From Bryobacterales bacterium (lineage in GTDB: Bacteria > Acidobacteriota > Terriglobia > Bryobacterales > Bryobacteraceae): a DNA stretch of 61,017 nucleotides. The notes below the pieces were generated by a model that worked only from the letters and a program-made list of their open reading frames with translations, was not told where the DNA came from and made no database searches. Both the position numbers and the translations under genes were made by a program. The stretch lies in assembly GCA_009697505.1 (NCBI GenBank), contig SHUD01000008.1, positions 1 through 61,017 on the forward strand. Reading direction: 5' to 3'. Every line of letters starts with the position of its first letter. Within the stretch, counting starts at the first letter, position 1. Shown here piece by piece: positions 1-61,017 of the stretch.

Positions 1-223
1 GGCTTCCCTCTGTTGACCAGATCGTCGAAAAACCTTGGAGGGCCGCTTGCACTTGAGCGCCGTCTGGGCTTCGCCCAGGGAGACATCCAGGCTGCCGTAC
101 TTGCCATATTGACATCAAATGGGCCAGCGGAAACTCCGGTGGGAATGTGAAGTACAATTGAAACTGACAGTTACCGACAGAGCTAATATTTTCCTTATGC
201 ATTGCTAAGAGATTTCAAAGTAC
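1..223. other. Left edge, no confident gene
   Basis: One plus-strand frame is open from base 1 to a TGA near 150 and could be the 3' end of a gene starting outside the window. The translated piece is too short for me to recognise a family. The rest, up to the TonB receptor start, should contain that gene's promoter, but I could not place -35 and -10 elements with acceptable spacing. Confidence 0.3.
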
Positions 224-292
224 TTGCTCCTGTGGTTAGGCATGTCATTTGATCAGTTTGGCTATTTGCCGGACAAGCTTAGGAAGAACACT

Positions 293-3200
293 ATGTCTCA
301 GCGCATCCTGACCGCATTCTCGTTGGTGATGGTCGCCTTTTGCCTGCTAATTGTTAACAAAGCTGAATCTCAGGTCAATACCGCCGACATCCTCGGCACC
401 GTGTCGGATCCGGGTGGGGCGGTTATTCCCGGCGTGAAGATCACGGTCACCAATATGGCGACCAACGACACGAAGACGACGACGACGTCGGCTTCCGGTG
501 ACTTTGTGGTCAACCTGCTGCCTTCCGGGCAGTACACCGTTACGGCGGAGGCGCCTAGCTTCAAGAAAACCACGGCCACCTTCAGCGTTTCGGCCGGCGA
601 CCGCGCGCGCCATGACATGAAATTGGAAGTGGGCAACGTGACCGAGGTCGTGGAAGTGGTCGCGCAGAGCCCGGCCCTGCAGACCGACTCGGCGACGCTG
701 TCGACGGTAATCGCGGCGCAATCGGTGCAGGATCTGCCGTTGAACGGACGGAACTTCGTCACGCTGGTACAGAGCACAGTGGGCGTGGCCCCCGGACCCG
801 CCAATTCGATTCTGAGCGGCACCCGCCCCGACGACCGCCGCCAGACCGGTAACGTGAGCGCCAACGGCCAGAACGAAATTTTCAACAACAACCTCGTCGA
901 CGGCATGGATAACAACGACCGGGAGCACTTTCTGATCATGTTGCGCCCCTCCATCGACATGATCCAGGAAGTCAAGGTTGACACCAACAGCTACCCGGCC
1001 GAAGTGGGCCGCGCGGGCGGCGCGGTGGTGAACTTGCTGACCAAATCGGGGTCTAACGATTTCCACGGCGGTCTTTATGAGTTCCTCCGCAACGACAAGC
1101 TGAACGCGAACGACTTCTTCGCCAACAAAGCGGGTGTTGTCCGTCCCATATACCGCCAGAATCAGTTTGGCGGCTCGCTCGGCGGGCGCATCAAGAAGGA
1201 CAAGACCTTCTTCTTTGGCGACTACGAAGCATTGAGAATTGTGCAGGGCGTTCCCACCGGGACCATCTTCACGCCCACGCGGTTTCAGATCGACAATCCT
1301 GGTAACTTCAGCGACGTCGGCGGCCCGATCATTCCGGCCTCCCAGCTTGATCCGGTGGCTCTCAAGTACTGGAAGCTGTGGCCGTATCCGAATACCGGTA
1401 CGCCAGGCAGGTTGGGTGCGAACTACCTCGACAACCGTAATAAGAGCTACCGGAGCAATACCTACGATGCCCGCATTGACCACAAGTTCTCCGACCGGGA
1501 TAGCATATTCGGGCGTTTTTCCTACAACCCGACCTTCAATTCGCAGCCCTCGCTGTTTCCGGATGTGACTGTAGACGGGGTCAAGGTGAGCGCGGGCGGC
1601 GGAATTTTCCCGGGACCGTCGGTGGGCGATACGCAGAGCTACATGCTGGACTTCGTCCACGTGTTCAGCCCAACAATGGTAATGGAGCTGAAGGGTGGCT
1701 TCACGCGGCTGTACATCTATACGTCATCCACGAACCAGGGGACCAACGCCAGCCAAAAGTTCGGGATGCCCGGCACCAATGTGACGGACCAGATTTCCGG
1801 TTTGGCGACGATCGACATCGTACCGATGCGTGGAACTGGCAGCAGCTTCACGCTGGGTGACGACCGTTTCGTTCCGATTCTGGACATCAATAACGTTTTT
1901 CAGGAACAGGGCTCAATCGCCTGGACCCATGGAGCCCACAACGTAAAGTTTGGCGCCAGCCTCATCCGCCGGCAACTGAACTATTACCAGAACACGTTCG
2001 GCTTGGGCTACTTCAGATTTACACAGGATCAGTTGACCGACTTGGTCAACTTTGTCCAAGGTAAGCCGGATCAAATTCAGCGCCAGATCAACGACAAGCG
2101 CCAGTACTTCCGTTTCTGGGAGCCCGCTCTGTTCGTGCAGGACGACTGGCATGCCAAGCCTTGGCTCACCCTGAATCTGGGTATGCGCTGGTCTTACTTC
2201 AGCCCGTTCACGGCAGCACAGGGGCAGCGCTCTAATTTCGACCCAGGTCTGGCCGCAGCCTGCACACCGTCCGCCTGCAACCCGTTTATCGTTGGAGCTC
2301 AGGCTGGCGTGCAGTCCTACCACACTAATTTTGAGCCGCGCTTTGGCTTTGCGATTACCACTCCGAAACAGTACGTCATTCGCGGCGGATTCGGAATGAG
2401 CCGTTTCGCTCAGGACTACGCTTCCGGCGCCGCGAACCTCTATAATCCACCGTTCATCGGCATCAACCTGGATTGCTTCCCGGGCCAGACGGGCGCCAGC
2501 GCCTGCCCGGCTGGATACGGCAGACTTTCTCAGGGTGCTCCGCCGGCTCCGGTGCCGGCCATCAACAACCGGCTGCCCGGTACGGTAGGCGCGCACGCGA
2601 CGCATTACCCGCAGGCCTATATCATGCAATGGAATATGACGTTCCAGAAGCAGATTGGCGCCAACGTGTTTAGCCTCGGTTACGTCGGCCAGGTGGCGCG
2701 CCACCTGCACTGGAATCCGAATCTCAACATGCCTAACCCGGGTACATCGGGGATTCCCGGAACCTACCCGGCGCGCGTGTTCGCCGGCGTGATGCCGAAC
2801 CTGGCGTCAATCAACTACTATTCGGCGCAGGGCGCTTCGGCGTATAACTCGATGCAGATGAGCTTCGAACGCCGTTATGCCAAGGGATTGACCGCCAACG
2901 TCAACTATACCTTTGCCCGCAACCTGACTAACATTCAGGACGGCGGGACCACGGGACAGATCGTGGTCGGAAGCCTACGCCCCTACGACAGAAGTTACGA
3001 CTGGGGCAATTCCGATATCGGTATCAAGCACCGTATTTCTTTCCGTGCCAACTACGAACTTCCGTTCGGCAAGAATGCCAACGGCATGAAGAAATGGATC
3101 ACGAGTGGCTGGCAGACCAACCTGATGGCATACGTGCAGACGGGCATTCCGTTTAGCGTGCTCAATACGGTTACTCCGTATAACTCAAACGTCAGTAACC

Positions 3201-3628
3201 TGATTCCCGCTGATCGTCCCAACGTCGTAGCGGGACAATCCTATGTGCCGGACAACCAAAACTACCTGAACTGGATCAACCCCTTGAAGTTCGCGGCGCC
3301 GGCGATTGGACAGATCGGTAACGAATCGCGTGCGCAGCTCTACGGTCCGCCGGCGAGGACTGCCGACGTGTCCATCTTCAAGGACTTCCCGCTTCGCGAA
3401 AAGTTGAGGCTGCAGTTCCGCGCCGAAGTTTACAACATCACGAATACGGTAAACTTCGGACAACCGAACATCAACATTACCCAGTGGAGCAGCAGAGTCA
3501 CTGGTTTCAATACCGGTGCGCCGGGTGCTAATCCGGTGCCCGGCGCCGGCGGGTTCGGGCAGATCCTCGGTTCGAACATTTCGATGAATCCGCGGCAGTA
3601 TCAGTTCGCGCTGAAGCTGATCTTCTAA
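293..3628 (+). CDS. Oar-like TonB-dependent outer-membrane receptor
   Basis: An outer-membrane beta-barrel of 1111 residues. A signal peptide (about 1-27, cleaved near ESQVN) is followed by a carboxypeptidase-regulatory-like Ig fold (about 28-110), a plug region with the LPLNGRNF motif common in acidobacterial Oar proteins, and a long barrel ending in the aromatic residue F, as barrel insertion requires. The ATG at 293 is preferred over a TTG at 224 because AGGAAG lies 6 nt upstream and the signal peptide begins there. Members of this family are large-ligand importers or adhesion-type receptors energised by TonB. The substrate cannot be read from sequence; the neighbours suggest plant-derived carbon. 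It is followed by two hairpins and so is probably its own transcription unit. Confidence 0.9.
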   Translation: MSQRILTAFSLVMVAFCLLIVNKAESQVNTADILGTVSDPGGAVIPGVKITVTNMATNDTKTTTTSASGDFVVNLLPSGQYTVTAEAPSFKKTTATFSVSAGDRARHDMKLEVGNVTEVVEVVAQSPALQTDSATLSTVIAAQSVQDLPLNGRNFVTLVQSTVGVAPGPANSILSGTRPDDRRQTGNVSANGQNEIFNNNLVDGMDNNDREHFLIMLRPSIDMIQEVKVDTNSYPAEVGRAGGAVVNLLTKSGSNDFHGGLYEFLRNDKLNANDFFANKAGVVRPIYRQNQFGGSLGGRIKKDKTFFFGDYEALRIVQGVPTGTIFTPTRFQIDNPGNFSDVGGPIIPASQLDPVALKYWKLWPYPNTGTPGRLGANYLDNRNKSYRSNTYDARIDHKFSDRDSIFGRFSYNPTFNSQPSLFPDVTVDGVKVSAGGGIFPGPSVGDTQSYMLDFVHVFSPTMVMELKGGFTRLYIYTSSTNQGTNASQKFGMPGTNVTDQISGLATIDIVPMRGTGSSFTLGDDRFVPILDINNVFQEQGSIAWTHGAHNVKFGASLIRRQLNYYQNTFGLGYFRFTQDQLTDLVNFVQGKPDQIQRQINDKRQYFRFWEPALFVQDDWHAKPWLTLNLGMRWSYFSPFTAAQGQRSNFDPGLAAACTPSACNPFIVGAQAGVQSYHTNFEPRFGFAITTPKQYVIRGGFGMSRFAQDYASGAANLYNPPFIGINLDCFPGQTGASACPAGYGRLSQGAPPAPVPAINNRLPGTVGAHATHYPQAYIMQWNMTFQKQIGANVFSLGYVGQVARHLHWNPNLNMPNPGTSGIPGTYPARVFAGVMPNLASINYYSAQGASAYNSMQMSFERRYAKGLTANVNYTFARNLTNIQDGGTTGQIVVGSLRPYDRSYDWGNSDIGIKHRISFRANYELPFGKNANGMKKWITSGWQTNLMAYVQTGIPFSVLNTVTPYNSNVSNLIPADRPNVVAGQSYVPDNQNYLNWINPLKFAAPAIGQIGNESRAQLYGPPARTADVSIFKDFPLREKLRLQFRAEVYNITNTVNFGQPNINITQWSSRVTGFNTGAPGANPVPGAGGFGQILGSNISMNPRQYQFALKLIF

Positions 3629-3638
3629 ACCTTGAAAC

Positions 3639-3671
3639 CTTGCGCACAACGGACTGACGCCTGTGCGCAAG
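3639..3671 (+). other. Perfect 10-bp inverted repeat after the receptor gene
   Basis: CTTGCGCACA (3639-3648) and TGTGCGCAAG (3662-3671) are exact reverse complements around a 13-nt loop. No T-run follows, so it is not a complete intrinsic terminator. It sits just downstream of the receptor stop and may stabilise the mRNA 3' end or be a protein-binding palindrome. Confidence 0.6.
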
Positions 3672-3693
3672 TTAAGTTAGCGTTGTTACATCT

Positions 3694-3733
3694 AGGGCCC
3701 GGTTCTTGGAACAGGGCCGGGCCCTTTGTTTTT
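3694..3733 (+). terminator. Intrinsic terminator after the TonB receptor
   Basis: AGGGCCCGG (3694-3702) pairs perfectly with CCGGGCCCT (3717-3725), and TTTGTTTTT follows. This is a strong rho-independent terminator that separates the receptor gene from the cytochrome gene starting at 3773. Confidence 0.88.
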
Positions 3734-3772
3734 GGGAATAATGTTCGATATTGTGTAGCAGAGGAGAACGGG

Positions 3773-6514
3773 ATGCCATCGGTACCTAAAACTGCCAGAA
3801 GCTGGTTTGGTGTGTTGTCCGTATGGGCGATTGTGGGGCTGTTGTTGTTGATGCCAGGTTCCACGATCTTAGGTCAGAAGGGGCAGTCTCCACAGGTGGC
3901 CGCGGTGTTGGCGAAGTGCCAGCAGTGTCACGGCGAAACGGCACAGATGTCGCACTTCAGCGTCGTCAGCCGGGATGCGCTGCTCAAGGGCGGCGACCAC
4001 GGCCCAGCGGTTGTGCCCGGCAACTCCGCCGAGAGTCTTCTTTATAAGCGCATCACCGGGCAAATGAAGCCGGCGATGCCGATGGCTCCGCTGCCTCCGC
4101 TGAGCCCCGAAGAAATCGCCGCAGTCAAAGAGTGGATCGACGCGGGTGCGCCGATGGCGGATGCGCCGAAGCCGATGGAAGTCACCAACAAAGCCGATGA
4201 CAGCTCGCTGCTGAAGTTCGGGAGCTATTCGGAAAGACCCGTTACGGATACGGACCGGAAATATTGGGCGTTCCAGAAGCCGGTCCGCGCCGCCGTGCCG
4301 AAGCTGGCGGATGATCGCTGGAACCACAATCCCATCGACGCGTTCGTGAAAGCCAAGCAGGAAGAAAAAGGTTTGCAGGCCGCGCCGCCAGCCGACAAAC
4401 GGACTTTAATCCGCAGGGCCTATCTGGATCTGACCGGATTGCTGCCGCCTCCGGCTGAAGTGGATGCGTTCGTCAACGATTCTTCGCCGAACGCTTACGA
4501 GAAAATCGTGGACAAGCTACTGGCTTCGCCGCACTACGGCGAGCGCTGGGCGCGCTTGTGGCTCGACGTAGCCCGTTATGCCGACAGCACCGGCTACGAG
4601 TACGATTACGATTACGAAGACGCCTGGCGCTATCGCGATTACGTGATCAAGGCGTTCAACGAAGACAAGCCTTACAACCGGTTCGTCATTGAACAATTGG
4701 CCGGCGATGAAATCGACAATCCGACCTTTGACAGCAAGACGGCGACCGGCTTCGTGCGCCTGGGACCCCGCGTTCTGGACCGCGATCTGGAGAATCCGAA
4801 CTACCGGTTCGATTACATGGACGACATGGCGCGCACCGCGATGCAGGGCTTTCAGGCGCTGACCATCAACTGCGCGCGCTGCCACGATCACAAGTTCGAT
4901 CCGATCACGCGCCGCGACTATTACAAGACGCTGGCCGTCTTTAACACGTTCGTGGAATATGAACATCCGCTGGTGTCTTCCGATGAGTGGTCGAAGTACG
5001 AGAAGACCGCCAGCGATATTAACGGCAAGATCAAGGCCGTCACGCAGCAAATCGCTGGAATTGAAGCGCCTTACCGGAAGGATCTGTTCCAGGCGATGCT
5101 GGCGAAGCTGCCGGCCGACATTCAGGAAGCCTTCAAGACCCCCGAAGACAAGCGCACGCCGGGGCAAAGGCTGCTGGTCGCTCAGGTGTCCACGATTCGC
5201 GCCACGGGCGATGAGGATGGCGATTACCGCGCCAAGATCAAACTCAACAACCAGGATGAACCGAAGCGCAAGGCTCTGGAAGACCAGATTGCCGCTCTGA
5301 AGAAAGAGATTCCCGCGAAGCCGCCCGTCGCCATGGGCGTCCGCGATGGCGACTTCCGCTTCACGCCGCATGCCCCATTCCAGCCCGGAACCACGGGAAG
5401 CGTTAATTATGAGGAATTCGGATTTAAGGGCAAGTATATGCCGGCGAAGGGCGAGAGCTACACGCCGCCGCCGATCTATTTTGCCGCCACGGGCCTGGGT
5501 ACTTTCGCCGACGAAATGAAGGCGCCGGTCGTCGAGCCGGGTTTCCTCACGGTGCTGAATCCCGGCCCCGCGAAGATTGCGTCTCCGCGGAACAGCGAAT
5601 TCCCGACCAGCGGGCGGCGCAGGGGCTTGGCCGAGTTCATTGCGTCTCCGGAAAACCCCCTCACCGCGCGCGTGATGGTCAACCGGATCTGGTATCAGCA
5701 CTTCGGGCAGGGGATTGTTTCGACGCCCAACAACTTCGGCAAGATGGGCACGCAGCCCTCCAATCAGGTGCTGCTCGATTGGCTGGCCACCGAATTTGTC
5801 CGCCAGGGCTGGAGCGTAAAGCAGATGCACCGGCTGATCATGAATTCGGAGACGTATAAGATGGCGTCGGCTTTCTATAACGACGAGAGCCTCGCCAAAG
5901 ACTCCACCGACACGTTCCTGTGGCGGTTCCCGGTGAAACGCCTGGAGGCGGAGATCATTCGCGATGCGATTCTTTCGGCCAGCGGCGACCTGAATCTGGA
6001 AGCCGGCGGTCCGGCGTTCTTCCCGCCGGTACCCAAGGCCCTGGTGAGCGGAGCTTCGATCAAAGGCAAGTTTCCGGTCACCAAGGACGAACCTTCCACC
6101 TGGCGGCGCAGCATCTACGCTACCGTCAAACGCAATCTGAAGTACCCGATGTTTGAGGTTTTCGATCAATCCAACCCGAGCCTCAGTTGCGAACGGCGCG
6201 ATGTGACCACCGTGCCCACGCAGGCGTTGACGCTGTTCAACAATGAGTCGTTCATTGTCCAGTCCCAGCATCTGGCGGCCCGCGCGCGGAAGGAAGCCGG
6301 GGCCGATCCGGCGGCGGGGATCAAGCAGATCTACCGGATCGCTTATAGCCGGGAAGCTTCCGCCAAGGAACTGCAACAGGCGGTGGATTTCGTGAAGGAA
6401 CGCAGCGAGGCGGCCAGTAAAGCGGGCGGGAATAGCAGTGTGCTTTCGCTGAGTCCGCTGGCGGAATTCGCGCACGTGGTGCTGAATTCCAACGAGTTCG
6501 TGTATATCAACTAG
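3773..6514 (+). CDS. PSCyt1/DUF1549/DUF1553 planctomycete-type cytochrome protein
   Basis: A 913-residue exported protein. After a hydrophobic signal segment (about 10-35) comes a planctomycete cytochrome c domain with a C49-x-x-C52-H53 heme motif, then the DUF1549 (PSCyt2) region with LIRRAYLDLTGL and RWARLWLDVARYADS, a second CARCHDHKFDP heme-like motif, and a C-terminal DUF1553 (PSD1) domain with NRIWYQHFGQG. The ATG at 3773 is chosen because GAGGAG lies 6 nt upstream; the frame stays open upstream but has no signal peptide there. This family is almost always followed by a DUF1501 gene, as here, 8 nt downstream. Its role is unproven; it is thought to act in periplasmic oxidative or polysaccharide metabolism. 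Confidence 0.9.
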   Translation: MPSVPKTARSWFGVLSVWAIVGLLLLMPGSTILGQKGQSPQVAAVLAKCQQCHGETAQMSHFSVVSRDALLKGGDHGPAVVPGNSAESLLYKRITGQMKPAMPMAPLPPLSPEEIAAVKEWIDAGAPMADAPKPMEVTNKADDSSLLKFGSYSERPVTDTDRKYWAFQKPVRAAVPKLADDRWNHNPIDAFVKAKQEEKGLQAAPPADKRTLIRRAYLDLTGLLPPPAEVDAFVNDSSPNAYEKIVDKLLASPHYGERWARLWLDVARYADSTGYEYDYDYEDAWRYRDYVIKAFNEDKPYNRFVIEQLAGDEIDNPTFDSKTATGFVRLGPRVLDRDLENPNYRFDYMDDMARTAMQGFQALTINCARCHDHKFDPITRRDYYKTLAVFNTFVEYEHPLVSSDEWSKYEKTASDINGKIKAVTQQIAGIEAPYRKDLFQAMLAKLPADIQEAFKTPEDKRTPGQRLLVAQVSTIRATGDEDGDYRAKIKLNNQDEPKRKALEDQIAALKKEIPAKPPVAMGVRDGDFRFTPHAPFQPGTTGSVNYEEFGFKGKYMPAKGESYTPPPIYFAATGLGTFADEMKAPVVEPGFLTVLNPGPAKIASPRNSEFPTSGRRRGLAEFIASPENPLTARVMVNRIWYQHFGQGIVSTPNNFGKMGTQPSNQVLLDWLATEFVRQGWSVKQMHRLIMNSETYKMASAFYNDESLAKDSTDTFLWRFPVKRLEAEIIRDAILSASGDLNLEAGGPAFFPPVPKALVSGASIKGKFPVTKDEPSTWRRSIYATVKRNLKYPMFEVFDQSNPSLSCERRDVTTVPTQALTLFNNESFIVQSQHLAARARKEAGADPAAGIKQIYRIAYSREASAKELQQAVDFVKERSEAASKAGGNSSVLSLSPLAEFAHVVLNSNEFVYIN

Positions 6515-6522
6515 GAGCGGCC

Positions 6523-8037
6523 ATGAAACAACACGAAGGCAACGAAGCTAACGGCGAATGTACCGGAATGAGCCGGAAGCGTTTCATTTCCCGGCGCGAC
6601 CTCCTGCAGCAGACCGGCGAGGGCATGGGCGGCCTCGCGCTGGCCTATCTGCTGAGCCGGAACGGACTGCTGGCGGAACCGGCGGAATCGAAGAACCTTT
6701 CCTGCACCGGCTCGGCCGGCGTTAAGGATTCTCCGTTCCTGCCCAAACCCGCGCACTTCAAGCCGCGCGCCAAGTCGGTCATCTCTTTGTTCATGTGCGG
6801 CGGCGTGAGCCAGGTCGATACGTTCGACTATAAGCCGATGCTGGAGAAATATCACGGCAAGCCGCTCGAAGGCAAAGGCGAGGTGACCGTTCGCCAGGGC
6901 TATCCGGGCCCTCTGATGAAGAGCCCGTACCAGTTCAAGCAGCACGGCAAGTCGGGCAAATACGTTTCTGAACTGTTCCCCAACATCGGCGGAGTGGTCG
7001 ACGACATCGCGTTCATCCATTCCGCGCAAGGCCGCTCGGTGGACCATACGCTGTCGAGCTACGAATGGAACACCGGCTCGATCATCGCCGGCTTCCCCAG
7101 CGTCGGCTCCTGGGTGACCTACGGCCTGGGCAGCGAGAATCAGAACCTGCCGGCGTTCGTGGTGATTCAGGATCCGCGCGGCGGACCGTTCACCGGAGCT
7201 TCGCAGTGGAGCGCGGGCTTCCTGCCGGCCTCCTATCAGGGAACCATGTTCCGGGCGCTCGGCGACCCGATTTTGGACTTGCATCCGCCGACGGGATCGA
7301 TGTCGCTCGAACAGCAGCGCGCCGAGCTGGACCAGTTGGAGCGCATGAACCAGAATTACGTCGAGTCGCATCCGGGAATCAGCGAGCTCACCGCGCGTAT
7401 CAGCTCCTATGAGCTGGCCTTCCGCATGCAGGGCTGCGCGCCCGAAGCCATCGACATCGATTCCGAGAGCGATGAGACCAAACGTCTGTACGGTCTCGAC
7501 AACAAGGTCAGTGAACCGTTCGGCCGGCAGTGCCTGATGGCGCGCAGGCTTGTCGAGCGCGGCGTGCGCATGGTCCAGCTCTGGAACGGCGCGGTGGTGA
7601 ACCAGAATATTGACACCTGGGACGCGCACAACAATATCGTCGAGAACCACGGCAAGCACGCCTTGGAAGTGGACAAGCCCATCGCGGGCCTGATCACGGA
7701 TCTGAAGCGCCGCGGGTTGCTCGACGAGACTCTGGTCTACTGGCATTCCGAATTCGGCCGCATGCCACTGTCGCAGAAGGGCGTGGGCCGCGACCACAAT
7801 CCAGGAGCCATGACGGTGTGGATGGCCGGCGCGGGAATCAAGGGCGGCCAGACCATTGGGGCGTCGGACGAATTCGGCTGGAAGGCCGAACAGCAGATCA
7901 TCGGCGCGCACGATTTGCACGCGACCTTACTGCACCTGATCGGCATGGATCACAAGCGGCTGACGTTCTTCTACAACGGCCGCAATATGCGCTTGACCGA
8001 CGTGGCCGGAGAACTGATACCGCAGATCGTTGGCTAG
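6523..8037 (+). CDS. DUF1501 domain protein, Tat-exported
   Basis: A 504-residue protein of the DUF1501 family, which has an alkaline-phosphatase/sulfatase-like fold. The N-terminus carries SRRDLLQ followed by a hydrophobic stretch, fitting a twin-arginine signal. Family signatures visible are SLFMCGGVSQVDTFDYKP, DHTLSSYEWNTGS and HSEFGRMPLSQ with GRDHNPGAMTVWMAG near the C-terminus. It starts 8 nt after the DUF1553 gene with AGGAGCGG as ribosome site, so the two are one operon and probably one functional unit. The substrate is unknown. The conserved Asp and His pattern suggests a metal-dependent hydrolase, but no activity is established. Confidence 0.9.
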   Translation: MKQHEGNEANGECTGMSRKRFISRRDLLQQTGEGMGGLALAYLLSRNGLLAEPAESKNLSCTGSAGVKDSPFLPKPAHFKPRAKSVISLFMCGGVSQVDTFDYKPMLEKYHGKPLEGKGEVTVRQGYPGPLMKSPYQFKQHGKSGKYVSELFPNIGGVVDDIAFIHSAQGRSVDHTLSSYEWNTGSIIAGFPSVGSWVTYGLGSENQNLPAFVVIQDPRGGPFTGASQWSAGFLPASYQGTMFRALGDPILDLHPPTGSMSLEQQRAELDQLERMNQNYVESHPGISELTARISSYELAFRMQGCAPEAIDIDSESDETKRLYGLDNKVSEPFGRQCLMARRLVERGVRMVQLWNGAVVNQNIDTWDAHNNIVENHGKHALEVDKPIAGLITDLKRRGLLDETLVYWHSEFGRMPLSQKGVGRDHNPGAMTVWMAGAGIKGGQTIGASDEFGWKAEQQIIGAHDLHATLLHLIGMDHKRLTFFYNGRNMRLTDVAGELIPQIVG

Positions 8038-8079
8038 AAGGTTCGTAAAATCCGGGACGGCAATCGCGCGGCAGTGGTG

Positions 8080-8101
8080 TGCCCGGGTAACAGACCGGGC
8101 A
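8080..8101 (+). other. Hairpin in the cytochrome 5' leader
   Basis: TGCCCGG (8080-8086) and CCGGGCA (8095-8101) form a perfect 7-bp stem with an 8-nt loop, directly ahead of the GAGGAG ribosome site of the cytochrome gene. No T-run follows, so it is not a terminator. It may mark an mRNA processing site or modulate translation. Confidence 0.45.
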
Positions 8102-8120
8102 TGAGGAGTCAAAACAAGTT

Positions 8121-8927
8121 ATGTTGTTCAGAATGCTCTTGGGCGTTACCGCCTCGGTCGGGCTGTTGGCCGCCCAGAACGTGCAAAATCAGGCGTTGAC
8201 GGGCGAAGCGGCGCGCAGCGCGGAGATCGCGCAGAAGAACCCTTTTGCGAGCGAGGCCGATGTCCAGCAAGGTGGAGTTCTGTTCCAGGTGCAATGCGCG
8301 GTTTGTCACGGCGCGCGCGGGGAAGGCGGCCGCGGGGCGGATTTGACCGTCGGCATTTACCGCATGGGCGGTTCCGACCCGGAATTATTCCGCACCATTC
8401 GCAGCGGCATTCCGGGTTCGGAAATGCCGGCGTCACGCTTTGCCGATGACGACATCTGGAAAGTCGCCGGTTTTGTACAGCGCCTGGGTTCGCGCGGCAT
8501 GGCCGAGAAAGCTCCGGGCGACGCTGCCGCAGGCAAGGAACTCTACGCCAAGAACGGCTGCGCGGGTTGCCATCGCATCGGCGATCAGGGCCTGGACCTG
8601 GGGCCGGATCTGACCAACGTCGGCCGCCGCCGCGGACTGGTCTTTCTGGAAGAATCGCTGGTGAAACCGAACGCCATTGTCGCCAACAATTTTCGAGCGG
8701 TGCAGTTGGTCACCAAGTCGGGTCAGAACGTGAGTGGTATCCGCCTTAACGAAGACGATCTGTCCATCCAGGTGCGGGATATGAGCGGGAATCTGCGCTC
8801 CGTCATGAAGGACGGCTTGAAAGAAGTCAAGCGCGACAAACCATCCCTGATGCCTTCCTACGAACGGCTCAGCAAGACCGATTTGGCCAACCTGGTGGCG
8901 TACTTGAATTCCCTGAAGGGAGAATGA
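8121..8927 (+). CDS. Diheme cytochrome c, electron acceptor of the adjacent PQQ dehydrogenase
   Basis: A 268-residue exported cytochrome. A short signal peptide (about 1-18) is followed by two class I cytochrome domains with C59-A-V-C62-H63 and C147-A-G-C150-H151. The C-terminal part (SGIRLNEDDLSIQVRD...SLMP) is the acidobacterial and planctomycete putative-heme-binding tail, also present in the cytochromes at 10599 and 12984. Its stop overlaps the start of the PQQ dehydrogenase by 4 nt (ATGA), so the two are translationally coupled, and it is the obvious electron acceptor. The AGGAG is about 12 nt upstream, slightly long but the only candidate. Confidence 0.88.
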   Translation: MLFRMLLGVTASVGLLAAQNVQNQALTGEAARSAEIAQKNPFASEADVQQGGVLFQVQCAVCHGARGEGGRGADLTVGIYRMGGSDPELFRTIRSGIPGSEMPASRFADDDIWKVAGFVQRLGSRGMAEKAPGDAAAGKELYAKNGCAGCHRIGDQGLDLGPDLTNVGRRRGLVFLEESLVKPNAIVANNFRAVQLVTKSGQNVSGIRLNEDDLSIQVRDMSGNLRSVMKDGLKEVKRDKPSLMPSYERLSKTDLANLVAYLNSLKGE

Positions 8928-10621
8928 TGATGCAAGCTACGAAAAGGATGAAGTGGGGCGTGCGCCTGGCGGGCGCCACGTTTGCCGCAGCGGCCGTCTG
9001 GAGCCTGAGCGGCCAGGGACTCCCGATTACCAGTGACCGGTTGCTAAAGGCTTCCGAGGACCAGGGCAACTGGTTGATGTACTCGCGCACGTACAATAGC
9101 TGGCGGTTCAGCGGATTGAATCAGATCAACGCGTCGAACGTCAAGAACCTCAAGGTCAAGTGGCTGTTTCAGGGCCACCATATCGAAAAATTCGAAACCA
9201 CGCCGCTGGTGGTCAACGGCGTCATGTACCTGACGCGGCCGGAAAACGCGATCCACGCGCTGGACGCCGCGACGGGCCGCCAGTTGTGGAGCTATGAGTA
9301 CCGCAATCCGCCGCGCACGTTTAACTGCTGCGGCAAAGTCAACCGCGGACTCGCGATCCTGGACAATACGCTGTTCATGAACACGCTGGACATGCACGTG
9401 ATCGCGGTGGACGCGCGCTCCGGCCGCGAGTTGTGGAAGACCAAGATGTACGATTACACGGCCGCCGCGGGCTACGCGGCTCCGGGCGCTCCGCTGATCG
9501 TAAAAGATAAGTTGATTGTCGGCATGGCGGGTGGCGAACGCGGCGTCAGCGGCTTCCTGGACGCCTACGATCCCAAGACCGGCAAGCTCCTCTGGCGTTT
9601 CCACACCATTCCGCAACCGGGCGAACCCAACTTCGGCACCTGGGACGGTGATTCCTGGAAGACCGGCGGCGCGACCACTTGGAATAACGGTTCCTACGAT
9701 CCGGAAACCAACACATTGTTCTGGGGCACCAGCAACCCGTGGCCGGATTACAATGACGACTTCCGCAAGGGCGACAATCTTTATTCGTGTTCGGTGCTGG
9801 CGCTGGATCCGGATACTGGAAAGCTGAAGTGGCACTTCCAGTTCACTCCGCATGACCTGCACGATTGGGATTCCACGCAGATTCCCATCCTGCTCGACAC
9901 GCAGTTCCGCGGAGTGAACACCAAGGCCCTGGCCTGGGCCAACCGTAACGGCTTCTATTACCTGCTGGACCGCACGACCGGGAAATTCCTCATGGCCAAA
10001 TCGTTCGTGAAGCAGACCTGGGCCAAGGGCTTCGATGACAACGGACGTCCGGAAGTGTTCCCTGGCCAGGAGCCGACTCCGGAAGGAAACGATCATACGT
10101 GGCCGGGAGTTGACGGCGCCGCCAACTGGATGTCGCATAGCTACAGCCCGCTGACCAAGCTGCTGTACGTGTTCGCGCGTGAAGAGCACCGCATCTTCTC
10201 GAAGAACGCCGTGCCGCATCCGACCACGGAGACTCCGGACCGTCCGCAGGCGGCCGGTACGCTCCCCAACGCGGGCGCCTATGATCCCGGTTTGGGCGGA
10301 GCCCGGACGCAGCAGGTGGGCGCGGTGGAGGATAGCTTTGGCAAGGTCATCGCCGTCGATCCGGGCACTGGCAACATCAAGTGGGAACACAAGGTCCTGA
10401 CGCCGCCCTGGGGAGGCGTGATGGCGACCGGCGGCAATCTGGTGTTCGGCGGAACTCTGGAAGGCATGATCTTCGCGCTGAACGCCAGCACCGGCGAGCG
10501 GCTGTGGACGTTCTCCTCCAACGGTCCGGTCTTTGCGTCGCCGATCAGCTTCCTGGCCAACGGCAAGCAGATGGTGTCTATCCCGGCCGGAGACGTGATT
10601 GTTACCTTTGGCTTGGAGTAG
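8924..10621 (+). CDS. PQQ-dependent alcohol/methanol-type dehydrogenase
   Basis: A 565-residue periplasmic quinoprotein with a signal peptide (about 1-31) and an eight-bladed propeller. Visible hallmarks are the vicinal cysteines C135-C136, which form the disulfide ring over PQQ in methanol/ethanol dehydrogenases, repeated LDAxTG-LW blade motifs, and PHDLHDWDS, where D314 aligns with the catalytic Asp. A second Asp two positions on (D316) is the position that distinguishes lanthanide-type XoxF/PedH enzymes, although membrane glucose dehydrogenases also have Asp there. Three in-frame ATGs (8924, 8927, 8930) compete; AGGGAG favours 8930, coupling favours 8924. It oxidises an alcohol or sugar and passes electrons to the upstream cytochrome. 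Confidence 0.9.
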   Translation: MMMQATKRMKWGVRLAGATFAAAAVWSLSGQGLPITSDRLLKASEDQGNWLMYSRTYNSWRFSGLNQINASNVKNLKVKWLFQGHHIEKFETTPLVVNGVMYLTRPENAIHALDAATGRQLWSYEYRNPPRTFNCCGKVNRGLAILDNTLFMNTLDMHVIAVDARSGRELWKTKMYDYTAAAGYAAPGAPLIVKDKLIVGMAGGERGVSGFLDAYDPKTGKLLWRFHTIPQPGEPNFGTWDGDSWKTGGATTWNNGSYDPETNTLFWGTSNPWPDYNDDFRKGDNLYSCSVLALDPDTGKLKWHFQFTPHDLHDWDSTQIPILLDTQFRGVNTKALAWANRNGFYYLLDRTTGKFLMAKSFVKQTWAKGFDDNGRPEVFPGQEPTPEGNDHTWPGVDGAANWMSHSYSPLTKLLYVFAREEHRIFSKNAVPHPTTETPDRPQAAGTLPNAGAYDPGLGGARTQQVGAVEDSFGKVIAVDPGTGNIKWEHKVLTPPWGGVMATGGNLVFGGTLEGMIFALNASTGERLWTFSSNGPVFASPISFLANGKQMVSIPAGDVIVTFGLE

Positions 10622-11819
10622 CGTTGGGAGTGCCGCCCGAGCGCTGTTGCGGTGCAGCGGTGACTCTGCCGCTCCGTTACCGTCGCGGTTCGGCGGCGAA
10701 TCCGGCGCCAATGGTAAGCAGACCAACCCACTGAACCGCGCGCGTCAGCAAGCGGTGGTCGGACTCGCGCTGCTCGTCCCCGCCGTCCTTTCCGCGGCGG
10801 GCAATCCTGCCGCCGGAAAAGCGCTGTTTGAAGGGAAGGGCGGCTGCTTGAACTGCCATTCAATCGATGGCCACGGCGGTAGCGTGGGTCCGGAGCTCGA
10901 CAAGATAGGGCTCATGCGCTCCCAGGAGTTGCTGCGTCTGGCGCTGGTGGATCCCAGCGCCGAGGTCTACAAGGAATACCTGACGGTTGTCGTAACCACC
11001 AAGCGCGGGCAAAAGGTCGAAGGGGTCGCTCTTAATGAGGACGATCTCTCCGTGCAAATCCGCGATGCTCAAGGGAATCCACGCTCTTTTCTCAAAGATG
11101 ACTTGAGAAGCGTACGGCGGGAGAACCGGTCGCTGATGCCGTCCGCCGCGGGTAAGATGTCCGCAACGGAGTTGGACGACGTCATCGCCCACCTGCACCG
11201 GTTACGCGGACCCGCGCCCCCCATCGGCCCGCGGACGCGCGAACCGCATCGCGCCTACTCGGAGATCGGGTTCCTCGATCGCATCGGCCGTGACGAGGAG
11301 GAGCGGCCGGATACGCTGGTCAATTCGCTGGAAATCCGCGCCGGGGCAACGGTCGCCGAGATTGGTTCGGGTACTGGGTATTTCACCTGGCGGCTGGCCC
11401 GCGCAGTAGGGAATTCTGGCAAGGTCTACGCGGTGGACATCGCGCAGGACCGCCTGGACCGCACGGCGGCGTCCGTGGCCAAGCACGCATCCGGCAACGT
11501 GCAAACGGTATTGGGAGCGGAGAGCGATCCGCACTTGCCGGAAGGCGCGTTAGATCTGGTGTTCATCGGGAACGCATATCACGAGTTTTCGAATCCGGAA
11601 GCCGTGCTGGCGGCCATCAAGCGGTCGCTCAAAGCGGACGGGCGCCTGGTGATTGTCGAATACGCGGAAGGCTACTCATTCAGCGAGCGGGATCGGTCTC
11701 CGCGCATGAGCATCGACCAGATCCGTTCGGAAATCGAAGCGGCGGGGTTTGAAATCGACCGCGTGCTGGAAGGCGCACGGCTCCTGCACACGGTAACATT
11801 CACGAAGGCCGGGAACTAG
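10599..11819 (+). CDS. Cytochrome c - SAM methyltransferase fusion, start uncertain
   Basis: One open frame joins two normally separate domains. A hydrophobic segment (about 52-66 of the frame) precedes a cytochrome with C83-L-N-C86-H87 and the same heme-binding tail (EGVALNEDDLSVQIRD...SLMP) as the 8121 cytochrome. A proline-rich linker (about 204-215) leads to a class I methyltransferase with AEIGSGTGYFTWRLA (SAM loop) and VYAVDIAQDRLD. The frame opens with TTG at 10599 inside the PQQ gene. Other starts (TTG 10647, GTG 10755) lack a ribosome site, so the N-terminus may have been altered by the sequence at 10622-10760. It follows the PQQ gene directly and is probably co-transcribed. A heme domain implies export, yet SAM is cytoplasmic, which is puzzling. 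Confidence 0.75.
   Translation: MLPLAWSSVGSAARALLRCSGDSAAPLPSRFGGESGANGKQTNPLNRARQQAVVGLALLVPAVLSAAGNPAAGKALFEGKGGCLNCHSIDGHGGSVGPELDKIGLMRSQELLRLALVDPSAEVYKEYLTVVVTTKRGQKVEGVALNEDDLSVQIRDAQGNPRSFLKDDLRSVRRENRSLMPSAAGKMSATELDDVIAHLHRLRGPAPPIGPRTREPHRAYSEIGFLDRIGRDEEERPDTLVNSLEIRAGATVAEIGSGTGYFTWRLARAVGNSGKVYAVDIAQDRLDRTAASVAKHASGNVQTVLGAESDPHLPEGALDLVFIGNAYHEFSNPEAVLAAIKRSLKADGRLVIVEYAEGYSFSERDRSPRMSIDQIRSEIEAAGFEIDRVLEGARLLHTVTFTKAGN
10622..10760. repeat. Candidate dispersed GC-rich repeat at a gene 5' end
   Basis: Between the PQQ dehydrogenase stop and the first recognisable residues of the next gene is a GC-rich stretch with no good ATG and no ribosome site. On the minus strand it translates to LADARGSVGW, a peptide I recall as a frequent product of dispersed repeats in Solibacter-type genomes. 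I found no second copy inside this window, so calling it a repeat is recall plus inference. Confidence 0.35.
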
Positions 11820-11824
11820 CCCGC

Positions 11825-11850
11825 AGGCGCGAACGCGCTACTGCGCCTTT
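11825..11850. terminator. Possible shared terminator between convergent genes
   Basis: AGGCGC (11825-11830) pairs with GCGCCT (11843-11848), followed by TT. It lies between the stops of the methyltransferase fusion and the lactonase and overlaps the lactonase stop codon. The stem is short and the T-run poor, so this is tentative. Confidence 0.3.
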
Positions 11851-12974
11851 ACAAACAACACGCAAACCGGCTTGGGAACCTGGATCGGCTCGCCGGTGGG
11901 CGTCAGCCTTCCGGTCGTCTGGTCGACCTTGAACGGAACAACTGTGTCTGAATTCTGATTGGCGGCAAACAGATACTCGCCCGTGGGATCCAGCGAGAAA
12001 TTGCGCGGCGTCTTGCCTAGTGTGGACGCATGCTGAACGGGCGTGAGGAAACCCGTACGTTGATCGACCGAGAACACGGCGATGCTGTCGTGGCCGCGGT
12101 TGGAGACGTAGACGAAGCGCCCTTTGCGGTCGATCTGAATTTCCGCCGTCGCGTTGCGCCCGGTGAAATCCGCGGGACTCGCGGGGACTTCCTGAATCTC
12201 CTTCAGGTGTCCGCCGTCGACTGCAAATGCCGTCACGGCCGGGCGGCTCTCGTCATTGGTATACAGAAACTTTCCGCTTGGATGAAACGCCAGATGACGC
12301 GGCGCGGTGCCGGGCTTCACCGATACAAACGGCGGATCGGACGGCGTCAGCGTGCTCTTCGCGGCGTCCAGGCTATACGAGCGCACCTGATCGAGCCCGA
12401 CTTCGCCGACGAACGCGTGCTGGTTATCCGGAGAAACAATCACGCCGTGCGAATGGGGTCCGTTCACCTGGTGGACGCTCTTGCCCCGGTGTTCGAAATA
12501 CGTGGTGGGCTCACTGAGTCTGCCGTCGGCCTCGATGCGGTAACCGGCGATGTTGCCGCCGGTATAGGAGACCTGGAGCAGAGTCTTTGCGGTGCGATCG
12601 ACGGTCAAGTTCGTGGGCATCTCACCCTTCGAAGTCACCTTATTGAGAAACGTCAGCTTGCCGGTCTTGTTGTCGATTGCAAACGCGCTGACGGTGTCGC
12701 CTTGCTTGTCGCGCTCATCGCCCTTCCAGTTGACTGCATACAAGTAGCGGCCATTCGGCGCGGCCACGATAAAGGCTGGATTGGGCGTTTCCGCCATCAG
12801 TCCGAGCGAGGTGAGTTTCCCGGTTGCGGGCTGAAAGCGATAGGCGTAGATCCCGCGCGAGTTGGTATCCGTGTAGGTGCCGAAGTAGACGAGGTACTCG
12901 TCTTTCGCAGCGGCAGGGAGGAGCGTTGCTCCGAAACCTGCTGCTGTGGCTTGGAGAAAAGAGCGTCGCTTCAT
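11838..12974 (-). CDS. Lactonase family beta-propeller (6-phosphogluconolactonase-like), exported
   Basis: A 378-residue seven-bladed propeller of the lactonase family. The N-terminus KRRSFLQATAAGFGATLLPAAA is Tat-like, so it should act in the periplasm, unlike cytoplasmic Pgl. Family features are YFGTYTDTNSRGIY, NPAFIVAAPNGRYLYAVNW, HSHGVIVSPDNQHAFV and TPRNFSLDPTGEYLFAANQNSDTVV. It is the last gene of a minus-strand run, 9 nt after a cytochrome c that itself follows a PQQ dehydrogenase. That order suggests it hydrolyses a lactone made by the dehydrogenase. Family members are often misannotated, and phosphogluconolactone is unlikely as substrate outside the cytoplasm. Confidence 0.87.
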   Translation of the reverse strand: MKRRSFLQATAAGFGATLLPAAAKDEYLVYFGTYTDTNSRGIYAYRFQPATGKLTSLGLMAETPNPAFIVAAPNGRYLYAVNWKGDERDKQGDTVSAFAIDNKTGKLTFLNKVTSKGEMPTNLTVDRTAKTLLQVSYTGGNIAGYRIEADGRLSEPTTYFEHRGKSVHQVNGPHSHGVIVSPDNQHAFVGEVGLDQVRSYSLDAAKSTLTPSDPPFVSVKPGTAPRHLAFHPSGKFLYTNDESRPAVTAFAVDGGHLKEIQEVPASPADFTGRNATAEIQIDRKGRFVYVSNRGHDSIAVFSVDQRTGFLTPVQHASTLGKTPRNFSLDPTGEYLFAANQNSDTVVPFKVDQTTGRLTPTGEPIQVPKPVCVLFVKAQ

Positions 12975-12983
12975 GGCAACTCT

Positions 12984-13829
12984 CTACGGCCTCCGCGGCA
13001 CTGGCAGCGCCTGGCGCGTGAGGAACGCCATCAGATCCTGGAACTCCTCCTTGGTCAGACGCTTGTCGTAGTCAGTCGGCATCAGGCTGGTGGGGACGTA
13101 GTAAACTTCCTTCAGCTTGTCGCGGTCCAGCAGGTACAACTGGTTGTCGGAGCCAAAAACCTGCAACGAAAAGCTGTCTTCGTTGCGGAGGACACCCTGG
13201 AGCACCTTACCGTCGGCCATCGTAATACGGACGGGCTGATAGCTGGCCAGCGGAGTCAGCGCGGAATCGTGCGTGCCGCCATCGGTCGCCACGCGGTGCT
13301 GGGCTTTGGTGAGCGCGGCCACAAGCGAGCTGTACTTGCGGATGGCGGCGACGTCGGAGAGGTCGGGGCCGACGAGACCGCCTTTGCCGCGGATCATGTG
13401 GCAGGTGCCGCACTGGCCCTTGTTCCAGAAAATCTCCTCGCCATGCGCTACGTTGCCCCGGGCGGGAGTGTCCTTGGCGGTTCCGCGCAGGCCGCGAATG
13501 TAGGCCGCGATTTTCCAGGCGTCATTTTCAGAGACGCGGTTGGGCGGCATCATGGTGCCGGTTATCCCTTTGGTGATGGCATCGAAAATTTCGCGGTCCG
13601 TGTTGCGCGAGTAGCGCCGGGCAGGAGCGCCCAGCGCGATCGCCTTGTCCCCGGCGGCGCCGTCCGGGCCGTGGCAGGCCGTGCAGACGTCATTGTAGAC
13701 TTCGCGGCCATCGGCAATCGCTTGAGAATTGCCGGCGAAGGGATTGGGATTCGGCGTGTTTGCTGAATCGGGGCGTTGCGCGAAGACCGGAATCGCCGCA
13801 CCGAGCAGGCAGTAGAAGTATAGTTTCAT
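12984..13829 (-). CDS. Diheme cytochrome c
   Basis: A 281-residue exported cytochrome with a signal peptide (about 1-18), heme motifs C49-T-A-C52-H53 and C140-G-T-C143-H144, and a C-terminal segment (VLQGVLRNEDSFSLQVF...SLMPTDYDKRLTKEEFQDLMAFL) matching the tail of the cytochrome at 8121. It lies between a PQQ dehydrogenase (9 nt upstream) and the lactonase (9 nt downstream), so it should take electrons from that dehydrogenase and feed the respiratory chain. The module copies, on the other strand, the cytochrome/PQQ pair at 8.1-10.6 kb. Confidence 0.88.
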   Translation of the reverse strand: MKLYFYCLLGAAIPVFAQRPDSANTPNPNPFAGNSQAIADGREVYNDVCTACHGPDGAAGDKAIALGAPARRYSRNTDREIFDAITKGITGTMMPPNRVSENDAWKIAAYIRGLRGTAKDTPARGNVAHGEEIFWNKGQCGTCHMIRGKGGLVGPDLSDVAAIRKYSSLVAALTKAQHRVATDGGTHDSALTPLASYQPVRITMADGKVLQGVLRNEDSFSLQVFGSDNQLYLLDRDKLKEVYYVPTSLMPTDYDKRLTKEEFQDLMAFLTRQALPVPRRP

Positions 13830-13838
13830 GGTCGTCTC

Positions 13839-15440
13839 CTACTTGGCCGCCGCGTCTCTTATCACAGCATCGGGCAGCGCAAACGCGATGTAGTTCGCGT
13901 ACGAACCGATGACGACATACTGCTTGCCGTTCACGCTATAAGTCGATGGGCCAGCGGTGATTAAGCCGCCAGTATTAAAGTGCCACAACACCTTGCCGGT
14001 CGTGGAATCGAGCGCGGTGAACTGCCCTTGTTGCTCTCCGGCAAACAGGACTCCGCCGGCGGTCGACAATAGCCCGGGACCGTAGTGCTTGGAACTGACC
14101 TGTTTGTAGCTCCACACCGTCTTGCCGGTGAGATCCAGCGCGCGCACGTGAAGCTGCCAGTTTTCCTGGTCGATGGGGCTTTCGATGTATCCCGTCCCGC
14201 TGCCGGACTGGCCCGCAGTGAAGTTGTTGCTGGCCTTGTAGGTGATGCCGCATCCTTCCTGAACGACCAAATAAAAGAGCTTCGTATCGGGGCTGTACGC
14301 AGGCGACGGCCAGTTGGTGGCTCCGGCGGTGGAAGGGCAAACCCGGCTTCCTTCGACCGTTGGCGCGCTGCCGGCAACGACGATGGGACGTCCGTCTTCG
14401 GTCAGGCCGCGCGACCAGGTCAACTGGCTGACGAACGGCGTGCCCTGCAGGAACTTGCCATTGGTGCGGTCCAGAATGTAGAAGTAGCCATTGCGATTGG
14501 CCTGGATGAGCAGCTTGCGCATCTGACCTTTGAACATGGCGTCGATCAGTACCGGTGTTTCTTCGGAATCCCAGTCATGGACATCATGCGGCGTGTTCTG
14601 GAAATACCACTTCATCTTGCCGGTGTCGATATCCAGAGCCACGATGCAATCGGTGAAGAGGTTATCGCCGGGGCGGATCTCGCCGACGAAATCGACGCCC
14701 GGCTGCCCGGTGCCCCAATACAGTATGTTCAGCTCCGCATCGAAGCTGCCGGTAGCCCAGATCGGGCCGCCACCGAGTTTCCAGGAATCGCCCTCCCAGG
14801 TTTCGACGCCCTTCTCGCCGGGCTTGGGGATGACGTTCCAGGTCCAGGCATATTTGCCGGTTTCCGCGTCGAACGCCTGCACCCAGCCGCCGCTTTTTCC
14901 GCTGCCGCCGACGATGACTTTTCCTTTGGCGATCAGGGGAGCCGCGCCCAACATGCGATAGCCTTCTCCCACGGTCTTGGATTCCCAGATCAGGTTGCCG
15001 GTCTTGGCGTCCAGGGCGATCAGAGCGGAGTCCACGGTACCGATGTAAATCTTGCCGTTGTAGACGGCCACGCCGCGCTGCCAGCCCTTGGTAAAAGGCT
15101 GCCGCATATACTGCCAGATGAGGCGTCCCGTGCGCGCGTCCAGCGCTTCCACGCGATTCCACTGCGAGATATACATGACGCCGTCGACCACAATCGGCAC
15201 GGCTTCCAGATCCACCGCGCCGGTCATGTGGTAGATCCACTCGGCCTTCAGGTTGGCGACGTTGCCGGTGTCGATCTGCTTCAGCAGACTGTGCCGCTGG
15301 GAATCGTAGGTCCCGTTGTAATGCAGCCAGTTGTTGGGATTCGGCTTGATTAGATCCTGGTAGTTTTGCGCTCCGGCCGAGCAGGCAAAGGCACAGGAAA
15401 AAGAAGCGGCGAGCAGCGCCCGGCGCACCGATGAAATCAT
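13839..15440 (-). CDS. PQQ-binding dehydrogenase
   Basis: A 533-residue periplasmic quinoprotein. The ATG at 15440 is chosen over an upstream in-frame start because GGAG lies 8 nt before it and the signal peptide (about 1-24, ending AGA-QN) begins there. Blades show ALDARTGRLIWQY, ALDAKTGNLIWES and ALDSTTGKVLWHF. The active-site motif PHDVHDWDSEE gives catalytic D289 and a second Asp at 291. Unlike its paralogue at 8924 it has no vicinal Cys pair: the corresponding region reads QPFTKGWQRGVAV. So it is a different subclass, perhaps a sugar or polyol enzyme. It lies between a tannase and a cytochrome c in one run of genes. Confidence 0.88.
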   Translation of the reverse strand: MISSVRRALLAASFSCAFACSAGAQNYQDLIKPNPNNWLHYNGTYDSQRHSLLKQIDTGNVANLKAEWIYHMTGAVDLEAVPIVVDGVMYISQWNRVEALDARTGRLIWQYMRQPFTKGWQRGVAVYNGKIYIGTVDSALIALDAKTGNLIWESKTVGEGYRMLGAAPLIAKGKVIVGGSGKSGGWVQAFDAETGKYAWTWNVIPKPGEKGVETWEGDSWKLGGGPIWATGSFDAELNILYWGTGQPGVDFVGEIRPGDNLFTDCIVALDIDTGKMKWYFQNTPHDVHDWDSEETPVLIDAMFKGQMRKLLIQANRNGYFYILDRTNGKFLQGTPFVSQLTWSRGLTEDGRPIVVAGSAPTVEGSRVCPSTAGATNWPSPAYSPDTKLFYLVVQEGCGITYKASNNFTAGQSGSGTGYIESPIDQENWQLHVRALDLTGKTVWSYKQVSSKHYGPGLLSTAGGVLFAGEQQGQFTALDSTTGKVLWHFNTGGLITAGPSTYSVNGKQYVVIGSYANYIAFALPDAVIRDAAAK

Positions 15441-15511
15441 CGTTTTTACTCCGTTCGTGGTGAGTTTAGCACGGCGTGCACGGGCCTCCCGGTGCGCTGT
15501 TATCTCGTGGC

Positions 15512-17029
15512 CTATCTCACCTTGCACGCGAAATTCGCGGCGTCGTCGGTGCTGCCGGCGCCCTTATAGACCGCCACTTGCGGATACGGACAGAGCGGGC
15601 GCGTACGATCCATTTTGCTGTCGATGTAACGCGATGCCTGAATCGACTCGGGCGCCTTCGACTTCTCCACCCAGTGCTCCAGCGCCGTGATGGGGTCGAA
15701 GCGATCCGTACCGTCGCCGCCCCGGCAATGCCTCATTCCGGGAACCATGAACAGGCGGTAGGAGTCATTTACTTTCGCGGCACCGCCCAGAGTATCCACC
15801 ACGCTCTTGTAATAGTTCACGCTGTTTCCGGGCGCGATCAGGTTGTCGCTCCAACCGTGATATTGGATGAGCTTGCCGCCATGGCCGAAGAACGGCTTAA
15901 GATTCGTGCTCATCCCATTCCGGGCCTCGGTTTCACGGTCGAGCAGCGCCAGATCGCTATCGAAGTTGAACGTCTTGTAGTCCCAGTTGGGGTCTTTGAA
16001 CACGCCGTTGCGCAAACCCGTCAACGTGAGTTCGGGAGGCTTGGCGCTGGCGGCGAAGCCCCAGCCTTTCTCACTGCCCGGCTCGAAGCCCGGGAAAATC
16101 CGCTCTTTGGTCCGGGGATTCATAACCGGGCTGTAGATCTTGCGCACGCTGTCGACTTGCGCCGCCGTCAGGCAGTCCGCGCCCTTGCAGAGCATGACGC
16201 CGGGATCAAACTTGCAGAGCGTGGGATCTTCCAGCACGCCGTCCTTCACGCCGTCTTTTGCGTCGCACGTATTGAGAACAGCTTTCTGAATCACGGGGAA
16301 CTTCGCGGGCGGAACGAAGCTGGCCTCATCTTTGTGCACCGTCTGCGCCACCCACAGGATCTGCGCGGCTTGGCGCGGATTAATGGCCGGCGCCCCGGCG
16401 ATCACGCCGTCAAAGTCGCCCGGATAGCGCTGGATGTCTTCGAGCCCCTGGCGTCCGCCAGTGGAACAGCCGTTCCAATAGGAATACTTCGCATTCCGCG
16501 AATAGTATCCCGCGACGATGGCCTTGGACTTCAGCACCATTTCGTGGACCGCGCGGTATCCGAAGTCGATCACTTTTTCCGGGTGGCCCAGCGCGTAGCT
16601 GCCGTCATCGCCCTTGCCTTCGTGACCCGTGTCGGTGGAGGCAACCGCATAGCCCATCGTGAGCGGCTGACCCATCTTGTGATAGTAGATCTGCCCGGCT
16701 TGTCCGCCATTGCCGATGGCCATGAACTTGCCGTTCCACTTGTCCAGCGGAGGCAGCCACAGTTCCATCTTGATTTCGGAATCGCTCGATGGCCGCATGG
16801 TCGCCGCCACGCGGCAGAACGCGGGGAAGTCCTTGTAGGCAACGTCACCTGGTTGCAGCGCCAGCGAGAACGAAGCGGGCGGCGCAAAGGCTCCCGCGGT
16901 GACTGGCGCGGCCATCGTGATCGTGGTTTGCGGCAGCGACAGCTTCAGCAGGCTATCGCAGGTGGATGCCGCGATTCCGTGCGTTGCCAAGGGTACAGCG
17001 GCAATGAGAAAGGCGTAGCGCGCCAGCAT
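15512..17029 (-). CDS. Tannase/feruloyl esterase family protein
   Basis: A 505-residue secreted serine esterase. The ATG at 17029 has a near-perfect GGAGGT site 7 nt upstream and begins a signal peptide (about 1-21); the longer frame upstream lacks both. The nucleophile elbow is G-C188-S189-T-G-G, followed by GDFDGVIAGAPAINP. The catalytic Asp lies in HGWSDNLI and the His in GMRHCRGGDG, whose Cys would pair with Cys188 in the disulfide typical of this family. It would split gallate or hydroxycinnamate esters of sugars or quinate outside the cell. The PQQ dehydrogenase follows 71 bp downstream on the same strand. Confidence 0.9.
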   Translation of the reverse strand: MLARYAFLIAAVPLATHGIAASTCDSLLKLSLPQTTITMAAPVTAGAFAPPASFSLALQPGDVAYKDFPAFCRVAATMRPSSDSEIKMELWLPPLDKWNGKFMAIGNGGQAGQIYYHKMGQPLTMGYAVASTDTGHEGKGDDGSYALGHPEKVIDFGYRAVHEMVLKSKAIVAGYYSRNAKYSYWNGCSTGGRQGLEDIQRYPGDFDGVIAGAPAINPRQAAQILWVAQTVHKDEASFVPPAKFPVIQKAVLNTCDAKDGVKDGVLEDPTLCKFDPGVMLCKGADCLTAAQVDSVRKIYSPVMNPRTKERIFPGFEPGSEKGWGFAASAKPPELTLTGLRNGVFKDPNWDYKTFNFDSDLALLDRETEARNGMSTNLKPFFGHGGKLIQYHGWSDNLIAPGNSVNYYKSVVDTLGGAAKVNDSYRLFMVPGMRHCRGGDGTDRFDPITALEHWVEKSKAPESIQASRYIDSKMDRTRPLCPYPQVAVYKGAGSTDDAANFACKVR

Positions 17030-17148
17030 AAAGGACACCTCCAAATCGCGATCTAGCCCAGTATAATCGACTCCTCGTTGGTTGGTATCATAAGCGGTGG
17101 GCGTCTCTTGAGCCTGCAATTTGCCGCGCCCACCATACAGGATTCGAA

Positions 17149-17619
17149 ATGAAACTCTTCGACGTGACCGCGTGGGAAGACTATCACTCCTTGTACTTCA
17201 CTTGGGAGCAGGAGTATGAAGTCGGCAAGTCTTACACCGGCGGCGCGCCGCGCAGCCCGATTCCTTCACTTCGCCGCGAGACCTTCATCAAGTGGGGACC
17301 GGAGTGGGGCTATGGTGTGGTTCGCGCGCTCAACCCAGTGACCGGCGAAAAGGTGTGGGACTACAAGATGACGGACGTGAGCGACGCAGGCATTCTCACC
17401 ACCGGCAGCGACCTGTTGTTCTCCGGTAACCGTGAAGGCTACTTCTTCGCGCTGGACGCCAAGACCGGCAAGGAACTGTGGAAGCGCTATCTGGGACTCC
17501 AGGTGGCCAATTCGCCGATCACCTATACGACCGATGGCCAGCAGTACCTGACGGTTTCCGCCGGACACGCTCTGTTCACTTTTGGCTTGCCGCGTACGGC
17601 GGCTCCGGCAGGACGTTGA
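17149..17619 (+). pseudogene. C-terminal stub of a third PQQ dehydrogenase
   Basis: A 156-residue frame matching only the last two or three blades of a quinoprotein: ALNPVTGEKVWDYKM, LLFSGNREGYFFALDAKTGKELW and GQQYLTVSAGHALFTFGLP. The signal peptide, most blades and the active-site Asp are missing. It begins next to the divergent tannase promoter region, so the 5' two-thirds was deleted or left behind in a rearrangement. It has an ATG with a weak ribosome site and might still be expressed, but cannot form a complete propeller. Confidence 0.8.
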
Positions 17620-17673
17620 CGAATGGCCGCAACTGCGCCAGCCGCAGCCGCGGCGGAATGTGAGCTACACAAT

Positions 17674-18714
17674 ATGACGATGCGCGTGACCTGGATCGCG
17701 TTGGCGTTGAGTTTTACCCTCGCCGCGCAGAATGCGCCCAAGTTCGAAGTGGATCCGTCCTGGCCCAAGGCCTTGCCGGCGGGTTGGATCAACGGACAAC
17801 TGGGCGGCGTGTGCGTGGACTCGCACGACCATGTGGTCGTGGTCGACCGACGTAATATCACCAAAGAAGTAAAGGAAACTTCCCAAGCCGCGCCGTCCAT
17901 CATCATGTTCGACGCTGCCGGGGCGATGGTCCGCGCCTGGGGCGACCCGAACGTGGTGCCCGATTCCATTCACGGCTGCGCCTTCGATGGCGACAACAAC
18001 GTATGGGTCGGCGGCAACCACGACGGCATCCTTCAGAAATACAGCCACGACGGCAAGCTGTTGCAGCAGATTGGCACGCGCGGGCAGTTCGACTCCTCCG
18101 ATGGCACCGGCAAAGGCAAACCGCTGAACGCCGCTCACGACAAGCTATACAACCCGGCGGGCCTCGCCATTGATCCCGGCAATGGCGACTTGTATGTCGC
18201 CGATGGTTACGGCAACCGCCGCATCGTCGTGTTCGACAAAAACGGAAAGTATCTGCGCCAGTGGGGCCGCCAGGCGACCAAGGAAGAGACCGATGCCGGC
18301 GCGGGCGGAGCATTTACGGAGCTGGTCCATTGCGTGGCAATGAGCAAAGCGGGGTTGATTTACGTTTGTGACCGCCAGGGCGACCGCATTCAGGTGTTCG
18401 ACAAGATGGGCAAATTCCAGCGCAACATCTGGATGCGCGACGGCACTCCCACGCTGCCGGATCCGCGCGGCACGGTGTGGTGGCTCGAATTTTCCCGCGA
18501 TCAAAAATATCTGTACGTCATGAACGGGCGCAGCGAGAAGGTTCATGCGATCGATCCCGAGTCCGGCAAGATTCTCTCGAGCTTCGGCCGCCCCGGCCAC
18601 CAGATCGGCAACTTCACGCACGGCCATACCATGGCGGTGGATTCCAAAGGCAACCTGTACGTGGCGGAAACCGATTTTGGCCGCCGCGTGCAGCGCTTCA
18701 AGCCGGTCAATTAA
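17674..18714 (+). CDS. Secreted NHL-repeat six-bladed beta-propeller
   Basis: A 346-residue exported protein with a signal peptide (about 1-20, ending LAAQN). Repeated NHL blades are visible: LYNPAGLAIDPGNGDLYVADGYGNRRIVVFDKNGKY, VHCVAMSKAGLIYVCDRQGDRIQVFDKMGKF and GHTMAVDSKGNLYVAETDFGRRVQRFKPV. The ATG at 17674 is preferred because the signal peptide begins there; an ATG at 17623 would add a low-complexity Ala stretch. Related proteins are annotated as peptidyl-amidating lyase-like, but function is unknown. Its stop overlaps the next small gene by one base. Confidence 0.82.
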   Translation: MTMRVTWIALALSFTLAAQNAPKFEVDPSWPKALPAGWINGQLGGVCVDSHDHVVVVDRRNITKEVKETSQAAPSIIMFDAAGAMVRAWGDPNVVPDSIHGCAFDGDNNVWVGGNHDGILQKYSHDGKLLQQIGTRGQFDSSDGTGKGKPLNAAHDKLYNPAGLAIDPGNGDLYVADGYGNRRIVVFDKNGKYLRQWGRQATKEETDAGAGGAFTELVHCVAMSKAGLIYVCDRQGDRIQVFDKMGKFQRNIWMRDGTPTLPDPRGTVWWLEFSRDQKYLYVMNGRSEKVHAIDPESGKILSSFGRPGHQIGNFTHGHTMAVDSKGNLYVAETDFGRRVQRFKPVN

Positions 18715-18842
18715 TGCAGCCCAGAAAATCGCCGTCGCACGCGTCATGGCCGCGGGCTGTTTTCAGTGACGCGCAGTTCTGGGTTCCGTTCGCTGTGTTT
18801 CTCGCGGGCGTGGCGATTCTAGTCTTTGTGGCCGGGTCGTAG
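18714..18842 (+). CDS. 42-residue single-span membrane protein
   Basis: A small frame starting at the A of the upstream TAA stop (TAATG), hence likely translationally coupled. It encodes a basic N-terminus (MQPRKSPSHASW) and one hydrophobic span, FWVPFAVFLAGVAILVFV. The AGGAG of the sugar transporter lies at its 3' end, so it is sandwiched between two genes in one operon. I do not recognise a family. A small transporter-associated subunit is one possibility. Confidence 0.6.
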   Translation: MQPRKSPSHASWPRAVFSDAQFWVPFAVFLAGVAILVFVAGS

Positions 18843-18852
18843 GAGTAAAGGC

Positions 18853-20115
18853 ATGAAGACCGGTTCGCTCCATCACATCGGCGTGTTGTGCGGGCTCGCG
18901 GCGGGAGCGTGGTTGGGCGCGGCCGAGGCTCCCACCAAACTCGTGAGCGTCGGGTTCTCGCCGTTTCTGATTTCGCTGGGCATGGTGGCGGGCGTCTTTG
19001 TGGCCCGCTGGACGCTGCCGGTTCTGGTGAAAGGCATCGCCTACTTGGCCGCCGACATCCGCAACAAGCCGCACCTGATCGTGTGGGCCATTCTGGCCGG
19101 CGCGATGTGGGCCGTCGCTAACACGCTCACGATCTTCGCGATTCGCGATGTCGGCTTGTCGATCGCCTTCCCGCTCTGGAATACCAACAGCCTGGTCGGC
19201 CTGTTTTGGGGCTGGCTGCTGTTTGGCGAGTTGCGCGGCGCGGGTAGCCGGCAGTGGCTCAAAGTGGCCGGAGGCACGCTGGCGATCGTCATCGGCGCAT
19301 GCCTGCTGGCGTATTCGTCCAGCTACCAGGCAACGAACACGCGCGCGCAGACGCTGGGGATGCTGGCCGCTTTTGGCGCGAGCCTGCTGTGGGGCACCAT
19401 GTATGTCCCCTACCGCAAGGCGTATCTGAGCGGGATGAATCCGCTTTCGCTGGTCACTGTTTTCACGTTCGGCGAATTGACCACCGTCTTGCTCTTAACG
19501 ATTACGCTCGACGGCGGCGTGGCCCACCTGGTGAAGGGAATCAGCGACGCGCGAGCGGCGTTCTTCTGGTTGTTCCTGGGCGGCTTGTGTTGGGTGATCG
19601 GCGACATCTTTCAGCAATACGCGACGAAGTACCTGGGCATCGGCCGCGGCATTCCGCTCTCGAATACCAACCAGCTCTGGGGGCTGGCCTGGGGAGTGCT
19701 GGTCTTCGGCGAAGCCAGTTCGCGCGGAGGCCTCTTGCAATTTGCCATCATCGCGGGCTCACTGCTGATGATTGCCGGCGCGGCGGCCATCAGTTTCGCG
19801 CAGCCGTCGGTCGCCGAGCAATTCGCCTGGCGGCGTGCGACCGGGCGCGAATGCGTACGCTACGGCCTCGACGCGGATTCCATCGCGGCGAGTCTGCGCG
19901 GGGAGGATGTCCTGCAGCAGCCCGCGGCTAGCGCGCGCGTTTGGGACTTCCTGGTCGCCGCCGTGGCGATCAGCATCTTCGTTTATCTTGGAACGCTGGC
20001 GCGTTCACAGCCCATCGCGATGAATCCGTTTTGGATGAGCGTGCTGGCCGCCGGCAGCTTGGGCATGCTCATCGCCGCGGGACTCCACCTGTGGCGGCGG
20101 ACCAGGTTCGTCTAG
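18853..20115 (+). CDS. GRP-family sugar transporter
   Basis: A 420-residue inner-membrane protein of the glucose/ribose porter (TMEM144-like) branch of the drug/metabolite transporter superfamily. It has about ten hydrophobic spans in two similar halves; both halves carry the conserved LSIAFPLWNTNSLVGLFWG / IGRGIPLSNTNQLWGLAWG pair. The ATG at 18853 has AGGAG 7 nt upstream. After the usual core come a charged cytosolic loop (about 315-350) and two extra spans, longer than the usual 290-340 residues. It likely imports a sugar released by the neighbouring exported enzymes. Confidence 0.82.
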   Translation: MKTGSLHHIGVLCGLAAGAWLGAAEAPTKLVSVGFSPFLISLGMVAGVFVARWTLPVLVKGIAYLAADIRNKPHLIVWAILAGAMWAVANTLTIFAIRDVGLSIAFPLWNTNSLVGLFWGWLLFGELRGAGSRQWLKVAGGTLAIVIGACLLAYSSSYQATNTRAQTLGMLAAFGASLLWGTMYVPYRKAYLSGMNPLSLVTVFTFGELTTVLLLTITLDGGVAHLVKGISDARAAFFWLFLGGLCWVIGDIFQQYATKYLGIGRGIPLSNTNQLWGLAWGVLVFGEASSRGGLLQFAIIAGSLLMIAGAAAISFAQPSVAEQFAWRRATGRECVRYGLDADSIAASLRGEDVLQQPAASARVWDFLVAAVAISIFVYLGTLARSQPIAMNPFWMSVLAAGSLGMLIAAGLHLWRRTRFV

Positions 20116-20176
20116 GGGCTCTCGGCAGTCTGCATGCGTTGTATAATTTAAAGAAAGTGCGCGAAGGAGGCTATTC

Positions 20177-21352
20177 ATGCGGGAACAGATTACGCGGCGC
20201 GAGACTCTGAGACGGGGCTTGACGGCGACGGCGCTTTTGGCTCTGGCCGAGCGGGCCATCCCGGCGCTGGCGCAAAGCGATACCGACGTTCCGTTCACCG
20301 ACTATCCAGCCAACTTCGCTGTCGGCGGCGACGGCAAGCCGCGGCGCACGTTCGACCATCGAACCCTCGACGGGATGATCACGCCGAAGGACAAGTTCTT
20401 CGTCATCCAGCACTACAACCAGCCTGAGATCAACCCCGACACCTACAAGTTGAAACTCACGGGCATGCTGAGGAAGCCGATGGAGCTGTCACTGGCCGAC
20501 TTGCGCAAGATGCGCTCGACGGAAATGATCCTGGGTTATGAATGCTCCGGCAACCGCCCGGCGGGCTTTCAGGCGCTGTCGTCTTGTGGACGGTTCACCG
20601 GAGTGCCGCTGCGCAACGTGTTGAACGAGGCAGGAGTCGGATCGAAAGCCCGTGAGGTCGTATTCTTGGGAACCGACCGCGGCGACCAGGAAGTCGTCTT
20701 CCGTCAGCAGACCTTCAAACTGAGTCAGCAGTTCGGCCGCAGCCTGACGCTCGAAAACGCGATGAAGCCGGACCCGATCCTCGTTTACGCGCTCAATGGT
20801 GAACCGCTGACGGTTCCGCAGGGCGCGCCTTTGCGCCTGATCATGCCGGGGTATTACGGCGTTTGCAACCCCAAGTGGCTCTCGGAGATTCATTTGCAGG
20901 AAGACCGTTACCTGGGCAACTTCCAGGGCCGCTGGTACCGTTCCGTTGTCGGCGTCGGCGGCACGGGCGAGGACCTGGACCTCAACACGCAATGGATTGA
21001 GACCGAGATTACGCGCATCCATCTGAAGTCTTCCATCTCGCGCGTGAAGAAAGCCGGCAACGCGCATCAGATTCTGGGATTCGTGCTCAATGACGGGACA
21101 CCTCTCCGGTCTGTCGAAGTGAAGATCGGCGAAGGACCCTGGCAGAAGGCCACGATGACTCCGGGTAGCACTAAGTATTCGTGGAAACTATTCTCCTACA
21201 ACTGGGAAGGCGCCACGCCCGGCGAGCACACCATCGTGTCGCGCGTGACCGACGAAGACGGCAACGTCCAGCCGACCGTCGAGGAACTGAAGCGCAAGAA
21301 GACGTTCCTCGAGGACAACGCGCAGTTCCCGCGCAAGGTAAAGATCGGGTAA
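20177..21352 (+). CDS. Sulfite-oxidase-family molybdopterin oxidoreductase
   Basis: A 391-residue protein with TRRETLRRGLTATALLAL at the N-terminus, a Tat-type signal ending near ALAQS. The molybdopterin domain contains LGYECSGNRP, whose Cys is the conserved Mo ligand, plus GVPLRNVLNEAG and YALNGEPLTVPQGAPLRLIMPGYYG. The C-terminal Mo-co dimerisation Ig fold carries SWKLFSYNWEGATPGEHTIVSRVTDEDGN. AAGGAGG lies 8 nt before the ATG. It should be a soluble periplasmic enzyme. Whether the substrate is sulfite is unclear because no cytochrome domain is attached. Confidence 0.88.
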   Translation: MREQITRRETLRRGLTATALLALAERAIPALAQSDTDVPFTDYPANFAVGGDGKPRRTFDHRTLDGMITPKDKFFVIQHYNQPEINPDTYKLKLTGMLRKPMELSLADLRKMRSTEMILGYECSGNRPAGFQALSSCGRFTGVPLRNVLNEAGVGSKAREVVFLGTDRGDQEVVFRQQTFKLSQQFGRSLTLENAMKPDPILVYALNGEPLTVPQGAPLRLIMPGYYGVCNPKWLSEIHLQEDRYLGNFQGRWYRSVVGVGGTGEDLDLNTQWIETEITRIHLKSSISRVKKAGNAHQILGFVLNDGTPLRSVEVKIGEGPWQKATMTPGSTKYSWKLFSYNWEGATPGEHTIVSRVTDEDGNVQPTVEELKRKKTFLEDNAQFPRKVKIG

Positions 21353-21372
21353 AGCGGCCTTACGCCCCAGCC

Positions 21373-24066
21373 TTACTTCACCAACGCGGGGAGCGTAGTG
21401 AAGGTGAAAGTGGAAGAGACGCGGATGCCCAGGGCGCCGATCTGTCCGCTGACAAATTCGATGGTGCCGCGCTTGCCCGCTGTAGTGAGGAACTTGTCAC
21501 CGCCCAAAGTGAATGAGCTGTGTGCGTTGGCCGGCAGCGTCAGCCTGTCGCTGTCGATCTGGTTGCCCGCGTCGTCCCGCACAATCACTGGCACGCTCAC
21601 CGGCTGCGCGGATACATTATTGACCGCGATGCCGGTCACCGTTCCGGCCGTATTGTCGAAAGCGATCAGATAACCGTTGGCGGTACGGTTTTCCAGCGGC
21701 ACCACGGCCTCCTGCCCGTTGGTGTTGTAGCGGAAGATCACGAAGCCTCCCACGTTGCCGTCCGTCGTCAGTTGCGCCGCGCCGATGGTGGGCGCGGGGT
21801 CGGAAGCCGGGGCCGCGCTCCGCACCACCAGCGTGGCTCCCGCCGCCAGCGTCCGCGTCACCGAGTTCGCCACCGTGCTGGAGCCCGCGCCCGCCTGCGG
21901 AAATGCCAGCGGAATGGAGAGCGCCGCGCCAGTTCCGGTCGCGAAGAACTTCAACGTGGCCTGGTGCGCCTGGGTTCCCGTGTTGACCAGCACAAACGTG
22001 GTCTGCCAGCCGTTGCCCGTGGCGATGTGCGCGATGCTGCCGCCACTCGTGCCAATGTTGGCCAGTGCCGGAATGGTGGTCAGGGCGAACGTATTGGTCC
22101 CCGTGGACGTGACCAGCGGCGTGGTGCGAATCCCCAAGACGCTGATCTGGCCGCCGGAAGGCGTCGCGAACTCGACGGTGCCGCGCTGGTTGGCCGTAAA
22201 CGGATATTGCGTGGACAGCACAAACGAGGTGTGCCCGTTGGCTTCCATCGCCAGCGTGGTTCCCGGCGCGCTGATCACTACCCCGGCGTCATCGCGGATC
22301 ACCACGGGTATCGGAGCCGCCAGACTGGAAACGTTCTGCACGGCCACGCCCAGCACCACGCCGCCCGTGTTATCGAACGCCAGCAAGTACGATCCCGCGT
22401 TGCGCGTCTCCAGCGGAACCACGGCTTCCTGGGAGCCGGGAATCAGGTGGAAGATGGCGAAGCCGTCCACCGCCCCGGTACCGAATAGCTGCGCCGAACC
22501 CTCCAGGGTCGGAGGCGTCTGCGGGCCGCCGCTATTCAGGACCAGCAGTGCGTTACCGGCGATGGTCCGGTCCAGCGACGAGGCCAGCAGCGGCGTGGCA
22601 GACACCTGCGGCAGCACCAGCGGCAGAGTTAGCGTACCGCTGGGATCGCCGAACATTCTCAGCCGGGCGGTGGCCGCACTCGCCGCCTTATTCACCACTG
22701 TAAAGGTGGTTCTCCACACATTCTGCGCCGCGATGTGCGGCATCGCCCCGGCAAAGTTCAATCCCGCGATCGTTGCCGCCTGCTGCTCGATGGCAACGGG
22801 AATCCCGCCGATGATAATGGCAATGGAGCGGCCCGCTCCATTGTTGGCCGCAACCTGATAAGAAATGCCGCCATTTCCCGATCCGTTGCGGGCGCCCACG
22901 AACGAAATCCAGTCCAAGGTACTCGTGGCGCTCCACGCGCACCCCGCGGGAGCCGTGACATTGATGCTGGCGGTTCCACCTTCGGGCGGGAACACCTGTC
23001 CGCCCGGACTGAGCGATTGCACGCACGTCCCGGAGCCCTGCGGATCTTCCCAAGTGGCGCCCGCATCGATGCTTTTGAAAACTCTGCCATCCGTGGTTCC
23101 CGCGTAGAGAACGGACGAGTCCTTGGGGTCGATGGCCAGTGAACCGCCGGTGCCTGACGGAAAGCCGTTATTCATCGGCGTCCAGGAGGCTCCTCCATTG
23201 GCCGTCTTAAATACCCCGCCGGTAAAAGTCCCCGTGTAAAGGATGGAGGAATTCTTTGGATCGATCACCAGGGCCGACGCGTATCCCACCAGGTCGACGT
23301 TCGCCGGGATTCCGTTGTTCGCCGGCGCCCAGGTGGTTCCCGCGTTCGTGCTCTTGAAGACCCCTGAGTCGCGCACTCTGATATACAACGTCGACGCATT
23401 GGACGGACCGATCACCAGGGCCGTGACGCGCAAGGACGGAAGGCCCTCATTCGCGGCCGTCCAGTTCGCGCCCTTGTCCGTGCTCCGGAAGACGCCGCCC
23501 TTCATGGACGCGGCGTAGACCGTGGAAGAGTTGGTGGGATCAAACGCGAGCCCATCGAAGGTCGTTTTTGGCAGAATGGCGTTCGTCGCCGTAATCCAAC
23601 TGGCGCCTCCGTCCGTGCTGCGGACCAGCCCGAATCCGCCGGCGGCAAAAAGCCCCGCATAGAGATTGGCCGGATTGCTGGGATCGATTGCCAGCGCCGC
23701 CACACCCAAAGACGTCGAAGGGATCCCATTGCCTGTGCGCACCCAGGTCGAACCCCCGTTGGTGCTCTTGTATACGCCCTGAGTTCCCACATAGACGACC
23801 GAAGGATTGGACGGATCGATCGCTACCGCCGTGACTCTCCCCGACGGAAGACCGTTGTTCGCCGGCTCCCAAGTGGCGCCTCCGTTGGTGGTTCTCAGGA
23901 CCCCGTTATCAGTTGCCGCGTAGAGTGTGGATGTGTTGACGGGGTTAATCGCCAACGCGTATACGGCGTTGGGAAACTGCACCTGTCCCGACGCTTGCGC
24001 GACAAACAGGACCAGGTGCGCGCAGATGAATGCAGCAGCGCGCCCAAGAATCCCCCTGCAAGTCAT
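21373..24066 (-). CDS. Secreted sortilin-like/BACON protein with two C-terminal beta modules
   Basis: An 897-residue exported protein. A signal peptide is followed by about seven VPS10/sialidase-like blades (each with G-V-xxS-T-N-G-G-x-x-W), a BACON-like Ig domain (about 350-430, with AGCAWSATSTLDWISF), and two copies of an approximately 220-residue module that begins H-I-A-x-x-N-x-W-x-T-T-F and ends G-x-I-x-x-L-G-I-R-T-x-P-A-L. The ATG at 24066 overlaps the stop of the upstream CHRD gene (ATGA), which fixes the start. Likely surface-attached or extracellular; no catalytic residues are evident. Confidence 0.82.
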   Translation of the reverse strand: MTCRGILGRAAAFICAHLVLFVAQASGQVQFPNAVYALAINPVNTSTLYAATDNGVLRTTNGGATWEPANNGLPSGRVTAVAIDPSNPSVVYVGTQGVYKSTNGGSTWVRTGNGIPSTSLGVAALAIDPSNPANLYAGLFAAGGFGLVRSTDGGASWITATNAILPKTTFDGLAFDPTNSSTVYAASMKGGVFRSTDKGANWTAANEGLPSLRVTALVIGPSNASTLYIRVRDSGVFKSTNAGTTWAPANNGIPANVDLVGYASALVIDPKNSSILYTGTFTGGVFKTANGGASWTPMNNGFPSGTGGSLAIDPKDSSVLYAGTTDGRVFKSIDAGATWEDPQGSGTCVQSLSPGGQVFPPEGGTASINVTAPAGCAWSATSTLDWISFVGARNGSGNGGISYQVAANNGAGRSIAIIIGGIPVAIEQQAATIAGLNFAGAMPHIAAQNVWRTTFTVVNKAASAATARLRMFGDPSGTLTLPLVLPQVSATPLLASSLDRTIAGNALLVLNSGGPQTPPTLEGSAQLFGTGAVDGFAIFHLIPGSQEAVVPLETRNAGSYLLAFDNTGGVVLGVAVQNVSSLAAPIPVVIRDDAGVVISAPGTTLAMEANGHTSFVLSTQYPFTANQRGTVEFATPSGGQISVLGIRTTPLVTSTGTNTFALTTIPALANIGTSGGSIAHIATGNGWQTTFVLVNTGTQAHQATLKFFATGTGAALSIPLAFPQAGAGSSTVANSVTRTLAAGATLVVRSAAPASDPAPTIGAAQLTTDGNVGGFVIFRYNTNGQEAVVPLENRTANGYLIAFDNTAGTVTGIAVNNVSAQPVSVPVIVRDDAGNQIDSDRLTLPANAHSSFTLGGDKFLTTAGKRGTIEFVSGQIGALGIRVSSTFTFTTLPALVK

Positions 24067-25160
24067 CCGATGCAAATACCACCCAATGCCGTCAATCCGC
24101 CGCCCTGTAGCTTACTGAGCCCCCCGAGAGACGAGAACGAGTTCTTCTGGCTGAACCGCAAGCCAGTAACGGCCAGGTCCGCGAAAGCCGTGGAGAAGCG
24201 TATGGAACCACGCACTCCCGCCGTGGAGGGATAATTCGTTGGCAACAAGAATCCCGTATTCACAATCGAAAAGTGCGTGGCGAAATTCGCTGCGTCCACG
24301 ACGTGCCCCAGACGGAGCGCGTTGCCGAAACTAAGCGAGGTGGGGAGAATCGCCAGGCTGAAGGTTTTGCTCGCAAAGGACGCCGCGCCCGTGCTGGCCT
24401 GAATTGTGAAATTCGACGTACCCACGGCGGTAGGAGTCCCGCTGAGTACGCCGTCGCTGGACAGCGTGATGCCGGCGGGCAACGTGCCGGAGGTCGCCGT
24501 CCAGATGGGGGTTGTTCCCACGGCCGCGGCCGCGAGGGTCTGCGAGTAGCCCACGCCAATTCTGCCCGCGGGCAAGGCCGCACCGGTCGAGATCCCAGGG
24601 GCCAGAGTAATGTTGCCGCGAATTTCGCCCCCTCCAAACTGAGTGGTGTGGAAGTTGATGTAGGCGCGTCCCGCCAGGATATTCGGTAGCTGCGCGGCGA
24701 GCGTGGTGTTGTTCCCTTCCGGAGCATCCCATTTCCCGCTGATGGTGCCGCCGGCACCACTGGCAAACGGCGTGATGACCACGTCACGCGGATTGTTGTC
24801 ATTCAGCGGGGAGCCGAAAAATCCCCAAACCACTCCCCCGTTGGTGGCCGGAGTAACCGTCGGGCTAGCGTGAATATGCGCGGCGGTCAGATTATCGTTG
24901 GGATCGGCCGTCTGGGTGCCCGTGATATCGATGTTATTAATCGTGGCGGTAAACCTTATCGAGGTATTCGTGCTGTCGATCGCGAAGGTCGCCGTTCCAA
25001 AAGATACCGGCCTGGCCCCGCCGGTACTCAGCGTCGGGTTCGTCGGCGGGTTCTCCTGGCCATTCGTGATGCTCGCCGACAAAGAGGTCTGCGCGGATGC
25101 GCTGACGCCGGCAAGCAAGACGGCCAAGGGTAATACTAAGCACGCACGTAGTCCAAGCAT
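24063..25160 (-). CDS. Secreted CHRD-domain protein with putative Ig domain
   Basis: A 365-residue exported protein. The ATG at 25160 has AAGGA 10 nt upstream and starts a signal peptide (about 1-24, ASAQ). A CHRD domain (about 25-185, with HIHASPTVTPATNGGVVWGFFG and GRAYINFHTTQFGGGEIRGNI) is followed by a putative Ig domain (GTLPAGITLSSDGVLSGTPTAVG). The C-terminal 75 residues look like the beginning and end of the beta module of the downstream protein with the middle missing. CHRD domains are known from chordin and from bacterial surface proteins. It is co-transcribed with the 21373 gene by an ATGA overlap. Confidence 0.84.
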   Translation of the reverse strand: MLGLRACLVLPLAVLLAGVSASAQTSLSASITNGQENPPTNPTLSTGGARPVSFGTATFAIDSTNTSIRFTATINNIDITGTQTADPNDNLTAAHIHASPTVTPATNGGVVWGFFGSPLNDNNPRDVVITPFASGAGGTISGKWDAPEGNNTTLAAQLPNILAGRAYINFHTTQFGGGEIRGNITLAPGISTGAALPAGRIGVGYSQTLAAAAVGTTPIWTATSGTLPAGITLSSDGVLSGTPTAVGTSNFTIQASTGAASFASKTFSLAILPTSLSFGNALRLGHVVDAANFATHFSIVNTGFLLPTNYPSTAGVRGSIRFSTAFADLAVTGLRFSQKNSFSSLGGLSKLQGGGLTALGGICIG

Positions 25161-25432
25161 GGGTAAGAATTCCTTTATGAATACGACGGACGTCGAACGT
25201 GAGTGTTGCATTCACCCGGCCCCGTTAGACTTTACATTCTACGCCAAACGGCTACTAGAATCGGCATAGCCACGCCGGATTTTACATAGTTTTTACAAAT
25301 GCTTAACATGTTGCCGCAAGGGCAGGCGCTGCCGGGATCGGCTGCATAAGAGAAGCCGTCAGGATGCGGTGGCGAGAAGTGTGAGTCAGACGTGTAAGCT
25401 GGTTATCTGGGTAGCGGCAAACGGAGCAAAAT

Positions 25433-26755
25433 ATGACGACGATCACTCGACGCGATTGCGCAAAAGGTCTACTGGGTCTCACGGCGTTGGCGCAGGCTTC
25501 CGGGCAAAAGGGCGCCGCGCAGGAAAGTGCCATTCCGCCGCAAGGCATTGGGCGCCGCTTCCGTCATTTGTCCTACAGCGATATCGGCGGACGGCCGGAC
25601 AGCGTCCAGGTCATGCTCAACCGCCGGCACCTGTATGTCGGCCACATGTTCAGCAACGGAGTCACGATTCTGGACGCGGCGGATCCGCGCAAGGTGAAAC
25701 CTGTCGGCTTCTTCACCGCTGGAGACTATACCCGCACACATCACCTTCAGGTTTCCGACGACCTGCTTCTGCTGGCCAATGGCGCGAACATCGTGGCCAT
25801 GCAGTCCTACGACAACATCCGCGGTTATTTCGAGAATGCCTTGGCCGACAGCATTACCAACCGCAAGAAATTCCGGTCTGGTCTCAGCATTCATGATATT
25901 TCCCGCCCCGGCGAGATGCGAGAGATCGCCTTTCTGGAAATGCCGGGCCTGGGCATCAATCGTCTGTGGTGGGCCGGAGGACGCTACGCCGCGATTGCCG
26001 CGCATTTGGACGGTTTCACCGATCACTTTCTGTGCATGGTCGACTTGCAAAATATTACCAAGCCAGAGATTGTGGGGCGTTGGTGGATGCCCGGGATGAA
26101 TCGCGCCGCGGGCGAGCCGCCGGCGCTGGCCCCGGGCCGCCGCGTGGCGTTGCATCACATGATTACCTCCGGAAATCGTGGTTATGGCGCCTGGCGAGAC
26201 GGTGGCTTCACGGTTCACGATCTCAGTGACCCCGCCAAGCCGAAGCTGATTTCACACGTCAACTGGTCTCCGCCGTTTCCCGGTGGCACGCACACGCCGC
26301 TTCCCTTGCCGGGCCGGAAGCTGGCGCTGGTGGCCGACGAGGCGAACGCCGAAAAATGCGCGAAGGGGATGTTTTGTACGTTCATCGTCGATTTGCGGGC
26401 CGAGGAAAACCCGGTGCCGATTGCGACTTTGCCCACACCCAAGGAGAGGGACTTCTGCGGGTTTGGAACCTTCGGCCCGCACAACTTGCACGAGAACCGG
26501 CCGGGTACGTTTCGCAGCGAGGAGACGATTTTCGCGACCTACAACGTTGCCGGCGTCCGGGTCTTCGATATCAAAGACGCATTCGCGCCCAAGGAAATAG
26601 CCTTCTGGGCGCCTCCCACACCCAAGAAGTTGATCGATCCGCGTCCTAACATGGCGCTCGCGGCGAAGTCCGCCGACATCCTGGTCACCACCGATGGACT
26701 GGTATACGTGACCGATTGGAACGCCGGTTTAAACGTACTGCAATACGAGGGGTGA
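25433..26755 (+). CDS. LVIVD-repeat propeller protein, Tat-like signal
   Basis: A 440-residue protein with TRRDCAKGLLGLTALAQASG at the N-terminus, a Tat-type signal. The rest shows LVIVD-like beta-propeller units: GHMFSNGVTILDAADPRKVKPVGFF, LSIHDISRPGEMREIAFLEM, GGFTVHDLSDPAKPKLISHV and AGVRVFDIKDAFAPKEIAFW. The family is of unknown function and usually exported. It is transcribed alone; the tRNA-Lys fragment and the accessory region begin just after it. Confidence 0.82.
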   Translation: MTTITRRDCAKGLLGLTALAQASGQKGAAQESAIPPQGIGRRFRHLSYSDIGGRPDSVQVMLNRRHLYVGHMFSNGVTILDAADPRKVKPVGFFTAGDYTRTHHLQVSDDLLLLANGANIVAMQSYDNIRGYFENALADSITNRKKFRSGLSIHDISRPGEMREIAFLEMPGLGINRLWWAGGRYAAIAAHLDGFTDHFLCMVDLQNITKPEIVGRWWMPGMNRAAGEPPALAPGRRVALHHMITSGNRGYGAWRDGGFTVHDLSDPAKPKLISHVNWSPPFPGGTHTPLPLPGRKLALVADEANAEKCAKGMFCTFIVDLRAEENPVPIATLPTPKERDFCGFGTFGPHNLHENRPGTFRSEETIFATYNVAGVRVFDIKDAFAPKEIAFWAPPTPKKLIDPRPNMALAAKSADILVTTDGLVYVTDWNAGLNVLQYEG

Positions 26756-26764
26756 AGATAATGA

Positions 26765-26809
26765 TGGTGAGCGCGCTAGGAATCGAACCTACAACCTACT
26801 GATGAAGAG
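26765..26809 (-). repeat. tRNA-Lys 3'-end fragment, copy A
   Basis: This 45-bp stretch matches the 3' end of the intact tRNA-Lys at 34219 (encoded CCA, 3' acceptor strand, T arm, variable loop, 3' half of the anticodon arm) with two mismatches and in the same orientation. The 5' half of the tRNA is absent, so it cannot fold. It marks the left edge of the accessory region and resembles an attachment-site remnant of an element that integrated into tRNA-Lys. Confidence 0.85.
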
Positions 26810-26967
26810 GCCCGTTCTGTCAGGCGAACGGAACGTCGCACCTGCGCCGGGCGAATCCGCGAAAGACGAGGTTATCGCCATTACAGGGCGCAGGAAGCTC
26901 GCATGAAAGCCATCATCCACATTCAACAGGACCCACCTTGGTAAACTCGTTTCAGGAGCTAGCCATC

Positions 26968-27204
26968 ATGAACGCGTTTGACCGAATCACCTTCGCTCAA
27001 AACATTATGGGCGGACGTGCTTGCGTCCGTGGAATGCGGATCACCGTGTCGCTTCTGGTGAACCTGATTGCCAACGGCATGACCACTTCCGAGATCCTGA
27101 AGGAATACCCAGACCTCGAAGCCGAAGACATCCAGCAAGCGCTCGCCTACGCAGCCGCCCTTGCGAACGACGAGTTCCACCCATTCGCTCCGGCTGCGGC
27201 ATGA
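26968..27204 (+). CDS. DUF433 antitoxin-like protein
   Basis: A 78-residue protein of the DUF433 (VapB-like) family: DRITFAQNIMGGRACVRGMRITVSLLVNLIANGMTTSEILKEYPDLEAEDIQQALAYAA. This is a winged-helix-like DNA-binding antitoxin usually paired with a PIN-like DUF5615 toxin, which follows here with an ATGA overlap. The ATG at 26968 has AGGAG 9 nt upstream; an earlier in-frame TTG has none. The toxin partner is frameshifted, so the antitoxin may be an orphan. Confidence 0.85.
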   Translation: MNAFDRITFAQNIMGGRACVRGMRITVSLLVNLIANGMTTSEILKEYPDLEAEDIQQALAYAAALANDEFHPFAPAAA

Positions 27205-27564
27205 AATTCCTGGCCGACATGGGCGTTCGATCACTACGGTCATCGCCCTTCGGCATCTCGGACACGACGTAGCGCATCTCGGGGAGCAGAGTCTGCTGCG
27301 AATGGAAGATCCCGAGATCGTCGCCAGGGCGCGAACCGAAGGCCGAATTGTTCTGACCTTCGATCTCGACTTTGGCGAGATCATGGCGCTCTCCGGTAAC
27401 GCGAGTCCCTCGGTGATTCTGTTTCGCCTGAGAAACCAAACGCCGCGTATCGTCACGCCCCGGCTCCTTCAGGTGATTCAAGAGTGCCAAGCTCAACTCG
27501 CGATGGCGCTTTTGTGACCGTTGAGGACCAGGGCTATCGCTTGCGGCGTTTGCCGATCGGCTAA
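27201..27564 (+). pseudogene. DUF5615 PIN-like toxin, two frameshifts
   Basis: The family's usual start MKFLADMG is read from ATG 27201, overlapping the antitoxin stop. Near 27228 the frame must change to continue as ITTVIALRHLGHDVAHLGEQ and LTFDLDFGEIMALSG (acidic catalytic residues of the PIN-like fold). Near 27507 it must change again to reach the family's C-terminus VTVEDQGYRLRRLPIG, ending at 27564. Uninterrupted, it would be about 120 residues, the normal length. As written, the longest piece lacks the first Asp and the C-terminus, so the toxin is probably dead. Confidence 0.8.
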
Positions 27565-27655
27565 GAAATAACGATACGCTGGTTCGGGTAATCGGCGTGG
27601 AACCGCTCATCCCAGTAAGCTCTTGTTGGGGGGCACCAGAACTGTTAGGTCTTTG

Positions 27656-27704
27656 AGTGGTGAGCGCGGTAGGAATCGTACCTACAACCTACTGATTAAG
27701 AGTC
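27656..27704 (-). repeat. tRNA-Lys 3'-end fragment, copy B
   Basis: Forty-nine bases match 34217-34265 (the CCA end and 3' half of tRNA-Lys plus two flanking bases) with one mismatch, in the same orientation. The anticodon 5' side and the D arm are missing. The one mismatch is in the T loop region, so this copy is younger or better preserved than copy A. It lies 6.6 kb from the intact tRNA and may be the distal att of an integrated element. Confidence 0.87.
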
Positions 27705-27730
27705 GCTCAAACTGATTAAGAGTCGCTCAA
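27691..27730. repeat. Perfect 20-bp tandem duplication
   Basis: actgattaagagtcgctcaa occurs twice head to tail (27691-27710 and 27711-27730). The first half of the unit is tRNA-Lys sequence (anticodon arm), so the duplication happened after, or at, the junction where the tRNA fragment ends. Confidence 0.95.
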
Positions 27731-27795
27731 ACCGCCGTGCTCACGATTGTTCGCCCTTGCCTAGGAGTGCGCCAAACGTTTTGCTCGCTCTGCAA

Positions 27796-27823
27796 GGTCT
27801 GGTCAGCACGGTCTGGTCAGCAC
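27796..27823. repeat. Perfect 14-bp tandem duplication
   Basis: ggtctggtcagcac occurs twice in a row (27796-27809, 27810-27823). It is unrelated in sequence to the nearby 20-bp and 8-bp duplications. Confidence 0.95.
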
Positions 27824-27957
27824 GTCTTGTGATGATTGATGGTTTTCGTCAATTGGGAAACAATGCAGGCACCTCGGCTTGGTGGCTTGGTGGCTGCGGC
27901 CTTGACTTCGACAGGATTCGGCGGTAGCTTGGCAGTGTCAGACTAGGGAGATTTCCA

Positions 27958-28998
27958 ATGAGAAATTGCATTCTTGTTTCCGTGAGTGCGCTGGTGCTCA
28001 CGATTGTACCCGCCTGGGGTCAGGCGCCGACGGCAAAACCCAAGGCAAAGCCCGCGGCTGCCGTCTCGAAAGGGTGGTCTCTACCCCGCACGCCCGACGG
28101 CCAACCCGACCTTCAGGGAGTCTGGACCAACAACACCGTTACCCCCTTGCAGCGCCCCAAGGAACTCGGGGGGAAAGAATTTTATTCGGAAGAGGAAATG
28201 GTGGAGGTGCAAAAGCAGCAACGGGAACGCCTGGCTCTGGATGACCAGGAGGGTGAACCGGCCGCGAATCATTCCGGCGTGGAAGGCGCCCCGGCGGAGA
28301 CTGTACATTACGATCACGCCCAGTATGGGTTGGACTGGCTCCAGTCCAAGATCTCCTGGAACCGGCGCACCTCGCTGATTGTGGGACCGGATGGAACCAT
28401 ACCGCCCTTGACCCCGGAAGCCCGCAAGAGACTGGCCGATCGCGCGGCTAAAGCAAAGGGACACGAATTTGACGGCCCGGAGAACCGGCCGCTGGGCGCG
28501 CGTTGTATCGCTCAGGCGCGCGTCGGACCGCCCCTGCTTCCCGCCCGCTACAACAGCAATCTGCAAATCGTGCAGGGTCCCGGATTCGTGGCCATTGAAG
28601 CCGAGCAGATCCACGACACGCGCATCATTCCCTTGGACGGACGTCCGCATATCGCCAAGAACATCCGCCAGTGGATGGGTGACTCTGTCGGCCGTTGGGA
28701 GGGGAATACGCTGGTGGTCGACACCACCAATTTCACGGATCAAACGCCTTTCCCCGGAGCCCAGAATTTGCACGTGGTCGAACGCTTCACGCGCGTCGAC
28801 GATGAGACGATCCGTTACCAATTCACGCTAGAAGATCCCGGGATGTGGACCAGACCATGGTCCGGAGAAATGCTCATCACCAAGATGACCGGCCAGATCT
28901 ACGAGTACGCCTGTAATGAAGCGAATTATGGGCTGGAGAACACCCTCCGCGGAGCTCGAGTAGGCGAGATGGAAGCCGCGAAAAAAGTAGCCAAATAG
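27958..28998 (+). CDS. Exported protein of an unnamed family, paralogue 1
   Basis: A 346-residue protein with a signal peptide (about 1-21, PAWGQ). I recognise the pattern as a widespread uncharacterised acidobacterial and proteobacterial family but know no function. Conserved blocks are PDGQPDLQGVWTNNTVTP, SWNRRTSLIVGPDGTIPPLTP, GPENRPLGARCI, YNSNLQIVQGPGFV, GRWEGNTLVVDTTNF and YACNEANYGLENTLRGARV. A close paralogue lies at 31799 and a shorter relative at 32854, on the other strand. GGGAG lies 8 nt before the ATG. It is within the putative integrated segment. Confidence 0.8.
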   Translation: MRNCILVSVSALVLTIVPAWGQAPTAKPKAKPAAAVSKGWSLPRTPDGQPDLQGVWTNNTVTPLQRPKELGGKEFYSEEEMVEVQKQQRERLALDDQEGEPAANHSGVEGAPAETVHYDHAQYGLDWLQSKISWNRRTSLIVGPDGTIPPLTPEARKRLADRAAKAKGHEFDGPENRPLGARCIAQARVGPPLLPARYNSNLQIVQGPGFVAIEAEQIHDTRIIPLDGRPHIAKNIRQWMGDSVGRWEGNTLVVDTTNFTDQTPFPGAQNLHVVERFTRVDDETIRYQFTLEDPGMWTRPWSGEMLITKMTGQIYEYACNEANYGLENTLRGARVGEMEAAKKVAK

Positions 28999-29217
28999 TA
29001 ACTGAAGCGGAATTTCCTCGAAGGCCCGCAATCCCTCTTGCTATGAGGATGCGCTTCGCTCCTGGAAGCATCAGCCCTGGATGACAGGCCACTCGGAAGT
29101 TTGTTTTGAAAAAAGTTAGCTTCCGGATCGCCGGCCATCCGGGAGCTATCGCGGTGTCCACTTCAAAAGCATTGAGTTGCTGGCCAAGTGCGAAAAGCCG
29201 GCGTTGACCGAACCCTG
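28999..29217. other. Intergenic stretch, no gene seen
   Basis: No frame resembles a protein I know. A short hairpin (CCGGAT...ATCCGG) lies near 29124-29143. The interval probably contains further debris of the transglutaminase gene that continues downstream. Confidence 0.4.
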
Positions 29218-29504
29218 CTCTACCGGGATCTGGATCAGGAAGCGGCCCAAGCCATTCTTCGGAGCGGCGCAACGTACTTAGGAGCGGAGGTGTCGCGCGC
29301 CTGGGTATCGGTGTTTGTCCCTGGCGCGGGCTGGTTCGACTTCGATCCGAAAAATGACTTGTGTCCCCGGGGGGGTCACGTCACACTGGTTGGGGCCGCA
29401 ACTATGGCGACGTAGTTCCGGTTAAGGGGATCACACTCAGCGGCGGGGAACAAACTGTGGAAGTGGCGGTACGCGTCGATCCGGTGGAAATACCGCCCAC
29501 GTGA
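29218..29504 (+). pseudogene. Transglutaminase-like protein remnant
   Basis: Only the C-terminal third is recognisable. In one frame: GATYLGAEVSRAWVSVFVPGAGWFDFDPKNDL, in which the family's catalytic His (SHAW) is Arg. After HVTL one base is missing; the next frame continues GWGRNYGDVVPVKGITLSGGEQ and ends VRVDPVEIPPT with TGA at 29502-29504. The N-terminal catalytic Cys part is absent. Such transglutaminases often sit near urea amidolyase genes, which fits the allophanate hydrolase remnant that converges on it. Confidence 0.78.
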
Positions 29505-31242
29505 CTCGCCAAAAACGCTTTCCAACCTCCAAAGCTGGAAATATCGCACGCAGAAGCGACCGCGGCCGACTCGCAGAGAAAGCCCTTCACAACTTCGCCA
29601 CCGTCCAGCGTCAATGACCCAAGGCCCAGCGGCGGCGGGATGAGATCGACGAATTCTCCAAATCGTTTGAGTGGCATTTGCCATAACTCGACTTCGATGG
29701 ACACGCCGTTTTCCGCCACACGGACCAGCCCTGGCTTCGGCGGCATGGAGCCGGGTAACTCGTATAGCCGGTAAACCGGAGCGGTCTTGCAAGCGCGGAC
29801 AAATACGGCATCGTGCTCGAGCAATTGTGTTGGCTCAGCGGTAAGCCTCGCAGGTGCGCGCCGACGACAGCGACGATCGTTTGACCGTCCGCCAGTATGC
29901 TGCGCGACGGGATGACTTCTTGGGTCGCGCCCAGGCGGAGCCCTGAAAGACGGTGCAGGCGGTCTCCCCATCGGAGCAATGAATCGTCGCTACCGCCGGG
30001 GCCGATCAGCGTTACGCCAAAGGGAAGGCCTTGCGTCGTGAACTCCGACGGAACGGATACTCCGGCGTAACCCAGCAAGTTGACGAAATTGGTGTAGTAG
30101 CCGAGATTGCTGTTCTTGACGATGGGGTCGGCCTCGACTTCAGCCACCGTGTATGTAGTGGCTACCGTGGGGAGCAGCAAGGTGTCGATCTGCTCCCACA
30201 TCGGCGTGATGACTTGCTTAAGCTCCGCCAAACGATACAAGCCTTCGAACGCTTGTACGGCCGAGTACTTCGCACCGCCCTCGATGATCGAGCGCGTGAC
30301 GGGCAGCATGTCTCCCGGATGCCGGGCGAGGAAATCCTTTAGCGCCGCCGTGCGCTCGGCAATCCACGGGCCTTCGTACAGTAACCGCCCAACTTCCCGG
30401 AGCGGTGCGATATCCACCGTGACTGGAGTCCCGCCCAGTTCCGCGAGATTCTCTATCGCAGCCTGAAACAATCCAGGCGTCTCCGGATCTCCGAAGAATT
30501 CGAGAGTGTCCGGCGCGGGTACGCCGAAGCGGAACGTTCTTGCCGGCACGGCCAGTGCCGCTTGGGTCAATGTTCTTGCAACCAGCGCCGCGTCTCCACA
30601 CGTGAGGGCAAAGACTGACACGCAATCGAGACTGCGGCAGGCCGGGACCACGCCTTCGGTACTCACCGCGCCTGATGTTGGCTTCCACCCGACAATGTTA
30701 TTTAGCGCCGCCGGAACGCGTCCCGAGCCGGCCGTATCCGTGCCGAGAGCAAAGCTGACCAGTCCTGAAGCCACTGCGACGGCGGAGCCGGAACTGGAGC
30801 CGCCTGGGATATAACGCGAATCAAACGGATTTCGGGGCACTCCGTAGGGCGAACGGACGCCGGCCAGACCCGTCGCAAATTGATCGAGATTGGTCTTGCC
30901 AATGAACATCGCACCGGCGTCCAGAAGGGTTTGAACCGCCTTCGCCGACCGCATGGCCGTGTACGCAAACGCCGGACAACCCGCAGTGGTGACGAAGCCC
31001 TCGACATCGATGTTGTCTTTGACCGCGAACGGGATGGCGTAGAGCGGCAAGTAAGGATCTGCCGCCTCCAGCTCTTCCGCTCGTCGCAATGCTTCCGTGA
31101 GCGGCGTCCGGCAGATCCAGACGTGATCCTCGCCGGCTGCCGCGATCCGTTCATAGATTGCCTCAATCACAGTTCGCGGGCGCAATTGCTTCGCGCGATA
31201 GAGCGAGAGCAATGCTGCCACCCGGAGCGACAAATGACTCAT
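29402..31242 (-). pseudogene. Allophanate hydrolase (AtzF/DUR1-like), frameshifted
   Basis: The N-terminal amidase domain is intact from ATG 31242: catalytic Lys in YAIPFAVKDNIDVEG, the Ser-rich motif PGGSSSGSAVAVASG with the nucleophile Ser in GTDTAGSGRVPAA. After GAHLRGLPL (about 29843) the frame shifts; the C-terminal domain continues in another frame as VFVRACKTAPVYRLYELPGSMPPKPGLVRVA and ISSFGGWKAFLAS. Its natural stop is gone: the frame runs on through antisense of the transglutaminase remnant to 29402. It would hydrolyse allophanate to ammonium and CO2, but no urea carboxylase gene is present. The amidase part could still be translated alone. Confidence 0.82.
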
Positions 31243-31365
31243 GCAACACTCGTGGCAGGGCGCGGCGGCACTCTCCGTAAAGGAAAGTAACCGCCGCCGC
31301 ACGCCGTTTTGCCCGCTGTTACTGAGAATGCGGCTCCGCGAGAGCAATCCGGCTGGGGAGGGAAC

Positions 31366-31767
31366 TTACTTCTTGTCGATGCCCGACTGCAAACCGAGGA
31401 ACAACCTCCTGCCGTCGGCAAAAGTGACGTTCTTGCCCACGCCCTTTGTGGATCCGTCCTTAGCCTGGTAGCCCTCGACCACGATCTCGGCGCCTGGCGG
31501 CAGAGATTCCTTCGTGAAGCCCAGCCGGTACAGGTTGTTGGGGCTGCCGCCTTCAATCATCCAGGTGACCGCCTTACCGTCGTCGCCTTTCACCTCCATG
31601 TGGATCCAGGAGTGCGGATTCGTCACTTCCCACTTGACCACGGTTCCCTTCAGCTTCAGGGGCTTATTGGCGTCGAATTCCGCCGCAAACGCGTGATGCC
31701 CCCACACCGGTACCGCGGCCGCCAGCAGGCCCAATCCCGCAATCATGACCAATAGTCTTGTTTTCAT
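31366..31767 (-). CDS. DUF6152 family secreted protein
   Basis: A 133-residue exported protein with a signal peptide (about 1-23, ending WGHHA). The family pattern is clear: HHAFAAEFDANKPLKLKGTVVKWEVTNPHSWIHMEV and a C-terminal GKNVTFADGRRLF. The ATG at 31767 has AAGGGG 8 nt upstream; the longer frame above it is shadow. DUF6152 proteins commonly sit beside genes of the family at 31799, as here (31 nt), so the two probably work together, although the role is unknown. Confidence 0.85.
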   Translation of the reverse strand: MKTRLLVMIAGLGLLAAAVPVWGHHAFAAEFDANKPLKLKGTVVKWEVTNPHSWIHMEVKGDDGKAVTWMIEGGSPNNLYRLGFTKESLPPGAEIVVEGYQAKDGSTKGVGKNVTFADGRRLFLGLQSGIDKK

Positions 31768-31798
31768 CGGTTGCCCCTTTCGGTAAAATCTAATCCTT

Positions 31799-32821
31799 CT
31801 ACTTGGCCACCTTCTTGGCGGCTTCCGCTTCTGCCACGCGAGCTCCACGAAGCGTGTTCTCCAACCCGTAATTCGCCTCGTGGCACGCGTACTCATATAA
31901 CTGACCGTCAATCTTGGTAATGGGAAGTTCACCGGACCACGCCTTGGTCCACATTCCCGGATCTTCCACCGTGAACTGGTACAGGATTGTGTCCGCATCC
32001 ACGCGCGTCAGGCGCTCGACCACGTGCACGTTCTGGGCACCTTCAAACGGGATCCGGTCGGTAAAATTAGTGGTGTCGATCACCAGCGTGTTGCCTTCCC
32101 AATGGCCGACGGAGTCTCCCATCCACTGACGAACGCCGGAGGGAATATGCGGGCGCCCGTCGGTGGGGATGATCCGGGCGTCGTGGATCATTTCGGCTTC
32201 CAGGGCCACATATCCGGCGCCCTGGACGATCTGCAAATTACTGTTATACGCCGTGGGAAGCAGGGGAGGTCCCACGCCCGCGCGAGCGATACAGCGGGCG
32301 CCCAACGGCCGGTCCTCGGGGCCGTCGAACTCGTGACCCTTGGCCCTGGCGCGGCGTGTCGCGATTCTGTCGCGAGCCGGCGGCGTCAGCGGAGGAATGG
32401 TCCCTTCCGGCCCCGTTATGATCGACGTGCGGCGGTTCCACGCCATCTTGGCCTGGCCCCGGTCCAGCCCGAACTGACTGAAATCGTAATGTACGTCCTC
32501 GGCAGTTCCGGGCTCGGTGGGGCGGCCATCTTCGAGATTCTTATCCAAACGTTCCTGCTCGCGCTTGATATTAGCGGCCAGTTCCGCTTCCGTATAGAAT
32601 TCTTTCGCCCCCAGTCCTTTGGGCCTCGCCATGGGCGTAACGGTGTTGTTGGTCCATACGCCCTGCAGGTCGGGGTGACCGTCGGGCGTGAGCGGGAGCT
32701 TCCACGCCTTCCCCGCTCCGGCCTTGCCGGCTGGCGATGCGGCCTGTCCGAAAACGAGGGCCTGGGTAACCGCGATCACGACCAGGAGGGCGGCCGTTAA
32801 AGCAAGAGAACGTTGGATCAT
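31799..32821 (-). CDS. Exported protein of an unnamed family, paralogue 2
   Basis: A 340-residue signal-peptide protein sharing nearly every conserved block with the 27958 gene: PDGHPDLQGVWTNNTVTP, AWNRRTSIITGPEGTIPPLTP, GPEDRPLGARCI, YNSNLQIVQGAGYV, GHWEGNTLVIDTTNF, NANYGLENTLRGARV-like and KKVAK at the end. The paralogue is on the opposite strand 3 kb away. The gene is the second of three in a minus-strand cluster. No cofactor or catalytic motif is evident; conserved Arg, Trp and a single Cys (GARCI) stand out. Confidence 0.82.
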   Translation of the reverse strand: MIQRSLALTAALLVVIAVTQALVFGQAASPAGKAGAGKAWKLPLTPDGHPDLQGVWTNNTVTPMARPKGLGAKEFYTEAELAANIKREQERLDKNLEDGRPTEPGTAEDVHYDFSQFGLDRGQAKMAWNRRTSIITGPEGTIPPLTPPARDRIATRRARAKGHEFDGPEDRPLGARCIARAGVGPPLLPTAYNSNLQIVQGAGYVALEAEMIHDARIIPTDGRPHIPSGVRQWMGDSVGHWEGNTLVIDTTNFTDRIPFEGAQNVHVVERLTRVDADTILYQFTVEDPGMWTKAWSGELPITKIDGQLYEYACHEANYGLENTLRGARVAEAEAAKKVAK

Positions 32822-32853
32822 GGAGAGCCTCCTTCTTGAGCTTAACTGAGCGA

Positions 32854-33669
32854 CTAGTTACCGGTCTTCTTTCGCAGAGGTCCATACAACACCTCCTCTG
32901 CGAATTCAGGGCACTTGTATTCGAGGAGCCGCATGTTTTTCTCCACACGGCGATACAGCGGCATGCTGATCTTCCAGGGCCGCGAAAATACTTTCGCATC
33001 CTCAATCGTGGCTTCGTAGTTCAGAGTGTCGGCACTACGAGCCGTGTAGCGCTCCACCACATGTAAGGCGTCGCTATGGAAGTTGCCGGCATGATCGAAC
33101 CAAGTGTCTCCATTCTGGCTGGTGACGTCGACCACCAGGGTCTCGCCCTCCCAGCGGCCGTTGGACCACCCCATCCAACTATCAGCGGGAGCTTTGGTGG
33201 GGGCTCCCATATTGATGACGCGCACCGCGCCCGCGTAGCTGTACGACAGCAAAATGTTCTGCGGCGATTGAACGATTTGAAATGGATAGGGAAGATAGGT
33301 GGCGCGAGGGATTCCGGGCAGATAACACTTGACTTCCGGGTCGAGCTTCATCCAGTTGGCCTGATTCTCTTTCTTCTTGGCGGCTGCGGCCGGCAGGTAG
33401 GGGATCTCATCGCCCTCCACCACGCCCAGTCCTGGCGGTATTGCAAAGGCCGCTCCGAGTAACGGCACCGGTCCATGGGCGGCCGCGTGACCTTGGACGT
33501 CCCAATTAGCCGTATTGAGAGCCTGCCAGATCCCGTTCAAATTGGGCTTGCCATCCGCTGTCCGGGGAGCGCGGTAAGGAGTCTGGCCAACGGCCGGCAC
33601 CGAGCCCAGTGCGACAAGGCCTAACAGCGCTACCGCTGTGATGATCAAATCTCGACGACAGTTTGACAT
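32854..33669 (-). CDS. Shorter exported relative of the same unnamed family
   Basis: A 271-residue protein with a signal peptide (about 1-29). It shares the skeleton of its neighbours: APRTADGKPNLNGIWQALNT near the N-terminus, CYLPGIPRATYLPYPFQIVQ in the middle, GRWEGETLVVDVTSQNG, and HVVERYTARSADTLNYEATIEDAKVFSRPW. These blocks match the WEGNTLVVDTTNF and VERFTRVDDETIRYQFTLEDPGMWTRPW blocks of the longer paralogues. First gene of the cluster, behind a good sigma-70-type promoter. Function unknown. Confidence 0.8.
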   Translation of the reverse strand: MSNCRRDLIITAVALLGLVALGSVPAVGQTPYRAPRTADGKPNLNGIWQALNTANWDVQGHAAAHGPVPLLGAAFAIPPGLGVVEGDEIPYLPAAAAKKKENQANWMKLDPEVKCYLPGIPRATYLPYPFQIVQSPQNILLSYSYAGAVRVINMGAPTKAPADSWMGWSNGRWEGETLVVDVTSQNGDTWFDHAGNFHSDALHVVERYTARSADTLNYEATIEDAKVFSRPWKISMPLYRRVEKNMRLLEYKCPEFAEEVLYGPLRKKTGN

Positions 33670-33702
33670 ATGCTATTTGGCTCCTAACACAACACGCCCT
33701 TG

Positions 33703-33731
33703 ATCGTATATGGGCGTCGCTGCTGTGTCAA
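33703..33731 (-). promoter_or_regulatory. Sigma-70-type promoter for the 33669-31366 cluster
   Basis: On the minus strand a perfect TTGACA (plus 33726-33731) is followed after 17 bp by TACGAT (plus 33703-33708), about 34 bp before the ATG at 33669, with TAGGAG as ribosome site. Confidence 0.6.
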
Positions 33732-33737
33732 CCGAGT

Positions 33738-33780
33738 AGACTGGGAGTGGACTGGGAGTGGACTGGGTGGACTGGGTGGT
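33738..33780. repeat. Short tandem repeat array
   Basis: gactgggagtg occurs twice, followed directly by gactgggtg twice, in 43 bp. It lies just upstream of the promoter of the minus-strand cluster and may be a site of slippage. Confidence 0.9.
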
Positions 33781-33937
33781 GGTGACACCAACTCTATCGG
33801 TCGTATTTGCCAGTCCAGCGTCCGCGGCGATCTGTGGCAATCGCATTCAACGAGTCGGGAACCTATCCGGTATGCGTGCGGGCCTTCCCGATCAAGCCGA
33901 GGGTTTGGTCGGAGAAGCCGCTCACAGCCGGATTGCT

Positions 33938-34113
33938 CCTCGCGGCCGCTGCTCTTCACAAAGTCAAAGCAGCACTTTCTAACGGTTCAATACTCGGACG
34001 TCGGCGCCGGGAAACACGCCGTCTTCAAGCTGGACAAGGGAAACTTTAGGGAGATTCTCGCGGCGATGGAAGCGACAACCGGGAAAAAGGTTGAGCGCTC
34101 AGAAGAGAAGTAG
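33938..34113 (+). pseudogene. C-terminal fragment of an uncharacterised protein
   Basis: Only the end of a protein is recognisable: LFTKSKQHFLTVQYSD, AVFKLDKGNFREILAAM and EATTGKKVERSEEK, stopping at 34113. The style (small PH-like beta fold with AVFxLxK) recalls the C-terminus of secreted acidobacterial proteins of unknown function. Upstream no frame provides the rest. Together with the other remnants it shows that this stretch next to the tRNA is eroding. Confidence 0.5.
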
Positions 34114-34186
34114 ATCCCCACGAAAGAACAATCAACCGACGCTACAGGGGCGGGACATAGTACCACCCGCAGTACCACCAGGGGGG

Positions 34187-34216
34187 AAGGACTTTCTTAC
34201 TAAGTCCTTTATTTTT
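34187..34216 (+). terminator. Intrinsic terminator, plus direction, beside tRNA-Lys
   Basis: AAGGACTT (34187-34194) pairs with AAGTCCTT (34202-34209); TTATTTTT follows. It works in the plus direction, ending transcription that would otherwise run antisense into the tRNA. On the minus strand the stem is followed by C residues, not U, so it would not end the tRNA transcript well. Confidence 0.7.
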
Positions 34217-34218
34217 AG

Positions 34219-34294
<76 letters not shown>

Positions 34295-34398
34295 TTTTCG
34301 GGGATGAAATGCATTTGGCGGGGGAGAGCCAACGGCTAACTTCGCTATTGTAGCCTTACCGGGCCGTGCAAAACAAGCGCGAAATTCGCGGCTGATTT

Positions 34399-35652
34399 CT
34401 AGAGCGACATCGTCGCCACGTCCACCGTCGAGCGGTGACCTTCCACCACCACGATGCCGCTCTCCGTAACGTGGTACAGCAACCGGTCCTGCTCGGAATC
34501 GAAGCCGATTGACGCGCCATCGGGAACCCGCACGTTCTTATCCAGGATCGCCCTGCGGACGCGGGCGCCCTTGCCGATCACGCAATTGTCGAAGACGATG
34601 GAATCTGCCACGTGCGCGTTGGAAAGCACCCGGACGCCGCGGCCGATGATGGAGTTGCGCACCGAGCCTCCGATCAGGATCGATCCGCCGGAGATGATGG
34701 AATCCGTGGCCTGGCCCTCGAGGCCGGACTCGTCGAAGATGAATTTCGCCGGGGCGTCGGAGTAGCCTGCCGTGCGCAGAGGCCATTGGCGGTTGTACAA
34801 ATTTAGCGCCGGCGTAGCCGAGCGCAGATCCATGCTGGCGGCGTAATAAGCGTCAATGGTTCCGACGTCGCGCCAGTATGGTTCTTGAGCAACCGGATCG
34901 CCGGGAATCCGGTTGGTCTGGAAATCGTAGGCGAACATTCTGGCGCGGCCGATCAGGCCCGGCAGAATGTCGCCGCCAAAATCGTGGGCGCTGGCGGGAT
35001 TCTCCGCGTCGGCGTACAACTCACGCAGCAACAGATCCGTGGAGAAGACATAGTTGCCCATCGATGCATAGACGCGGGTGGGATCGCCGGGCAGCGCCGG
35101 TGCGTCAACCTTCTTTTCATGGAATCCCGAGATCGCGCCGTCTTCGTTGGTCTCAATCACGCCGAATTCCGAAGCCAGCTCGCGCGCCACGGGAATCGCG
35201 GCCACCGTCGCCTGGGAGCGCTGCTCTTTGTGGAACTCCAGCATGGGGCGGATGTTCATTCTATAGATGTGATCGGCGCCGAAGATCACCACGTAGTGCG
35301 GATCGGCTTGTTCGATCAAGTTAATGTTCTGGTAGAGCGCGTCGGCGGTGCCGCGATACCATTGCTCCCCGCCGGAGCGCATTTGCGCGGGGACAGGAAT
35401 AATAAAGTGCTGCCGCAGCAGGCCGCTGACTTCCCAGCCGTCGCGCAGGTGCTGCAGCAACGACTGGCTCTTGAATTGGATTAATACGTAGGAAGAATAA
35501 ATCCCTGAATTCAGCAGATTGCTGAGCACAAAGTCGATGATGCGGTAGCGTCCTCCGAAGGATACGGCAGGCTTGGCGCGTTCCTTCGTGAGCGGATACA
35601 GGCGCGTGCCTTTTCCGCCGGCCAAAACGAATGCAAGGACTCGTGATTCCAT
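34399..35652 (-). CDS. glgC: Glucose-1-phosphate adenylyltransferase
   Basis: A 417-residue ADP-glucose pyrophosphorylase, the committed step of glycogen synthesis: glucose-1-phosphate + ATP to ADP-glucose + PPi. Motifs are LAGGKGTRLYPLT (nucleotide binding), KPAVSFGGRYRIIDFVLSN, WYRGTADALYQN, FGADHIYRMN, GNYVF and EPYWRDVGTIDAYY, followed by a left-handed beta-helix with hexapeptide repeats (about 310-400). Length is normal. No glycogen synthase or branching enzyme gene lies in this window. It is followed 19 nt upstream by an unrelated membrane-anchored protein gene. Confidence 0.96.
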   Translation of the reverse strand: MESRVLAFVLAGGKGTRLYPLTKERAKPAVSFGGRYRIIDFVLSNLLNSGIYSSYVLIQFKSQSLLQHLRDGWEVSGLLRQHFIIPVPAQMRSGGEQWYRGTADALYQNINLIEQADPHYVVIFGADHIYRMNIRPMLEFHKEQRSQATVAAIPVARELASEFGVIETNEDGAISGFHEKKVDAPALPGDPTRVYASMGNYVFSTDLLLRELYADAENPASAHDFGGDILPGLIGRARMFAYDFQTNRIPGDPVAQEPYWRDVGTIDAYYAASMDLRSATPALNLYNRQWPLRTAGYSDAPAKFIFDESGLEGQATDSIISGGSILIGGSVRNSIIGRGVRVLSNAHVADSIVFDNCVIGKGARVRRAILDKNVRVPDGASIGFDSEQDRLLYHVTESGIVVVEGHRSTVDVATMSL

Positions 35653-35671
35653 ATTTTTCTGATGGGGTGAT

Positions 35672-36598
35672 CTACTGTATCTGGCCCGCTGCCAGCGCTT
35701 CTACAAAACCGCGTTCCACCGGCCAGGAGCCGATCACCAGGTCGTGTTTGTGCTGAAACGTGCCCGCGACCAAGACCCCGCTCAAGTCGCGCGGATTCGG
35801 TGTCAGGTTATCCCGCTGGATCATTCTCTTCAAAAGTTCCGTAGTCCCCTCCAATTGTTTTGCCAAATCTTCCGCCGCCGCCGCGGAAGGGCAGGCGACT
35901 TCCACCCGGAGTTCCAACCGGTCGCCCTTGGGTCCCGCCGCAAAGGTCACCCAGCGCGCCGACGTCAGCGGGCTGATGAAGGAGCGTGTCCCGGCCGGAA
36001 AAGCATTCAAATTGCCAAATGCGGAGGGTGGAAACGACATCCATACCGGCTCCGCCGGCGCCATCGCGGAAACCTTCTGATTCTCCGGCGAGATGTGGAT
36101 GACGGCGCGCGGCTGCGGCGATACCGCCAGGGCCAGCACCGTGTTGGTCAACGGGAAGAAGGAAATCTTCCGCTCCAGACTGCTTCCCGGCATGGTGCAC
36201 ACCGAGTAATGGCACTCGCCGCCCTGGGCTTCCGCGTAACCGGTAAGCTGCTTCCATTGAAACCGCCCACGCAGCGTGATGTAGACGCTGCCGTTGACAA
36301 AGGCAGCGGCCACCGCATCCAAATCCGTGCGATAGTCGAACCCGGTCTGCTCGACGAACTGGCGATAATCGGTTTCTTCGGCTGCTTTGGAACCCGCGAT
36401 CAGATCCAGCATTCCGCTGGCGCGCAGCAATCCGGTGTCGATGTACAACAGAGTCGCCCGCGCGGAAGGCAGTGCCGCCAGCAAACCAGCGGCGTCGTAT
36501 GGGCGGGATTGGCGGACCCAGCGCACGGCGGCCACCGCCGCTATACAGAGCAGGATCACCGCTCCGGCGAGTTGCCACGGCTTAAACCGGATCTTCAC
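35672..36598 (-). CDS. Membrane-anchored hypothetical protein
   Basis: A 308-residue protein with one N-terminal transmembrane segment (about 12-28, LAGAVILLCIAAVAAVRW) and a periplasmic domain. I recognise no family. Visible features are LPSARATLLYIDTGLLRASGMLDLI, FVEQTGFDYRTDLDAVAAAFVNGSVYITLRGRF and a Cys pair (ECHYSVC). The layout resembles bacterial proteins that assess a protein's load, but that is speculation. It lies 7 nt after the DAHP synthase and 19 nt before glgC on the same strand, so it may be co-transcribed with both. Confidence 0.65.
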   Translation of the reverse strand: MKIRFKPWQLAGAVILLCIAAVAAVRWVRQSRPYDAAGLLAALPSARATLLYIDTGLLRASGMLDLIAGSKAAEETDYRQFVEQTGFDYRTDLDAVAAAFVNGSVYITLRGRFQWKQLTGYAEAQGGECHYSVCTMPGSSLERKISFFPLTNTVLALAVSPQPRAVIHISPENQKVSAMAPAEPVWMSFPPSAFGNLNAFPAGTRSFISPLTSARWVTFAAGPKGDRLELRVEVACPSAAAAEDLAKQLEGTTELLKRMIQRDNLTPNPRDLSGVLVAGTFQHKHDLVIGSWPVERGFVEALAAGQIQ

Positions 36599-36605
36599 GG
36601 CAAGC

Positions 36606-37643
36606 CTATACCGCGACGGCTTCCGTGACGCGGGCCCGCTTCCACAGCGCGATATAAGGTTTCAGGTCTTCCATCATCGCCGCCCACTGTTTGGGATCCA
36701 GGGATTGCGCGCCGTCGCTGACGGCCTTCTCCGGATTCGGGTGCACCTCAACAATGATGCCGTCGGAGCCAATGGCCACCGCGGCGCGCGCCAATGACGG
36801 CACCAGGCTGCGTTTTCCGGTGGCGTGGCTGGGATCGAGAATCACGGGCAGATGCGTCAGCTCGTTCAGCACGGAAACGGCGGTGATATCGCAGGTGTTG
36901 CGGGTGGCGGTCTCAAAGGTGCGGATACCGCGCTCGCACAGCATGACGTCCGGATTGCCGTGCGCCACGATGTATTCGGCCGACATCAGCAACTCTTTGA
37001 TGGTGGAGCTGAGGCCGCGCTTCAGCAGAATCGGGCGGCCGCACTTGCCCAGCGTCTTGAGCAGCGAAAAGTTCTGCATATTGCGCGCGCCGATTTGCAG
37101 GATGTCGGCGTACTCGGCAACCATCTCGACGTCGCGATCGCTCATGACCTCGGTGATGATGCCCAGGCCGGTGATGCGCCGGGCCTTATCCAGAAGTTTC
37201 AGACCTTCCAGTTCCAGACCCTGGAAGTCATACGGCGAAGTGCGCGGCTTGAACGCGCCGCCGCGCAGCAGTTTGGCGCCATGTTTGGCGACCAGTTCCG
37301 CGGTCTCCAGAATCTGCTTTTCGCTCTCCACCGAGCACGGGCCCGCCATGGTGACGAACTCGTCGCCGCCGATCACCGTGCCGCGCACCTGAATGCGCGT
37401 CTTTTCCGGGCGGAACTCGCGGCTCACGAACTTGTACGGCGCCGAAATCCGCACGGCTCGTTCCACCGCCGGCATGGCTTCGACCGACTCCAAACACGCC
37501 GTCACATCGCCCATGCCCACCGCGCCGATCACGACCCGCTCCTCGCCCGCGATCGAATGAACCTTATACCCGAATTCCTCAATGCGCTCGCGTACATGAT
37601 TGATCTCCTCCTTGGTCGCGTGCAGTCTCATCGAAATAATCAT
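36606..37643 (-). CDS. aroF: 3-deoxy-7-phosphoheptulonate (DAHP) synthase
   Basis: A 345-residue DAHP synthase of the type I-beta (KDO8P-like) group. It condenses phosphoenolpyruvate with erythrose-4-phosphate as the first step of aromatic amino acid synthesis. A ferredoxin-like regulatory domain (about 1-70), known in Thermotoga to mediate Tyr/Phe inhibition, precedes the barrel with [46 protein letters not shown] and [16 protein letters not shown] lies 6 nt before the ATG. Upstream is an attenuator with an aromatic-rich leader peptide, so the enzyme seems controlled at both transcription and activity. Confidence 0.95.
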
Positions 37644-37660
37644 AGGAGTCTCCTAAAAGT

Positions 37661-37717
37661 CAAAAAACCCACTCTTTCGAGTGGGTTGCTTTCAAATTCA
37701 CTTGCTCAGCCCACTCG
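37661..37717 (-). promoter_or_regulatory. Transcription attenuator of the DAHP synthase gene
   Basis: Reading the minus strand, segment 2 is CGAGTGGG (plus 37710-37717), segment 3 is CCCACTCG (plus 37678-37685) and segment 4 is GAGTGGG (plus 37668-37674). Segment 3 can pair with 2 (antiterminator, 8 perfect bp) or with 4 around GAAA (terminator stem AACCCACTC/GAGTGGGTT), which is followed by TTTTTTG. The two hairpins exclude each other. Segment 2 begins 8 nt after the stop of the leader peptide, so a ribosome stalled on the aromatic codons would leave segment 2 free, whereas one reaching the stop would cover it and allow termination. Confidence 0.9.
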
Positions 37718-37724
37718 TCGCGAT

Positions 37725-37778
37725 TCAGACGGTAAAGTACCAGTAGCTAAATCGAAACGAGCTGGCGGCCGAAAGCAT
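37725..37778 (-). CDS. Aromatic-rich leader peptide of the attenuator
   Basis: ATG at 37778 opens MLSAASSFRFSYWYFTV, ending at TGA 37727-37725. Six of its last ten residues are aromatic (F, F, Y, W, Y, F), which is what a sensor of phenylalanine, tyrosine and tryptophan charging would need. No ribosome site is visible. The -10 box is 8 nt upstream, so the mRNA would start at or next to the ATG and be translated as a leaderless message. Confidence 0.85.
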   Translation of the reverse strand: MLSAASSFRFSYWYFTV

Positions 37779-37786
37779 GAAATCGA

Positions 37787-37815
37787 AGTATAGCACAACT
37801 ATCTGCCCCTGAGAA
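37787..37815 (-). promoter_or_regulatory. Promoter of the leader-DAHP synthase transcript
   Basis: On the minus strand TTCTCA (plus 37810-37815), a 17-bp spacer, and TATACT (plus 37787-37792). The -35 box lies inside the 3' end of the upstream ABC transporter gene. The predicted start is at about 37780. Confidence 0.65.
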
Positions 37816-39730
37816 TCCTTAAGGCATCGCCTACGCCGGCGCCATCGGGCTTGGACCGTCCGGACTTTTCCGCTTCCGGGATCGCGTCTCCTTCGCCGGG
37901 CGCCAGGAACAGGTTGGCTTCCAGGCCATGCTGGCGGGTATACAGATCCCAGTAGCGGCCTTCTAGAGCGTAGAGAGACTCGTGCGTGCCGCGCTCCACG
38001 ATGCGCCCACCCTCGACCACCAGAATTTGATCAGCGCGGCGGATGGTGGACAGGCGGTGCGCGATAACAAACGTCGTGCGCCCCTGCATCAGGTATTTGA
38101 GGCCCTCTTGGATCAGCGCCTCGGATTCGGAATCCAGGCTCGACGTGGCTTCGTCCAGGATCAAAATACGCGGATCGGCCAAAATCGCCCGGGCAATCGA
38201 CACGCGCTGGCGCTGCCCGCCGGAGAGTTTGACGCCGCGCTCGCCGACCACCGTGTCGTATTTGTTTTCGAAGTTTTCCGCGAACTCATCCACGCGGGCG
38301 ATCCGGCAGGCGTTGAGAATCTGTTCCTTGGCCGCACTGGGCCGCGCGAACGCAATGTTTTCCTCGATGCTGCCGTCAAATAGGAAGGTGTCCTGCAAGA
38401 CTACGCCGAGCTGCGTGCGGTAGTCATCCAGACGAACCGCGGAAAGATCCACGCCGTCTACCGAAACCGTTCCCGCATTCGGCACATGGAACGCCGCAAT
38501 CACACTAATGATGGTGGACTTGCCGGAACCCGAAGAACCAACCAGCGCCGTTACCGTGCCCGGCTCAGAGCGAAAGCTGACATCGAATAACACCGGCTTG
38601 CCCTCGTCATAGGAGAAGCTGACATTGTCGAAGACGATTTCTCCGGTGATCGGTCCCAGTGGCAGCGTGCGCCGGGGATCCTGATCTTCGGGGCGCTCCT
38701 TCAAAACTTCGTGCGTGCGGTCCAGACCCGCCAGCGCTTCCGTGATCTGCGTCCCGATGCCCACGATTCCAAACACCGGCGCCACCAGGAACGCCAGAAA
38801 TGCCGTGAAGGTAACGAATTCTCCAAGAGTCAAAGTCCCGGTGAAAATCTGCCGCGAACCCACATACATGACTACCGCGCCGACGATACCCATGAGAACA
38901 GTGGCCGAGAGGCTCATAAACGACATTGCCGTGAGCGAAGCTTCCACGTTGGTCAGCAGCCTCTTTGCACCGGCCGCGAAGACACCCGCCTCGCGTTCTT
39001 CGGCGTGATAGCCCTTGACCACGCGGACGCCGCCCAGCGATTCGGTCAGCCGTCCCGTTACTTCGGCGTTGATCTTGCCGCGCTCGCGGAAGATTGGCCG
39101 GATCTTGCGGAACGCTTTGGAGAGCGCGAATCCGAACACGGCTACAAACAGAGCGGTCAGGCCCGTCATGATCGGGCTGATCCGCAACAGGATCACCAGT
39201 GCCACCACGGCGGTCATCAGACCGCCGGCGAATTCCACCAATCCGGTGCCGATCAGGTTGCGCACGCCTTCGACGTCGGTCATGATGCGCGACACCAGTA
39301 CGCCGCTCTTGTTGGCGTCGTAGTAACTCACCGGTAACCGTCCCACGTGCCGCTGGACTTTCTGCCGCAACTCGGCGATCAGGCGTTGCCCGGCTTTGGA
39401 AAGTAGTTGCGTGAGCGTGAACGATGTCACGCCCTGTAGCAGCGTGGCCGCGACGACCGCCAGAACCAGCGGCGGCAGCAATTCGATCTGCCTCTTGCCC
39501 AGCACGTCGTCAATAAGGAAGCGCGTGGAATAAGGCAGCACCAGGCCGCTCAGCCGGTTAACGATCATCAGCCCCAACCCCAGCAGCAGCAGCCCTCGCC
39601 GGGGCAGGATCATTTCGCGTAAATCCGGCCAAACTTCGCGGATGCGCTCGGCCTGAGTGCGCTTGGGAGTGACGCCCTTGTCGCGGGAATGCTTTCCGGA
39701 AGGGGTTCGTTCGACGGAGTGTGGACCCAC
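37799..39730 (-). CDS. ABC exporter, fused permease and ATPase
   Basis: A half-transporter of about 643 residues: six membrane spans (first at LLLLGLGLMIVNRLSGLVL) with an MsbA/Lipid A-exporter-like permease, then a nucleotide-binding domain with Walker A GSSGSGKST, Q-loop VVLQDTF, signature LSGGQRQR, Walker B ILILDEATS and H-loop IAHRLST. It should act as a homodimer exporting lipid, drug or peptide. The start is uncertain: the frame stays open into the divergent DUF72 gene, and GTG at 39730 is the best candidate because it avoids that overlap. The C-terminus has an extra charged tail of about 35 residues. Confidence 0.86.
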   Translation of the reverse strand: MGPHSVERTPSGKHSRDKGVTPKRTQAERIREVWPDLREMILPRRGLLLLGLGLMIVNRLSGLVLPYSTRFLIDDVLGKRQIELLPPLVLAVVAATLLQGVTSFTLTQLLSKAGQRLIAELRQKVQRHVGRLPVSYYDANKSGVLVSRIMTDVEGVRNLIGTGLVEFAGGLMTAVVALVILLRISPIMTGLTALFVAVFGFALSKAFRKIRPIFRERGKINAEVTGRLTESLGGVRVVKGYHAEEREAGVFAAGAKRLLTNVEASLTAMSFMSLSATVLMGIVGAVVMYVGSRQIFTGTLTLGEFVTFTAFLAFLVAPVFGIVGIGTQITEALAGLDRTHEVLKERPEDQDPRRTLPLGPITGEIVFDNVSFSYDEGKPVLFDVSFRSEPGTVTALVGSSGSGKSTIISVIAAFHVPNAGTVSVDGVDLSAVRLDDYRTQLGVVLQDTFLFDGSIEENIAFARPSAAKEQILNACRIARVDEFAENFENKYDTVVGERGVKLSGGQRQRVSIARAILADPRILILDEATSSLDSESEALIQEGLKYLMQGRTTFVIAHRLSTIRRADQILVVEGGRIVERGTHESLYALEGRYWDLYTRQHGLEANLFLAPGEGDAIPEAEKSGRSKPDGAGVGDALRILRGR

Positions 39731-39753
39731 TGCCCTTAGTGTAGCCTGACAGC

Positions 39754-40488
39754 ATGGCTGGGCTTTATCGCGGGACACTTTATTGTGGGACATCCGGATT
39801 CGCCTACGCGTCCTGGAAGCCGGATTTTTACCCGCCGAAGCTCGCCGCCAAAGACTTCCTGAAGCATTACGCCACGCGCCTGAATGCCGTCGAAATCAAT
39901 TACACCTTTCGCCAGTTGCCCAAGGCCGCGACACTCGAAAACTGGGTGAACGCCACGCCCGACGGCTTTCTGTTCGCCTGCAAGGCGCACATGCGCATCA
40001 CCCACATCCACCGGCTGAAGGAATCCGAATTTACCGAGCTCTTCTTCAAGGCGCTGGAGCCTTTGCGCGCGACGCACTGTTTGGGTCCTATATTGTTTCA
40101 GTTACCTCCGAATCTTAAAGTTGACATCGAGCTGCTGGCCCGGTTCCTGGGGCAGCTTCCGCCTGATGTCCGAACCACCTTCGAGTTTCGTAATCAGACT
40201 TGGCTGATGGATGAGGTCTACCGGCTGCTCGAACAGCATCGCGCCGCGCTGTGTCTGGCCGAATCGGATAAACTAGATGTGCCGCGCGTGATTACGTCCG
40301 ATTTTGTTTACGCGCGGCTGCGCAAGCAGGAGTATTCGCCCGCGGACCGCCGCGAAATCGCGGACCGGGCGCGCGAGCAGATCGCCGCCGGCCGGGATGC
40401 GTTCGTGTTCTTCAAGCACGAAGATACGCCGGAAGGCGCGCTGTATGCCGAAGAACTCAGGAGCCAACAGGCTGGGAGGATGGTATGA
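39754..40488 (+). CDS. DUF72 domain protein
   Basis: A 244-residue TIM-barrel protein of the DUF72 (YecE) family: LYCGTSGFAYASWKPDFYPP at the start, NAVEINYTFRQLPKAATLENWV, FLFACKAHMRITH, LGPILFQLPPNLK and TTFEFRNQTWL. The biochemical role is unknown. It is divergent from the ABC exporter and begins an operon: its stop overlaps the next ATG by 4 nt (GTATGA). Confidence 0.93.
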   Translation: MAGLYRGTLYCGTSGFAYASWKPDFYPPKLAAKDFLKHYATRLNAVEINYTFRQLPKAATLENWVNATPDGFLFACKAHMRITHIHRLKESEFTELFFKALEPLRATHCLGPILFQLPPNLKVDIELLARFLGQLPPDVRTTFEFRNQTWLMDEVYRLLEQHRAALCLAESDKLDVPRVITSDFVYARLRKQEYSPADRREIADRAREQIAAGRDAFVFFKHEDTPEGALYAEELRSQQAGRMV

Positions 40489-41303
40489 AGTTCAGTCGCA
40501 GAGAAGCCGCGCGGACTCTGGGTGCCGGATTCATGGGGGTGCTGATCGTGCCACAACTCAAGATGCAGGCGGCGCCCGCCGCCAACAACGACGCCATCGC
40601 CGGCGTTAAGGCCATCGTGTTCGACACCTTTGGAACCGTGGTGGACTGGCGCGGCTCCATCATCGCGGAAGGCGAAGCTTGGGGCAAGACCAAGGGCCTC
40701 AAGATCGATTGGGCTCGCTTCGCCGACCGCTGGCGCGAAGGCTACCAGCCTTCCATGGAGAAAGTCCGCAAAGGGGAACTGCCCTGGACCAAGCTGGACG
40801 CGCTGCATCGCATGGTCCTGGAGCAGATTCTGAAAGAGTTCAACATCAACGGCCTTGCAGAGGAAGAGAAAGAACATTGGAATCTCGTCTGGCACCGCCT
40901 GAAACCGTGGCCCGATTCGGTTCCTGGGCTGGCCCGGCTGAAGAAGAAATACACCATCGCGCCGCTCTCCAACGGCAACGTGTCCCTGCTCACTGACATG
41001 GGGAAGAACGCAGGCATTCCGTGGGATCTGGTCCTTTCCGCCGAACTGGCGCATCACTATAAGCCCGATCCGGAATCCTATCTGACCGCCGCCGAATTGC
41101 TCAGCATCAAGCCGGGTGAGTTGATGCTGGGCGCCGCGCATTCGGGCGACTTGCGCGCCGCGCGCAAAGCCGGTCTAAAGACCGGATTTATCTACCGGCC
41201 CAATGAGCGCGGAGTTGGTGGCCGTGCGGATAACGCCAAGCCTGGCGAGTTCGACGTCGTCGCCACCAGCATGATCGACATGGCCGCGCAGATGGGTGCT
41301 TAG
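40485..41303 (+). CDS. Exported HAD hydrolase, haloacid dehalogenase type II-like
   Basis: A 272-residue member of the L-2-haloacid dehalogenase subgroup. Motif I is FDTFGTVVDWRG with the nucleophile Asp, motif II SNGN, motif III Lys in HHYKPDPESY, and the last motif is AHSGDLRAARKAGL. It has an N-terminal SRREAARTLGAGFMGVLIVPQ stretch of Tat type, unusual for a family that is usually cytoplasmic. It overlaps the DUF72 gene (ATGA) and precedes an RND permease by 8 nt, so its product may act on something transported by that system. Substrate unknown. Confidence 0.82.
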   Translation: MKFSRREAARTLGAGFMGVLIVPQLKMQAAPAANNDAIAGVKAIVFDTFGTVVDWRGSIIAEGEAWGKTKGLKIDWARFADRWREGYQPSMEKVRKGELPWTKLDALHRMVLEQILKEFNINGLAEEEKEHWNLVWHRLKPWPDSVPGLARLKKKYTIAPLSNGNVSLLTDMGKNAGIPWDLVLSAELAHHYKPDPESYLTAAELLSIKPGELMLGAAHSGDLRAARKAGLKTGFIYRPNERGVGGRADNAKPGEFDVVATSMIDMAAQMGA

Positions 41304-41311
41304 AGGAAACT

Positions 41312-44300
41312 ATGTGGATCGTCCGTTTAGCGCTTAGCCGCCCTTACACGTTCGTCGTGATGGCGGTCCTCATCGTTATTTTGGGCGGAGCCGCCATCGT
41401 CACCATGCCGGTGGATATTTTTCCGTTCATCGATATCCCCGTGGTGAGCGTGGTGTGGACCTACCAGGGTCTCACGCCGGAAGAGATGGAAAAGCGCGTC
41501 ATCACCAACTTCGAACGCTCGCTCACCAACGGCGTGAACGACATTGAGCATATTGAGTCGCAGGCGTATAACGGCATCGGCGTGGTACGCATCTACTTCC
41601 ACCCGAACGTGCAGGTGGATATGGCCGTGGCGCAGGTCAGTGCGCTCATGCAAGGCCAGATGCGCTCCATGCCGCCGGGCATCTTCCCGGGCATCGTGTC
41701 GAAATACGACGCGGGCAGCGTGCCGATCCTGCAACTCGGGCTGGTGAGCAAGTCGCTGCCCGAGCAACAGATTTTCGACTACGGCAACAATTTCCTGCGA
41801 ACCCAATTGGGCACGGTGCAGGGCGCCGGCGTGTCTTATCCCTTCGGCGGGAAGAGTCGAGCGGTGATGGTGGACTTGAACCTGAACGAATTGTACGCCA
41901 AGCAACTGGGGCCGATCGATATTTCCAACGCGCTGAACTTGCAGAATCTGATTCTCCCGGCGGGCACGGCGAAACTCGCGGGTATGGAGTATCCGATCCG
42001 GTTGAACAGCAGCCCTCTGCGCATTGAAGAGTTTAACAACTTGCCGATCAAAACCGTAAACGGCGCCACGGTTTATATGCGGGATGTGGCGCAGGTCCAC
42101 GACGGCTTCCGAGTGCAGGACAATATCGTGCGCACCAACGGGTCGCGCGGCGTTCTGATGACGGTGACCCGCACCGGTAAGGCATCCACGCTGGCCGTGG
42201 TGAACGCGGTGCAAAAAGCGTTGCCGCGGATTTTGGCGATGGTTCCTCCGGAGCTGACCGTCAAGCCGCTGGCCGACCAAACCATGTTTGTGCGCGCCTC
42301 CATCAACGGCGTGCAAAGGGAAGCGATGATCGCCGCCGGACTTACGGCGCTCATGATTTTGCTGTTCCTGGGCAGTTGGCGGAGCACGCTGATCGTGTGT
42401 CTCTCGATCCCGCTCTCCATTCTGGCTTCGCTGTGCATGCTGGCCCTGTTCGGCGAAACCATCAACGTGATGACGCTGGGAGGGCTGGCGCTGGCCGTGG
42501 GCATTCTTGTGGATGACGCCACGGTGGCGGTCGAGAACATCCACCGCAATATCGCCATGGGCAAGTCGCTGGTGCGCTCCGTGATCGACGGCGCCGCGCA
42601 GATCGCCGTGCCCACTTTCGTTTCCACGCTCGCCATCTGCATCGTGTTTGTCCCCGTGCTGCTGCTGACCGGAACGGCCAAGTATTTGTTTACGCCGCTG
42701 GCCATGGCCGTGGTGTTCGCGATGCTGGCGTCCTATCTGCTGTCGCGAACCCTGGTGCCGGCGATGGCCTACAAGATGCTCCGGTCCGAGATGGCGCTCC
42801 ACCAGCAGGGTGAGGATGGAGAGGCCGCGGCGGCCAAAGGCGGGTTCTGGAAAATCCATCACCTGTTTAACGTCCTGTTTGAGAAGTTGCGTTTCCGCTA
42901 TATCGGTCTGCTGGATTGGACGCTGAGGCATCGCGCGTGGGTGCTGGCTGCATTCACGATCTTCACGGTCGCATCGCTGGGCTTGGTGAAACTTGTCGGC
43001 AGGGACTTTTTCCCCAGCGTGGATGCCGGCCAGATGCGGTTGCACGCGCGCGGCCCGGCGGGCACGCGCATCGAACTGACGGAGCTGCGCTTCGCGGCCA
43101 TCGACGAGGCGATCCGCGAGATGATCCCGCCCGCCGAGCTGGATTCCATCATCGATAACATCGGCGTGCCCAATAGCTATGCCAGTTTGGCGCAGGGCGA
43201 CATTCCCACCATTTCCAGCGCCGACGGGGAAATCTTGATTTCCTTGAAGCGGGAAAAGCACGGCCCCACGCGCGATTACGAAGTCCGCTTGCGTAAACGG
43301 CTGCGGGAAAAGTTTCCCGACATGGTGTTCTTCTTTCAGCCTGCCGACATCACCAGCCAGATCCTGAATTTTGGTTTGCCGGTGCCCATCGACTTACAAG
43401 TGGTGGGGCGCGATCCGGCCTCGGGTTATAAAATCGCCCAGGAACTGGCGGATAAGATCGCCTGTATTCCCGGCGCCGTCGACGTGCACATCCACCAGGT
43501 TGTGGATCAGCGCGATATCCGGCTGGACGTGGACCGGGTCAAGGCGTCGCAGATGGGCCTGACGCAACGCGACGTGACCAGCAACCTTCTGATCTCGCTT
43601 ACCGGCAACAACTCCGTGGCGCCCAGTTGGTGGGTGAATTGGAACAGTGGCGTGAATTATGCGGTGGGCGTGCAGACGCCGCAGTACCGCATCGATTCGC
43701 TCGACGCGCTGCTGCGCACGCCGGTGTCGGTCGCCTCAAACGTGGTGAACACCACCGCGCCGGGCTCGCTGTCTCCCGCCAGCGCCTTGCGTACGGATTC
43801 GATCGGAGGCGCACCCGCTGGCTCCTCGCAGGCTTACGGAAATCCGGGAGCGCTTCCGGGCAGCACGCAGTTGCTGTCGAATCTGGTGACCGTGAAGCGC
43901 GCGTATTCGCCGGTGATCGTGAATCACTACAACGTCGCGCCCCTGTTTGATGTCTATGCTAATGTGGCCCGGCGCGATCTGGGCGGCGTCAGCACGGAAG
44001 TGGAACAAATCATGCACGAGCAGGAAAAACATCTGCCGCGCGGTACCACGCTCGCGCTGCGCGGGCAGGTGGAGACGATGAAGGAATCGTTCTTCCGGCT
44101 CAGTCTGGGCATGGCCTTTGCGGTCATCCTGGTGTACCTGCTGATGACCGTGAATTTCCAATCCTGGCTCGACCCGTTCATCATCCTGATGGCGTTGCCC
44201 GGCGCGGCGGCTGGAATTCTATGGATTCTCTTTGTGACCGGCACCACGCTGAGCGTTCCTTCGCTGATGGGCTCCATCATGTGCATCGGTGTCGCCACCG

Positions 44301-44653
44301 CCAATAGCATTCTGCTTGTCACCTTCGCCAATGACGAGCGGACCGTGGTTGCCACCGCTTGCGAGGCGATGCTGGCGGCCGGCTACGCCCGCATCCGGCC
44401 CGTGCTGATGACGGCGACGGCGATGGTACTCGGCATGCTCCCCATGGCGCTGGGTCTCGGCGAGGGCGGGGAACAGAACGCTCCCCTCGGCCGCGCCGTG
44501 ATCGGCGGATTGGTCTTCGCGACCGTGACCACGCTGTTCGTGGTGCCGATTATCTATACTTATTTAAGAACCAAGCCTCCGCTCGATCATGAGCGGCAAT
44601 TGGAAGCCGAGGAGTTGGCGGACACTTCCGAGTGGAATCCATTGCATGGTTAG
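41312..44653 (+). CDS. RND-family efflux permease (HAE type)
   Basis: A 1113-residue inner-membrane proton-driven pump with twelve spans in two similar halves. TM4 contains GILVDDATVAVENIHR with the proton-relay acidic pair, and conserved segments are RPYTFVVMAVLIVILG, LNLYAKQLG-type porter sequence and MGSIMCIGVATANSILLVTF. An insertion of about 60 residues rich in Ser, Gly, Ala and Asn (about 805-870) breaks the second porter domain and is unusual. AGGAAA lies 4 nt before the ATG. The adaptor gene follows 6 nt downstream, the reverse of the usual adaptor-first order. Confidence 0.92.
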   Translation: MWIVRLALSRPYTFVVMAVLIVILGGAAIVTMPVDIFPFIDIPVVSVVWTYQGLTPEEMEKRVITNFERSLTNGVNDIEHIESQAYNGIGVVRIYFHPNVQVDMAVAQVSALMQGQMRSMPPGIFPGIVSKYDAGSVPILQLGLVSKSLPEQQIFDYGNNFLRTQLGTVQGAGVSYPFGGKSRAVMVDLNLNELYAKQLGPIDISNALNLQNLILPAGTAKLAGMEYPIRLNSSPLRIEEFNNLPIKTVNGATVYMRDVAQVHDGFRVQDNIVRTNGSRGVLMTVTRTGKASTLAVVNAVQKALPRILAMVPPELTVKPLADQTMFVRASINGVQREAMIAAGLTALMILLFLGSWRSTLIVCLSIPLSILASLCMLALFGETINVMTLGGLALAVGILVDDATVAVENIHRNIAMGKSLVRSVIDGAAQIAVPTFVSTLAICIVFVPVLLLTGTAKYLFTPLAMAVVFAMLASYLLSRTLVPAMAYKMLRSEMALHQQGEDGEAAAAKGGFWKIHHLFNVLFEKLRFRYIGLLDWTLRHRAWVLAAFTIFTVASLGLVKLVGRDFFPSVDAGQMRLHARGPAGTRIELTELRFAAIDEAIREMIPPAELDSIIDNIGVPNSYASLAQGDIPTISSADGEILISLKREKHGPTRDYEVRLRKRLREKFPDMVFFFQPADITSQILNFGLPVPIDLQVVGRDPASGYKIAQELADKIACIPGAVDVHIHQVVDQRDIRLDVDRVKASQMGLTQRDVTSNLLISLTGNNSVAPSWWVNWNSGVNYAVGVQTPQYRIDSLDALLRTPVSVASNVVNTTAPGSLSPASALRTDSIGGAPAGSSQAYGNPGALPGSTQLLSNLVTVKRAYSPVIVNHYNVAPLFDVYANVARRDLGGVSTEVEQIMHEQEKHLPRGTTLALRGQVETMKESFFRLSLGMAFAVILVYLLMTVNFQSWLDPFIILMALPGAAAGILWILFVTGTTLSVPSLMGSIMCIGVATANSILLVTFANDERTVVATACEAMLAAGYARIRPVLMTATAMVLGMLPMALGLGEGGEQNAPLGRAVIGGLVFATVTTLFVVPIIYTYLRTKPPLDHERQLEAEELADTSEWNPLHG

Positions 44654-44659
44654 CTTCCG

Positions 44660-46051
44660 ATGCCTGTAAACGATCCTAAACCGCCCCGCTCCGGAGAACT
44701 CGGCGTAGCCGATACGAACGAAGAGAATCTCCGCCGGGAAATCGCGGACCTGAAGCGCCAACTGATCGAGCAGAAGGGACTGCTTCACGCCGGGCCGGAC
44801 GGCGCGGGCATCCCCAAGCCGTGGCATCCCTCGGGCGTGGTCATCGCGTCTTTGTTTGTGTTGCTGACAGCGCTGGTGGTCGTGGCGTTCTTCGCCGGCT
44901 ACATCCCGCTCCGGAAGCGGCAGGCCATCATCCAGAGCGAAGCACAACAGCAGGAACAGGCGCTGCCGGTGGTGCAGGTGATTGAGGTCGGCCGTTCCAA
45001 CCGCAATAGTGAATTGCAGTTGCCCGGGAATATTCAGGCGATCACCGAGGCGCCAATTCTCTCGCGCGCCGATGGGTACATCCGCACGCGTTTAGTGGAC
45101 ATCGGCGATCGCGTCCGCGCCGGACAGACCGTGGCGGAAATTGAGGCCCCCGAAATCGATCAACAGATCCGCCAGGCGCGGGCCGCGTTGCAACAGGCGC
45201 AAGCGGGCCTGGATCAGGCCATCGCGAATCACGAGCAGGGCCAGACCAACATGGAGCTGGCGCGTGTGACCGCGCAGCGCTGGGCCAGTCTGGCTGCCCA
45301 GGGAGTCGTCTCGCGCCAGGAAAACGATCAGTATCAGGCGCAGTTTCAATCGCAGTCGTCCAACGTGCAGGCGCTCGAAAAAGCTATCGCCGCCCAGCGC
45401 GGTAACATTGCGGCGGCGGAGGCCAACCTGGCGCGTCTCAATGAAGTGCAGAGTTACCGTACCGTCAAGGCGCCTTTTGACGGAGTCGTCACGCAGCGCA
45501 ACGTGGACGTGGGCGCTCTGGTGGTGGCCGGCAACACGCTCCTGTACCGCGTCGCGCAGACCGATACGCTGCGCACTTACCTGAACGTGCCGCAGGTGAG
45601 CGCGAGCTCGATAAAACTTGGCCAGGCCGCCAGTCTGAGCGTCGCCAACTTGCCCAGGCGCCGTTTCTCCGGGACCGTGGCCCGCATGGCCAACGCGCTC
45701 GATCCGGGCAGCCGCACGATGCTGGTCGAAATACAGGTACCGAATCCAGGCGCTGTGCTGATGCCGGGAATGTACGCGCAAATCGACCTCACCAGTTTCC
45801 GCTCCGATGCGCCGCTCCTGATTCCCAGTACTGCCCTGATTGCCCGCGCCGAGGGCCCGCAGGTGGCCGTGGTCCGGCCGGACCACACCGTGCATATTCA
45901 GAAGGTTGAAATTGGCCGTGACTACGGCGACCGTCTGGAAGTGTCCGGACTCCAGTACGGCGATCTGATCATCGCTAACCCCAGTGACACGGCCCGCGAA
46001 GGCGCCAAGGTCGATCCGGTGGCCTTGGATGAAGAAGCGCCCAAGAAATAG
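44660..46051 (+). CDS. RND periplasmic adaptor subunit
   Basis: A 463-residue membrane-fusion protein. A cytosolic N-terminus with a coiled-coil stretch (about 20-40) precedes a membrane anchor (about 57-78), then the lipoyl half-motifs GYIRTRLVDIGDRVRAGQTVAEIEAPEID, a long alpha-hairpin (about 165-255) and APFDGVVTQRNVDVGALV. It would link the permease to an outer-membrane channel, but no TolC-like gene lies nearby, so a channel encoded elsewhere is assumed. The long cytosolic N-terminus is unusual; most adaptors begin with a signal peptide. Confidence 0.9.
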   Translation: MPVNDPKPPRSGELGVADTNEENLRREIADLKRQLIEQKGLLHAGPDGAGIPKPWHPSGVVIASLFVLLTALVVVAFFAGYIPLRKRQAIIQSEAQQQEQALPVVQVIEVGRSNRNSELQLPGNIQAITEAPILSRADGYIRTRLVDIGDRVRAGQTVAEIEAPEIDQQIRQARAALQQAQAGLDQAIANHEQGQTNMELARVTAQRWASLAAQGVVSRQENDQYQAQFQSQSSNVQALEKAIAAQRGNIAAAEANLARLNEVQSYRTVKAPFDGVVTQRNVDVGALVVAGNTLLYRVAQTDTLRTYLNVPQVSASSIKLGQAASLSVANLPRRRFSGTVARMANALDPGSRTMLVEIQVPNPGAVLMPGMYAQIDLTSFRSDAPLLIPSTALIARAEGPQVAVVRPDHTVHIQKVEIGRDYGDRLEVSGLQYGDLIIANPSDTAREGAKVDPVALDEEAPKK

Positions 46052-46069
46052 GCGTTCCTATTCGTGGGC
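46039..46069. terminator. Palindrome containing both stop codons of convergent genes
   Basis: GCCCA (46039-46043) pairs with TGGGC (46065-46069), and AATAGG with CCTATT around a CGTT loop. The stem carries the TAG of the adaptor (46049-46051) and the TAG of the facing gene (46058-46060, minus strand). It could terminate in both directions, though no T-run follows. Confidence 0.45.
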
Positions 46070-47590
46070 GAATAATTCCGCCGTCTCGTCGTGATCGGTG
46101 AGTTTCCACATCGCCGATTCCCGTAAACGGTCCGCCAGCGCGGAGCCCGCCGGCGTCAATACGTGCGTGGTCTGATACTGATCGAGCGTGGCGGACCAGC
46201 CGCCGGCGCCATTCATCAGTCCGCTGACCGCTGCATACATCTTGGCTCCGTAGAAGTTGCGGTCATCGTAAAAGACCTTCTGCCGCGGATAGTTTTTGTA
46301 CAACAGATAGTCCGCCCACTGGTCGCTGGTGAACAGACGCGCGGTGGCCAGCTCGGGATGGCGCGCGGCCAATTCCACGGGAAACAGTTTGGGATCGAAA
46401 CCGGTGGGCCATAGCGCCGCCGGAGTCCACAAGAAAATTGCCGCGAGTCCGGCCACGGCCCACAACGAAGTGCGGGTAAACGCAGGCCGCTTTTCGAACG
46501 AGAGTTGATCCAGAACGCGGCCCGCGGAGCCGCGGGGCTGCCGGTCCACCCACGCCCGCCACCACTGGGTCAGTTCGGCTGCAACCATCGGCGCGGCCAA
46601 GACCACGAAGATCGTGCTGTGGCGGACCGAAGTGAGCGAGGCGTACGCCGTTCCCAGCAATAGCAGCGGCTCGACAAAGCGTTTTTTCTGAATCAGCAGG
46701 CCGCCTGCCGTCAGCCCCAGCAGCAGAAAGCCGAGGTAGAAAAGCTGCGGCTGTGTACGAAACGTCGGCGCCTGGAATTCCTGAATCATTTCGGTGGTTC
46801 CGCTCGAACGCAAGTACGACAGGATATCCATGTGCAGGCCGAAGCCAAACGGATTGAGCAGCGTCGCCAGCGCACACGCCAACGTGAGCCATGTATAGCG
46901 GACCGCGGCGCTGGGCGAGCCCTCCAGAAAGCTGCCCACAACAAGAACACCCAAGTATGCGAACAGGATCACGAAGCCCGGATGCAAATTCGCCCACACC
47001 GCCGTGATGACCGGAAGGATCCAGACCCAATCGGTCTTGTGCAGCCGGTCTTCGGTAAAGATCCATGCCGCGACGGCGAGAAACAGAAGAGTGAACAGAT
47101 GCGGCCGCGCGTGATAGTGCAGCAGGAGCGCGTTCGAGGCCAGCAAAGCAACAAGAACGGATAACAGTGTGTCCGCTCCAGCCGATAGCATGGTGCGCAA
47201 CAAGACCGTGATCAACACCGCGATCATCGCGCCGCACACGAACACCACGCCCTTCAGTCCGAACGCGTGATTCAGTCCAGCGAACAAAACGGCGGAGCCC
47301 CATTCGTAGGGAATCCACGGAGCATTCGGTTGCGTGAACGAAAACGGGTCGGTGACCGGAATCTTGCCGTGATCCAAGATCCAATCGCCGATGGCCAGGT
47401 GAATGGCCGTGTCGCCGTCCCACAGCAGGCGGCTCCAACCGGTTCCGGCGGTCATGAAGGACCAGCCGATGACCGCCAGCAGGAACAGGTCGCATAGCGA
47501 CGGCGTCAGCCAGCGCCGGATGCCCCCGGCGCGCTCCAGGCGGGCTTCCTGCAAACCAGTCTGCGGAAGCGGCGCGGTAGTCGAGCTCAA
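46058..47590 (-). CDS. Polytopic membrane protein, GT-C glycosyltransferase-like
   Basis: A 510-residue membrane protein with about ten hydrophobic segments and a soluble C-terminal domain. The first loop WDGDTAIHLAIGDWILDHGKIPVTDPFSFTQ, with GD and DTAIH acidic residues, resembles the catalytic loop of GT-C (dolichyl-phosphate-mannose transferase-like) enzymes. The start is TTG at 47590: GGGAGGAG lies 6-7 nt before it, and no good ATG exists for 45 codons. It faces the adaptor gene. I would call it a putative sugar transferase. Confidence 0.7.
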   Translation of the reverse strand: MSSTTAPLPQTGLQEARLERAGGIRRWLTPSLCDLFLLAVIGWSFMTAGTGWSRLLWDGDTAIHLAIGDWILDHGKIPVTDPFSFTQPNAPWIPYEWGSAVLFAGLNHAFGLKGVVFVCGAMIAVLITVLLRTMLSAGADTLLSVLVALLASNALLLHYHARPHLFTLLFLAVAAWIFTEDRLHKTDWVWILPVITAVWANLHPGFVILFAYLGVLVVGSFLEGSPSAAVRYTWLTLACALATLLNPFGFGLHMDILSYLRSSGTTEMIQEFQAPTFRTQPQLFYLGFLLLGLTAGGLLIQKKRFVEPLLLLGTAYASLTSVRHSTIFVVLAAPMVAAELTQWWRAWVDRQPRGSAGRVLDQLSFEKRPAFTRTSLWAVAGLAAIFLWTPAALWPTGFDPKLFPVELAARHPELATARLFTSDQWADYLLYKNYPRQKVFYDDRNFYGAKMYAAVSGLMNGAGGWSATLDQYQTTHVLTPAGSALADRLRESAMWKLTDHDETAELFAHE

Positions 47591-47701
47591 ACAGATCTCC
47601 TCCCGCGTTCATCGGCAAAGAATCCTGACTCCATTAGCCGTGTTAGCCGACCGGATTTGCAACGGGTTACGCTAGTCTCGTGTAATAGGATTGTGCTCCC
47701 G

Positions 47702-48004
47702 ATGAGATCCCTGGTTCCGTCGTTGCTTTTTCTGCTTGTGGCGTCCGGGTGTCAGCGGAATCCGCTGCCCCAACCGGTTAAGGAGTACCGGATGAGCGGC
47801 GAGATCGTGAGCATGGACGCCAAGAGCCAAACCGCCACCGTGAAACATGGCAAAATCGACGGATGGATGGAAGCCATGACCATGGAATACCCGGTCAAAG
47901 ACCAACAGGAATTCGCCAAGCTCAAAGTCGGCAAGAAGATTCAGGCGAAGATCCTGGTGCAGGGAATGGACTACTGGATCGCGGCGGCCAGCGAGGACAA
48001 GTAG
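47702..48004 (+). CDS. CusF-like copper-binding lipoprotein
   Basis: A 100-residue protein. The signal ends in a lipobox (LLVASGC), so it would be lipid-anchored in the envelope. The CusF fold signature is HGKIDGWMEAMTMEYPV, in which the His, Trp, and two Met residues match the Cu(I)-binding site of CusF/CopK-type proteins. The ATG at 47702 is chosen because the signal peptide begins there. It stands ahead of a peptidyl-prolyl isomerase gene. No copper pump lies in this window, so it may buffer copper for cytochrome oxidase assembly or detoxification. Confidence 0.82.
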   Translation: MRSLVPSLLFLLVASGCQRNPLPQPVKEYRMSGEIVSMDAKSQTATVKHGKIDGWMEAMTMEYPVKDQQEFAKLKVGKKIQAKILVQGMDYWIAAASEDK

Positions 48005-48011
48005 GTGGCAT

Positions 48012-49079
48012 ATGCGAGTCCTGATTACGCTCGCCTTGCTTCTATGCTCTGCGGTCGCGGGGCGGGCGCAGTCCGCAACGGAAGTGGAGGCCGTCGTCAC
48101 TACGGATCTGGGCACGTTCCGCTTCGAATTCGCGCCGGACAAGGCCCCCAAGCACGTGGAGCAGTTCATCGCCCGCGCGCGCCAGGGCTACTACAACGGC
48201 AGCGCGTTCCATCGCGCCGTCGCCAACGGGATCATTCAGGGCGGCGACCCATTGCTCAAGAACCCCGCCACTCCCAAGGCGCAATGGGGCAGCGGCGGCT
48301 TGAATCTGCTCGCGCCCGAATTCAGCGACATGAAGCACGAGCGCGGTGTGATTTCGAGCGTCGGCATTCCCGGCAGGGCCAACAGCGAAGGCGCGCAGTT
48401 TTTCGCGTGTGTCGCGCCGCAGCCGCAGCTCGACGGCAAGTTCTCGGCGTTTGGACGCGTTACCGAGGGCATCGAGGTCGTCGAAAAGATTTCCCAGACT
48501 CCCGTGGATGCGGCCGGTCTCATCGAAAAGCCCGTGCGCATTCTCAAGATCACCATCGAGAAGAAGCGCGAGCAGCCATTCCTCAATGCCACCGTGGACG
48601 AACTGCGCAAGACCGTGACGCTCAAGACCACGCTCGGCATTATCAAGATCAAGATGGAGCCCGCTTGGGCGCCCAACCACGCGCGGGCGTTCCTGATGCT
48701 GATCCAGACCGGTTGGTACAACGGCACTGTGTTTCACCGCATCGCGAAAGACTTTGTAGTGCAGGGAGGCATGCCTACGGGCCGCTCGACGGGCTCGAAT
48801 CATTTCGCCGACCGCTTCGTGCATCCGTTGCAGGCCGAGTTCCGCAAAGACGTGAAGCACGAGAAAGGTGTCGTGTCGATGGCGCATGGCGAAGACCCCA
48901 ACTCCGCGACGACTTCGTTTTTCCTGATGCTGGGGCCGTCAACGAGTCTGGATGGCCAGTTCTCGGCATTCGGCCGCATCGTGGAAGGCTTGGATGTCCT
49001 TGACGCGTTCGCGAAAGAAGAAGTGGACGGCGAGACACCCAAGCGCCGCCTGGAGATCGTCGAAGCGGCGATCGATTAG
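48012..49079 (+). CDS. Secreted peptidyl-prolyl isomerase with two cyclophilin domains
   Basis: A 355-residue exported protein with a signal peptide (about 1-19, GRAQ). Two cyclophilin domains lie in tandem. Domain 1 (about 25-185) has YYNGSAFHRAVANGIIQGGDP and LDGKFSAFGRV. Domain 2 (about 200-350) has WYNGTVFHRIAKDFVVQGG and LDGQFSAFGRIVEG. The FHR arginine is present in both, the active-site F/Q pattern is better kept in domain 2 (TTSFFLML). It should catalyse proline isomerisation during periplasmic folding. The tandem arrangement in one chain is uncommon. Confidence 0.9.
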   Translation: MRVLITLALLLCSAVAGRAQSATEVEAVVTTDLGTFRFEFAPDKAPKHVEQFIARARQGYYNGSAFHRAVANGIIQGGDPLLKNPATPKAQWGSGGLNLLAPEFSDMKHERGVISSVGIPGRANSEGAQFFACVAPQPQLDGKFSAFGRVTEGIEVVEKISQTPVDAAGLIEKPVRILKITIEKKREQPFLNATVDELRKTVTLKTTLGIIKIKMEPAWAPNHARAFLMLIQTGWYNGTVFHRIAKDFVVQGGMPTGRSTGSNHFADRFVHPLQAEFRKDVKHEKGVVSMAHGEDPNSATTSFFLMLGPSTSLDGQFSAFGRIVEGLDVLDAFAKEEVDGETPKRRLEIVEAAID

Positions 49080-49083
49080 ACGT

Positions 49084-50499
49084 ATGGTGAAACTGCTTCT
49101 CCGCGCGGTGTTGGCGTTTTCCGCTCTGCCCGCATCCGCGGCTGAACCGAGATGGCTGCGCGCGGCTTCGCCTGACTTCGAGATCTTTAGCAGCGCGAGT
49201 GAAAGCGACACGCGCCGGACCCTGCAACAGTTCGATCGCGCGAAGGGCTTCCTGGAACACGACATGCGTCGCGGCGTACGGCGGCAACCCGGGCCGGTGC
49301 GCGTGGTACTGTTCGGATCGAACAAGGAATACAACGAGTACCGCTTCAAAACATTTACCGTCGCCTACTCCGCCCACATCACCGGTCGCGATTACGTCGT
49401 GTTGGGCGGAGCCGCGGACGATGTCTTCTCTACCGCGGTTCACGAGTACATCCACCTGCTCATGCAGGATGCCGGCCCGCGTCTGCCGCCCTGGTTCAGC
49501 GAAGGCATTGCGGAACTCTATTCCACGCTGAAACCGGCCGGGGACAAGGCCGTTGTGGGCGCGCCTCCGCCCGCCCGCGTGCAGGCGCTGGGACGGGAGA
49601 AATGGGTTCCACTCTCCGAAATCTTAAGCGCGGATCATGACTCCCCTTACTACAACCAGACCGCCATGGCGGGCAGTCTCTACAACCAAGGCTGGGCTCT
49701 GGTTCATATGCTCGAATTCAACCCGCGGTATGGCCCCCGGTTCGCCCAATTCATGGAAATAGTGGAACAAGGGACTCCCTCGCGAAAGGCATTTGAAATT
49801 GTGTACGGCAAGCCGCTGGAGACGATAGAGAGAGACCTGAAGGCGTATCTCCGGCGCGGCTACTTCGCGACACGAATGGCTTTCGCTCAACCGCAGTCCG
49901 CTAATGCCGCGGCGGTTGAGCCGGCCTCCATGTTCGATGTGAATCTCGCTCTTCTGGATCTAGCGAGCCGTCTGGGTAAGACTGCCGAGACGCGTGCTGG
50001 ACTGGAAAGACTGATGCGGGAAAATCCACGGCGTCCGGAGCCGCACGTGACGCTGGGTTACCTGCTGGTCAGAAACAACCGGGAGGAGGAGGCGTTCCAC
50101 TCCTTCGAGACCGCCGTGAATTTGGGGAGCCGCGACGCGCAAATGCTCTGGGATTACGGCCGCCTGGCCGCGGCCACGGAGCCCGTACAGGCGATGCGTG
50201 TTCTGAAACTGCTTCTCGCCGATCAGCCCTCCCGCGCGGACGCGCGCCTGGAACTCGCCGAGATTCAGATGAGCCGGGGTGGGGCCACCGACGCGGTGGT
50301 CACACTCGAGCCCGTTCAGGAGGTTGCCCCCGGAGACGCGCACCGGCTGTATCAGATCCTCACGATTGCGCATTTGGAACTGGGCAACCGCAGGATCGCG
50401 CTGGGACATGCGCGGCGTTGGTTTAAAAGCGCGCAGGATCACAGCCAGCGCACGAATGCCAGCCGGATTCTCCATTCTTTGGAGGATGCCGGCAAATGA
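49084..50499 (+). CDS. Putative secreted gluzincin metallopeptidase with TPR tail
   Basis: A 471-residue exported protein with a signal peptide (about 1-18). The core holds VHEYIHLLM, an H-E-x-x-H zinc motif, with WFSEGIAELYS supplying the third ligand Glu 18-20 residues on, as in peptidase MA-like (DUF1570-type) proteins. The C-terminal third (about 300-470) is helical tetratricopeptide-like (TLGYLLVRNNREEEAFHSFETAVNLG). It begins 4 nt after the cyclophilin gene and is probably its operon partner. Substrate unknown. Confidence 0.84.
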   Translation: MVKLLLRAVLAFSALPASAAEPRWLRAASPDFEIFSSASESDTRRTLQQFDRAKGFLEHDMRRGVRRQPGPVRVVLFGSNKEYNEYRFKTFTVAYSAHITGRDYVVLGGAADDVFSTAVHEYIHLLMQDAGPRLPPWFSEGIAELYSTLKPAGDKAVVGAPPPARVQALGREKWVPLSEILSADHDSPYYNQTAMAGSLYNQGWALVHMLEFNPRYGPRFAQFMEIVEQGTPSRKAFEIVYGKPLETIERDLKAYLRRGYFATRMAFAQPQSANAAAVEPASMFDVNLALLDLASRLGKTAETRAGLERLMRENPRRPEPHVTLGYLLVRNNREEEAFHSFETAVNLGSRDAQMLWDYGRLAAATEPVQAMRVLKLLLADQPSRADARLELAEIQMSRGGATDAVVTLEPVQEVAPGDAHRLYQILTIAHLELGNRRIALGHARRWFKSAQDHSQRTNASRILHSLEDAGK

Positions 50500-50511
50500 A
50501 TGGGCTCAATT

Positions 50512-51045
50512 TTAGAGCGAATCGCCCAGCTTTTGCAGCAGTGTCTCGAAATCGGGATAAGCGTAGACGACTTGATCTCCCGTATCCGCGGTGGGGCCGT
50601 AGTTGCTATGGAGTTCGCGATTGAGCATGCGCAGCATGGCCATCTGTTGTCCGCGATGATGCGCCGTGTGAGCGACGCGCCGCACCATGATCCAGGCCCG
50701 GCTGCGCGGAGTGTCAAAGAAAGCGACCTCCTCTTCCCAGAACCCGTCGTCTTGGTTTTGCAGGGCGCTCAGACGCCGTCCGGAGTCTTCCCAATACCGT
50801 TCGATGAAACTCCTCCGGCTGTGCGCGTCAGGCAGAGGCGAAGCAATCACATCGATGCCGAAGAAAGTCTTGAACCAGTGGTCTTCGCTGATGCACTGGT
50901 GAATCATCTGCTCCAGAACGCTGCGGCCGCGCGTGTCGGTCGGGTGAGGGCGCGTGGAAAGATCCACGTCGCGGAAGGAACCCCACACGCTGACCACCTT
51001 TATCCGCTCGGTTTCATAGGTATCGAGGAGGAAGTGATAGCGCAT
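50512..51045 (-). CDS. DinB family protein
   Basis: A 177-residue four-helix-bundle protein of the DinB/YfiT family. The metal-site histidines appear in EQMIHQCISEDHWF and RRVAHTAHHRGQQMAML. Family members include metal-dependent thiol transferases and proteins of unknown function. It overlaps no neighbour and converges on the gluzincin gene with 12 bp between stops. The OFA transporter gene follows 9 nt upstream on the same strand, so co-transcription is possible. Confidence 0.87.
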   Translation of the reverse strand: MRYHFLLDTYETERIKVVSVWGSFRDVDLSTRPHPTDTRGRSVLEQMIHQCISEDHWFKTFFGIDVIASPLPDAHSRRSFIERYWEDSGRRLSALQNQDDGFWEEEVAFFDTPRSRAWIMVRRVAHTAHHRGQQMAMLRMLNRELHSNYGPTADTGDQVVYAYPDFETLLQKLGDSL

Positions 51046-51054
51046 GATACCGGA

Positions 51055-52347
51055 TCACGTCCGCTTCGCGTTTTTGAGCGGGCGCACCAGCATGGTCAGC
51101 ACGAAAGCCACGCCCAACAGAACCGCCAGCACTTGGAGTGGCTGGTCATAGATGTGCACTTTACTTTCGCCGGGCCGCAGGTGCGCCTTGGCCTGGTTGG
51201 ATAGCTCCGTGATGATCATCGGTCCGGTGACCGCGGCGGCGCTCCAGGCAGTGAGGATCGCGCCGTGAATCGCGCCGACGTTTTCGGTTCCGAACAAGTC
51301 CGCGAGGAATGCCGGAATCGTCGCAAAGCCGCCGCCATACATGGTGAAAATCACGAACAGCGCGGCTTGAAACCAAACCCACTCGTTCTGCAAGCGCGGG
51401 ATCAGCAGAAACAATCCCACCTGCGCCACGAAAAAGACCGCGTAGGTGTTGCGCCTCCCCAGGTAATCCGACAAGGAGGCCCAAAAAAAACGCCCGCCGG
51501 CGTTGAACAGGCTGATGACCGACACCACTGCCGCGGCTTCCACCGGAGTCCTACCGAACATGTCCTGCATCATCGGGGAGGCCTGCGCCAGAATCCCAAT
51601 CCCCGCGGTGATGTTGACGAACAGCATCCCCCACAGCAAATAGAACGGCGTGGTGCGAAGGGCTTGGTTCCGTGTCAGGCTGCGCTCGGAGGCGGTCTTC
51701 TCCGGCGGTGTCCAGCCTTCCGGTTTCCATCCCGGCGGCGGCCTACGGATCATCCGCGCGCCGGTTATCATGATGACGAAGTAAGACCCGCCCAGCGCCA
51801 GCAGCGTAACCGGCACGCCCAGCAGCTTCATGAAGTAGACGTTCAGATAGCCGGCCAGGAAGGCTCCGCCGCCGAAGCCCATGATAGCCATGCCGGTAGC
51901 CATGCCCCGGCGGTCGGGGAACCATTTCACCAGAGTGCTGACCGGAGCAATGTAGCCCAGGCCGCAGCCCATGCCGCCGATGACGCCCATGCCCAGGAAT
52001 ACCAGGACGGCCTGCTGCATTGCCAGTCCAATCCCGCCAATCACCAGGCCCGCGCCAAATAGGCCAGCGGCGGCGGTGGCGGCGGCGCGGGGTCCTTTGC
52101 GTTCCACCCAAGGTCCGCCCACGGCGGCGCTAAGGCCCAGAAATACGAGAGCCGTACTAAAGGTCGTATACGGCGGGCTAAACCAGGAAGGCTGGCCCGG
52201 CAGCAGCGCAAGGATGGGGCGGTTAAACGTGCTCCAGGCATAGACCGAGCCAATACAGATGTGCACCAGTACGGCGGCTACCGGGATCAGCCACCGGTTG
52301 AACGTCGTTTCTCCGCTGGATACGCCGGCCGCGGTAAACGTCGACAT
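51055..52347 (-). CDS. OFA-family major facilitator transporter
   Basis: A 430-residue inner-membrane protein with twelve spans. Features of the oxalate/formate antiporter family are ICIGSVYAWSTFNRP in TM1, WFPDRRGMATGMAIMGFGGGAFLAG in the loop 4-5 region and ATIPAFLADLFGTENVGAIHG in TM10-11. Substrate could be a monocarboxylate or dicarboxylate. Its ATG follows directly on the TAA of a 38-residue membrane protein gene (TAAATG), so the two are coupled. Confidence 0.9.
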   Translation of the reverse strand: MSTFTAAGVSSGETTFNRWLIPVAAVLVHICIGSVYAWSTFNRPILALLPGQPSWFSPPYTTFSTALVFLGLSAAVGGPWVERKGPRAAATAAAGLFGAGLVIGGIGLAMQQAVLVFLGMGVIGGMGCGLGYIAPVSTLVKWFPDRRGMATGMAIMGFGGGAFLAGYLNVYFMKLLGVPVTLLALGGSYFVIMITGARMIRRPPPGWKPEGWTPPEKTASERSLTRNQALRTTPFYLLWGMLFVNITAGIGILAQASPMMQDMFGRTPVEAAAVVSVISLFNAGGRFFWASLSDYLGRRNTYAVFFVAQVGLFLLIPRLQNEWVWFQAALFVIFTMYGGGFATIPAFLADLFGTENVGAIHGAILTAWSAAAVTGPMIITELSNQAKAHLRPGESKVHIYDQPLQVLAVLLGVAFVLTMLVRPLKNAKRT

Positions 52348-52464
52348 TTACTTCTTCTTGTTCTCCTTATCCAGAAGCCGCGCCCAGCGCGAGGGCGGAA
52401 ACGCGAACACCGCAATTAAGGCGATAACGAACAAAAAGACGAAGATAAGGAATGCTAAGGCCAT
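52348..52464 (-). CDS. 38-residue membrane protein coupled to the OFA transporter
   Basis: A small gene on the minus strand: ATG at 52464, TAA at 52350-52348, immediately before the transporter ATG. The product is MALAFLIFVFLFVIALIAV followed by a positively charged tail ending KENKKK, giving one transmembrane helix with the C-terminus in the cytoplasm. GAGGT lies 8 nt before its ATG. Small single-span proteins of this kind are known as small subunits of MFS transporters of the OFA family, and this matches their position and size. Confidence 0.8.
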   Translation of the reverse strand: MALAFLIFVFLFVIALIAVFAFPPSRWARLLDKENKKK

Positions 52465-52591
52465 GGCGTTACCTCAGTCCAGTCTACCCGCAACCCGGCG
52501 CGTTTGTCAGGCATCCAATAGATAGCCGCTTAAGTTTTAGTGGGAGACGGCCGATAATGCAGGCAGGATAGGGCTGGGAGACCGGATCGGT

Positions 52592-53209
52592 ATGGAAATC
52601 CTGGGTGATCGTAAATTCGTTGAAGTGCCGGGGACGGCAACCCATGAATTGCCCCCGTTGTTGGTCCGCATGTCTCCGCGGGTTCGCAGCCTGGAACGCG
52701 TGCTGGGCATGGCGAACGACCTGATTGAACAGGAAGACATGATTCCGTTGCCGGCGATGCCCGTCGAACACGATTCGGAGCGCCGCCGGATGGACTTGGC
52801 CGTCAACCTGGTAGATCAATACCTGGCGTTCGTGCAGCACTGGCAGTGGGGGCACAGCATCCTGGAATGGATCCGGCAATGCGAGACCACCTTCGATACT
52901 CGCCTGGAGTTGCGAAACCTGCTGCGAGCCGACCTGTGGCCGCATGCCGGGCGATCCAGTTTCGTGGTCCTGCTGGAAGACAAGCTGATCCCGACCGCCG
53001 GCGTCGAAATCGAAAAAGCCGTCGGCATGCGGCTTACGTTCCGCCAGCCGCCTCCGCTCAAGTGCTTTTCCGACCAGTTCTTGTTCTATCTGAATTCTTC
53101 GGTGGCCCATACCGCGTACCAGACCTGGGCGCACATGATACCGAGCCCGGTCAGCTCCCTGCCGCCCGAGCGCTTCCAGTTTCAGGTCGTTAATATGAGC
53201 CTGGATTAG
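52592..53209 (+). CDS. Hypothetical protein
   Basis: A 205-residue soluble protein with no signal peptide. I do not recognise a family. Features are VPGTATHELPPLLVRMSPRVRSLERVL, a Trp-rich centre (FVQHWQWGHSILEWIRQC) and the end SSLPPERFQFQVVNMSLD. GGGAG precedes the ATG. It converges on the phosphatase gene with overlapping stops (4 bp). Confidence 0.6.
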   Translation: MEILGDRKFVEVPGTATHELPPLLVRMSPRVRSLERVLGMANDLIEQEDMIPLPAMPVEHDSERRRMDLAVNLVDQYLAFVQHWQWGHSILEWIRQCETTFDTRLELRNLLRADLWPHAGRSSFVVLLEDKLIPTAGVEIEKAVGMRLTFRQPPPLKCFSDQFLFYLNSSVAHTAYQTWAHMIPSPVSSLPPERFQFQVVNMSLD

Positions 53210-53772
53210 GGCGTATTGCGAAGCTCTAGTATCAGACGCATCACCAGCCCTTCCAGTTGATCCGCGACCGAGCGGTGGACGAAATCTTTCTGGCCGATCG
53301 GATCGGGTACGTTCCATTCCACAATGCGCGCGCCGGGGAGCGTGACGGGAATCCCACTCATGTTCACCACCAGGTCGAACGGCTGGCGCCGGATGATGTC
53401 CATACCCTTGGGGAAGTGGTCACCGATATTCAGGTTGCGCTCAGCCAAGGTTTGTTTGGTTTGCGGCGCGATCATCGTCGCGGGACTCACGCCCGCGCTT
53501 TGCACCTCCATGACATCGGCCCCGTGTGCGCGCGCGAACGCTTCGGCCATTTGGCTGCGGCAGGAATTTCCGATGCAGACGAACAGTACGCGCTTCTTTG
53601 TTGGCGCCGCGCGGTGGGCTGGTGCCGCGCCGTGGGCTGGCGCCTCGCGGCCGGCGGTCGTCTCTTGTGGAGCCGAGGGTGTCCTCGCTGGAGCCGGTGC
53701 CGGGCGCGGCGCGGCGGGATCGATGCGGCTCGGACCACGCAGGCGGTGGCGGTCGCCGCGATTCCCGGTCAT
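53206..53772 (-). CDS. Low-molecular-weight protein tyrosine phosphatase / arsenate reductase-like
   Basis: A 188-residue protein. A low-complexity Pro/Ala-rich N-terminal extension of about 60 residues (with repeats such as APAHGAAPAHRAAP) precedes the LMW-PTP fold VLFVCIGNSCRSQMAEAFARAHG, whose C-x5-R-S loop holds the catalytic Cys and Arg. The distal Asp lies in WNVPDPIG. The start at 53772 is fixed by an ATGA overlap with the epimerase. As third gene after a glycosyltransferase and an epimerase it could dephosphorylate a tyrosine kinase controlling polysaccharide export (Wzb-like). Arsenate reduction is the alternative. Confidence 0.83.
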   Translation of the reverse strand: MTGNRGDRHRLRGPSRIDPAAPRPAPAPARTPSAPQETTAGREAPAHGAAPAHRAAPTKKRVLFVCIGNSCRSQMAEAFARAHGADVMEVQSAGVSPATMIAPQTKQTLAERNLNIGDHFPKGMDIIRRQPFDLVVNMSGIPVTLPGARIVEWNVPDPIGQKDFVHRSVADQLEGLVMRLILELRNTP

Positions 53773-54707
53773 GCGGTCGTCCGGTACCACTCGAGTGTCC
53801 TCCGCAGGCCCTCTTCAATGCTGCATTGCGGCGCGTGACCCAGCTCGGCGACGGCACTGGTGATGTCCGCCATCGAATGCCGCACGTCGCCTTCCCGCGG
53901 CTGGCCGTAGACCGGCGGAAGCTGGACTCCCTCCATCTTCTGCAGCGCGTCCCAGATGAAGTTCAGCGTGAAGCGTCCGCCGTTCCCCGCGTTATACGTC
54001 TTCCCGGCGGCGCCCGTGGCCTGCGCTGCTTTGACGCACAAGGCGGCCACATCTTCCACGTAGGTGAAATCGCGCGACTGCTCGCCATCGCCGAAAATCG
54101 TGGGCGGGGTGCGGTTCAGCAGATGCTTCATAAACAGGCTCAGAACACCCGAGTATGGACTGGATGGGTCTTGCCTGGGTCCGTAGACGTTAAAAAAGCG
54201 CAGCGCGACGGTTTCTAAACCAAAGCAGGAATAGAATACTGATGCGTAATACTCGCCGACCAGTTTCTGCACGGCGTACGGCGACTGCGGGCGCGGCGCC
54301 ATGCTTTCCTTCTTCGGCAGCGTTTCACTATCTCCGTATGCCGAAGAAGACGCCGCGTACACCACGCGCCTCACACCGCCTTCGGCTGCCGCGCGAAGTA
54401 CGTTGAAAGTCCCAGCGATGTTGATTTCATGCGAAGGCACGGGGTCCGCTATCGAGCGCGGGACAGACGGAATCGCCGCCAGATGGTATACGACGCCGGC
54501 GCCACGGATCACCGGCGCAATCGCCCGCGCATCGCGAATGTCCAGCTTGTGCAGTTGGACGCGCCCGGCGAGTTCCTGCAAATTGTGTTCATAACCCGTG
54601 AGCAGATTGTCGATGACCTCGACCTCGCCCTCCGCGCGCTGGAGCAGCGTCCTGACCAGCGCCGAACCGATGAATCCGGCGCCGCCCGTTACAACGATCT
54701 TCTTCAT
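53769..54707 (-). CDS. NAD-dependent nucleotide-sugar epimerase/dehydratase
   Basis: A 312-residue extended short-chain dehydrogenase. TGGAGFIGSALVRTLL is the NAD-binding motif, YAASSSAYGDSETLP and SPYAVQKLVGEYY provide the catalytic Ser/Thr and Y-x-x-x-K pair, and RFFNVYGPRQDPSSPYSGV is the substrate region. It resembles UDP-glucose or UDP-N-acetylglucosamine 4-epimerases of the WbpP type. It lies between a GT2-methyltransferase gene (16 bp upstream) and the phosphatase gene (ATGA overlap), forming a surface-sugar operon. Confidence 0.9.
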   Translation of the reverse strand: MKKIVVTGGAGFIGSALVRTLLQRAEGEVEVIDNLLTGYEHNLQELAGRVQLHKLDIRDARAIAPVIRGAGVVYHLAAIPSVPRSIADPVPSHEINIAGTFNVLRAAAEGGVRRVVYAASSSAYGDSETLPKKESMAPRPQSPYAVQKLVGEYYASVFYSCFGLETVALRFFNVYGPRQDPSSPYSGVLSLFMKHLLNRTPPTIFGDGEQSRDFTYVEDVAALCVKAAQATGAAGKTYNAGNGGRFTLNFIWDALQKMEGVQLPPVYGQPREGDVRHSMADITSAVAELGHAPQCSIEEGLRRTLEWYRTTA

Positions 54708-54723
54708 GATTGTGTTTTCTTCG

Positions 54724-56130
54724 CTACGTCTTTTTGGCGACGACCACCAGCGAGAGGCCTCGCCAGGGCAGTAGCCCGTCGATCCGCCGCCAGAACCAAA
54801 CTGTCTTATCGAACAGTTTCAACGCCGGTTTACTGATTTGCTTGCGGCCCAATAATTTCCCGAAGATCCCCCAGGAGAGCGCGCCAATCTTGTTCAACTG
54901 GTACATCCGCGCCACTTGAAACCCTGCTTGTTGCAGGGCCCCACTGAGCTCTTCTTTGGAGAAGCGGCGCAGGTGCCCCATGGCCTGGTCCAGCGAGCCA
55001 TACAGTCCTTGGCCCTGCGGCACCAGCACCAGCAAGCTTCCTCCCGGCTGCAAGCACGATCCGATGGACCGCAGCACCAAGGCCGGGTCCTTCGCCGTTT
55101 CCAGAATGTTCACGCAAAGGGCGGAATCGAACTCGCCGGCCCAGCGCGCGTAATCGGCAGGGTTGTCGGGATGCAGTTCGCACACGGTCACGTTGGGAGT
55201 ACGCAGGAAGCGGTTCCGCAGCGCATGCAGGTACAGCGGCTCGCCTTCTCCGGCGACGTAATGCAGTTTGCGCGCCATCAGCCGTGCGGTTAAATTGCCC
55301 AGACCCGCGCCGATTTCCAGAACGCGGTCGCCCAGGTGCGGCCGCAAGACGCGCGTCAGCCAACTGATGTATTGCGGAGTGCCGGTCAGGCTGTGCAGCA
55401 AGCCGCGCCCATAATTGGCTTCGTAGAGATCGTCCACCAGCCAGAAGTACAAGATGACTCCCAGGGCTTTTACGCCGTCTTTCCAGCCGATCTTCTTGCC
55501 CTCTTCGTAAGTGCGGCCGTGATAACTGATGGGAACCTCGTACACCCTCAATTTTCGCTTGGAGCACTTCATGGTGATCTCAGGTTCGAAACCGAAACGG
55601 TCCGAGCGGATGGGGATGCTCTTGAGCAGGTCCGTGCGGAAGACCTTGTAGCACGTCTCCATGTCGGTCAAGTTCAGATTGCTGAACATGTTGGAGAGCA
55701 TGGTCAATCCCTTGTTCATCATCGAGTGCCAGTAGGGCAGCACGCGCGTTTGCTCGCTCACCAGGTAGCGCGAACCGAACACGGCGTCGGCTCTGCCATC
55801 GAGCAGCGGCTTCATGAGCTTCCCGTATTCGGAAGGGTCGTATTCCAGGTCCGCGTCCTGCACCAGGCAGAAATCGCCCTGCGCTTTTTGGATCGCGGTC
55901 CGCACCGCGGCGCCCTTACCTTGATTGACCGCATGGCGGAACAGTCGGATGCGCGGCTCGTCTCGCGCCAGTCGCTCCAGGATCGCCGAGGTTCCATCGG
56001 TGGAGCAATCGTCGACGATCACCAACTCGCGCTCCATGTTCTCGGGAAGCGGGGCGGCCAGGATTAACGAAAGGCTCCTCTCGGCAACGGTTCGCTCGTT
56101 GTAGACAGGAATCAGAATGGAGAGGAGCAT
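54724..56130 (-). CDS. GT2 glycosyltransferase - SAM methyltransferase fusion
   Basis: A 468-residue two-domain enzyme. Residues about 1-235 are a dolichol-phosphate-mannose synthase-like GT2 domain: SILIPVYNERTVAERSL, VIVDDCSTDGTSAIL, DADLEYDPSEYGKLM with the D-x-D metal site, and EPEITMKCSKRKLRVYEVPISY. Residues about 250-430 are a class I methyltransferase: RVLEIGAGLGNLTARLM (SAM loop) and GGSLLVLVPQGQGLYGS. No transmembrane spans are evident. It probably builds and modifies a lipid-linked or surface sugar. First gene of the operon with the epimerase and phosphatase. Confidence 0.88.
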   Translation of the reverse strand: MLLSILIPVYNERTVAERSLSLILAAPLPENMERELVIVDDCSTDGTSAILERLARDEPRIRLFRHAVNQGKGAAVRTAIQKAQGDFCLVQDADLEYDPSEYGKLMKPLLDGRADAVFGSRYLVSEQTRVLPYWHSMMNKGLTMLSNMFSNLNLTDMETCYKVFRTDLLKSIPIRSDRFGFEPEITMKCSKRKLRVYEVPISYHGRTYEEGKKIGWKDGVKALGVILYFWLVDDLYEANYGRGLLHSLTGTPQYISWLTRVLRPHLGDRVLEIGAGLGNLTARLMARKLHYVAGEGEPLYLHALRNRFLRTPNVTVCELHPDNPADYARWAGEFDSALCVNILETAKDPALVLRSIGSCLQPGGSLLVLVPQGQGLYGSLDQAMGHLRRFSKEELSGALQQAGFQVARMYQLNKIGALSWGIFGKLLGRKQISKPALKLFDKTVWFWRRIDGLLPWRGLSLVVVAKKT

Positions 56131-56144
56131 CCGGCTTCAAACAG

Positions 56145-56150
56145 TATAAT
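56145..56150 (+). promoter_or_regulatory. Consensus -10 box before purC
   Basis: TATAAT at 56145-56150 lies 27 bp before the purC ATG, between the divergent GT2 gene and purC. I could not find a -35 with acceptable spacing and match, so only the -10 is called. Confidence 0.5.
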
Positions 56151-56176
56151 TGGAAGAGCCCCCCCGAAACACTTTT

Positions 56177-57070
56177 ATGACCCAGCCTACTCCCGTGTTG
56201 GAGACCACTGTCACCGGTCTCAAATTGATTGCCCGCGGCAAAGTCCGCGATATTTATGAGGATCCCGCGCGGCCGGACCGCCTCCTCATCGCTGCCACCG
56301 ATCGCATCTCCGCGTTCGACTACATTCTGGCGACCGGCATTCCCGACAAGGGGCGCGTGCTGACGCAGATGACCCTGTTTTGGCTGGAGTTCCTGCGCGA
56401 CGTGGTTCCCAACCATTTATTAAGCACGGATACGTCGGGCCTGTCCCCGGAATTCGAGGGCCGCTCCATGTGGGTGAAGCGGGCCGGCATGTTTCAAGTG
56501 GAGTGCGTCGCGCGCGGCTACATTTCCGGTTCCGGCTGGAAGGATTACCTGAAGACCGGCGCGATCTGCGGCATCCCTTTGCCCAAGGGCCTGCGTGAAA
56601 GTGACGCGTTGCCGGAGCCGATTTACACGCCGGCGACGAAGGCGCAGTCCGGACACGACGAAAATATTTCTTTCGAGACCAGTTGCGACATCGTGGGGCA
56701 AGAGATGGGCGCGCGCCTGCGCAATCTGACGCTCCAGATTTACAAGATGGCCGCCGACTACGCGCGCCCGCGGGGCATCATCATTGCCGACACCAAGTTC
56801 GAGTTCGGCCTGGTGAACGGCGAGATCATCCTCGCCGACGAAGTGCTGACGCCGGATTCCTCGCGCTTCTGGCCCGTGGAAACGTACGCGCCCGGCGGAG
56901 CGCAGCCTTCTTACGACAAACAATACGTGCGTGACTATCTGGAATCCATTCACTGGAATAAGCAGCCGCCTGCTCCCGCGCTGCCCGAAGACGTGGCCCG
57001 CAAGACCGGCGAAAAGTATAAGGACGCCTACCGCGTCCTGACTGGAAAGTCGCTCGCTTCAGCTTCATGA
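56177..57070 (+). CDS. purC: SAICAR synthase
   Basis: Phosphoribosylaminoimidazole-succinocarboxamide synthase of 297 residues (the long form, as in yeast and many bacteria). It joins CAIR and aspartate with ATP in purine biosynthesis. Motifs are KLIARGKVRDIYE, LIAATDRISAFDYILATGIPDKG, MFQVECVARGYISGSGWKDY, IIIADTKFEFGL and LTPDSSRFWP. The ATG at 56177 is preferred to an upstream non-ATG start. Its stop overlaps the cvpA-like ATG (ATGA), so it heads a three-gene operon. Confidence 0.96.
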   Translation: MTQPTPVLETTVTGLKLIARGKVRDIYEDPARPDRLLIAATDRISAFDYILATGIPDKGRVLTQMTLFWLEFLRDVVPNHLLSTDTSGLSPEFEGRSMWVKRAGMFQVECVARGYISGSGWKDYLKTGAICGIPLPKGLRESDALPEPIYTPATKAQSGHDENISFETSCDIVGQEMGARLRNLTLQIYKMAADYARPRGIIIADTKFEFGLVNGEIILADEVLTPDSSRFWPVETYAPGGAQPSYDKQYVRDYLESIHWNKQPPAPALPEDVARKTGEKYKDAYRVLTGKSLASAS

Positions 57071-57669
57071 ATTTGCTCGATGTCATCATTCTGGCGATGA
57101 TCGGCATCTCCATGGGCACCGGCTTCCGCGCCGGGTTCGCCCGCGTGAGCATGGGATTGCTCGCGGGCATGCTCGGCGTAGTATTTGGCTTTTGGTTTTA
57201 CGGCACGCCGGCGGCCTGGGTCCGCACCTACGTTCATTCCACGACCGTCGCCAACTTGATCGGCTTCATCCTGGTGTTCTGGGCCTTCCTACTCGCCGGA
57301 GCGTTGGCCGGAAAGATATTTTCCAAACTGTTCAAGTGGACCGGCCTGTCCTGGCTTGACCGCGCCATGGGGGCCGCATTCGGGCTGGTGCGGGGCGCGC
57401 TGATCACCGTGGCCCTGATCGCCGTGCTGGTGGCTTTCACCGCCAAGCCGGTGCCGAACTGGATGGTGGATTCCAAGCTTCTTCCCTATGCAACGGGTGC
57501 GTCGGGCAAGCTCGCGGCGCTCGCGCCCAATGCGATCAAGGAGGCGTTTCGCGAGAGTCTGCGCGAGATCCGGATTCTGTGGGACACACAGATACGAATC
57601 AACCGCGAAAAGCTGGAGGCCCTGAAGCCGGGCGCGAAAAACAAATCGGAAGCGGAGAAAACACGCTGA
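57067..57669 (+). CDS. CvpA family membrane protein
   Basis: A 200-residue inner-membrane protein with four hydrophobic spans (first at LLDVIILAMIGISMGTGFRAGFAR) and a charged cytosolic tail of about 45 residues. It fits the CvpA/colicin V production family, a conserved protein with a role in envelope or stress physiology. In Escherichia coli cvpA is next to purF; here it follows purC by an ATGA overlap, another purine-linked placement. Confidence 0.86.
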   Translation: MNLLDVIILAMIGISMGTGFRAGFARVSMGLLAGMLGVVFGFWFYGTPAAWVRTYVHSTTVANLIGFILVFWAFLLAGALAGKIFSKLFKWTGLSWLDRAMGAAFGLVRGALITVALIAVLVAFTAKPVPNWMVDSKLLPYATGASGKLAALAPNAIKEAFRESLREIRILWDTQIRINREKLEALKPGAKNKSEAEKTR

Positions 57670-57689
57670 GCAAGTCTGAGAACGGGCCT

Positions 57690-58385
57690 GTGAACGACGC
57701 TGCAAACGAACTTGCCAACCACCTTGCCAACGACCTGGTGATATTCGATCTGGACGGCACCCTCATCGATTCTAAAGAGGACCTGATCAACTCGGTCAAC
57801 GCCGTGTTGTCCTTCAAGCATCGCGACCCTCTGCCCGCGGACACGATTGCCTCCTATATCGGCAATGGCGCGCCCATGTTGATCCAGCGCGCTTTGCCGG
57901 ACCTGGACGAAGACCAGCACCTGGAAGCCCTGCAGTTCTTTTTGGACTATTACCGCGAGCACATGCTGGATGCCACGGTTCTCTATCCGGGCGTGCGCGA
58001 GGCATTGGACCGCCTGCACCGCGAGCGCGTCCCGATGGCGATCCTCACCAACAAGCCGGTGCGCTTCAGCGTGCGTTTGATCGCGGGTTTAGGACTGTCT
58101 TCCCATTTTTTCCAAATCTATGGCGGCAACAGTTTTGAGGAAAAGAAGCCGCACCCGATCGGTATCGAGCGGCTGATTGTGGAAGCCTCCGCGGACCGCC
58201 AGCGCACGGTGATGGTGGGCGATAGTGCCGTCGACGTGCTGACCGCGCGCAACGCATTGGTGCAGGCCTGCGGCGTGTCGTGGGGATTCCAGCCGGAGAC
58301 CTTCGCGCAAGCGCCGCCGGATTTCATCGTCGACGACCTGAGGCAATTAGCCGAACGGGTGCTCGACCGCCGCGGCAGCAAGTAG
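57690..58385 (+). CDS. gph: HAD phosphatase, phosphoglycolate phosphatase-like
   Basis: A 231-residue protein of the Gph/PGMB subfamily. Motif I is VIFDLDGTLIDSKEDLI, motif II TNKP, the Lys lies in GGNSFEEKKPHPIGIERL, and MVGDSAVDVLTARNA is the last motif with the metal-binding Asp pair. The cap domain has SYIGNGAPMLIQRAL. It would hydrolyse 2-phosphoglycolate from DNA repair or photorespiration-like reactions. The start is not certain: GTG at 57690 is the only reasonable choice after the cvpA stop and has no strong ribosome site. The 3' end overlaps the convergent kelch gene by 62 bp. Confidence 0.88.
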   Translation: MNDAANELANHLANDLVIFDLDGTLIDSKEDLINSVNAVLSFKHRDPLPADTIASYIGNGAPMLIQRALPDLDEDQHLEALQFFLDYYREHMLDATVLYPGVREALDRLHRERVPMAILTNKPVRFSVRLIAGLGLSSHFFQIYGGNSFEEKKPHPIGIERLIVEASADRQRTVMVGDSAVDVLTARNALVQACGVSWGFQPETFAQAPPDFIVDDLRQLAERVLDRRGSK

Positions 58386-60067
58386 CGGCCGCGGGCTCGT
58401 CTTTGTTTCGGGGCCCCTTGCCGCCACTAACGGAAGGCGGCGTCCGGCTTCTGTTTCGCCAGCAGCGGTCGACTGAAATCGTCCAATTCCTCCTTGCGGG
58501 AGGCTTTACGATGCTCCGGCGTTGCATAGGATGCCGAAGCCGTCGTGAACCAGTCCCGGCAGTAAAGGTCCCTGCAACCGTCCCCTGGGCGGTGAATTTT
58601 ACTGTTCCCTGCGGAAAACCATTGGTCACTGTTACTGCGGTATTGTTGACCTGCGCGGTGCAGGTTGTCGGGCTCCCTACCGAAACCGTGCTGGGCGAGC
58701 ACGTCACAGTCGTGCTTGTGCTGTCTTTGGCATCCGTAAACGTCTTCCCCGCGGTCAGACCGCTGGTGGCGCCGGTGGCGGAAAGATAGAAGCGGATGTT
58801 AAGGTCGTGCTCTTCGACCAGGTAGATGTCCACGTTGCTGAAGCTGCCGTTGGCGTCGGCGGTGATTTCCGGGTGGAGGTCGTCGTGGGTGTGTGGGTCC
58901 TCGGTCAGGTCCACATGAATGTGCTCGCCGGGCGCGAAGCCGGAGCCGGTCAGCAGGACGTGGTCGCCGGGCTGGTAGTCTTCCTTGTCCGTCTTGACCA
59001 TGGGGAAGTGGACGGCGTCAACGCTGTTGCTGGCGGCTCCGCTCACCTGGCCGCCGGCCACGGAGGCGATGCCGGTCATTCCAGAGGCTCCCCCGGCAGC
59101 GCCGGTGCGCGCGGCGGGCATGGAGCCGAATGCGGCAAACGCGTTAGTCCAGGAAACGAAAATCTCGGCGACGGCGGAATCCGAACCGCCCACCATCAGC
59201 ACCGTGTTGTTGTTGGGAAGCAGCAGGGCCAGGTGGCCGCTGCGCGCGGCGGACATGGTTCCCGTGGCGGGGTCGAAAATGTCGGTGGAAGCGGAGCCGC
59301 CTCCCGCCAGCAGTACTTTGCCCTTGAGCAGAGTAGTGGCGGAAAGTCCGGCGCGCGGCGCGGACATGGCGGGCAGCGCGGAAATGGAGTTGGACACGGG
59401 ATCGTAGATTTCGGCACTGGCGAGCGGATTCGTGCCATTGGAACCGCCGGCGATCACGACACGGCCGTCATTGAGAAGCGTGGCGGCGTGGTTCTGGCGC
59501 GTGACCAACATGGGTGCGGCGTTGGCGAACTGGCCGGACGCGGGAGCGAACATTTCCATGGTCTGCAAGGCGGAGCCGCTGCCCTGGCCTCCGGCGATCA
59601 GCACGCGGCCGTCGGCGAGCAACGTGGCGGTGGCGCCCGCGCTGGCGACCAGGAGCGAAGCGATAGGCGCGGAGGCGCCGGTGAAGGGATTGAAAAGTTC
59701 CGCCGCGTTGGTCACCGCTCCACCGGTGGTGGTTCCGCCGGCGATGAGCACTGTGCCGTTCTTCAATGCCACGCTGACGTGGCCCGTGCGCGGGATGGTC
59801 ATGTTTCCGGCGCTGGCGCCCGTGCCGAGGAATTCGACACTGGCTTGCGGATTGCCATCGGCGCCGTTGCCGCCGCTGACCAGCACGCGGCCGTCGGCGA
59901 GCACAGCGCTGGATGCGCCGTCGCGCGCGGCGCTCATCGCGGTGGCCGGAGTGCCGGAGGCGTTAAAGACCGCGGATGGAACATACGTGGATTGCGCGAC
60001 CAATCCAAATAAACGTGGAGACGAGTGCGCATGCCAGAATCGCTGCTAGCGGCCGCCATGATTTCAT
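58324..60067 (-). pseudogene. Kelch-repeat secreted protein, frameshifted signal peptide
   Basis: GGAGGAG and ATG at 60067 open a classic signal peptide (MKSWRPLAAILACALVSTF). One extra base near 60010-60020 then puts it out of frame with the body, which continues LVAQSTYVPSAV. The body has about six kelch blades (VLADGRVLVSGGNGADG, VLIAGG, MVGGS), a beta sandwich with GSGFAPGEHIHVDL and a truncated Ig-like repeat (STTVTCSPSTVSVG). After GTFTAG the frame no longer looks like Ig and runs into the gph gene. If the indel is a sequencing error this is a normal secreted propeller protein. Confidence 0.7.
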
Positions 60068-60268
60068 AGTCAACTCCTCCGAGCCGGCGAATCCACCAAA
60101 GGAATTCGCGCTTTGACAGTTAAGTTTGTGCTTTTAAGTTTTCAACAATACGGGCGTGCAGTCAAGGTACATTCAGGAAATCTAGAGTCCAATCAGGACC
60201 AGTACTCCTAGCGGTTTCCCTTCGCTTCAGGGCAGTCCTGCGTGGTCAAATCAGGTAGGATCAAGAGT

Positions 60269-60358
60269 GGAGGAATGGCCGAGTGGTTGAAGGCGGCGGT
60301 CTTGAAAACCGTTGACGGGGAAACTCGTCCGGGGGTTCGAATCCCTCTTCCTCCGCCA
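60269..60358 (+). tRNA. tRNA-Ser (TGA)
   Basis: A 90-nt tRNA with a long variable arm, as expected for class II. The acceptor stem GGAGGAA pairs with TTCCTCC, the anticodon loop CTTGAAA gives TGA (UCA codons), the T arm is GGGGGTTCGAATCCCTC, and CCA is encoded. It lies before the debris at the right end of the window. Confidence 0.97.
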
Positions 60359-60793
60359 GTCCCCGTTTCTGATCGCGGCGATACGCCAGCGCGAATTTGA
60401 CCGAAAGTGCTGCTGGTGGCGTTGAGTTGAATAGATGACGCGAGCGGGTTAAAGTGATTGAACGCGTTGAACGCTTTCTCGGCCCGCGAGCAGAAGTTGA
60501 GCGCTACCTGAAATCCGACTCTGGATCCGAGCGGCTCCGCAGCAGGTAAACGTAGTGTACGGGATGACGCCCTCCTTCGCCCGGATGCGGGGCTACGGCG
60601 GGCACCAGCCCTCGCCAGGTCTCCGGCTTGCTGGCCGAAGCCTTGGGGAAGGCTTGGTGGAGGCGGCGTCCACCACACTGAAGCCGGAACACCTGCATTG
60701 TTCACTACATAGAGAAATTACAAAAAGAAGATGCCCCCAGGCATGCCCCCACATTGCTTTTGCTGGAAGGGCACTTTGAGAGGCAGGAACGGC
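60359..60793. other. Interval of gene debris after tRNA-Ser
   Basis: No intact gene. On the minus strand around 60509-60570 the peptide HYVYLLRSRSDPE resembles the start of a GIY-YIG endonuclease, stopping after about twenty residues with no continuation. Minus-strand frames over the tRNA give the well-known false peptide GIRTPGR and are not genes. Confidence 0.35.
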
Positions 60794-60895
60794 CTACTTC
60801 TTGGTTGTGGGCTTCCACTCCCTACTCAACTTCTGCGCTTCAGCGATTTGCGCTGGAGTCATCTGTTTCTCTAGTGCATGCAAACTTAGGTTAAG
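60794..60895 (-). pseudogene. C-terminal fragment of a Sel1-like repeat protein
   Basis: On the minus strand the end of a protein can be read: LEKQMTPAQIAEAQKLSREW, followed by KPTTKK and TAG at 60796-60794. This is the usual C-terminus of Sel1-repeat proteins. The frame is open for only about 35 codons upstream, so the bulk of the gene is missing. The last 120 bases of the window hold no recognisable gene. Confidence 0.5.
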
Positions 60896-61017
60896 CAGTG
60901 GGCGGAAAATGGGGGCAGGTCACTCGCACCCCGTAAAGTTTGCACCAGCGCCCTACAAACCATGCGGCGTATTCTCCCCTTAAACGTGAAACATCACCGG
61001 AAGAGCTTCCCGAGCAA

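Follow-up and report, generated by a model that had tools for sequence, protein, structure and literature searches.

A conserved predicted transcription attenuator with a probably leaderless aromatic leader before the DAHP synthase gene aroF in Acidobacteriota

We sought to understand how entry into the aromatic pathway might be controlled in an acidobacterium whose DAHP synthase gene, aroF, is preceded by a short open reading frame rich in aromatic codons. The question raised by this locus is whether the ribosome, in translating that reading frame, could decide if aroF is transcribed, and to which amino acids it would respond. The locus lies on the minus strand of the window, that is the whole 61,017-nucleotide stretch of Bryobacterales DNA that was analysed. 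A preliminary description had proposed a promoter, an aromatic leader ORF, an antiterminator, a terminator, a T-run and the aroF start in this region, and all of these elements were found in place. The features are as follows, with the evidence for each helix or segment given in brackets.

37815-37643, minus strand: whole attenuator region, with promoter, leader ORF, three competing helices (1:2, 2:3 and 3:4), U-tract and the Shine-Dalgarno-led start of aroF
37787..37815, minus strand: promoter, with a -35-like TTCTCA (37815-37810), a 17-bp spacer and TATACT (37792-37787); 9/12 matches to consensus
37725..37778, minus strand: leader ORF MLSAASSFRFSYWYFTV, 17 codons plus TGA, no Shine-Dalgarno sequence, start 8 nt past the -10 box
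37750..37761, minus strand: segment 1, CTCGTTTCGATT, 5' arm of the 1:2 pause hairpin, within leader codons S-S-F-R-F (folding, partner swap)
37714..37725, minus strand: 3' arm of the 1:2 hairpin, AATCGCGACGAG, whose first base is the last base of the stop codon (folding)
37710..37717, minus strand: segment 2 core, CGAGTGGG, 5' arm of the antiterminator, 7 nt after the leader stop (sequence, alignment, folding, partner swap)
37678..37685, minus strand: segment 3, CCCACTCG, common to antiterminator (2:3) and terminator (3:4) (sequence, alignment)
37666..37687, minus strand: intrinsic terminator hairpin (3:4), AACCCACTC-GAAA-GAGTGGGTT (terminator scan, column counts, folding)
37659..37665, minus strand: U-tract 3' of the terminator stem, TTTTGAC, then TTTT (sequence, terminator scan)
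37650..37654, minus strand: Shine-Dalgarno sequence AGGAG of aroF, 6 nt 5' of its ATG (sequence)
36606..37643, minus strand: aroF, the regulated gene, a DAHP synthase (PF18152 plus DAHP_synth_1; TIGR01361, DAHP_synth_Bsub)

The promoter has an extended -10 element, with TGC immediately 5' of TATACT. The leader MLSAASSFRFSYWYFTV carries six aromatic residues among its final 10, with the core FRFSYWYF. A 22-nt spacer follows the segment 2 core CGAGTGGG, and then come AACCCACTCGAAAGAGTGGGTTTTTT, AGGAG and the aroF ATG. The gene upstream encodes an ABC transporter (37799-39793, minus strand), and its last codons overlap the -35 box at 37815-37810. The aroF product of 345 amino acids has an N-terminal ferredoxin-like domain (PF18152) followed by DAHP_synth_1, and scores above the cut-off of NCBIfam model PRK08673.

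The attenuator observation is correct and lies well above chance. A 901-base region contained two promoter-like sites, compared with a mean of 0.3 in 50 shuffles, and two terminator-like sites, compared with a mean of 0.8. The folding z-score was -5.4, and none of 200 shuffles was equally stable. When the 300 nt upstream of aroF were dinucleotide-shuffled, an ATG-initiated ORF of 9-30 codons with at least six aromatics in ten codons arose in 2 of 5000 shuffles, and none of the 5000 placed a -10 box 7-11 nt upstream of such an ORF. With the cluster relaxed to at least five aromatics, its combination with a -10 box at that spacing from the ATG was present in 56 of 80 upstream regions (the window and 79 relatives), compared with 1 of 4000 shuffles.

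Leader peptides and promoter spacing among aroF relatives

The relatives of aroF compared here were the best 80 of 465 loci from a scan of GTDB contigs. Their labels were mainly Bryobacterales or other Acidobacteriota; Candidatus Sulfopaludibacter was the label of the nearest (L003, 96% identity). Three records labelled Bordetella parapertussis (L031), Singulisphaera (L021) and Nevskia soli (L052) fell with acidobacterial rows of the aroF tree and are probably mislabelled or contaminated metagenome bins. Informative relatives numbered 79, the eightieth (L065) having just 43 nt upstream. An ATG-initiated leader with an aromatic cluster preceded aroF in 66 of these 79, and a clear leader was absent in the other 13. 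Fourteen of the 80 relatives were set aside by hand (L027, L030, L032, L036, L037, L052, L053, L055, L061, L065, L066, L068, L070 and L073), with a terminator-like hairpin retained in L037, L052, L053 and L068. Leader ATGs were chosen by the peptide alone, apart from a manual shift of the L004 start to the in-frame ATG next upstream. Across the resulting 67 leaders, including that of the window, a mean of 18.8 residues held 3.36 Phe, 1.73 Tyr and 1.27 Trp, with Phe in 67/67, Tyr in 62/67, Trp in 63/67 and all three in 58/67; since rows were chosen for aromatic clusters, these frequencies are no independent evidence, and it is the shuffle test that is independent.

Within the leaders a core S-F-R-F-W was well conserved, F, Y and W interchanged, and length and flanks varied widely. 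Comparison of 31 nearest-neighbour pairs showed that 175 aromatic codons out of 201 stayed aromatic, compared with 119.6 +/- 4.8 under random placement, a retention inflated partly by construction, as each pair consisted of two rows picked beforehand as aromatic leaders. Synonymous changes made up 57 of the 248 changed codons in these pairs, compared with 49.2 +/- 6.5 expected, which is no significant excess. The third positions of the codons have a second function in the 1:2 stem, and a synonymous signal may hence be masked. No in-frame stops occurred (10.3 expected), but this carries no weight, because the pairs were required to have equal ORF length.

The conserved core would be expected if the leader were an arrest peptide sensing a free aromatic amino acid, or a peptide or small RNA acting in trans, instead of a sensor of tRNA charging, and a trans role is described for the trp leader peptide of S. 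meliloti (PMC7298713). The interchange of F, Y and W and the variable length and flanks argue against this, as do the double use of the conserved stretch as RNA segment 1 and the Trp-rich versions of the leader that accompany trpE-like genes. We consider such a peptide-centred reading very unlikely.

The distance between promoter and leader suggests how translation of the leader would begin. A -10-like hexamer (at least 4/6 matches, A at position 2, T at position 6) ended 8 nt before the leader ATG in 26 of 67 leaders and 9 nt before it in 23. Distances of 10, 11, 12 and 13 nt accounted for 7, 6, 2 and 5 leaders, and any other distance from 0 to 29 nt for at most three. When a single best box was chosen (4-15 nt searched, ties resolved towards the distance nearest 8), it ended 8-11 nt before the ATG in 62/67. 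The -35 box was weak, with 3/6 matches in 40/67 leaders. A Shine-Dalgarno match of at least 4 nt occurred at 1/67 leader starts, compared with 57/67 aroF starts and about 11% of random positions. A -10 box a few nucleotides before the start codon without a Shine-Dalgarno sequence is the mark of a leaderless leader, and the acidobacterial leader has both. Predicted leaderless genes average 13.3% in Acidobacteria and occur in 3/3 genomes (PMC3160421). A leaderless start is likely for this leader, and the suggestion in the preliminary description that transcription begins at or next to the ATG gains support from this spacing at the level of sequence.

If instead the leader had a short 5' UTR, initiated independently of Shine-Dalgarno pairing, or was transcribed from farther upstream, then the attenuator would be a normal one and not leaderless. 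The five of 67 leaders whose best -10 box lies outside 8-11 nt, under the search range and tie rule given above, would fit this, as would the aroF leaders L147 and L153 of family f29, which carry a Shine-Dalgarno-like GGAAGG. The peak at 8 and 9 nt in the open scan, the 66/67 starts lacking a Shine-Dalgarno match and the predicted frequency of leaderless genes in Acidobacteria (PMC3160421) speak for a leaderless start, and we regard the alternative as unlikely. Five relatives without the attenuator (L055, L061, L066, L070 and L073) have TATACT (three) or TATAAA (two) 6-8 nt before the ATG of aroF, and look as if everything between the leader start and the gene start had been lost, leaving aroF itself leaderless.

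Competing helices and ribosome geometry

Alignment A1 comprised 66 of the 67 leaders; L039 was omitted, as it had no hairpin with a U-tract under the rule used. The duplex energy of each segment with its own partner was compared with that obtained with partners from other species across these 66 leaders, by permutations whose only control for kinship lies in two control pairings. Own partners gave means of -12.7 kcal/mol for 1:2, -19.0 for 2:3 and -18.1 for 3:4, compared with -10.8, -16.8 and -16.8 kcal/mol for foreign partners (z -6.5, -7.4 and -7.7). The control pairings 1:3 and 1:4 showed no weakening (z +0.2 and +0.9). The gains were modest, the own partner being better than the median foreign one in 45/66 leaders for 1:2, 53/66 for 2:3 and 37/66 for 3:4.

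Column by column, 99.5% of terminator cells in A1 were paired, in rows that had been chosen for having the hairpin. Two-sided changes occurred at 4/9 terminator pairs (1/500 shuffles as high), and the covariation score exceeded that of all 500 shuffles. The 2:3 columns were 85.7% paired (1/500 shuffles as high) and their covariation was weak: of 500 shuffles, 31 scored as high, 29 had as many two-sided cells, 337 as many further pair types and 409 as many pairs with a two-sided change. Column counts cannot track 2:3, because two pairing registers are mixed among the leaders, one with GAGTGGG and one with the bulged GAGTGGCGTTGG. Moreover, the core CCCACTC was near-constant and held little covariation information, with CCC and the C of ACTC invariant across the 66 aligned leaders. 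A near-invariant core is expected, because one stretch has to fit two partners, and conserved patterns of that sort have been noted for attenuators in Actinobacteria and Proteobacteria (PMC1262725). The alignment proposed as a check on the preliminary description, for recurring aromatic codons and covarying stems, thus came out in its favour with respect to the leaders in 66/79 relatives and the partner-swap covariation, and fell short in the column-wise 2:3 counts.

Predicted energies indicated which helices would form. The 2:3 helix was weaker than 1:2 plus 3:4 in 66/66 leaders, and termination would therefore be the default. In isolation, 2:3 was more stable than 3:4 in 52/66 leaders and not so in 14/66 (means -18.7 and -15.9 kcal/mol), so that 2:3 could win once segment 1 is masked. 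The corresponding fold energies in the window were -26.8 kcal/mol for 1:2, -16.3 for 2:3 and -14.7 for 3:4.

For the geometry, distances were taken in A1 from each codon to the base at which the segment 2 core begins, rows having been selected without regard to distance. The stop codon lay at most 14 nt from segment 2, or beyond it, in 66/66 leaders. In contrast, 407 of 419 aromatic codons lay at least 15 nt upstream, 362 of them at 15-45 nt. The aromatic share of codons was 0.52-0.73 at 18-41 nt, and at most 0.05 below 12 nt and from 54 nt on. In the window, all six aromatic codons of the leader lie 20-41 nt upstream of segment 2, within the enriched zone. Since a terminating ribosome would mask segment 2 and a stalled one would not, the observed distances are what such a mechanism needs. 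Taken together, the sequence presents the marks of a classical attenuator: a leader ORF of end-product codons, mutually exclusive 2:3 and 3:4 helices with a U-tract, a 1:2 helix overlapping the regulatory codons, and the spacing of stop and regulatory codons.

Distribution of the element and its variants

A covariance model, R1, was built from A1. In the window's own genome it found one element at E <= 1e-3. Across 200 genomes of the order, it matched 145 at E <= 0.01, a count that includes the own genome and some training sequences, and gave no match in 55; of the 30 best loci that were fetched, 15 contained a training row and 15 did not. An aroF gene was found in 167 of the 200 (E <= 1e-120), 149 genomes having aroF among the matches listed. 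At E <= 1e-5, 116 of 136 R1 matches adjoined a listed aroF, 14-134 nt upstream on the same strand. Three more lay near contig ends away from a listed aroF, and 17 were in genomes without a listed aroF; when 12 of these 17 were fetched, all 12 preceded a DAHP synthase gene (tblastn) and none was a training row. Of the 149 genomes in which aroF was listed, 33 showed no adjacent match at E <= 1e-5.

Given that the ABC transporter gene, also on the minus strand, runs to 37799, the hairpin could in principle be nothing but its terminator, without regulation. That reading leaves the leader, the antiterminator, the geometry and the covariation unaccounted for, and the element stands directly before a listed aroF in those 116 of 136 matches; we consider it extremely improbable.

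In the search of the class, R1 matched 73/200 genomes at E <= 1e-5. In families other than that of the window, 18 of 20 fetched matches preceded aroF, with one further match at a contig end and one weak match without aroF; one of these 20 loci was a training row, and another (L241) is the set-aside L037, judged there by its leader. In the search of the phylum, R1 matched 42/396 genomes at E <= 0.01, many matches covering the terminator alone. Matches before aroF thus extended to other families of the class and to one family of another class. Weak matches in the phylum and class searches, many of them to the terminator only, were not counted as members, and L198, L200-L202 and L240 were dropped, having no aroF or trpE-like gene nearby. 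Most assignments of DAHP synthase or trpE-like genes on fetched loci were made by tblastn with aroF or, for a few loci, by family scans. Presence and absence of the attenuator required 11 changes on the aroF tree, 6 of them forced by well supported branches. Rfam gave nothing above gathering score in window positions 37500-38000, the only hit being TEG147 at 21.1 bits, compared with its gathering score of 56.1.

Related leaders also preceded other genes. In family f18, leaders NWFWWPWHF (L157, L158) and NWFWWSWRF (L159) precede aroF, and in L158 an anthranilate-synthase-like gene, cut by the end of the locus, lies 3' of aroF as an aroF-trpE pair. Before trpE-like genes in other parts of the phylum we found NNYFWCWY (L160), YNYAWRWY (L195, with a GTG start), RYAWWWY (L196) and RYYWWY (L199); the best NCBIfam model for the genes of L160, L195 and L196 was trpE_most, below its cut-off. 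The predicted sensor therefore matches the gene, with Trp-rich leaders before the trpE-like genes of L160, L195, L196 and L199 and at the aroF-trpE pair of L158. Within the window's own genus, no Trp leader was seen before trpE(G) among the two most Trp-rich ORFs at each of ten loci (L170-L179). One of these loci, on contig C39 of the window genome (G000; L173), encodes a fused TrpE(G) anthranilate synthase (TrpE clade 3, above cut-off), with no visible Trp leader.

A role in feedback inhibition is attributed to the N-terminal domain of DAHP synthase. In genus g216 the leader precedes a DAHP synthase of 266 amino acids without PF18152 (L186 and L190 by scan; L187, L191 and L192 by length), and control at the RNA level may there have outlived that domain.

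Among 40 aroF loci of other families, taken by place, 11 had an ORF with at least four aromatics in ten codons, a count that rests on two ORFs per locus and includes some that are not convincing. Examples are MNNRFYSYYYYGSYQTDP (L153), with the Shine-Dalgarno-like GGAAGG, and MRFTSFTMPFRYCGFTP (L142) before aroF. ORFs of the 'VLGSY' type before aroF in other families were discounted, since they probably represent the C-terminal end of a prephenate dehydratase encoded upstream, their motif being one which we take to be typical of the end of that enzyme. In a genome of the same class (G195), a poly-cysteine leader, MTTISNTFSFRCCCCCNVTGVRG, with a similar terminator precedes a peroxiredoxin gene (AhpC-TSA plus 1-cysPrx_C; L161:1501-1638), making it a candidate cysteine attenuator of an oxidative-stress gene.

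Proposed control of aroF and its relation to known attenuators

Anatomy, conservation, geometry, relative predicted stabilities and promoter spacing can all be read from the DNA, and they suggest with high confidence a classical ribosome-mediated transcription attenuator of aroF. RNA polymerase would start at the leader AUG or no more than about 3 nt away from it, and a ribosome would load onto the leaderless 5' end. With charged Phe-, Tyr- and Trp-tRNA abundant, the ribosome would reach the stop codon and cover segment 2, so that 3:4 would pair and transcription would stop before aroF. With these tRNAs poorly charged, it would stall at the aromatic codons and block the pairing of segment 1, leaving segment 2 free; this would pair with segment 3, no terminator would form, and aroF would be transcribed and translated from its own Shine-Dalgarno sequence. 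If the leader were left untranslated, 1:2 plus 3:4 would form and transcription would end. We infer from the sequence the transcript start, leader translation, stalling, read-through and amino acid specificity.

That one leader senses Phe, Tyr and Trp, as the preliminary description proposed, is plausible. In the window's genome, which is 65% complete, aroF was the only DAHP synthase of either class found (PF00793 and PF01474 searched). Class II (PF01474) gave no match, and a second DAHP_synth_1 gene, on contig C72, was rejected, as it reads by eye as a KDO8P-type synthase after pyrG. The enzyme would therefore have to serve all three aromatic branches. It is nevertheless quite possible, if short of probable, that the attenuator works but is in practice governed by fewer than all three amino acids, most likely by Phe, the rest being incidental. 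Phe is the commonest leader aromatic (3.36 per leader, compared with 1.73 for Tyr and 1.27 for Trp) and is present in all 67 leaders. In C. glutamicum, moreover, only Phe limitation acts on the aroF leader despite its Phe-Tyr-Phe codons (PMC11802643), and a Tyr codon without effect calls for caution on three-way sensing. Against this stand the retention of all three aromatics in 58/67 leaders, the position of all six window codons in the enriched zone and the sole DAHP synthase found in an incomplete genome.

The E. coli trp, pheA and ilvGMEDA attenuators follow the same logic of segments 1 to 4, and ilvGMEDA is a precedent for a single leader answering to several amino acids. Their leaders, in Proteobacteria, are led by Shine-Dalgarno sequences. 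The three E. coli attenuators are named in PMC1183508, and E. coli aroF itself is under repressor control, for which TyrR and TrpR are cited jointly with respect to aroF and aroH (PMC11802643). The view that such control is known chiefly from Proteobacteria proved too narrow, since aroF leaders are known in Corynebacterium and have been proposed in Acholeplasma. The aroR-aroF system of C. glutamicum likewise places a leader with aromatic codons before a DAHP synthase gene and uses transcription attenuation (PMC4046766, PMC11802643). It belongs to another phylum, however, and as far as its description allows comparison only Phe-Tyr-Phe is named and Tyr supply is without effect (PMC11802643). 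The Acholeplasma uORFC-13-1, immediately upstream of aroF, likewise combines promoter boxes, a uORF with one or more Phe codons and an intrinsic terminator (PMC8632094). It has a ribosome binding site and at least one Phe codon, and is described only from Acholeplasma and environmental sequences of unknown source (PMC8632094), whereas the acidobacterial leader, set apart from it by description, has no ribosome binding site before its ATG and mixes Phe, Tyr and Trp. An attenuator RNA that begins with the leader ATG is described for trpL of S. meliloti, which is a Trp sensor before trpE(G) and not before aroF (PMC7298713). Several amino acid leader peptides of Streptomyces lividans are likewise leaderless and sense Leu, Thr, Met and others, aroF being unmentioned in the text (PMC8079986).

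The preliminary description knew of no earlier account in this phylum, and this holds within the open-licence PubMed Central literature, subscription papers lying outside: no aromatic or aroF attenuator in Acidobacteriota was named in the portions of that literature searched. Leader genes in Acidobacteria are counted in PMC4833913, which makes no mention of aroF, phenylalanine or aromatic. A 2010 survey states that hardly any attenuator predicted in Acidobacteria had an assigned function, and that leader-peptide systems had until then been unshown outside Proteobacteria and Actinobacteria (PMC2965389).

We offer tentatively, as a possibility somewhat short of an even prospect, a broader picture in which the ribosome would be the main sensor of three aromatics at the shikimate entrance in much of Acidobacteriota. 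The leaderless three-way leader would take the part of repressors of the TyrR/TrpR type, it would have outlived the N-terminal domain of DAHP synthase in g216, and a swap of codon mix, from Trp-rich before trpE to Phe/Tyr/Trp before aroF, would re-aim one ancestral RNA frame.

The sequences point to a textbook-type attenuator conserved in a phylum where we found none described, with a sensor that is probably leaderless and possibly three-way. The covariance model R1 is usable for the annotation of acidobacterial genomes. Two questions could be studied on this element in its natural setting, namely the way in which a leaderless uORF stays in step with RNA polymerase and the way in which a single short ORF would read three tRNAs at once. 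The conservation of this family in a widespread soil phylum suggests a greater age for such control, or more frequent invention, than one would gather from the textbook cases.
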